A stretch of DNA of 31,923 nt from a virus (IMGVR_UViG_3300020198_000059:1-31923); one strand, 5' to 3'; positions 1 to 31,923 are shown, numbered from the stretch's first letter. Notes: generated from the letters alone by a model not told the origin. Numbers and translations are program-made.

Positions 1-164
1 ACCACTTCGGCTTCTGCATCTGACTCACTTGATAATTTGGAAGTAGTTATCTCATACTGCTCCGCAGGGTCTTGGGTGTTGCTTTTTTCCTTCTTACAAG
101 CAACCATCGTTAAGGCAAGTAATCCTGTTAAAACGGCTACTTGCAGAAAAAGACTCTTTTTCAT
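1..164 (-). CDS. Lipoprotein, 3' end beyond window edge
   Basis: The frame opens with ATG at 164-162 and stays open to base 1, giving 54 codons and part of another. The N-terminus is a lipoprotein signal: MKK, a hydrophobic stretch (residues 5-22) and a lipobox ending MVAC with the lipidated Cys at residue 23. A polar, acidic region follows, rich in K, E, S and D. The mature protein should sit in the periplasm, anchored in a membrane. Its C-terminal domain lies outside the window, so no family can be named. It lies 118 nt downstream of the endolysin on the same strand, so it could be the lipoprotein (outer-membrane) half of a spanin pair or a superinfection-exclusion lipoprotein. It also resembles small lipoproteins of Bacteroidota chromosomes, so a host origin for this edge is possible. 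Confidence 0.7.
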   Translation of the reverse strand, partial: MKKSLFLQVAVLTGLLALTMVACKKEKSNTQDPAEQYEITTSKLSSESDAEAEV

Positions 165-166
165 AG

Positions 167-301
167 TTGAAAATTTATAGGATAACACCACGAATTTACT
201 GTATTTGGAAGGCAAATTATTCTTTTGGTTTAATAATAGCTTTTTTTATGAGTTTTGCAACGAATGCACAAATTGATAATAACTACATAAGTAATGCATA
301 A
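167..301 (+). other. Signal-peptide-like reading frame fragment
   Basis: A plus-strand frame reads TTG at 167 to TAA at 299-301 (44 residues). It looks like a complete Bacteroidota signal peptide: a basic n-region, a hydrophobic core FGLIIAFFMSFA and a TNA|Q cleavage-like site. It then stops after about ten more residues. No ATG lies in a sensible position; the only in-frame ATG (248) is inside the hydrophobic core. It overlaps the last codons of the endolysin on the other strand and begins 3 nt from the lipoprotein start, so a functional gene here is unlikely. It could be the remnant of a truncated secreted-protein gene, or chance. Confidence 0.25.
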
Positions 302-879
302 TACTCCTCAAAGTGCTTTATACGATCATCCAGACCTATAACACCACCATTAACACATTTTGTTACAATGGTTACTACAGCATCTGTAGAACCTGCATCA
401 CACTTCTTTACACAGTTCTTTTCAAAGAACCAAGCAGCGGATGCTAAGGGATATTTTGTAGCAACCAAATCTGGATTAGCTACACAGTCTTCACCAATTG
501 AAGCTGTAAAAGAAGCATAGTTAGACTTACCAGTCAGCTGAATATAACCACGACCCCTGAACTTATAACCATCTCCAGAAGCTTCGTTACCGTTACCCAT
601 ACGAGAAGCATATACTTTGTTAGCAATCTTTTCGGGTTTACGTGCATAAGCATCAGCTAAAGCTTGTGTAGGAAAATACTTTTTAAAAATTGCCATCAAA
701 CCTTTAGATGAATAGTTTAAATTCTCTTTGGCTAATTTGAAGCCACCAGACTCATGAGCACACTGAGCTAAAAAATGAGAAAGCCGTAAAGGTGTATCTA
801 TACTGTACTTACTAATAACCTCTGGGATCTGATCAATTACAAAATCCGGTAAGTGATATTTAAGACTTGATAGATCCAT
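283..879 (-). CDS. GH19 endolysin (lysozyme/chitinase fold)
   Basis: This 198-residue protein is the peptidoglycan-cleaving lysis enzyme. It carries the GH19 hallmarks: a FLAQCAHESGGF segment with the catalytic glutamate, and a YKFRGRGYIQLTGKSNY segment matching the GRGxxQLTG substrate-cleft motif. It ends with an NGG-containing C-terminal part. The length is typical of single-domain phage GH19 endolysins and there is no signal peptide, so release to the cell wall would depend on a holin. I place the start at ATG 879 (MDLSSLKYH). The frame stays open upstream to 936, but the extra 19 residues are basic, unlike the family, and lie over the separate small ORF at 860-1009. That ORF's stop overlaps this start by 20 nt, suggesting translational coupling. 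Last gene but one of the leftward cassette. Confidence 0.9.
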   Translation of the reverse strand: MDLSSLKYHLPDFVIDQIPEVISKYSIDTPLRLSHFLAQCAHESGGFKLAKENLNYSSKGLMAIFKKYFPTQALADAYARKPEKIANKVYASRMGNGNEASGDGYKFRGRGYIQLTGKSNYASFTASIGEDCVANPDLVATKYPLASAAWFFEKNCVKKCDAGSTDAVVTIVTKCVNGGVIGLDDRIKHFEEYYALLM

Positions 880-1009
880 CCTTAGGCGGCTTAGGATAAT
901 AATACTTCTTTTTCTTCTTCTGTTTAGGAGTAACAATACTTACTTCTTCTTTCTTTTTTACTACCATCCATTTTAAAAAGTTAAGAAGTTTCTGAACAAG
1001 TGTTTTCAT
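860..1009 (-). CDS. Small highly basic amphipathic protein
   Basis: A 49-codon ORF starts at ATG 1009-1007 and stops at 862-860, between iscU (11-nt gap) and the endolysin (20-nt overlap). The product starts with a hydrophobic/amphipathic stretch (MKTLVQKLLNFLKWMVV), then a charged linker, a run of five lysines after KQ, three tyrosines and a PKPPKDG tail. It has no cysteine and no clear family. Its place directly before the endolysin, the shared overlap and the membrane-seeking N-terminus suggest an accessory lysis peptide or a leader peptide for coupling. The position-based support is good; the function is inference. It is missed if the endolysin is called with its longest start. Confidence 0.55.
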   Translation of the reverse strand: MKTLVQKLLNFLKWMVVKKKEEVSIVTPKQKKKKKYYYPKPPKDGSIKS

Positions 1010-1020
1010 AATATATTATT

Positions 1021-1407
1021 TTACGTTTGATGTTTTTCACGGTAATCATTTATGGCTGCCTTGATAGCATCTTCGGCCAACACAGAGCAGTGAATTTTTA
1101 CGGGGGGGAGATTCAACTCTTCTACAATGGTCATGTTATCAATCTTCACTGCTTCATCCACAGACTTACCTTTCAGCCATTCTGTAGCCAGGGAAGAAGA
1201 GGCAATAGCAGAGCCACAACCAAAAGTCTTGAACTTAGCGTCACGGATAACACCTGTAGCTTCGTCTACTTCAATTTGCAGACGCATCACATCACCACAC
1301 TCAGGAGCCCCAACTAACCCTGTACCAACACTTGGACTAGATTTGTCAAGGGTACCTACATTACGTGGATTTTCGCAATGATCAAGTACTAAATTTGAAT
1401 AAGACAT
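1021..1407 (-). CDS. iscU: Fe-S cluster assembly scaffold IscU
   Basis: A complete 128-residue IscU, the scaffold on which cysteine desulfurase IscS builds [2Fe-2S] clusters before HscA/HscB hand them to apo-proteins. All key residues are present: Cys37 and Asp39 in APECGDVM, Cys64 in FGCGSAIASSS, and His106-Cys107 in KIHC. The HscA-recognition motif LPPVK (100-104) and the N-terminal Tyr3 used in persulfide chemistry are kept. The otherwise common DHYENPRN segment here reads DHCENPRN (Cys11). No iscS, hscA or ferredoxin lies nearby, so it must work with host partners. It is 5 nt downstream of the membrane protein gene at 1413-2048, inside the lysis cassette. Its GC content (about 45-50% in the lines I counted) exceeds that of neighbours (about 37-43%), which suggests fairly recent acquisition from a host. 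Confidence 0.95.
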   Translation of the reverse strand: MSYSNLVLDHCENPRNVGTLDKSSPSVGTGLVGAPECGDVMRLQIEVDEATGVIRDAKFKTFGCGSAIASSSLATEWLKGKSVDEAVKIDNMTIVEELNLPPVKIHCSVLAEDAIKAAINDYREKHQT

Positions 1408-1412
1408 ATTAC

Positions 1413-2048
1413 TTATTTATTCCTAGACCCAATTTTCCAGTAACTCTGGAAGCCGTAGTTTATATTACCATTGATATCAGAGCTAAGCTTAAGACCCATT
1501 ATTTGGTCACGCTTGGTCTTAAGAATCAATCCTACCTCTGCTGTACTTGGTGCAAGCCTCCTATCAACATTTAAAGCACCCCCCATATATAGCTGATTTC
1601 TTTTGGGAGCCTGCTTTGTAATAGTCACTGTCTCTTTTACAACAGGAATCTCATACTTAGCATCTACCGATCTACCGGCCAGTCTATTAAACTGTACGGT
1701 ATCCCTTATATAGACTCCACCTTTAAGATCCTTCAATAAAACAGTATCAGAAAATAGTGCCTTAGAAGTATGCTCTTTAACCAAAGCTTCGTATTGAAGT
1801 TTCAAAGCAGCATAATTGGTATCCGGGAGATATTCAGGAGGAAGAGTATCAGTATCGTAAATGACTTTAAGTACCGGTACCCTTTTTATAATAGTGGTAT
1901 CATGTCTTTTCCATACTGTATCTATTACTCTTACTGTATCAATCCTGGGTTTATCAAAAAAGCCAAATCCATTATTACATCCAAGTCTAGATATCAAAAA
2001 TAGTCCGACAATTACTAAAAGAACAATAACATACTTATTAAACTTCAC
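1413..2048 (-). CDS. Membrane-anchored beta-rich protein, spanin candidate
   Basis: 211 residues, unknown family. One N-terminal transmembrane segment (about residues 5-22, KYVIVLLVIVGLFLI) precedes a long periplasmic part. This part has repeated DT(V/T)-type beta strands (RIDTVRVIDTV, HDTTIIKRV, YDTDTLPPEYL, IRDTVQF), a short helical stretch (residues about 78-95), and a C-terminal set of alternating strands (LYMGGALNVD, LGLILKTK-like, NINYGFQSYWKIG) resembling outer-membrane strands. Small proteins with this TM-plus-DTV pattern are common in Bacteroidota phages. Its position with two holin-like genes and the endolysin suggests it spans the envelope during lysis, possibly as a spanin. It overlaps the upstream gene by 11 nt and ends 5 nt before iscU. 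Confidence 0.7.
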   Translation of the reverse strand: MKFNKYVIVLLVIVGLFLISRLGCNNGFGFFDKPRIDTVRVIDTVWKRHDTTIIKRVPVLKVIYDTDTLPPEYLPDTNYAALKLQYEALVKEHTSKALFSDTVLLKDLKGGVYIRDTVQFNRLAGRSVDAKYEIPVVKETVTITKQAPKRNQLYMGGALNVDRRLAPSTAEVGLILKTKRDQIMGLKLSSDINGNINYGFQSYWKIGSRNK

Positions 2049-2286
2049 CTTCTTTCTTTTTCGTACCGGAGAATTTATCTATACTGTCTGCACCAATACC
2101 CACACAGGTTATGACCAGAACAGCGTTTACAAGAGCGTCTGACGGCTTAATACTATCATGATTGAAAGAATTGATAATAAGTGTTATACATAAAAAAGCA
2201 GCCCCCATAAACCCAACAACTGGCTTTATGGAGGTAGAGTTACGCTCATCCTTAAAAAGTTCAATGAACCATTCTTTAAATGTCAT
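2038..2286 (-). CDS. Two-TM membrane protein, holin candidate
   Basis: 82 residues with two predicted membrane helices (about 23-39, VVGFMGAAFLCITLIIN, and 52-68, ALVNAVLVITCVGIGAD) and a charged C-terminal tail (KKKEGEV). Small size, two TM segments and a basic tail in a lysis cassette are the classic signs of a class II holin, which forms the inner-membrane lesion that frees or activates the endolysin. No holin family can be named from sequence alone, so this is a positional and topological call. It overlaps both the upstream gene (2276-2286) and the downstream gene (2038-2048) by 11 nt, fitting a translationally coupled unit. Confidence 0.7.
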   Translation of the reverse strand: MTFKEWFIELFKDERNSTSIKPVVGFMGAAFLCITLIINSFNHDSIKPSDALVNAVLVITCVGIGADSIDKFSGTKKKEGEV

Positions 2287-2584
2287 AAAAATATATTTTT
2301 TTGGGTTTAAGTCTTGACTTATTATCAGGCATTACTGCATACATATCATTGGTACTCAGCGGTTTATCTTCAGAATTCCGGGATGAACTAGTCGATCTAT
2401 CACCATATACTTCTCTTTCCAGATTATCTATACGGGTCTTATCTATATTAGATTGAGCCATAAGAAGCTTAATATCAGATCTAATTTCGTTAACACCATT
2501 CCAAATCATCAAGCTAATAACGGATACTAATCCTGGAAATATCCAAACTTTAAATGCTACTAGTGCGGGGTTATCCTTAATCAT
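2276..2584 (-). CDS. TM plus coiled-coil protein, lysis cassette
   Basis: 102 residues: an N-terminal membrane segment (about 9-28, FKVWIFPGLVSVISLMIW), then a predicted coiled coil (about 31-60, NEIRSDIKLLMAQSNIDKTRIDNLEREVYG), then a polar Ser/Asn-rich linker and a basic tail ending KKIYFYDI. This design is shared by some holin partners and by inner-membrane spanins. With the two-TM protein next door it may form a holin/antiholin or holin/spanin pair. No family recognised. The gene follows 2587-2859 with a 2-nt gap and overlaps the next gene by 11 nt. Confidence 0.65.
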   Translation of the reverse strand: MIKDNPALVAFKVWIFPGLVSVISLMIWNGVNEIRSDIKLLMAQSNIDKTRIDNLEREVYGDRSTSSSRNSEDKPLSTNDMYAVMPDNKSRLKPKKIYFYDI

Positions 2585-2586
2585 CT

Positions 2587-2859
2587 CTAACTAGCTTTTA
2601 CAAGTTTAAACTCATATACATCCCCTTTTGGCTTTTGCAAGCTGATAATCAATGAGTTAGGGATGATATTTCCTTTCTTGTCTTTCCGTATAAAATAACG
2701 AAGTTTGCCAGGGTGATATACAACTACCTGACCAGCACCTGCAACTACGTCAGCGGCAGGAATCTCAAGTAGATTAGCAGGCACCTTAGAGCCACTCATC
2801 ATTGTACCGGGAATAGGCCAGCCCAAAGCGTCTTTTTGAGCATAAAATTTCTTAGCCAT
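2587..2859 (-). CDS. Small beta-rich protein, unknown function
   Basis: 90 residues, first gene of the leftward cassette. No transmembrane segment, signal peptide or cysteine. The sequence suggests a small beta-rich fold: GWPIPGTMMSGSKVP, then VVVYHPGKLRYFIRKD and DVYEFKLVKAS. I do not recognise the family. Position at the promoter-proximal end of a late-type lysis block is compatible with a small structural or decoration protein, but this is a guess. It starts 115 nt from the divergent DnaA-like gene, so the shared gap should hold its promoter. Confidence 0.65.
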   Translation of the reverse strand: MAKKFYAQKDALGWPIPGTMMSGSKVPANLLEIPAADVVAGAGQVVVYHPGKLRYFIRKDKKGNIIPNSLIISLQKPKGDVYEFKLVKAS

Positions 2860-2887
2860 TGTATAAAGATTTATAAACTTACAATAT

Positions 2888-2909
2888 GTAGAGGCTGTAT
2901 AAGCCCTAC
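2888..2909. promoter_or_regulatory. Imperfect inverted repeat in divergent gap
   Basis: GTAG-A-GGCT and AGCCCTAC form an 8-bp inverted repeat with one bulged A around a 5-nt GTATA loop. It sits in the 115-nt gap between the leftward cassette (start 2859) and the rightward replication block (start 2975). It may be an operator between the two promoters or a hairpin in the 5' leader of the leftward transcript. It has no T-tract on either side, so it is not a standard terminator. Confidence 0.35.
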
Positions 2910-2945
2910 AATATAATATACGAAGAATTTTTTAAATAAATCACC

Positions 2946-2953
2946 TATATTTG
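2946..2953 (+). promoter_or_regulatory. TATATTTG promoter box (-7-like)
   Basis: TATATTTG matches the Bacteroidota -7 consensus TAnnTTTG exactly. It ends 21 nt before the ATG of the DnaA-domain gene, the first gene of the rightward block. No good upstream TTTG box is visible at the usual 17-23 nt spacing. The same box recurs at about the same distance before 4054, 8396 and 16197, which raises confidence. Confidence 0.5.
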
Positions 2954-2974
2954 TAAACCAAACTACCAAAATTT

Positions 2975-3463
2975 ATGGACGGTATAAACTACAATTTTCA
3001 GCTAGAACGTAAACTTATAGATCAATTTAAACAGTCCTTCTTTGAAAAAATAGGGTATTACCCTACAGTTATTACCAAGGTACATGCCCTACCTAAGCTA
3101 AGTCTTAACACATTAGAAAGTCATTTTACCCAATTTTTACCTGTAAGATATCAACGAACAGTTAAACTTAAAAGCAAACATCGGTATAGGGAAATAGTTG
3201 AAATTAGAATGATATACTGTACCCTAGCAAGGCAAATGGGTTATAGTTTTATTGAGATTGGTAAATACTTAGATAATAAAGACCATACTACAATAATGCA
3301 TAACATCAAATCCTTTAAAAATCTTATGCAAACCTGCAATGTTTTTAGAAATAAGTACAACACAATCTTCAACTATATAAAAAACTATTACAACCATGAG
3401 TCATCAACTATGGACAACATTGATCAAGTACAACATCAGTCCGAATCAGTTATACTTCCTTGA
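2975..3463 (+). CDS. DnaA domain IV-like DNA-binding protein
   Basis: 162 residues. Residues about 71-118 match DnaA domain IV, the helix-turn-helix that binds DnaA boxes: YREIVEIRMIYCTLARQMGYS, then the helix FIEIGKYLDNKDHTTIMHNIKSF. The DnaA signature HTTxMH (104-109) is intact. The AAA+ ATPase and the helicase-loading N-terminal domains of full DnaA (about 450 aa) are absent; residues 1-60 are unlike them. It may therefore mark a phage origin, or occupy or sequester host DnaA boxes as a regulator. It leads the rightward block behind a promoter-like box. The last 23 codons overlap the next gene in another frame, and the ragged tail suggests they carry little function. Confidence 0.8.
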   Translation: MDGINYNFQLERKLIDQFKQSFFEKIGYYPTVITKVHALPKLSLNTLESHFTQFLPVRYQRTVKLKSKHRYREIVEIRMIYCTLARQMGYSFIEIGKYLDNKDHTTIMHNIKSFKNLMQTCNVFRNKYNTIFNYIKNYYNHESSTMDNIDQVQHQSESVILP

Positions 3464-3974
3464 TAGCTGTAGAAATAAAATTAAACCTAGTCAAATTATT
3501 GACACAGAACAAGAACGCCAAGCTGCTATCAATAGAGGGCATATTGATCAAGATAGTAAACTAAGCACAGGAGCAGTATTTATCCTAGATGAATTTGAAA
3601 CACTACTTGTAAAGACAAAAAAGAAAGTAGTGTCTGATATACTGGGAGTCAACGCATTAGACTCAATTAAGATATATAGAGAAATGTTTCCCACCATTAA
3701 GCTCCCCAGTGGAGAATATGCTAGACAAAATATTCAAGAACTAAAAGACAAGTTTGTCTGGTTTTTCAAAACTTATCCAGAATTTACCTGGGAAATAGTA
3801 CTGGATGCCACAGATTACTATGTCTATAATAAACAAAAGGAAGGCTACTTGTACATGATGACCAGCTCATACTTTATACAGAAGACAGACCCCAGAACTA
3901 AAATTAGCAGGTCTTCTTTGGCTGATCTATGTCAGAATATAATTGACAACCCAGACATTCTGAAAACTCCATAA
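3396..3974 (+). CDS. Conserved-type replication-block protein, unknown
   Basis: 192 residues, starting inside the DnaA-domain gene (68-nt overlap). The first 60 residues (ISPNQLYFLDSCRNKI, then AAINRGHIDQDSKLSTGAVFILDEF) have the helix-helix-helix-wing rhythm of winged-helix domains. The remainder is helical with many aromatic residues (FVWFFKTYPEFTWEIVLDATDYYVYNK). Together these recall helicase-loader or initiator proteins of the DnaD kind, but no diagnostic motif confirms it. Its place between a DnaA-domain protein and a DnaB-type helicase would fit a loader. I give the family as unknown and the loader role as inference. Confidence 0.75.
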   Translation: MSHQLWTTLIKYNISPNQLYFLDSCRNKIKPSQIIDTEQERQAAINRGHIDQDSKLSTGAVFILDEFETLLVKTKKKVVSDILGVNALDSIKIYREMFPTIKLPSGEYARQNIQELKDKFVWFFKTYPEFTWEIVLDATDYYVYNKQKEGYLYMMTSSYFIQKTDPRTKISRSSLADLCQNIIDNPDILKTP

Positions 3975-4000
3975 AAATTATATTTCAACACGTAAACTTT

Positions 4001-4032
4001 TTTGGTTTTTTACATTTTTAGTTTTATATTTA
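4001..4032 (+). promoter_or_regulatory. Promoter TTTG-N20-TATATTTA
   Basis: TTTG (4001-4004), a 20-nt spacer and TATATTTA (4025-4032) match the two-part Bacteroidota promoter (TTTG, 17-23 nt, TAnnTTTG) with one mismatch in the last base. The box ends 21 nt before the ATG at 4054. This is the best-formed promoter in the window and would drive the helicase-to-SSB group. Confidence 0.5.
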
Positions 4033-4053
4033 CACTTATAAAATACATTTAAC

Positions 4054-4269
4054 ATGACAACAGTTTCTTTCAAAGAAGAGTTAAAAGAACTTTTCAGTCA
4101 ACTTCCATCTGCTAGAATTATAAAAAATGATGATGAACTTAAACTTGTTAATTATACTATTCTTGAAGCCATCGTTAGTAAGATGATGAATAAAGCTTAT
4201 TACAAAGGAAGAGAAGAAAGTCTTGATAAAATGGAAAGCATGGTCAATAATATCTTTCTATTAAAATAA
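4054..4269 (+). CDS. Small helical protein, unknown function
   Basis: 71 residues, mostly charged and helical (FKEELKELFSQL, then ILEAIVSKMMNKAYYKGREESLDKMESMV). No cysteine, membrane segment or known motif. It leads the transcription unit that contains the DnaB-type helicase and starts 21 nt after a promoter-like box; a 15-nt gap separates it from the helicase. Size and position would suit a helicase accessory factor, but nothing in the sequence shows it. Confidence 0.6.
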   Translation: MTTVSFKEELKELFSQLPSARIIKNDDELKLVNYTILEAIVSKMMNKAYYKGREESLDKMESMVNNIFLLK

Positions 4270-4284
4270 TTCATACATGAATAT

Positions 4285-5343
4285 ATGGAAACAGCAGAAG
4301 AAAAATATGGCTGTAAAAGTTATGTTAGAGTTCTAGAAGATGGTCTAACATATATAGAGAAAAGAATGAAAGGTGAGATTAAATCTTTAAAGACACCTTG
4401 GCCTGGTTTCAATGAAGCTGGAGTAGGAGGACTTGAATGGGGATCTATGCTCACAATAGGTGCACGTCCAGGTGCAGGAAAAACTATGTTAGCATCTCAA
4501 ATAATAAGAGAATCTCATGGTCTTAATCCTGATCAGAAATTTAATATTATTGAATTTCAATTTGAAATGGGTTCAGATCAATATGCAGCACGTCAGTTTG
4601 CAGCTGAGGTTGCTGAAGAATACGGAGTAATATTAAGTACAAAAAAATCACTAGATAGCTTTGTTCATGAAAGAGTTAAACGGTATATAGAAGAAAGTAA
4701 ATATCTTTTTTCTAAGGGAATCAGTAGAGATATGTTTCCCAGATCTCTTAATCATAAAGAGATAGAAGATGCTATAAAGATTAAGTATATGGATGGTGGA
4801 CGTAAGCCTATGATTGTAACAATAGACCATAGTTGGCTCATAAAGAAAACAAGTTCTGAAAAAGATAAGTTTGATGTTCTTTATGATACGACAGAAATGC
4901 TTATGAAACTAAAGAATGAAATTCCTATTACAGTAATTATGGTTACTCAACTAAACAGATCTCTTGATGAAGCTACACGTAAAACACCAGGATCTATAGT
5001 AAACTATCCTACTAGCTCTGATATATTTGGAGGAGATGCTTTAATGCAGGGATCTGATATGGTTGTAGCAATTACAAGACCATTCAAATCAGACATTCGT
5101 TCCTACGGTCCATATGCTTACGAAGTAACTAAAGACGACGTATTTATGCACCTTCTTAAAGTACGTAATGGTGATGACCAGAAAAACCTAATCTTCCTTA
5201 AAATGGATGGTAAACACCAACGTATGATAGAAGTACCAGAATTCGTATCTACAAGACCAGATGGAACATACTTACGCTATTCACAAAGGACAGGAGGAAA
5301 CGGAACAAGAACAACCTCTGCACCTATTGGCAGTGAATTATAA
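4285..5343 (+). CDS. DnaB-type replicative DNA helicase (SF4)
   Basis: 352 residues of the RecA-fold SF4 helicase that unwinds DNA at the phage fork. Walker A is GARPGAGKT (59-67); the catalytic glutamate region is EFQFEMG (90-96); Walker B is MIVTIDHSW with Asp181; the sensor strand ITVIMVTQLNRSLDE follows, then GSDMVVAITRP and the C-terminal LLKVRNGD. Bacterial DnaB has about 450 residues with an N-terminal primase-binding domain; here only a short helical stretch of about 35 residues precedes the ATPase core, so the contact with the primase at 7384-8355 must differ. The C-terminal tail is Gly/Thr-rich. It lies 12 nt before the next gene in the same unit. Confidence 0.9.
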   Translation: METAEEKYGCKSYVRVLEDGLTYIEKRMKGEIKSLKTPWPGFNEAGVGGLEWGSMLTIGARPGAGKTMLASQIIRESHGLNPDQKFNIIEFQFEMGSDQYAARQFAAEVAEEYGVILSTKKSLDSFVHERVKRYIEESKYLFSKGISRDMFPRSLNHKEIEDAIKIKYMDGGRKPMIVTIDHSWLIKKTSSEKDKFDVLYDTTEMLMKLKNEIPITVIMVTQLNRSLDEATRKTPGSIVNYPTSSDIFGGDALMQGSDMVVAITRPFKSDIRSYGPYAYEVTKDDVFMHLLKVRNGDDQKNLIFLKMDGKHQRMIEVPEFVSTRPDGTYLRYSQRTGGNGTRTTSAPIGSEL

Positions 5344-5354
5344 AATAAAATTAT

Positions 5355-5927
5355 ATGTTTAACACAACAAATCAATCAGCAAGTCAAGATGATATTAAAG
5401 AATTTAAGAAACAGAAACTTGAAGAAATCAGAGACTATCATCAATCACTAATTAACAACCTTGGTATTACTAGAACAGACTTCAATATGAAGATGCCGTT
5501 CTATGATAAACAAGCAAGATTGGTCGTTGGAATCTTTGCATCCGAGTTTAAAAAAGAAAAAGGTTTCTATTTTGAACTAATAACTCGTGACTTAGAACCA
5601 GCAGATACTGATCGTACCGTATATCGTATACCATATAACTCTTCATTTGAAGATGAATATGAAATTAATGAAAAAGGTTCTTATCTAGTACCATTAGAAG
5701 AACTACGATCCATTGATGCACAAAGTGTTGCTATCAGTGGTGAGAAAGCTTTAATGGAAACAATTAAGCCAAATATAAAAACAGTAACAGCATATAAAGC
5801 ACCATCCCCAATGGAAGATGCCCCATATAGTGAAATGACCATCCGCGATTTTATGGCTATCACCATTGGTAAACCAATCAGTGCTAAAGTATGGCTTAAT
5901 GAACTTATAAAATCAACATCCAAATAA
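5355..5927 (+). CDS. Unknown protein between helicase and Sak4-like ATPase
   Basis: 190 residues, family not recognised. An N-terminal helical, charged part (DDIKEFKKQKLEEIRDYHQS) is followed by beta-rich sequence (ARLVVGIFASEF, FYFELITRDL, RTVYRIPYNSSF, GSYLVPLEEL). The C-terminal helix is TIRDFMAITIGKP. No catalytic motif or cysteine is apparent. It is closely packed between the helicase (12 nt) and the ATPase (2 nt), so it is probably part of the replication and recombination machinery. Confidence 0.75.
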   Translation: MFNTTNQSASQDDIKEFKKQKLEEIRDYHQSLINNLGITRTDFNMKMPFYDKQARLVVGIFASEFKKEKGFYFELITRDLEPADTDRTVYRIPYNSSFEDEYEINEKGSYLVPLEELRSIDAQSVAISGEKALMETIKPNIKTVTAYKAPSPMEDAPYSEMTIRDFMAITIGKPISAKVWLNELIKSTSK

Positions 5928-5928
5928 C

Positions 5929-6612
5929 ATGGCACAGAGTATTCTAGTAATTGCAGAGTCAGGTACCGGTAAGTCTACCAGTATTGAAAAATTAGACTCA
6001 AAGGAAACATTCATTATCAACGTGGCCAATAAGCCCCTGCCTTTTAAAGGTTGGAAAAATAGGTATACCTTGTGGAGTAAAGATAACCCGACTGGTAATA
6101 TATACACAGGATCTTCAGCCCAACAGATAGAAGCATGCCTTAGTTACGTGAACTCCAAGCGTCCTGAAATTAAGATTATTGTTATTGACGACTTTCAGTA
6201 CATGTCAAGCTTTGAGTTCTTTGACAGATGTGATGAAAAGGGCTATGAAAAGTTTACCCAGATAGGTGCTAATCTTGCCCGTATTGCACGTATGCCTAAA
6301 GATCTCAGAGGTGATCTTATCATCTTTTTCCTTACACATGCTGAGGAATCAACTGACTTAGAAGGTAAGCGTAAGTTCAAAGCAAAGACCATCGGCCGTA
6401 TGGTTGATGAAAAGCTTAGCTTAGAAGGTTTATTCTCTATAGTCCTTTTTGGTAAAGTAAAAAAAGATAAAGATGGTAATCTCCGCTATGTATTTGAAAC
6501 TCAAAACAATGGAGAAAATACGTGTAAAAGTCCAAGAGGTATGTTTGATAGTTTCGAGATAACCAATGACTTAGAACTAGTTAAAAAGTCTATATATAAA
6601 TATGAAAGTTAA
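5929..6612 (+). CDS. Sak4-like P-loop ATPase (AAA_24 type)
   Basis: 227 residues. Walker A is AESGTGKST (9-17) at the very N-terminus; Walker B is IIVIDDFQYM (about 83-92); a later strand, LIIFFLTHAEE, fits the RecA-core sensor. Such short RecA-like proteins (Sak4 family) act in phage single-strand annealing recombination together with an SSB. Here the next gene is the SSB, exactly the usual pairing. The separate nuclease at 9986-11014 could supply the resecting step. The start codon at 5929 lies 2 nt after the previous stop. Family call is firm for a P-loop ATPase and good for Sak4-like. Confidence 0.85.
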   Translation: MAQSILVIAESGTGKSTSIEKLDSKETFIINVANKPLPFKGWKNRYTLWSKDNPTGNIYTGSSAQQIEACLSYVNSKRPEIKIIVIDDFQYMSSFEFFDRCDEKGYEKFTQIGANLARIARMPKDLRGDLIIFFLTHAEESTDLEGKRKFKAKTIGRMVDEKLSLEGLFSIVLFGKVKKDKDGNLRYVFETQNNGENTCKSPRGMFDSFEITNDLELVKKSIYKYES

Positions 6613-6645
6613 TTCCTTATTTTTTAAACATCAAAAACACAACGT

Positions 6646-7257
6646 ATGTTCAGTACAAATGGACAGGAAGTAAAACAAGGTGGCGGTTCTTCCAAGTCAT
6701 TCAACCCGGGAGTAGCTTATGCTCACATTAACAGTGGTCAACTGCGTACATCTAACAAAGGAGACAAGAAAACCCTGGAACTTTATCTAGAGGGACCAGC
6801 TCTTGAGAACTTTGAAGGATGGCCAATAGACAGGGACAATCCCGAAGGACCTAAACATAAAGGTCAGACAGCTCGTGTTGGAGCTACCATGTGGACAGAT
6901 GAGTTTGGTAATACAAATGTATCTCGTAATGAGATCATGTATAAGCTTACCATTATTGCCATAGAATTAGGTCTTAAGAATGAACTAGATGCAATTCAAG
7001 CTAAAACCATTGAAGAATGGGTTAAAGAGGTAATTAATCTAGTAAAAGGCCATAATCTATACTGGTTCTTAAAAGGTACAGAAGAAGAATATAATGGTAA
7101 GACCATTATAAAACTTTCTCTACCTAAGTACAAGTTTGTTTCTATTGACGAAACTAAGCTTGACAAGTTTGATAAGTCAAACAAGTACCATTATAAGGCA
7201 CTGACCACAAAGACTCTTAACAGTTTCGAACCAGCTACCGATGATTTTTCTATGTAG
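6646..7257 (+). CDS. Single-stranded DNA-binding protein, crAss-like
   Basis: 203 residues. The pattern fits the SSB seen in crAss-like phages: a Gly/Ser-rich N-terminus (QGGGSSKSFNPGV), beta strands with many aromatic and basic residues (KKTLELYLEGP, TARVGATMWTDEFG), a helical insert, and KTIIKLSLPKYKFV. The C-terminal tail is acidic with an aromatic residue (EPATDDFSM), like the protein-interaction tip of SSBs. It coats ssDNA at the fork and probably recruits the Sak4-like ATPase upstream. A strong hairpin terminator follows 25 nt after the stop, closing this unit. The call rests on motif pattern and context rather than an unmistakable signature. Confidence 0.75.
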   Translation: MFSTNGQEVKQGGGSSKSFNPGVAYAHINSGQLRTSNKGDKKTLELYLEGPALENFEGWPIDRDNPEGPKHKGQTARVGATMWTDEFGNTNVSRNEIMYKLTIIAIELGLKNELDAIQAKTIEEWVKEVINLVKGHNLYWFLKGTEEEYNGKTIIKLSLPKYKFVSIDETKLDKFDKSNKYHYKALTTKTLNSFEPATDDFSM

Positions 7258-7281
7258 GTTTCTCGTGGGTTATCTAACATA

Positions 7282-7310
7282 GGGGCTGGTTTCTACCAGC
7301 CCCACTTTTT
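7282..7310 (+). terminator. Rho-independent-type terminator after SSB gene
   Basis: GGGGCTGG and CCAGCCCC form a perfect 8-bp GC-rich stem around a 6-nt loop (TTTCTA), followed by AC and five T residues. It is the most GC-rich spot in an AT-rich region and stands 25 nt after the SSB stop. The 74 bases between it and the primase start hold AT-rich sequence with a short AGCTATAGCT palindrome at 7321-7330. Confidence 0.8.
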
Positions 7311-7383
7311 CACAGAGTAAAGCTATAGCTATACTTTTTTATATATAAAGTCAAGTAATTGCTTTACACTCAATACGATTATT

Positions 7384-8355
7384 ATGTTTGTAACAAAAAA
7401 CCTAGTGCATGACATCAAGAATGTCCCGGTACCATGGATATTTGAACATTTTTGTAAGCTTAAAGAAAAGCTTAACGGCCATGACATAAAAATCAAGAGT
7501 ATATTCAACCCTAAAGAACGTACTCCCAGCATGTGTATCTACATTGCTAAGGATAAAGTATACAGGTATAAAGACTTCTCATCAGGCAAATATGGTTCCG
7601 CCATAGATTTAGTAAAAGATATTACCCAGCTTCCATATCATAAAGCATGTCAGCAAGTAGTAGAAAAGTATAACGATTTTGTCTTACATAATAATGGAGA
7701 CTATGACCTCCAGGAGTTTAAACAAGCGAGTAAGTACAAAGTATCTTCTATAAAACCCCGGCAGTGGAATACATCTGATCAATACTTCTGGACCCAGTTT
7801 AATATCGGCACAAGACTTTTAACTGAGCATAATGTTGTCCCTTTAGAGTCCTATTGTATGATAAAGGACAATAAGGAACTATGTATTAGGGGAAACTATC
7901 TATATGGTTACCACAAGCCCGACGGCAGCCTGTACAAAATCTATCAACCCAAGACCCTGGATAAAAAATTCATTAAAGTCTCTGACTATATCCAAGGTTC
8001 AGATCAGCTTAAACAACATCCTTTTTTAGTAATAACCAGCTCTCTTAAAGATATCATGTCCTTAAAGAGTCTTAAGTTATCCATAGTAGACTACATAGCC
8101 CCGGATTCTGAGAATTCAATAATCAGAAAAGAGGTAATGAATGAATACCTAAAAAAGTATAAAAAGATAGTTGTGCTGTTCGATTATGACGAAGCAGGTA
8201 TAAAAGCAATGGAACGTTATAAAGAGCTATATCCTACTATACAGATAGCCACTCTACCAATGAGTAAAGATATATCTGATTCTATTAGGGATAATACTGC
8301 TCAGGAGGTACGTAATAGACTAATTCCAATCTTAAACAAAAAACTAGAAGACTAG
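7384..8355 (+). CDS. DnaG-type primase with TOPRIM domain
   Basis: 323 residues. The C-terminal half has the TOPRIM metal motif VVLFDYDEAGIKAM with Asp267 and Asp269, followed by ATLPMSKDISD. The N-terminal part (FNPKERTPSMCIY, then YRYKDFSSGKYGSAIDLV) follows the DnaG zinc-ribbon fold, but the four zinc ligands are missing. The strand that in DnaG ends with the catalytic Glu (VVEG) reads VITSSLKDIMSL here, without that Glu. These departures are probably shared by phage relatives, so I still call it an active primase that makes RNA primers for the family B polymerase. It starts a new unit after the SSB terminator. A replication role is well supported; full catalytic detail is not. Confidence 0.85.
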   Translation: MFVTKNLVHDIKNVPVPWIFEHFCKLKEKLNGHDIKIKSIFNPKERTPSMCIYIAKDKVYRYKDFSSGKYGSAIDLVKDITQLPYHKACQQVVEKYNDFVLHNNGDYDLQEFKQASKYKVSSIKPRQWNTSDQYFWTQFNIGTRLLTEHNVVPLESYCMIKDNKELCIRGNYLYGYHKPDGSLYKIYQPKTLDKKFIKVSDYIQGSDQLKQHPFLVITSSLKDIMSLKSLKLSIVDYIAPDSENSIIRKEVMNEYLKKYKKIVVLFDYDEAGIKAMERYKELYPTIQIATLPMSKDISDSIRDNTAQEVRNRLIPILNKKLED

Positions 8356-8367
8356 TTAAGTACTGTT

Positions 8368-8375
8368 TATATTTG
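8368..8375 (+). promoter_or_regulatory. TATATTTG promoter box (-7-like)
   Basis: An exact TAnnTTTG match in the 40-nt gap after the primase. It ends 20 nt before the ATG at 8396, the same distance as the boxes before 2975 and 4054. No TTTG box is visible upstream. Confidence 0.45.
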
Positions 8376-8395
8376 TAGAGATAAATCCACACCCT

Positions 8396-8845
8396 ATGCA
8401 GCAACCCTGGTTCTATAAAAATAAGGAAATCTATAATATAGAAGACTTACCAGCCTACAATAACATCCATGGTTTCGTATATATCATACAAGATACGATA
8501 ACAGATAAGTTCTACGTAGGTAAAAAGGTCCTGCGTAATATTCGTAAAACAAAAATATCAAAGCGTTTAAAAAAAGCTACTAAGACACGTAAGACTTACC
8601 AGTATATTATAAAAGAGTCAGATTGGAAAGATTACTATGGCTCATGCAAGGAACTACAAGATGACATAAGCAAATATAATAAGCAAAGATTTAAACGCAC
8701 TATTCTAGAGTTATGCTGTACTAAGAAGTACTTAAGCTACTGTGAAATAAAGTGGCAGATTAAACTAGAAGTTCTAAATAGAGGAAGCTATAACGGAAAC
8801 ATCTTGGGCCGTTACTATACCCGGGATATGCAAAACTGTTTTTAA
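8396..8845 (+). CDS. GIY-YIG-type nuclease, probably
   Basis: 149 residues. Residues 26-43 read GFVYIIQD...KFYVGKK, matching the two short strands of the GIY-YIG fold (Tyr29 and Tyr40, then Gly42). A strongly basic stretch follows (residues about 44-70, many Lys/Arg), then DYYGSCKELQDDI and a C-terminal Glu-containing helix (YCEIKWQIK). Such small GIY-YIG proteins occur widely in phages and can be homing-type or repair/host-DNA nucleases. The usual Arg after the YIG motif appears as Lys in this segment, so activity is not assured. It opens a unit of small genes behind a promoter-like box. Confidence 0.7.
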   Translation: MQQPWFYKNKEIYNIEDLPAYNNIHGFVYIIQDTITDKFYVGKKVLRNIRKTKISKRLKKATKTRKTYQYIIKESDWKDYYGSCKELQDDISKYNKQRFKRTILELCCTKKYLSYCEIKWQIKLEVLNRGSYNGNILGRYYTRDMQNCF

Positions 8846-8847
8846 CA

Positions 8848-9057
8848 ATGACAATTTATTTAATAAAATGGACAAACTATGAAACTGGCGAGATATATCG
8901 TCGAGCATTCAGCAATGTAACAGAATCAAGAAAAAAACTTAATGAACTAATAAAAGACAGTAAGATTATTATTGATTATACAGAGGAATCTGGACATATA
9001 AAAGTACTAAAACCAAAGACACAAGCTGATGTAATTAACCTAATAAATACTATATAA
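8848..9057 (+). CDS. Small protein, unknown
   Basis: 69 residues beginning 2 nt after the previous stop and ending in TAATG, so the next gene starts on its last base. The sequence has one beta-like strand (TIYLIKWTNYETG), a charged helix (ESRKKLNELIKDS) and a second short strand (HIKVLKPKT). No family recognised. Tight spacing on both sides supports translation as part of the 8396-11014 run. Confidence 0.6.
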   Translation: MTIYLIKWTNYETGEIYRRAFSNVTESRKKLNELIKDSKIIIDYTEESGHIKVLKPKTQADVINLINTI

Positions 9058-9251
9058 TGAAAACTCAAGAGAAAAATGATGCTACTACCCTTAAAGATTT
9101 TCAAGAGCTTGAAAAAATGCAAAAAGAGTACGACCAAATCATAGCATTCCTAGAATATGAAGAGGCGTTCACTACAGATAAAAGAACACAAGAACGCATT
9201 TGTAGAAAACTTCAACAGTTAGGTATATGGTCAACACAACAAGAGAACTAA
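9057..9251 (+). CDS. Small charged coiled-coil protein, unknown
   Basis: 64 residues, almost entirely charged helix (LKDFQELEKMQKEYDQIIAF, then RTQERICRKLQQLG). The TAATG overlap with the gene before and the 25-nt overlap with the gene after indicate translational coupling. The coiled-coil character suggests a protein-binding role; no function is visible. Confidence 0.55.
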   Translation: MKTQEKNDATTLKDFQELEKMQKEYDQIIAFLEYEEAFTTDKRTQERICRKLQQLGIWSTQQEN

Positions 9252-9682
9252 TAGCTAAGTACCCAAAGATATTCCAACAACATAAAGAAAATCAAGGGAT
9301 GAGAAACTGGATGAATGTACCAAATAGTTGGTTACATATTATAGATATACTGTGTGGAAGTATACAATCCTACATAGATAATGTTACCGTTTACATAGAA
9401 GGTAAGAAACACATAATTCCTCAAGTAATTTGTTTTCAAATGAAAGAAAAATATGGTTGTCTACGTTTCTATGCATATGGAGGAGATGATCATACTGAAG
9501 GCATGATTTACATGGCAGAACATTTATGTGATAATACCTGTCAAGACTGTGGATCAACAAATGATATTGGACGAACTAAAGGCTGGATCACTACTCTCTG
9601 CAGAACATGTGCTATAGCTAATGGAGACAGAGCTATGGCTAATTGGGAACCATTAAATTCTAAAGAAGATGTTAACCCTTAA
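9227..9682 (+). CDS. Zinc-ribbon protein, phage conserved type
   Basis: 151 residues. A C-x2-C pair (CQDCG, about residues 109-112) and a second C-x2-C pair (CRTCA, about 129-132) flanking GWITTLC form a zinc-ribbon. Upstream is the segment KEKYGCLRFYAYG, which together with the ribbon recalls a small protein family found in many phages (KYGxLRFYY...CxxCG...GW...TLCxxC). Function unknown; binding of nucleic acid is plausible for the ribbon. Start at ATG 9227 gives a 25-nt overlap with the previous gene; a later in-frame ATG (9299, MRNW) is an alternative. Confidence 0.75.
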   Translation: MVNTTRELIAKYPKIFQQHKENQGMRNWMNVPNSWLHIIDILCGSIQSYIDNVTVYIEGKKHIIPQVICFQMKEKYGCLRFYAYGGDDHTEGMIYMAEHLCDNTCQDCGSTNDIGRTKGWITTLCRTCAIANGDRAMANWEPLNSKEDVNP

Positions 9683-9995
9683 AGACTGGATAAACTCTCC
9701 TGAATATAAAGAGTTAGTAGAAAGAATGCAAAAATCCCAAGAAGAGCAAATCAAAACTCTTGAGGATAACTTAACCCAGGATATGGTAGCTGACATACGC
9801 CACTGGCGTGTTGGTGAAGCTCCTGATAATTTAGATGCCAATAACTGGCGAGATATATCAAAACTCTTTGTAGAAAAATACCCAGAGTTTTCTGATAAAT
9901 ACAATATAGTAATGGATGATCAAATATCCGGTATGCTACTATGCGATGTTGCTATGTCATTACTTAAACAAAAACCTGAAGAAGGATGGAACTAG
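9669..9995 (+). CDS. Small helical protein, unknown
   Basis: 108 residues overlapping its neighbours by 14 and 10 nt. A charged helical N-terminus (YKELVERMQKSQEEQIKTLEDN) could form a coiled coil; the middle holds HWRVGEAPDNL and NNWRDISKLFVEKYPEF. No motif or cysteine-rich site other than one Cys near the end. It directly precedes the nuclease gene, so it may be an accessory of that enzyme; this is position-based only. Confidence 0.6.
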   Translation: MLTLKDWINSPEYKELVERMQKSQEEQIKTLEDNLTQDMVADIRHWRVGEAPDNLDANNWRDISKLFVEKYPEFSDKYNIVMDDQISGMLLCDVAMSLLKQKPEEGWN

Positions 9996-11014
9996 AAAGT
10001 ATTATGGAAGAATCTATAGATACTTTGGAGAAAGATTTCTATAGTAAAAAATTCTTTTACTCATACAGCAGCTTAAATAAAATAATCTGGAATCCTCAGA
10101 TTTTTTATCAAATGTATGTATTAGGACTTAAAGAAGAAAGACTAGATACCCATCTAGTTCAAGGTAAACTAATCCACCTATTACTATTAAAACCAGAGAA
10201 ATTTGAAAAAGAGTTTATAATGACTCCTTCTTCACTTCCATCAGGTAATCTAAAAGTAGTAGTTGACAGAGTATTTAAACACCACATAGAACTTAGCCGT
10301 AATGGTGATGACCGTACAGAGCTTGCACAATTTGACGGAGCCATATTGGATGTAATGAAGAATATAAACTACTTCCAAAATCTAAAAACTGATAAGCAAC
10401 GTATAGAAAAAATCATTACTACAGAAGCTATTTCTTATTGGGAATTTCTAAAAACTAAGGGTAACAAGACCCTTATTGATCCTGATATCCTTAAATTCTG
10501 CACAGACGCAGTAGATATTATCAAGACTAACGAGCAAGTTTGTAAACTTATAGGTTGTGAAGTTAGTGAGTTTGATAACACGGAGGTGATAAACGAATTA
10601 CCAGTAACTGCCGAGTTCAGCAATAAAGCATATGGTCTAAAAGGTATTATTGATAACATAGTAATTAATCACGACAAGAAGATAATCTTTGTTAATGATA
10701 TCAAGACTACAAGTAAGGATTTAAAAGACTTCCCTGAAACTATAGAATACTATTCTTACTGGTTACAAGCTATCATATATATGATCATTGTTAACCATAT
10801 ATACAGTGATATTACCGGTCAAGGATACCAAACTAAGTTTCACTTTGTTGTCACAGATAAAAACTTCCAAAGTTACGCATTCCCTGTATCTGAAGAAACA
10901 CTGAATAATTGGTTAGAGAGATTCCAGACTACAATAGCTAAGGCAGAATGGCACTATGCAAACAAAAACTATAAACTTCCTTACGACTTTGCTAAAGGAC
11001 TTGTCGTTCTTTAA
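9986..11014 (+). CDS. PD-(D/E)XK exonuclease, RecB/Cas4-like
   Basis: 342 residues. The motifs of this nuclease superfamily are present in order: an N-terminal helical part with VQGKLIHLLLLKPEKFEKEF (G-x-x-x-H of motif I, about residues 58-62), Asp223 in GLKGIIDNIV, Asp238-Ile-Lys240 in NDIKTTSKD, and a Q-motif helix SYWLQAIIYMI (about 258). It most resembles the DUF3799/RecB-like nucleases found beside phage single-strand annealing proteins, where they resect 5' ends; the Sak4-like ATPase and SSB here would be its partners. ATG 9986 overlaps the preceding gene by 10 nt; ATG 10004 is an alternative start. Confidence 0.85.
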   Translation: MELESIMEESIDTLEKDFYSKKFFYSYSSLNKIIWNPQIFYQMYVLGLKEERLDTHLVQGKLIHLLLLKPEKFEKEFIMTPSSLPSGNLKVVVDRVFKHHIELSRNGDDRTELAQFDGAILDVMKNINYFQNLKTDKQRIEKIITTEAISYWEFLKTKGNKTLIDPDILKFCTDAVDIIKTNEQVCKLIGCEVSEFDNTEVINELPVTAEFSNKAYGLKGIIDNIVINHDKKIIFVNDIKTTSKDLKDFPETIEYYSYWLQAIIYMIIVNHIYSDITGQGYQTKFHFVVTDKNFQSYAFPVSEETLNNWLERFQTTIAKAEWHYANKNYKLPYDFAKGLVVL

Positions 11015-11023
11015 AAAATAATA

Positions 11024-11584
11024 ATGATAGATAGTTTATATACAAAGTATTTTCAGAAGTCTAGGTCCTTTTTATTCCCTGCCCTGGATATAAAAAGGAC
11101 CTCTAAATTCTCTCCATCTGGAACCTATGTTGCCCTGAATGGGCTAATCCAACCAGAGGATATTAAACTAATCTGTGCCTACAAGGAAGACTCCTCTGAA
11201 GAGTTTAAGAACTTTGAAGAGCAGATGCTTTTAAGCAATCCCTTATTTTCACAGATACTACACATTAGTCATTATAACCTATATGTGTTTGATTTTCAAA
11301 CATATGCAGATGATTGGTTCAGCTTTATGCTTGGTAAATACTCCAAGTTATCCAATGTTCTAAAGAGGGCAATTAAAGTATATTATGGGGAAAACTCGTC
11401 TGAGTATAAATACATAGAAACCTTTTTATATCCAGAAAAGTACTTTGATATATATGCTAGACTCTTAGACGTAGAACCTAGGACACTTAAAATGATTGGA
11501 GAACTATGTGACCCCTGTGACCTGGAAAAAGAAAGTCTAAAAATTCCATTAAAAGATTTAGAAATCTTACAAAAAACTGTTTAA
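11024..11584 (+). CDS. Unknown protein, replication block
   Basis: 186 residues, no family recognised. N-terminus: SLYTKYFQKSRSFLFPALDI; then a mixed alpha/beta region with ICAYKEDSSEEFKNFEEQ, YNLYVFDFQTYADDWFSFMLGKY and VYYGENSSEYKYIETFLYPE; and a helical C-terminus. The many aromatic residues and moderate size resemble other crAss-like genes of unknown role lying between nuclease and polymerase. No TM, signal or catalytic motif visible. It is 9 nt after the nuclease and 26 nt before the next gene. Confidence 0.7.
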   Translation: MIDSLYTKYFQKSRSFLFPALDIKRTSKFSPSGTYVALNGLIQPEDIKLICAYKEDSSEEFKNFEEQMLLSNPLFSQILHISHYNLYVFDFQTYADDWFSFMLGKYSKLSNVLKRAIKVYYGENSSEYKYIETFLYPEKYFDIYARLLDVEPRTLKMIGELCDPCDLEKESLKIPLKDLEILQKTV

Positions 11585-11610
11585 TTTCGTATAACTCAAT
11601 TATAAATACT

Positions 11611-12021
11611 ATGAATAAAACAATGATGCTGGTTACCGGTAATTGGGGTAACAACAAAACATTTAAAATGATTCCTATACTACCAGACTGTCCATTTAAT
11701 GAAGCGATATTTGATAGAGATAGTAAGGTACTTGCTCTTATCGGCAAAGAAAAAAAGCAGAGTCTACATATGATTGCAAAGCTAGATGATAATGGTGATA
11801 TAAAGACCCTTAAAATAGGTCGGAGATCAGGAGGTAAACAATTTGCTGAGGAACGTAAGATACTTGAAACATACTATGAATACTACATAGAAAACCCTGA
11901 TGAAATTAAAGATATAGTTAATGCTTTTTCAATAAATGCAGACTCATTTAATTTCGTACAATATATGGAAGATGCCTATGCAAATACCACAAGCCCTACT
12001 AGCGAAGGAATTCCAGCGTAG
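11611..12021 (+). CDS. Unknown protein upstream of polymerase
   Basis: 136 residues. N-terminal strands (MMLVTGNWGNNKTFKMIPIL, then VLALIGKEKK and LHMIAKLDDNGDIKTLKIG) suggest a small beta barrel or sheet; the C-terminal half is helical and acidic (ERKILETYYEYYIENPDEIKDI) and ends in a Ser/Thr-rich tail. Unknown family. Followed after 45 nt by the DNA polymerase; the A/T-rich leader of the start (ATTATAAATACT) contains no Shine-Dalgarno sequence. A polymerase accessory role is possible but not shown. Confidence 0.65.
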   Translation: MNKTMMLVTGNWGNNKTFKMIPILPDCPFNEAIFDRDSKVLALIGKEKKQSLHMIAKLDDNGDIKTLKIGRRSGGKQFAEERKILETYYEYYIENPDEIKDIVNAFSINADSFNFVQYMEDAYANTTSPTSEGIPA

Positions 12022-12066
12022 TTTTTATTATAAAAAGGGGGAACAGCTTAACTGAACACAATAGAA

Positions 12067-14004
12067 ATGAGTAACCAACAGATCCACTGGGTTATGGACT
12101 ATGAAACACTATGTAATTGTTTCGTAGCAGTATTTCAGCATTATAAAGATGATAGTGTTAGACATATATTCATAGTCAACAATGAAAAAAATGACTTTAC
12201 AAGTTTTGTAAACTTCTTAAAGTCTTGTATAAAAAATAAGCAGTATCATATTTCTTATAATGGCTTAGCATTTGATGCACAAGTTACACAATGGATACTT
12301 GATAATAGCCAGAAACTCTCTACTAAGAACACAGAGGAAATAGCAAATAGTATTTACGAGTTTGCACAGAAAACTATAAGTCGTAACGACAGAAAAGAGT
12401 TTTTAGAATATCCACCATATAAACTGAAGATTAAACAAATTGACCTGTTTAAGATGAACCATTGGGATAACCATGCCAAGATGAGTTCTCTTAAATGGAT
12501 TCAGTATTCTATGGACTGGGATAATATAGAAGAGATGCCTCATCCGCACCTTGAGCCGGTTACGACTGATGATCAGCTCAAAAGTATAGTATCCTACTGT
12601 ATTAATGATGTATTATCTACCAAGAAGATACTATACTACAGCAAGGAACAACTAGTACTAAGACAGACACTAACCAAAGAATATGGTATAGATTTGTACA
12701 GTGCTTCTGAACCTAGAATATCCAAGGAGTTATTTCTACACTTTCTGCAGAAGAAGCTAGGCTGGGAAAAGTCAGAGATTAAACAGCTACGCACTCCAAG
12801 ACCTTACATAATACTAGCAGATTGTATAGTTCCTTACATCCAGTTTAAGACCTTAGATTTTCAAAATATACTAGAATACTTTAGAAGGAAAGTAATTACA
12901 TCCACAAAAGAAGGTTTTAAGCACAGTATCACATACCGGGGTATCCGTACAGACTATGGTTTAGGTGGTATCCACGGTGCAACAACTGCAGGTATCTACG
13001 AAGCAAAGCCAGAATGGACCATAATGACCTCTGATGTTATCAGCTTCTATCCTAATCTAGCCATTAAGAATGGCTTTCATCCTGAACATTTACCAGCAAA
13101 AGAATTTAATGAGCTTTATAAGTGGTTCTTTGAGGAGCGTGAGAAAATCCCAAAAGCCGATCCAAAGAACTATGTCTATAAACTTATCTTGAATTCTACA
13201 TATGGTTTAACAGGCGATGAAAATTCTTTCTTGTACGATCCTAGGATGACCATGCAGATTACCATTAATGGACAGCTAAGTCTTAGTATGCTCTATGAAA
13301 TGATCTGTGAGGAGATTCCTGAAGCTATACCCTTAATGCAAAACACGGATGGTTTAGAAACTATGATTCCAACATCTGATATAGAGAAGTACATGAATAT
13401 CTGTAATAGATGGGAGATAATTACAAAGCTATCCTTGGAGCACGATGAGTATAAGAAGATGATTATCAGAGATGTAAACAACTACATTGCTATCAGTAAA
13501 AATGATAAAGTAAAATGCAAAGGGGCCTTTGAGTGGGAAGATCTAGATAAAAAGAAAGTAGCTGTCTTTCACAAGAACAAAAGCTTTCTGATCATACCCA
13601 AAGCTATCTATGCATACTTTGTAAAAGGTACAAAACCAGAAACTTTCCTGGCACAAAATACAGAAATAACTGATTACTGTGCAGGGGTTAAAGCTAAAAG
13701 TGGTTGGTACTTTGAAGAACAATACATTAGTAAAGGACAGCTAGTAGTAAATCGTCTACAAAAGATAGTCAGATACTACGTATCAAACTCAGGATCTAAA
13801 CTAGTAAAGCATCACAAAGACGGTAGAGCAATCCAGGTAGAAGCAGGTCAGTGGTTACAAACCACAATAAATCATATAGACAAGGATAAACCTTTTCAGG
13901 ATTATAATATTAACCTGCAGTATTATTTGGAAGAAATCCACAAACAGATTGAACAAATAGAAAAGATAAAAACTAAATCATTCACACAATTATCACTTTT
14001 TTAA
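12067..14004 (+). CDS. Family B DNA polymerase with 3'-5' exonuclease
   Basis: 645 residues, short for the family. Proofreading domain: ExoI MDYETL (Asp11, Glu13), ExoII YNGLAFD (Asn65, Asp70), ExoIII YCIND (Tyr177, Asp181). Polymerase domain: motif A SDVISFYP with Asp323, motif B YKLILNSTYG with Lys372, motif C QNTDG with Asp428, then KCKGAFEW. Motif C has Asn426 where most family B enzymes have Asp (DTD). It copies phage DNA from primers made by the primase at 7384. The C-terminus ends FTQLSLF, similar to a clamp- or partner-binding tail (QLxLF), which would suggest binding of the host beta clamp; this part is inference. Confidence 0.9.
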   Translation: MSNQQIHWVMDYETLCNCFVAVFQHYKDDSVRHIFIVNNEKNDFTSFVNFLKSCIKNKQYHISYNGLAFDAQVTQWILDNSQKLSTKNTEEIANSIYEFAQKTISRNDRKEFLEYPPYKLKIKQIDLFKMNHWDNHAKMSSLKWIQYSMDWDNIEEMPHPHLEPVTTDDQLKSIVSYCINDVLSTKKILYYSKEQLVLRQTLTKEYGIDLYSASEPRISKELFLHFLQKKLGWEKSEIKQLRTPRPYIILADCIVPYIQFKTLDFQNILEYFRRKVITSTKEGFKHSITYRGIRTDYGLGGIHGATTAGIYEAKPEWTIMTSDVISFYPNLAIKNGFHPEHLPAKEFNELYKWFFEEREKIPKADPKNYVYKLILNSTYGLTGDENSFLYDPRMTMQITINGQLSLSMLYEMICEEIPEAIPLMQNTDGLETMIPTSDIEKYMNICNRWEIITKLSLEHDEYKKMIIRDVNNYIAISKNDKVKCKGAFEWEDLDKKKVAVFHKNKSFLIIPKAIYAYFVKGTKPETFLAQNTEITDYCAGVKAKSGWYFEEQYISKGQLVVNRLQKIVRYYVSNSGSKLVKHHKDGRAIQVEAGQWLQTTINHIDKDKPFQDYNINLQYYLEEIHKQIEQIEKIKTKSFTQLSLF

Positions 14005-14013
14005 TTTAAAACT

Positions 14014-14859
14014 ATGGCAGTAAAGACACAATTTGTAACTGAGCACTACATTCGTAATGCTAGTTTACCCACACATGGTAAGAGTTACACAGTAATTTCT
14101 CACGGTTTCATCATTGATGAGACACGTAGAGAACTAGCCGCAGCAGGCTTTCAAATTAACCAAGAGCTGTACAAAACCAGCCTTGATGGACAAGTAGCAC
14201 AAGGTGTATATCACCTAAATTATGGAAATGACCAAGACATGGGTCTTATGTTTGCCTGGTCTAACTCTTACAACAAACAGATGAGGTTTAAGTGTGCAAT
14301 TGGTGCACAGGTATTTATTTGCATGAATGGAGTAGTTTCAGGTGATCTAGCTAACTTTCAGCGTAAGCACATAGGATCTGCGCTAGTAGATGTATCTAAT
14401 TCAATTCGGTTTCAGATTGCACATGCCAAAGATTACTATAATAATCTTATAGCAGACAAAGAAATGCTTAAGCAAGTTACTCTTAATCAGTCTCAAAAAG
14501 GTAGTGTTATTGGTAGACTACTTATTGAACAACAGATTCTAACACTTACACAAGTTGGTATAGTACAGCGTGAAATAGATAAACCTACACATGCATATTC
14601 TACTAACCCCAACTCAGCCTGGGATTTGTATAACCATGTTACATTTGCTCTAAAGGAATCACATCCAATGACTTATATATCTGATCATCAAAAAGTACAC
14701 AACTTCTTTGTTGATGAATTTGGTAAACTGCAAGGAGTATATGTTCCAGTTGTAAATGATCCAGATCTAGACAATTATAAAGAAGAAATTCCTATTATTG
14801 TTGATGATGAAATAGTGGAAGAAGAAGAAGAATTATTATATGGTGTAACCTTTAACTAA
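14014..14859 (+). CDS. DUF932-like conserved phage protein
   Basis: 281 residues. The pattern of strands and helices, with VYHLNYGNDQDMGLMFAWSNSYNKQMRFK, then AQVFICMNGVVSGD and later NSAWDLYNHVTFALKESHP, recalls the DUF932 family of phage and plasmid proteins of unknown function. The C-terminal tail is strongly acidic (IVDDEIVEEEEELL), as in DNA-mimicking or SSB-type tails. It is 9 nt after the DNA polymerase, so probably part of replication, and is followed by a hairpin. The family assignment is by resemblance only. Confidence 0.65.
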   Translation: MAVKTQFVTEHYIRNASLPTHGKSYTVISHGFIIDETRRELAAAGFQINQELYKTSLDGQVAQGVYHLNYGNDQDMGLMFAWSNSYNKQMRFKCAIGAQVFICMNGVVSGDLANFQRKHIGSALVDVSNSIRFQIAHAKDYYNNLIADKEMLKQVTLNQSQKGSVIGRLLIEQQILTLTQVGIVQREIDKPTHAYSTNPNSAWDLYNHVTFALKESHPMTYISDHQKVHNFFVDEFGKLQGVYVPVVNDPDLDNYKEEIPIIVDDEIVEEEEELLYGVTFN

Positions 14860-14867
14860 TAAAAAAA

Positions 14868-14893
14868 GGAGGGGTGGGTAATACCATCCCTCC
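14868..14893 (+). terminator. GC-rich hairpin after DUF932-like gene
   Basis: GGAGGGGTGG and CCATCCCTCC form a 10-bp stem (one G-T wobble) with a GTAATA loop, 8 nt after the stop codon. Seven A residues precede it and A-rich sequence follows, so there is a T-tract only on the opposite strand. It may still slow or stop transcription or protect the mRNA end. It also covers a GGAGGGG that looks like a Shine-Dalgarno sequence and a GTG start option for the next gene. Confidence 0.55.
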
Positions 14894-14906
14894 AAAACCT
14901 CAAAAT

Positions 14907-15146
14907 ATGAAACATCAAAAATTTTCAACATCAAGTGGTCAGATAGAAATCACCTCTGATAGCATTGTAGCACTCCGTGAATTTGCGGAAGATATTAAAA
15001 ATTCAGTCGGAGACGGAAATGAACTTCCAAATTACATATCTGATATGATATTTTCAATTGAAACTATGTATCAGCAGTACTTTGATTTAAGCGAAGATGA
15101 TTGGGAGATTCACGAAGAATTACACGAACGGGATGAAATTAGTTAA
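14907..15146 (+). CDS. Small acidic protein, unknown
   Basis: 79 residues, acidic throughout (LREFAEDIKNS, then FDLSEDDWEIHEELHERDEIS). I choose ATG 14907 (MKHQKF). A longer form could begin at GTG 14874, but that lies inside the hairpin stem and its extra 11 residues, rich in Pro, look non-coding. No motif recognised; strong negative charge would suit a DNA-mimic inhibitor or a protein-binding factor, without direct evidence. Confidence 0.6.
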   Translation: MKHQKFSTSSGQIEITSDSIVALREFAEDIKNSVGDGNELPNYISDMIFSIETMYQQYFDLSEDDWEIHEELHERDEIS

Positions 15147-15177
15147 CACCCCCGCTATAATTTAATAAAAAAATACT

Positions 15178-15462
15178 ATGGAATTAATTAATGCTAGAGA
15201 AATGGCAATCAAGCACCCCAGTACATTTCATGCTCCTTGTGAAGAATGTCTTAATGATATACAAACTGGAGACTATGTAAAAATCTGCCCAGGAAAAGAA
15301 AGATTCTGGTGTAAAGTACTATCAGCTGACAAACTAAATAATACCATAACAGGATCTGTAGCCAATACTCTTATTCATTATGATTGGGAACCAGGTACAG
15401 AGCTTGAGTTTGGTTTTGAAAATGTGTATGATATTCTTAAACCAGAGGATGTAAACTTATAA
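15178..15462 (+). CDS. Small beta-rich protein, unknown
   Basis: 94 residues. The core reads GDYVKICPGKERFWCKVLSA, then NNTITGSVANTLI and LEFGFENVYDIL. This order of short strands around a G-D-x-V-K start and a C-terminal D-I resembles small OB/SH3-like domains of the DUF2314 kind that check or transfer small molecules, but the resemblance is weak. Four Cys residues are present (CEEC at 21-24 and two more), so metal binding is possible. Located just before the dNMP kinase (8 nt) in the same unit. Confidence 0.6.
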   Translation: MELINAREMAIKHPSTFHAPCEECLNDIQTGDYVKICPGKERFWCKVLSADKLNNTITGSVANTLIHYDWEPGTELEFGFENVYDILKPEDVNL

Positions 15463-15470
15463 TATATAAC

Positions 15471-16181
15471 ATGGCACTAATAGCAATTTCGGGATATGCT
15501 CATTCTGGAAAAGACACGGTAGGTAAACTTATACAAATAGCCTCCTGCGATAATATTCCAGAAGGTCTAGATCTAGAAGATCTTTTATATAACCCTAAAT
15601 ATTCATCATTGATTACTAAAAACCAAAACTGGAAGATTAAGAAATGGGCAGGTAAACTTAAAACTATAGCCAGTATACTTACTGGTATTTCTGTAGAGAA
15701 GTTTGAAGACCAGGATTTTAAAAATAAAGCTCTTGATAGACAGTGGTGTTACCCTACAGAATGGCTAGGAAAAGAATGGTGGGTAGAAATGACAGCAAGG
15801 GAATTCTTACAACGTCTTGGTACAGATGCATTACGTAACGGTCTACATAAAAACACATGGGTAAACGCCCTAATGGCTGACTATAAAGAGACCGAGTATA
15901 TAGGCTCTGACTCAGAGGGTGCTGATATCTATGGGTACCCTGACTGGATTATCACAGATACAAGGTTTCCTAATGAAGCACAGGCTATCAAAAATGCCGG
16001 TGGAATAGTAATCCGAGTAGACAGACCAGGATATAAACCAATTAATAATCACCCTAGTGAGACAGAACTAGACAAATGGGACTTTGATTATAGAATATTA
16101 AACATATCTGACCTAAATTCTCTACTCTTCACAATAAATACTATCTTAAAAAAAGAAAATAAAAATTTTATATCTTTGTAA
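15471..16181 (+). CDS. Deoxynucleoside monophosphate kinase, T4 gp1-like
   Basis: 236 residues. The P-loop GYAHSGKDT (8-16) opens the protein, followed by the lid/NMP-binding helices (KKWAGKLKTIASILTG, FKNKALDRQW), AREFLQRLGTDALRNGL, and DWIITDTRFPNEAQAIKNAGG with RVDRPG. This is the phage dNMP kinase pattern. The enzyme phosphorylates dNMPs, including those released from degraded host DNA, and so feeds the polymerase. It lies at the end of the replication unit; a promoter-like box for the next gene is inside its last codons. The call is firm for a P-loop nucleotide kinase and good for dNMP kinase. Confidence 0.85.
   Translation: MALIAISGYAHSGKDTVGKLIQIASCDNIPEGLDLEDLLYNPKYSSLITKNQNWKIKKWAGKLKTIASILTGISVEKFEDQDFKNKALDRQWCYPTEWLGKEWWVEMTAREFLQRLGTDALRNGLHKNTWVNALMADYKETEYIGSDSEGADIYGYPDWIITDTRFPNEAQAIKNAGGIVIRVDRPGYKPINNHPSETELDKWDFDYRILNISDLNSLLFTINTILKKENKNFISL
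16171..16178 (+). promoter_or_regulatory. TATCTTTG promoter box (-7-like)
   Basis: An exact TAnnTTTG match located in the last codons of the dNMP kinase gene, ending 18 nt before the ATG at 16197. Spacing fits the other boxes, but the overlap with coding sequence lowers confidence. Confidence 0.35.
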
Positions 16182-16196
16182 AAAACCATAACTCAA

Positions 16197-16469
16197 ATGA
16201 TTCATCTACAAGGAACCATTAACACATTATTTGAAGAAACTTGTGTAAAAATTTACGATCCAGAACTTAAAAAAGTCATTGCTGTATTTCCAAACTATTC
16301 AAAAGCCGCTAATAGACTTGGTATACTCTCGTCAGTTGTACAACAAAAATGTATAAGAAAAACTAGAGTATTCTCACCGACATACGGTAAAGAAGTAGTA
16401 TGTAGATTATCAAACAAAAATAAAGAAGAAACTGTTTTGATAGAAGAATCCAAAAATAAATTCCTATGA
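16197..16469 (+). CDS. Small HTH protein, NUMOD1-like
   Basis: 90 residues. The middle reads DPELKKVIAVFPNYSKAANRLGI, then VVQQKCIRKTRVFSPTYG, resembling a NUMOD1-type helix-turn-helix: a short beta hairpin, then a helix with A-A/S-x-x-L-G, then a recognition helix and a basic loop. In other phages such domains sit in homing nucleases or act alone as small DNA-binding proteins. The last 15 residues are charged. Its start follows a promoter-like box, so it may open its own unit, and it overlaps the next gene by 4 nt (ATGA). Confidence 0.6.
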   Translation: MIHLQGTINTLFEETCVKIYDPELKKVIAVFPNYSKAANRLGILSSVVQQKCIRKTRVFSPTYGKEVVCRLSNKNKEETVLIEESKNKFL

Positions 16470-16735
16470 AAAAGTATATTAACTTAATATTAAGTATTGG
16501 AACTATTGGATTACTATTCTATACTCTATTTAATCTAAAAGAACAGGTAAAGCAAATACCTATTCTAAAACATCAAATAGATTCTTTAGAGTATGTAAAG
16601 GACAGTATACATGCAGACCTAGTTCCAACTGAGATAGAACTTAATAGATATAAAGTTGCCTATGAAATTTTTATGATACGTAATTCAAAAGCAGCCTCAC
16701 AATACGGTACAATAATATCTGAAGAAACAGAATAG
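16466..16735 (+). CDS. Small single-TM membrane protein
   Basis: 89 residues: one N-terminal membrane segment (about 5-24, INLILSIGTIGLLFYTLFNL), then a helical, charged domain (LKEQVKQIPILKHQIDSLEYVKDSI) likely coiled coil, on one side of the membrane. It overlaps the previous gene by ATGA, so it is coupled to the NUMOD1-like protein. Functions such as inner-membrane tethering or superinfection control can be imagined; the sequence does not decide among them. Confidence 0.65.
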   Translation: MKKYINLILSIGTIGLLFYTLFNLKEQVKQIPILKHQIDSLEYVKDSIHADLVPTEIELNRYKVAYEIFMIRNSKAASQYGTIISEETE

Positions 16736-16786
16736 TAAATAAGTTTTGATTTTAATAGCACTCTAAAGTAAATAATAAACAACAAT

Positions 16787-16969
16787 ATGCATATACACGT
16801 AGGATTCTTAGAAAAAGGAGACAGCCTGTTAGGTTTTCAGTACAAAATTACGGACTACTTTGAAGGCAAAGAAAGAGAAAACTTAAGTCTAAATACTTAT
16901 CATGAGATAAGCTTTGGTATTCTCTTTGCAAGAATTGTATTCAGTATCAATGTAAAGAAAGGAAGTTAA
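16787..16969 (+). CDS. Short protein, unknown, last rightward gene
   Basis: 60 residues with an A/T-rich leader before the ATG (AACAACAATATG). It starts with a strand-like stretch (MHIHVGFLEKGDSLLGFQYKI) and ends with a hydrophobic segment (FGILFARIVFSI) plus VKKGS. No family. It is the last gene of the rightward block and stops 13 nt before the converging giant gene. Length and codon make-up resemble neighbouring small genes, but a chance ORF cannot be excluded. Confidence 0.5.
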   Translation: MHIHVGFLEKGDSLLGFQYKITDYFEGKERENLSLNTYHEISFGILFARIVFSINVKKGS

Positions 16970-16982
16970 CCCCCCTTCTTTT
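16958..16982. terminator. Possible bidirectional terminator at convergence
   Basis: AAAGGAAG (16958-16965) and CTTCTTTT (16975-16982) form an 8-bp stem with one G-T wobble around a C-rich 9-nt loop, between two converging genes that end 13 nt apart. T-rich sequence follows on both strands. The stem is weak and mostly A-T, so this is a moderate call. Confidence 0.4.
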
Positions 16983-19900
16983 TTATTTGTAAAAATAGTT
17001 ATCTACTCGGATATTCCATTCTTTTCTAAAGTCATCATCTACAGATGCTGCAATTAATAAAAACTCTTTACCTATAGGAACTGACCTTAAGAGCTGCTTC
17101 ATAGGCATAGCTTTCTCTGTTCTTTCTTGATCACCTGTAGCCATACCATATCCTTCTTGAAAAGTAGCCCCAATAAACCTAGCCATATCTTCAGCAAGAC
17201 CTAATACTGGCACAGGATTTTTTACTAATTTTACAAATTCAATAGGGTTATAGTAGAAAATAAACTCATTATAATATTTCTTAAAAGCTCTTGTTAAATA
17301 TTTTTTAAATCCACTATGTTTACGATCGTCATCTCCTGTAGAAGTCATTGAAGTAACAGCAGCTATAGATGCAGTGATAACAATCAATTCAGCCATCATG
17401 CTTCTTAAGTTAGCAATATAAAGATCAATAAACTCACCTTCTGTAATAGTAAAGTCTTCTCCTTTCTCTATAGCTTTAGCTTTAAGTTCTCTATATCTAA
17501 TTTTAGCTAATTCTTCTGCATCGTGACCAAACCCAGTTACTATAGACTTTAGAAGAGTAGGGAATCTTTTAGAAAAAACATCTCCAAAGAATACATTAAA
17601 CTTACCGTAGGTCCAGTTTTGAAGTTCATCATCATACTTAAGGCCAGATATACGCTCTTCAAACATTTCAGGAATCCAGTTTCTAAACTGCATAAGAGAT
17701 GAACCCAGTAATGTGGTTCGTATACCATTAATATCATCCCTAGTTTGGTTACCAATAATTCTTTTGTTAACTCCCTTGATCTTATCTCTAAAGTCTAATA
17801 GAGTGTCGCTCTCAGAATCTATACCAGGAATTTCAAAACTACCATCATCTTTTATCTTACCTATAGCAAATAAGCTTTTTGTTTCTTGAAGCTCACCAAC
17901 CTCTTTATCAATATTTTTCCTCATCTGTTCTCTTTCAGAGTCTGGTAAATCGTAAAACTTATTATTATAATCATACTTTGCTTTTACAAAGTTTTGTATA
18001 CTAACAATGTTTCCGGTACTAGGATCAATCATATGTTCCAGCATCAATGCAATAGCTACAGGATATTGTACACCACGATCTGCTATACGCTGAAGAACAA
18101 ACGCATTATTAGAAGTAAGAACTTTAGTAGAAGTAGATAAAGAAAGCTGGTCTACCATTGTATCCATAGCATTCTCCTGAAGAATATTTAAATACTTCAA
18201 GGCAGCCATTGCTTTTTTAGAACTGCTAGTGTAGTACATACTCTTTGCCCAAGTGTTTTTAGTAAAGAATATTCCTTTTTGAGCAGTAAATAAAGTGTTA
18301 CCAGTACCACCTACAAACTGAGCAGAAGCTGATACTAAATTAAAAGCGAGAGACTTAAGTGAGAAATATCTCATTGCAGCAGTGATGGTCTTTAATAAAG
18401 AGTACTTCTTACCAGCAAAACGAATTTCATAGTCTGTTATGCTTCCGCTAGTCCTATTATAAAGATAGTAATTCACGAAATCTTCAAGAAGCTTGGCATT
18501 GCGGTCATTCTTATTAATTGCTTTAACCTTTCCATTTACTATAACTTCGTTATTAAAAAGATCAGTTACCAAGCTTTTCTTTTGACGTTCTACTTCTATT
18601 AGATTAATAGCATCATCTTCTATAGAAGACATAGCTTCATAGTTATAAACATGCCTTGTCCATACAGCAAACACTTTAAATAGATCTCTTGACTTAGCTG
18701 TATAGTCCATATATGTATTACCAGCAGCATCTTTCCTTTCAGCCCCCATGTCCTTTATAAAATAAACAGGAATTCTGTTTATAATAGATCCATCAGTAGG
18801 ATCAATTTGAGGAGTGTACTTGGTTCCTGAGTCTACCTCAAGTTCATCAAAAAATTTTCCTAAAGATAAAAAGTTACTTACATCTCCAAAGACAAGATTC
18901 TCTAGCTTACTAGCATGTATAGAAGGAATAAACTTAGGAGAATATCTATCTAGCATGCCTAAGTCCTCAGCTTTACGAGTGAGAGTTTGAAAATACTCAT
19001 ACATATCTACAAGAGGCTTGTTAATATAGTTACCTACTGAGTCTTGCTTATAAAGTTCTTTCCACTTAGCAGTGAGCCAATTATCTATAGGCTTAAGAAA
19101 CAGATTACGAGGATTAAGAAGAGCGATCATATTAAGCTGACCCCTTTTATCTAATATGTTATGTTGATCAATCCAGTCCTGAATCTTTTTTTCTACAATC
19201 TTTTTATTAGTCTCTTCATCACTAGAATATATAATAGCCTTAAAATAGCTTTTCTGTCTAGCAAGAGCAGCATCATACTGATTATTTGGATCAAACTGAA
19301 GATTATCTTTTAACCATTTAACATCTCCTTTAGCTATAGCTTGTTTTTTTAATCTGTTAAATTCTGAATCATACTTCTCTAAGAAGTTACCATTCCAGTT
19401 TCCTTTACTATCAATCTCAAGAATCATCTCCATAGCTTTATTAGCAGATAATCCTTTTTGAGAAGACCATTTAACAAAGTCTTCTTTTAGAGCTTTTAAT
19501 TTCTCAATACTTTCTTTTACGCGGGTATCTCTGATACCTTGAGCTTTACGTAGTATCTTTGAAAAGATTCTAAAAGCTTTCTGCTTAATATTACTCAAAG
19601 ATTGCCATAAACCAGAAATAGTATCTATAGTAGCTTCAGGATCTAATAAATTTAATATACCTCTTTCTTCTCCTAGTTTAACAGATTGTTCTCTTTGATA
19701 CTCTTTCATCTGCATAATTAATCCGTTCACTCTAGAAGTCATTTGTAAGAACTGACGATTTAGCTTTGCATACTCACTCTTTACTTTCTTATCTTCTGAC
19801 TCTTCTGCTTCAGAAGAATATTCTTCCATAAGATCATAAAGCATGACACCACTATCACTAAATACCTCTAGAATCTTAATACCCTCTACTATGTCTTTGC

Positions 19901-22900
19901 CTGTAAGAGTGTTATTCTCTATCTTATCTGAGTATTTTTTAAACTCAATCATACCAAGTTCTATAAGCTTATCTACACGCTTACGAAGTTGTAGATCTCT
20001 TAGAACTTCACGAAGACTTTTTAACTCTTCTCTCTTATTATTTATTTCAGCAATACTATATCGTGTACTTTTAATCTTATCATAAATACCGTTCATCCTT
20101 TCTATTAAAGCATCAAGCTGCTTGTCACCAGTAGGCTCATTACGTAAAAGAATAGGTAGCAAGTAAGACTTATTATCTGGTATTTGACTAGGATCTATTG
20201 ATCCTATTTCTAAGTTTCTTAATGAAGAAATATCACCTCTTACATCATAGTTAAACTCAGTACGGATAGGAATAGCTCTTATTGTACCAAAATTCATAAA
20301 ACCATACTCTTTGGCTAAGATTTTACGATACTCGTCTAACTGTATCTTAAATACAGTTTCCTTGTATTCTTTTATATCGGTTTGATCTTTACCCACCTCA
20401 GTACTTTTCCAGTCATATATATCAACTTCCATGGAAGGCTTTACAACTAGCAAGTCTATACTGCCTCCAATACTTGCTTTTTTGTCAAAAATTTTAACCT
20501 CAGTTTTAAATAAAGTTCCAGGTTCATACTGGTTCATTACTGCCTGAACATAATCATTCAATCTCTTGTATATAGAAGCGTTCAGCTTTGTTTTAATAGG
20601 TACTTGTATAGCTCGTTTTGTACCATCAGGGTTAGTCCAGCTGTTAACAATATTCTGCATCTCTTCATGGATAATATCTCCATAATCAGCTTTTACAAGA
20701 TCTAAAACTCTTTGACGGTCTGTACGCTCATCACTTCGGAAGATCTTTTTTAAATATCTATCTACGTAAACTCCTGTTACTGAACCTTTTGCAAGGACTC
20801 CGTTATAGTAGTAATTATGTCTTTTTTGACTGGTTCGAGGGTCTACTGTATTATCTAAAGTAATTTTATCTTGATCAGCAGTCAAGTTACCGACAGGATC
20901 TGCATACTGATAAAACTCGCCGTTTAGAATAGCATTAACATCTAATGCAGATATATCAGTATCTAGAATTTGTTCTGCTGCAGTTTCAAATGGGTTTTCA
21001 TCAGCTCTTGCAAATAGATTAGTAATAAACTTCCATACTTTTTGCCACCAGGTCAAAGCATCAGCCACCCTTGCATCTGTCTCATCACCAAGATTAAGAC
21101 GTATAATATGTTCAGCAATGAGCTTACCTATAGCTTCTTTCTTTACTTTATCAAAGTTTACAGTACCATCTAAGTTTCTGTAAGCCTTAAGATTTTTGTA
21201 CTTATCTAATGTAGAAGCGTATATCTTGTAGTTAGTAATCTTACGGAACATCTCCTTATACAGAGGATTACCTGGACCAAGCATCTCCACAAAGAAGTGT
21301 GCAGCTTCTTCCGGAAGAGTATCTATCTGTTCTTTACCATCAACCACCTGGATTATACGATTAAGCATATCAGCCTTTGCAGTGGCAGAAAGTTTATTGC
21401 CAGCTGCATCACGAATTTCGTTCACACTCTGTATAGACACACCTATCTTTTCCAAGAACCTACTAACACGGTTGTTCAACTCTTCATTAGTAGGCTCGGC
21501 AGCTGCTGTTTGTTCAGTCTGCAGCATGATAGATTCTGATACCATGACAGGCTTTAACTCAATCTCGTTCCAAGTATTGCCATATTCATCTGTAATCTGT
21601 TTAGGATTATATCCTTGTTTCTTAAGAATATTATTTATAGTGTTTTCATAGAATTTCCAAATAGAACTAAAAACAGCAAATCCTTCTTCGTCAACTCTTT
21701 CAAGTTCTGCTTTAATTGCAGATATTTCACGTTGTATATTCTGTTTAGCTCTTTCTAGTTTTTCTTTTTGGAGAACTTTAAAAAATTCTTTTTGTGATAT
21801 TTCTTTACCATTTTTATAAGTAACTCCTTCTAAAATATCAACTTTATAAACATTACCTTCACTATCTTTTTTAAAAGATTGTAATTCAGTTAGTGCTAAT
21901 CCATATTTTACAATATTACTATTATCAGAACTTTCAAGCATTTCTTTTAGCTTTTTAAGTCTATCTTCTTTTTCTTTCTTAAATGTTTCTAATGTTGTCT
22001 GTCCTTCTATCTTATTAGCTGTATCTCCTTTAGGAAATAATACTTTCTCATACCCTTTCTTAGCAGAGTCTTGTACAATAGATTTAACAAAGAATGTTAC
22101 CCAGTTATTATCTTTATTTAGAAGTTGTAGGAATTGGTTTTCATTATTAAATTCTTTTTCTTTTAAATACCACATACCATTCATAGTATAATAAGTATTT
22201 CCATCTAAGTTTATTGTTTGTCCATCAGGTCTTTCTCCTCTACTTTCTCCTAAAACTTCCTTAGCTTTAGCTCTAATTTTATCTAATAATCCAGCGTATT
22301 CTCCTGTATTTGTGTATGGAATAGAACCAACACCATCTCTTTGTTGCGTTTTTGATTTTACTAAAAGTTCTTTATCCCTACCCTTCTGAAACAGATCAGA
22401 TTGTACTTCTAGTATTCTACGAGTTTTAGTAGGTTCTCCGCCTCTTGTTCTATCAACTAAAGTTTGATATCTTAAATCATCTACATCAGTAGGTTCTTGA
22501 AATAATTCTGCATTTATAGTTTGTTCATCACTTCTAAACCAACCTATACCTTGATCTGTAGCAAACTGAGCATGTCCTTTAATAGCAGGTGTAACAGCTG
22601 GTGTAGCTATTTCATTCTCTGTGTAATTAGTACCACCTGGTACTGTCATGTTGGAATAATATCGTGAAGGTTTATCTTGTCTACTATTAAAAGCATTTTC
22701 ATACTCTTCTTTAGTAATAACTATTTTCTCATCTTTTTCACCAAATCCTTTTTTAATATATTTATTCTCATAGTTTTTATAGTATTTAAACTCACCTCTT
22801 CTAAATCCTTTATCCATCAGGTCATGTCCTATTGTAGTTTCATAATTTTCACTTTCTCCATAGTTTTGATTGCTCTTAGGGTCAATTGATAGATTAATCT

Positions 22901-23543
22901 CAACAGCATAACTATAAGTAGCAGCAAATGAAGCCAGCTTTTCTTCTACAGTATTTCCTGGCTGGTCTATAAGCAGTGCAAGCTGGTTTCTTGGTACACC
23001 CAGCTGTAAAATCTTGTTAAACAATATCTCAGGACTAATAGACCTATTACGTTCCCAGGATTGTATCTTAGACATATTATCAGTTACGACCTTGATAGCT
23101 TTAAGTGTATACTTGATATTTTGGTCATCATAAATAACAGGTTCTATTTCCCGAGGTTGACCAAAGGTAATTCTATCATCAGTAAGTGATCTAAAGGTTT
23201 CCCCAAATGGATCTTCTATTGTTTCTTTAGCAATCTTGTCAACTTCTTCAATTAACGGTTCTCCATTTTCATCTAGCTTTTCATCAAACTGTGTAGCAAG
23301 ATTTTCTATACTAACTTCATCCATCCCAGGATCTGTTAAGTCAAGTCTAGCAAGCTTTTCCCAGTCTCCAAACTTCTGCTTAAACTGATCAGTGTAAGCA
23401 TATGCCCAAAGTTTAATAGCTTCTTCTTTATCAGATACTGTATTGTTAATTTCTTTAAATAGCTGAGAGTCCTGCCCGTTAGGAGCAAGTACTCTAGATA
23501 TTTCTTTCGTTTCAGGATTACGAATAATGCTACAACTTGTCAT
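16983..23543 (-). CDS. Giant polyvalent virion-cargo protein
   Basis: 2186 residues, ATG at 23543, 6 nt downstream of the RNAP gene stop. N-terminus MTSCSIIRNPETKEI...APNG and a WAYAYTDQFKQKFGDWE segment match the opening of crAss-like giant proteins. Domains by motif: (1) about 295-505, a polyvalent-protein domain with GGTNYTE, HAQFATDQGIGWFR, ILEVQSDLFQKGR and KGYEKVLFP; (2) about 725-800, zincin-like helix LPEEAAHFFVEML (Glu745-Glu746, His749); (3) about 950-1100, a PD-(D/E)XK nuclease with His959-Glu960, Asp1030 in GGSIDLL, Asp1044-Trp-Lys1046 and a Q-motif; (4) a long helical region with charged coiled coils (1150-1450); (5) conserved helical part with SLAFNLVSASAQFVGG and QFRNWIPEMFEERI; (6) a hydrophobic segment AELIVITASIAAV near 2055. 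By family knowledge such proteins are packaged and injected with the genome. Confidence 0.85.
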   Translation of the reverse strand: MTSCSIIRNPETKEISRVLAPNGQDSQLFKEINNTVSDKEEAIKLWAYAYTDQFKQKFGDWEKLARLDLTDPGMDEVSIENLATQFDEKLDENGEPLIEEVDKIAKETIEDPFGETFRSLTDDRITFGQPREIEPVIYDDQNIKYTLKAIKVVTDNMSKIQSWERNRSISPEILFNKILQLGVPRNQLALLIDQPGNTVEEKLASFAATYSYAVEINLSIDPKSNQNYGESENYETTIGHDLMDKGFRRGEFKYYKNYENKYIKKGFGEKDEKIVITKEEYENAFNSRQDKPSRYYSNMTVPGGTNYTENEIATPAVTPAIKGHAQFATDQGIGWFRSDEQTINAELFQEPTDVDDLRYQTLVDRTRGGEPTKTRRILEVQSDLFQKGRDKELLVKSKTQQRDGVGSIPYTNTGEYAGLLDKIRAKAKEVLGESRGERPDGQTINLDGNTYYTMNGMWYLKEKEFNNENQFLQLLNKDNNWVTFFVKSIVQDSAKKGYEKVLFPKGDTANKIEGQTTLETFKKEKEDRLKKLKEMLESSDNSNIVKYGLALTELQSFKKDSEGNVYKVDILEGVTYKNGKEISQKEFFKVLQKEKLERAKQNIQREISAIKAELERVDEEGFAVFSSIWKFYENTINNILKKQGYNPKQITDEYGNTWNEIELKPVMVSESIMLQTEQTAAAEPTNEELNNRVSRFLEKIGVSIQSVNEIRDAAGNKLSATAKADMLNRIIQVVDGKEQIDTLPEEAAHFFVEMLGPGNPLYKEMFRKITNYKIYASTLDKYKNLKAYRNLDGTVNFDKVKKEAIGKLIAEHIIRLNLGDETDARVADALTWWQKVWKFITNLFARADENPFETAAEQILDTDISALDVNAILNGEFYQYADPVGNLTADQDKITLDNTVDPRTSQKRHNYYYNGVLAKGSVTGVYVDRYLKKIFRSDERTDRQRVLDLVKADYGDIIHEEMQNIVNSWTNPDGTKRAIQVPIKTKLNASIYKRLNDYVQAVMNQYEPGTLFKTEVKIFDKKASIGGSIDLLVVKPSMEVDIYDWKSTEVGKDQTDIKEYKETVFKIQLDEYRKILAKEYGFMNFGTIRAIPIRTEFNYDVRGDISSLRNLEIGSIDPSQIPDNKSYLLPILLRNEPTGDKQLDALIERMNGIYDKIKSTRYSIAEINNKREELKSLREVLRDLQLRKRVDKLIELGMIEFKKYSDKIENNTLTGKDIVEGIKILEVFSDSGVMLYDLMEEYSSEAEESEDKKVKSEYAKLNRQFLQMTSRVNGLIMQMKEYQREQSVKLGEERGILNLLDPEATIDTISGLWQSLSNIKQKAFRIFSKILRKAQGIRDTRVKESIEKLKALKEDFVKWSSQKGLSANKAMEMILEIDSKGNWNGNFLEKYDSEFNRLKKQAIAKGDVKWLKDNLQFDPNNQYDAALARQKSYFKAIIYSSDEETNKKIVEKKIQDWIDQHNILDKRGQLNMIALLNPRNLFLKPIDNWLTAKWKELYKQDSVGNYINKPLVDMYEYFQTLTRKAEDLGMLDRYSPKFIPSIHASKLENLVFGDVSNFLSLGKFFDELEVDSGTKYTPQIDPTDGSIINRIPVYFIKDMGAERKDAAGNTYMDYTAKSRDLFKVFAVWTRHVYNYEAMSSIEDDAINLIEVERQKKSLVTDLFNNEVIVNGKVKAINKNDRNAKLLEDFVNYYLYNRTSGSITDYEIRFAGKKYSLLKTITAAMRYFSLKSLAFNLVSASAQFVGGTGNTLFTAQKGIFFTKNTWAKSMYYTSSSKKAMAALKYLNILQENAMDTMVDQLSLSTSTKVLTSNNAFVLQRIADRGVQYPVAIALMLEHMIDPSTGNIVSIQNFVKAKYDYNNKFYDLPDSEREQMRKNIDKEVGELQETKSLFAIGKIKDDGSFEIPGIDSESDTLLDFRDKIKGVNKRIIGNQTRDDINGIRTTLLGSSLMQFRNWIPEMFEERISGLKYDDELQNWTYGKFNVFFGDVFSKRFPTLLKSIVTGFGHDAEELAKIRYRELKAKAIEKGEDFTITEGEFIDLYIANLRSMMAELIVITASIAAVTSMTSTGDDDRKHSGFKKYLTRAFKKYYNEFIFYYNPIEFVKLVKNPVPVLGLAEDMARFIGATFQEGYGMATGDQERTEKAMPMKQLLRSVPIGKEFLLIAASVDDDFRKEWNIRVDNYFYK

Positions 23544-23549
23544 AGTTTT

Positions 23550-26500
23550 CTATTGCTTATTACAGTTCTTAGATTCTTTTTTCTTACGCTCAAGAACCAC
23601 TTCAATATCCTCGCCAGTTTTATTTGATTCTTCAATGAGCTTTCGAATACTATTCATTGGCTTACCTTCTTGCTTAAAATCAATAGTTTTCTTATCTTTG
23701 TCTTGAATTTTTTGGTGCTTGAATCTCTTGCTCCAGGTTAGGTACAAGGTCTCCACAAAAATACGCTGAGAACCTTTTGGTCCAGTATGATAAACTGTAA
23801 ATGTAGCCCCAATCTCTAGCAAGTAATCAATAAACTGACTATCCACATTTGGCATATCTCCTACTACAAACTCAGCACCTTTTTTCTTTGCTTTTAATAT
23901 AGCTTCTTTTACCTCTTCTGACAAAGGCTTGCCTTCTCTAAATGATTTATTTCTAGCTAACATAATTATTTTAGCATTATCATTTAAAGAACTCGGAGCA
24001 ATAGCCACTTTGCTTTTTGTGAAATTTACAGCAGCTACAATATCTTCAATAGGTAATTTCAATATAGTATTAGCTGACGTAAGAGTAGAAGATGAAGTTG
24101 TTTTGCCTATTTCACCAATAAACCCATCAGCTACTTCTCTCATAGCAGCATCTTTACCGTCACCTTCTATAGTACCTTTACCTTTGTCTATAAACCCAAA
24201 CTTATACCCTTTAAAACCAGTTATATCTATTTCATCTTCTATATCATCATCTTCTTCTTGTCTGCCAAATATATCAGGAAATAAATCTTTTACAAGAGTG
24301 AATCCAGATCTTTTCCTTACAGAAGTAGAGAGCATAGCAGATGAGTTATTAGACTCAATAACTGATGTAGCATCTGAATCACTGTAAATCTCTGTAAGTT
24401 TATTACCTGCTCCCATTTTGTTTATTGGCATATATATTACTTTTCCTTTCTCAGTGGCATTAGTACGCTGGAATAATATACTTACAAAAGCTTCCCAACC
24501 ACGTCCTGATTTTTTAAGTCTCTTCACTTCCTCTTTTGTTAAAGCAGGATTAAGAATACTCTTAGTATAGAAATCTTGTTTTGATAGAGAACTTAGCTGA
24601 CTTATAGCAAGCATATTATCCTTTATCTTTATCCAGGAAGGAGCCTTAGGAACAATTGCTTTGTTATACCAGTTGTTCTGATGGAATGTTTTCCAAACTT
24701 GATCTACATCCAGCTCACGGGCTACATTAAATCTACTAAAAATTTCTTTTAACATCTCACTATAAATCTCAGTACTTAATACTTTTTTATAATCCATGTA
24801 GCTACTATTTAAACCACTCTGCAATATACTAAATTTAGCAAGATCTACAACAAATTCTTTTATAACAAGATCTCCAGTTTCTTCAGCATAGTCATGAAGA
24901 TTATTCATAGCTTCTATCACTTTGTTCACCTCAAAAGTATCAAGACGCTGACGGAATAGTTTGATATTTCCTGTGTCATTTGTATTAGCAGGAATAAGAG
25001 GAAGGAGTTCTTGAACAATAAGATTTTCCCTAACTCTAGGATCGGCATTTATATCCTCTTTACGAAGCTCATATAAACGATTTGCCATAGAAGTTTCACC
25101 AAAGAACATAGAATCGTAGAGCTGGTTAAGAGATTCCTCCACACCATCGGGATTCTTAGTTTTAGTTGTATGAAGTATATAATTTAAAACATGGTTCTGG
25201 TATCTATTTACAAGAGCAATACCATCATTTTTAGTTATGAAAATATCTGGATCATCTATTTTAGCATATAGAGGTTTAAACACTTCTTGTATTGTAGGAT
25301 CTAGAGTGATAAAAAAGTTCTGAAACATGTTAAAGACATCTTCCTTTTGAGTTTTTAACTCTCCTAAGAATGTCTTATTTAGTATATCATCTGGGTTTGC
25401 AATAAAGTTTTCTGCTCTAGAACGTTCCCAACGTGATACTTGTAAAACACTTTCCTGTATAGTTTTTGTCTTGTTAGTATCATAACTAATAGCTTGCATA
25501 AAGTTACTTATGAATCTAGCTTGAGTTTCATAACGTAAGAATGCCATTAACGTAGCTATTTGTAATCTTGGATTAGCTTTTTCACCATCAGCAACAGCTT
25601 GTTTTAAATCTGATACATCAAACTTCTCATATGAGTTATATACAGTATTTAGCTGACGAATTATGCCGTTCTTAATCTTCATCTCAATCATTGGATTTGA
25701 CTCCATTGCAGAGAGAGTAGACATAATGTCTCCGTTAGTCAACTTATCATAATATGGAGCTATCACTTTAAAGAACATATCTTCTCTAATAAAATCTTCG
25801 TTATTAATCTTCTTAAAGTTAGAGTCTCTTTTAGCTAATTCTGTAAAGTAGCTATCCATAATAGGCTGTGAGAACAAATAAGCTATTTGTTCTACAGGAA
25901 CACCCATATGCATTAGATAGAACCAAGTGTTGGCACTCTTTAGTGATAAGTTTAAATCAAATACAAAAGGGTCTTTCCAACCATCTACAAATCCAGAAGT
26001 ACCCTCTGAGTTTAAATCAGATATTCTTTTACCTGAAGTATCTGTACGATATCCTATAGCATAAGTACCATCATTAAGTTTTTGGTGATGATCTAGTTTA
26101 ATACTGATGTCTTCTTTTTTAATAATACTATCAATCTTTTCTTTCTTAGAATTCTTCTTCTTTTTAGAGGCCTTCTCAAAAAGATATTTTATACTATCAA
26201 TCTTATAGTTTCCTGTAAGTTTTATACCAGCTACCTGAGCCATCGTATGGAAGGTAGTATGCAAAGCAGAAATACCTACAAGTCTTTTAGATGTCAAATA
26301 ACGCTCACGAGTAGACACGGCCCCAGCAAAAGATCTAAGATAGGCGGATGATTTTTCATTGTCTTCTGTCTTAGTACCTGCAGCTATTTTTAAATATCTT
26401 ATTCTAGTGGCAAGAGTTTTTAAAGTTATTGTAGTGTTAGGACTAACTAATTGAGAATAGTTTTCAGGACGTAAAATCATCTTAGACATAATCTCAATCA

Positions 26501-29500
26501 TCTTATTCTGAAGACCTTCTTTACTAGTATCACTAGGCTCTACATACTTAAGAATTTTCTTACCTTTAAACTGCTTATTATAGTTTTGTATAGATTCTTT
26601 AATTGTACTAAGAGTTCTCACACTAGCATCCATACCAGGAGCAAGAGATTCAAGACTAAACGGTGCGTTCTTATATAGTCGACCAGATTCTGTAAAGGTG
26701 GCACGGTTAATCTTTTTAAAATTCTCAGTTGTATATTGAGCAACTGCAGCTTTAGCTACGTCTTCTACAATACCTCTTCTTACTAAGTCTTTAACCATAA
26801 AGTCTCTGAACTCACTAGAAGCATAATCAGGTCCAGCAACTTCATGCTTTGGCATATAGAGATTAAGTTTATCTATATCAAAGTCAGATCCGGTCTTACC
26901 TACAATCTCAGAAGGAACAACAATAATATCCCCTGCTTCAGGTGGTAAAAATCCTTTTACAATAACACTTTCTATAGAGTTTGGTGCCTGAGTAGGAATA
27001 CGGAAACAAACAAGATTAAGCAAACGCTTATCCATATTAGCTAAACCCTTTTCAGGAATTCTATAAATACCATTTATTAACTTAAGTCCAAGTTCTTCTG
27101 GACTAACGTCAGTATAAGGCCACCCAATATAAACTTCCATACTCTTAACCTGACCGTTCTCCATTCTATAGAAGTTAAGATCAGAAGAAGCTAGTCTTAA
27201 ACTAGCTCTCTCTTTTTCTGTAAGAGAAGAAGGATCAGTTGTCTTTACGTAAAGATCATCTTTAAGATAGACAAAAGATCTGTTTTTAAATTCATATAAA
27301 GTATTTGCAGCCTGAGTAGAACTCTTTCCGTTAACTTTCTCACTTATAACTCGGCTATCAACAATAGCGTTAAGAATATTATCAATCTTATCTCTATTAA
27401 TAAGCATATCAAACTGATAATCAAGATCTTTGGTATCTATATTATAGTTGATTGCTTCTATAACATTATCAGGAAGATCTCTATTCTCAGCTTCTGAGCG
27501 GAGAAGATTAACCAGATTCTGTAAGTTACGAACTCTGTATCCACCATTTTTAGTATCAACCTCTAAACCAAATTCCTTCAAGAGATCTTGCTTACCCAGT
27601 TTAAACATCTTTATAAGAGTGTCGTTATACTCTTCTATGAGACTTTCTATCTCTTCATTTAAAGGAAGACCATTCTCATAAAAGTTACTCATTATAATCT
27701 TAGTAACCTGAGTACCTCTTACAACATGCTTCTTAGGTTTGCTAGACTGTTCAACTTGAATCCCGTAGAACCTAGAGTACATGCTCTGAATAGGAAGATC
27801 TTTAGGAAGATCATACTTATTATTAACTATCTGTAGATTAACATCCCCCTGATTATCATAAACAGATATAAATTCACCAGACTTATTAGTTACATTACCA
27901 ACCTTTTCTCCAGATTCAAAACCTATAATATCAACCTGCTGTGTTTGAGCTGCTAAGTATAGCTTTTCAAATTTAGTTCCTTCAACATGACGATAGAACT
28001 TAGGCTGAACTGCGTGCTTAAGAAACTTAGGTATCATGAGTTCATACTCAGAGAAGTTACGATTAACTACATCTCCATGACCATAGCCAAAGTACTGAGG
28101 CTTTAACATTGGAAATATATAACCAGGACTACCTTTCTTATAAATAGCCATGGAATCAGCTAATTCTGACTTATTATATGATTTATATTGAGGATCTTTC
28201 TTTGTAATTTGACCATTTGATCCTTCTATAATACCTGATCTAACTAGTTTTTCATAAGCAATCTCATAGTTCCATTGTGCTTCCATCTGAGGAGTAAATT
28301 TACTACTCATAAATAGAATATCTCTAATGATATCTGGCATGCCCATAGCCATAGAATCTGCCTCATTAAGTTTAAGATAGTATTTAAGTGCACCACTATA
28401 CTCACCATTCTTCATACGAAAGCTTGTAAGCTTTCCATTTGAGTCAAAGTTACCACCAATAGATACAGATGCAGTTTCGGGATCTACATTATCGTTAAGC
28501 ATCTCAGAATACATCTTCTCAGCAATATCTTTATAGAACAAGCTAACAACATCTAAGTCTTTAAAAGATATAACTCTCATTGTTTGATGTAAGTCCTTGC
28601 TGCGAATCTTCCCGTCATTACGGCTCATTTCTCCATCCATCCATTGTATTACTCCATTATCTTCAACAAAAGCTTCTTTAGTAGATGTTGCACCGTTAGC
28701 ACGTTTTGGTAGTTCTTTATACATAGAAGGATGTCCATATATCAACTTATGCTGCTCCGTAGTAAGAATATCTTCATTTACAGTTAACAACATAGAAAGA
28801 AGTCTAACCTCTTCTGGAGAATAACTATCTCTTTCAACAAGCTGTCCATCTTCACGATACTTAATAGCCTTACCGTCACCAAGACCAAAAAGCTGATTTA
28901 GAGTATCATTATCAATAGCATTTGTTATCATACGATTTGATGTAAAGCCAGAAGGTGTAGTGAATATATCTTCAGCCATGAGCATCTCGTATGTTGCATC
29001 AGTAGAGCGAGAAATGTGATCAGAGATATCTTTTGTAAGAGCCTCTTTGTTTTCGTCTACGAAGTCAGTATAGTTTTTATCACCATCAAATACTTCTTCT
29101 TTAAACTTTTGTTTTAATTTATCTGATATAATATCTTGAAAGTGACCAAGTTGGACAACTCCATTACTATAATACTGAATATTTACAGCCTTTTCAGCCT
29201 GTTGCTGTGCGGCATGTAGTTCATCAGAAAGATGATTCAGATAGAGATCTACTATCTTTTTTTCTTCTCTCTCAGTGTAACCTCTTATATCATCTAGCTT
29301 TACTAAAGGTTTTCCAGGAATACCGATACCATACTCAGTATTTTTATCAGAGTTAATTACAGAAAGCGGAATGTTATTTAAAAGATAGTGAATCTTAATA
29401 GCAACCCTTTCTGGAAAAAGAAGCTTAGCAGTATTCTTACCATCAACTTCTGAAATACCTGTACCAGATATAACATGATAGATAATATCTGAACCTGGTT

Positions 29501-31923
29501 TACGCTTACCATCTTTATCAAATAAAAGCCCACCCTTCTTTAAGAGTTCTGAACTAGATTGATAAGGGTGGAACACCACCTCATCATTTTCGTTTAGGTA
29601 GCCTAACCATGGGCAGGTAAGAACAAGCTCTTTTTGGTTACGTACATTGTTAACAATATTAACCATATTACCCCATAATGAAGGAATACCTACAGAGTAC
29701 TGAGGCTGACCATCTGCGTTAAGATAACTTAGAACATTGTCTTCAGTATTAAAAGACATCTCTAAGTTAATGAGTTTATTAATACGACCACCAATCACCT
29801 CGTTTCCAAAGATTTCAGAAGCTGTTTTTATGTCATCTCTATATACCGCAGAGTTAAGTATCTGAATAGAATCTTCTCTTATCTGAGCAGCAAAGCTTTC
29901 AAGCTGTTCCGGTGAAGCAGAAAACTGAATACCAAAATAGTTAAGAACACTTAGAGCATCCAGTAAAGTGTAAGCACTTGATTTACTAAGCTCATAGAAA
30001 TCTTGAAGTTCAAAGAATTCATCAGATGTTTTATTTATAAATAGTTCTCCATTTTTACCAGGACGGAACAAGTTTGACTTTTTACTCTGTAATCTAGTTT
30101 GTAAATTGTTATTCCAGTTTCTCTTTATACGTTGGTTATTTACATTCATCAAAGGATTTAGATCATAAATATTTCCTTCTTCTTCAATGATTATTTTACT
30201 AGGAGTAAACCTTGTGTTACTAAAAGATTTAGTAAAAGCTACTTGAAGTAAAAGATCTTCTTTAGGAAGACTAGATTGAGAAATTCTATTTCCGCGAGTA
30301 TCTTCATAACGAAGTCTACGTTTAAGATTCTTAATCCAACCAAAGCCATTTCTATACTGACCGGTACTGTCTACAAATTTATTATCAAGCTTATCAAACA
30401 TAAGCTTTAGAGTGTCCTTTCTTACACCATCTTCACCAATTATACTTACTATGTTGCTGAGTTCATTTAATAAAATAGTATGAACTCTATCTGCGTCAAC
30501 AAGCTTAGGAAGGTTTGTATTAAGACTTCTAACTAGTTTATTTCCACTAGTTTCTGGTAAAGAAGCTAGAAGAATCATTACGTTTACATCTGTAGCTTTT
30601 CTTGGATCTATAGTGATACTTTCTCTAATACCAAGAGTATCAGTAACTTCTATTTCATCTACTTCTATGGACTCAAAGTTTACACCATACCTCTGCAAGT
30701 TCTTTTTAAAGAGGTCATAGAGCTCTTCTTTATTATTTCTTACAGAGTTGACCAACCTTTGAGAAGCTATCCCTAGGTCACGCTCAATATTACTAAACGC
30801 TATTTCAAGATTATCTTTAAGAAGTGCATTTGATTCTTTCCTATCTAGACTACTAAGAATGCTATTAATGTTAGATCCTTTTGTAAGTAGTTCGGTAAAG
30901 AAGTAATAGTTAAGTCCGTCTAATATTTCAGATGTTTCCGCTACAGTAGTATCTGTAATAGCTGCTCTATATACAGGAGTATCGTAATAACTCTGCTCAC
31001 GTATAGGTTTTGCATTTCTATAAATACCCGTTGCAATATTCTTAAAGATAGTATTTACATGTCCCTCTAACTCTTTGTTTTGCTGTGAGTTAAGACCAAA
31101 TAAACCTTTTATAAAATCAAGTAGTTGCTTAAAGAAACTTTTAAATGCTGCTTGAGCAGGCTGTTTTTTATTAAGCATGTAGTCTCTAAACTCTTCTGCG
31201 AGCATTTCACGTATATCATAGTTAGAAGCTTCAGAGTATTCCTTTGTAATCTTACTAAAAGGATTAGTAAACTTACCAGGTCTAGATCTAAACTCATCAG
31301 AGAGCTTAGCTTTCTCTTCATCTGTTAAATAACTAGTCCATACACCTTCAAATGCTTCATGGAAGCCTGTACCAATCTCAGCATTCTGATAGATATATAA
31401 AGCTGACTTTTTAAACTGACCCCAAGCTTTACCGCCTATAAGATGGGCCATACGTTTAACAACAAATTGAGGCAAGTACTTTTCTAAAAAAGACTGAAGA
31501 GCTTGAAAATCTTCAGTTTGACTAACTTGCTCCGCTGTAGCAAAACGAAAAGGAGCCTCATCTATATCAGCGTTTAGCTGAGATATAAGTAATCTTTTAA
31601 GATTATTCTTAGCAGCAAAAATGTTTGACCCAAGACTCATTGTCACTTTAGCCTCCGCCACTTTGTTTCCTTCCTCATTGTAAACAATAGCAGAAAGATC
31701 ATTTCCTTTTAAAATGGCAAACTTTACAGCATCTTCTACATTAGTATGCTTAATTTCTTGTCCATCAGCTTTCTTATCAGAAACAGGCTTACCTTCTAAA
31801 GCAGCTAGTTCTGCATCATACTTTTTAAGAAGTTCTAAAAACTTTTCAAACTTTTCTCCGCCTTTCTCATCAACAACCTTATCTGTTTCAGACTTAATAG
31901 AATTAAGCTTATTTACAAAATCT
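23550..31923 (-). CDS. Phage virion RNA polymerase, giant, 5' end missing
   Basis: The frame ends at 23550 and is open to the right edge, where no stop or ATG/GTG/TTG occurs in the last 87 codons; GTG 31661 is only the first start codon seen. At least 2790 codons are visible; numbering below is from GTG 31661. Catalytic loop: DFDID, Asp1593/1595/1597 (26871-26885) followed by KLNLYMPKHE, preceded by AGDIIVVPSEIVGKTGS. This DxDxD double-psi beta-barrel signature is that of the crAss-like phage RNAP (characterised in phage phi14:2 gp66), related to eukaryotic RNA-silencing polymerases and YonO. N-terminal: a degenerate zincin-like motif HEAFE (101-105) after AWGQF. C-terminal (about 2560-2620): IMLARN, VVGDMPNVD and YHTG, a SLOG/DUF2493-like domain, then a basic tail. 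In that phage the enzyme enters with the DNA and transcribes early genes. Confidence 0.9.
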   Translation of the reverse strand, partial: DFVNKLNSIKSETDKVVDEKGGEKFEKFLELLKKYDAELAALEGKPVSDKKADGQEIKHTNVEDAVKFAILKGNDLSAIVYNEEGNKVAEAKVTMSLGSNIFAAKNNLKRLLISQLNADIDEAPFRFATAEQVSQTEDFQALQSFLEKYLPQFVVKRMAHLIGGKAWGQFKKSALYIYQNAEIGTGFHEAFEGVWTSYLTDEEKAKLSDEFRSRPGKFTNPFSKITKEYSEASNYDIREMLAEEFRDYMLNKKQPAQAAFKSFFKQLLDFIKGLFGLNSQQNKELEGHVNTIFKNIATGIYRNAKPIREQSYYDTPVYRAAITDTTVAETSEILDGLNYYFFTELLTKGSNINSILSSLDRKESNALLKDNLEIAFSNIERDLGIASQRLVNSVRNNKEELYDLFKKNLQRYGVNFESIEVDEIEVTDTLGIRESITIDPRKATDVNVMILLASLPETSGNKLVRSLNTNLPKLVDADRVHTILLNELSNIVSIIGEDGVRKDTLKLMFDKLDNKFVDSTGQYRNGFGWIKNLKRRLRYEDTRGNRISQSSLPKEDLLLQVAFTKSFSNTRFTPSKIIIEEEGNIYDLNPLMNVNNQRIKRNWNNNLQTRLQSKKSNLFRPGKNGELFINKTSDEFFELQDFYELSKSSAYTLLDALSVLNYFGIQFSASPEQLESFAAQIREDSIQILNSAVYRDDIKTASEIFGNEVIGGRINKLINLEMSFNTEDNVLSYLNADGQPQYSVGIPSLWGNMVNIVNNVRNQKELVLTCPWLGYLNENDEVVFHPYQSSSELLKKGGLLFDKDGKRKPGSDIIYHVISGTGISEVDGKNTAKLLFPERVAIKIHYLLNNIPLSVINSDKNTEYGIGIPGKPLVKLDDIRGYTEREEKKIVDLYLNHLSDELHAAQQQAEKAVNIQYYSNGVVQLGHFQDIISDKLKQKFKEEVFDGDKNYTDFVDENKEALTKDISDHISRSTDATYEMLMAEDIFTTPSGFTSNRMITNAIDNDTLNQLFGLGDGKAIKYREDGQLVERDSYSPEEVRLLSMLLTVNEDILTTEQHKLIYGHPSMYKELPKRANGATSTKEAFVEDNGVIQWMDGEMSRNDGKIRSKDLHQTMRVISFKDLDVVSLFYKDIAEKMYSEMLNDNVDPETASVSIGGNFDSNGKLTSFRMKNGEYSGALKYYLKLNEADSMAMGMPDIIRDILFMSSKFTPQMEAQWNYEIAYEKLVRSGIIEGSNGQITKKDPQYKSYNKSELADSMAIYKKGSPGYIFPMLKPQYFGYGHGDVVNRNFSEYELMIPKFLKHAVQPKFYRHVEGTKFEKLYLAAQTQQVDIIGFESGEKVGNVTNKSGEFISVYDNQGDVNLQIVNNKYDLPKDLPIQSMYSRFYGIQVEQSSKPKKHVVRGTQVTKIIMSNFYENGLPLNEEIESLIEEYNDTLIKMFKLGKQDLLKEFGLEVDTKNGGYRVRNLQNLVNLLRSEAENRDLPDNVIEAINYNIDTKDLDYQFDMLINRDKIDNILNAIVDSRVISEKVNGKSSTQAANTLYEFKNRSFVYLKDDLYVKTTDPSSLTEKERASLRLASSDLNFYRMENGQVKSMEVYIGWPYTDVSPEELGLKLINGIYRIPEKGLANMDKRLLNLVCFRIPTQAPNSIESVIVKGFLPPEAGDIIVVPSEIVGKTGSDFDIDKLNLYMPKHEVAGPDYASSEFRDFMVKDLVRRGIVEDVAKAAVAQYTTENFKKINRATFTESGRLYKNAPFSLESLAPGMDASVRTLSTIKESIQNYNKQFKGKKILKYVEPSDTSKEGLQNKMIEIMSKMILRPENYSQLVSPNTTITLKTLATRIRYLKIAAGTKTEDNEKSSAYLRSFAGAVSTRERYLTSKRLVGISALHTTFHTMAQVAGIKLTGNYKIDSIKYLFEKASKKKKNSKKEKIDSIIKKEDISIKLDHHQKLNDGTYAIGYRTDTSGKRISDLNSEGTSGFVDGWKDPFVFDLNLSLKSANTWFYLMHMGVPVEQIAYLFSQPIMDSYFTELAKRDSNFKKINNEDFIREDMFFKVIAPYYDKLTNGDIMSTLSAMESNPMIEMKIKNGIIRQLNTVYNSYEKFDVSDLKQAVADGEKANPRLQIATLMAFLRYETQARFISNFMQAISYDTNKTKTIQESVLQVSRWERSRAENFIANPDDILNKTFLGELKTQKEDVFNMFQNFFITLDPTIQEVFKPLYAKIDDPDIFITKNDGIALVNRYQNHVLNYILHTTKTKNPDGVEESLNQLYDSMFFGETSMANRLYELRKEDINADPRVRENLIVQELLPLIPANTNDTGNIKLFRQRLDTFEVNKVIEAMNNLHDYAEETGDLVIKEFVVDLAKFSILQSGLNSSYMDYKKVLSTEIYSEMLKEIFSRFNVARELDVDQVWKTFHQNNWYNKAIVPKAPSWIKIKDNMLAISQLSSLSKQDFYTKSILNPALTKEEVKRLKKSGRGWEAFVSILFQRTNATEKGKVIYMPINKMGAGNKLTEIYSDSDATSVIESNNSSAMLSTSVRKRSGFTLVKDLFPDIFGRQEEDDDIEDEIDITGFKGYKFGFIDKGKGTIEGDGKDAAMREVADGFIGEIGKTTSSSTLTSANTILKLPIEDIVAAVNFTKSKVAIAPSSLNDNAKIIMLARNKSFREGKPLSEEVKEAILKAKKKGAEFVVGDMPNVDSQFIDYLLEIGATFTVYHTGPKGSQRIFVETLYLTWSKRFKHQKIQDKDKKTIDFKQEGKPMNSIRKLIEESNKTGEDIEVVLERKKKESKNCNKQ

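Follow-up and report, generated by a model that had tools for sequence, protein, structure and literature searches.

A multi-domain protein encoded beside the RNA polymerase gene of a crAss-like phage as probable virion cargo with exchangeable N-terminal domains

The ORF at 16983–23543 on the minus strand (ATG start, 2186 aa), whose product we call X, encodes a real, well-conserved multi-domain protein. The window, which is the whole stretch of 31,923 bases analyzed here, is a virus record from IMG/VR and a fragment of a crAss-like phage. The best overall explanation, which we consider likely, is that X is virion cargo of the gp49/gp65 type, in which a constant C-terminal half is combined with exchangeable N-terminal passenger domains. 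Homology, gene order, domain boundaries and conservation of catalytic residues were observed directly for X. The protein family is known and its nuclease has already been noted in general; the combination of modules appears to be new. A first-pass annotation of the sequence had described one chain with three putative effector domains. Every motif that it named was located in the ORF, but three effectors is an overstatement, since the nuclease is joined by a zincin-like domain that lacks the first zinc-binding His and by a GGTNYTE domain without known activity. Only one recognizable and probably active enzyme is found among the domains of X.

Upstream of X, on the same strand and across a gap of 6 nt, lies an ORF (23550–31922) that is open at the window end and encodes a virion RNA polymerase homologue. 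In tblastn searches it is similar to RNA polymerases annotated in crAss-like phages; it has the catalytic motif DFDID at about 26871–26885, and an HMM built from this ORF and its relatives matches crAss001 gp50 (E 7e-43). X closes this RNA-polymerase block and lies in convergent orientation to replication-type genes. An arrangement of RNA polymerase followed by an X-type gene is also found in crAss001 (gp50–gp49), phi14:2 (gp66–gp65), cr4_1, cr55_1, cr118_1 and cr109_1. The earlier annotation had missed both the crAss-like context and the association of X with the RNA polymerase. The polymerase ORF itself has HEAFE at 31347–31361, where its relatives in cr4_1 and cr108_1 have HExxH, so a degenerate zincin-like site seems to be present in the large polymerase protein as well.

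Scans of full-length X against Pfam, PHROGs and NCBIfam gave no match, and two weak PDB matches (phmmer, best E 0.015) were taken as chance. The best GenBank relative is the cr108_1 orthologue (Steigviridae), matched by tblastn over residues 699–2137 (7e-46), which resembles X in its EExxH-type motif (EECAH), nuclease and C-terminus but is without the GGTNYTE domain. The gp49-type proteins match X over the zincin-like and C-terminal regions. The conserved C-terminal core (residues 1686–2034, 17442–18488) matches those of cr85_1 (1.6e-8), bajarodcaudo virus 1 (3.6e-8) and Dulem virus 41 (1.1e-8) in blastp, and an HMM of the zincin region matches crAss001 gp49 (5.8e-15), where a homologous EExxH region is present. 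The relationship to the gp49-type proteins of the crAss001 family is distant, with about 20–28% identity over parts. As with X, the genes of crAss001 gp49 and phi14:2 gp65 follow directly after that of the RNA polymerase; X exceeds these proteins by about 800 aa, and the GGTNYTE and nuclease domains were detected in neither of them. The presence of gp49 in crAss001 virions is reported from mass spectrometry (PMC10172136), and MS/MS detection of gp65, whose slot X holds, is noted in its sequence record. The earlier suggestion that X is injected is therefore well supported, by its homology to gp49 and its position in the slot of gp65, both of which occur in virions. Virion presence is known only for these two proteins, and by analogy with them X would be expected in the virion of this phage.

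The late hydrophobic segment that had been noticed before could be placed at residues 2049–2067 (17343–17399), where a hydrophobic helix is followed by an Asp-rich stretch. A hydrophobic helix with a subsequent acidic run occurs in 42 of 46 distinct relatives, mostly about 115–185 residues from the end, and is shared by crAss001 gp49, phi14:2 gp65 and the Leptolyngbya phage protein. This is above the controls: the signature was absent from all 60 C-termini of RNA polymerases and occurred in 2 of 48 other ORFs and in 15 of 920 shuffled sequences. The constant C-terminal half probably functions in packaging, in passage or contact with a membrane, or in binding to the polymerase.

The enzyme that can be recognized in X is a RecB-type PD-(D/E)XK nuclease domain (residues 935–1121, 20181–20741). 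Residues H959, E1015, D1030, D1044, K1046, Q1068 and Y1072 compose the motif H...E...D...DxK...QxxxY, with GSIDLL...DIYDWK at residues 1027–1046. The nuclease segment alone matches Pfam PDDEXK_1 with 22.9 bits (cut-off 22). H959, E1015, D1030, D1044 and K1046 are invariant in the alignment of the closest relatives (A3, 14 sequences, about 30% identity). Loss of catalytic residues was looked for in a wider set: among relatives with the domain, nearly all retain the D-D-K triad, and the two exceptions, L029 (16380–18050) and L176 (2–4951), have a nuclease domain from which catalytic residues are lost. The predicted model (mean pLDDT 76.5, higher in the core) matches the fold of AddAB best (Z 10.2), followed by MGME1 (9.8) and Cas4 (8.7), and also that of RecB and Dna2; Foldseek alone found no match with an E value of 0.001 or lower. 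Conservation and predicted fold thus support the claim of a full-motif nuclease, and the search for lost residues did not refute it. Judging from sequence and model, X probably has an active metal-dependent DNA nuclease of the RecB type, whose activity and substrate we infer. A PD-(D/E)XK domain in a large transcription-associated protein of some crAss-like phages has been published (PMC7886860).

The GGTNYTE/EVQSD domain region (residues 142–677, 21513–23120) has the motif GGTNYTE at residues 303–309 (22617–22637) and EVQSD at residues 379–383 (22395–22409). A related-locus search with full-length X as query found none, whereas the domain alone (tblastn, residues 255–690) found 67 IMG/VR loci. 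Many residues are invariant in a 45-sequence alignment (A2), in which the GGTNYTE motifs are among the best-conserved stretches. With so many loci and invariant residues, and a match to the family's own HMM, the region is not a chance similarity. In a separate scan for the GGTNYTE pattern in DNA, 65 of the 80 loci among the matches listed had the domain. An RNA polymerase is present in a neighboring ORF at 46 of the 68 GGTNYTE loci, including the window, and in the same ORF at 11, although these counts are not independent events because some loci are near-identical. Most of the 11 loci without a detected polymerase end at a contig end, an explanation that does not apply to L043, L049 and L072.

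The aligned GGTNYTE family has no relative in Pfam, PHROG or PDB, and a search of 50,697 annotated phage records gave no match even at E 5. Strict patterns in cellular genomes retrieved only three contigs, from draft or metagenome-assembled genomes, which are possibly viral contamination. On sequence grounds, the domain is part of a wider GGxNYRE/EIQSDWHQ family that occurs in other phages, with which it has common motifs and profile similarity (hhalign probability 95%, E 3.4e-8, 186 columns); HMM matches in GGTNYTE ORFs reach down to about 1e-9. One member of that family, L208, has an EIQSDWHQ-type domain and ART-PolyVal in one ORF. Association with crAss-like polymerase blocks distinguishes the GGTNYTE form from the EIQSDWHQ loci, none of which (120 loci) has a crAss-like RNA polymerase within the locus DNA retrieved. 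This domain and its link to the polymerase blocks seem undescribed in the open-access literature searched. The predicted model of the region was too weak (mean pLDDT 66.9) and gave no fold match, its N-terminal part having been barely searched; a GNAT-like reading of the motifs receives no support from it.

Five relatives have an X gene that is split within the GGTNYTE domain by an ORF of 211–286 aa that by eye resembles GIY-YIG endonucleases (L059 8853–9484, L060 8925–9556, L062 1946–2791, L063 3679–4524, L070 10706–11407). There are two sites of interruption, one right after GRDK behind EVQSD and the other between AKKG and Y. The interrupting ORFs look like a mobile intron; an Rfam scan of the interrupted relatives matched no intron model.

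Comparison with orthologues suggests where domains may be exchanged. The X-type proteins of cr4_1 and cr55_1 (Suoliviridae) resemble X in having an N-terminal effector slot, a zincin-like domain, a PD-(D/E)XK nuclease and a gp49-type C-terminus, in that order, but their slot holds an ART-PolyVal domain (above the Pfam cut-off) instead of GGTNYTE and their zincins have HExxH (HEILH, HELVH). The cr4_1 protein is annotated as 'exonuclease', and the Leptolyngbya phage relative has a GNAT domain. The N-terminus of X (residues 1–110, 23214–23543), with 46% identity over 43 aa to the cr4_1 protein, has kept an FKQKFGDW module and a DENGEPL linker, both of which lead straight into ART in the gp47-type protein of cr85_1. 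The latter, a second cargo-type protein in Steigviridae (L004 16457–24016), has a C-terminal ART-PolyVal domain (7e-21) and a weak PD-(D/E)XK match, so effector domains seem to move between large cargo proteins. The X-type genes of cr4_1 (L008 19541–24952) and cr109_1 (L325 2563–6708) contain 18 and 33 in-frame stops, respectively; both become open reading frames once TAG is translated as Gln, in agreement with the stop-codon recoding published for crAss-like phages. X also resembles the polyvalent proteins (Iyer et al. 2017, PMC5512222), which combine unrelated domains on one likely injected chain, in its zincin-like domain and in the ART of its orthologues. It differs from them in that no Pfam domain besides PDDEXK_1 was found in X.

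The zincin-like region (residues 691–860, 20964–21473) raises the question whether the passenger domains are active. Its model is helical with moderate confidence, and matches to the nuclease part took up the results of the fold search. The zincin-like helix described before is present, yet its motif is EEAAH (residues 745–749, 21297–21311) and not the zinc-binding HExxH. E745, E746 and H749 are invariant in A3. Zincin-like domains, the most frequent of the polyvalent domains, were proposed to divide the polypeptide into units by cleavage (PMC5512222). Processing of X in this way after injection, by an active metallopeptidase, could be considered in view of the true HExxH in many of the more distant GGTNYTE-bearing proteins. 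However, all 14 sequences of the window's branch have Glu in place of the first zinc-binding His, as do cr108_1 and crAss001 gp49 (EEFAH), which makes peptidase activity of X unlikely. The domain has probably lost it, and we regard such self-processing as very improbable. The same 14 EExxH sites could suggest that all N-terminal domains are inactive structural remnants, retained just for the bulk that they add to a cargo protein, and the broken nuclease triad in two relatives and the survival in X of the linker without the ART enzyme that it precedes elsewhere would fit this. The invariance of D1030, D1044, K1046 and H959 despite about 30% identity, together with the strong conservation of the GGTNYTE motifs, argues against it, and a purely structural role is unlikely.

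The nuclease could also serve the phage's own DNA and not attack that of the host, either by trimming or processing the incoming genome end or by aiding the start of transcription or replication within the virion RNA polymerase complex. The domain sits in the transcription block, and DNA ends are a common substrate of RecB-type nucleases. Further PD-(D/E)XK enzymes of crAss-like phages are found in structural and replication blocks (PMC7886860), and a likely PD-(D/E)XK exonuclease, with motifs judged by eye, is encoded in the replication block of the window at 9986–11014. Against this, only about one third of the GGTNYTE-bearing relatives have the nuclease in the same ORF, and crAss001 gp49 and phi14:2 gp65 gave no significant nuclease match. 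The nuclease would therefore not be a constant need of entry or transcription, and its absence from gp49 means that it is not essential to the family. A role on the phage's own DNA is a serious possibility, but one that we do not favor. More tentative is a reading of the GGTNYTE/EVQSD domain as a new enzyme or cofactor for the crAss-like virion RNA polymerase, or a modifier of a host target at entry, that marks a large uncultured branch. The cargo would then join injected effectors (GGTNYTE, ART, nuclease, GNAT), exchangeable in the manner of a cassette, to an ejection core that stays constant; we put this forward as a conjecture, rather doubtful in its full form.

Returning to X as gp49/gp65-type cargo, the following course of events can be proposed. 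X and the giant virion RNA polymerase would be produced together; once packed into the capsid, X would leave through the tail in the company of the polymerase, before the DNA, and refold in the cell. The N-terminal passenger domains, among them the nuclease and the GGTNYTE domain, could act there within the first minutes. The delivery step is modeled on the homologues, and the action in the cell is what we infer from the domains. A role against host defence is plausible as a hypothesis.

The GGTNYTE domain is a good target for structure determination, since it is widespread and strongly conserved and has no model in the databases. Among the viruses of the human gut, crAss-like phages are the most abundant, and little is known of how they gain control of a cell. 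Should their polymerase-associated cargo indeed carry effector domains that can be exchanged, the opening steps of infection could be tested one domain at a time.
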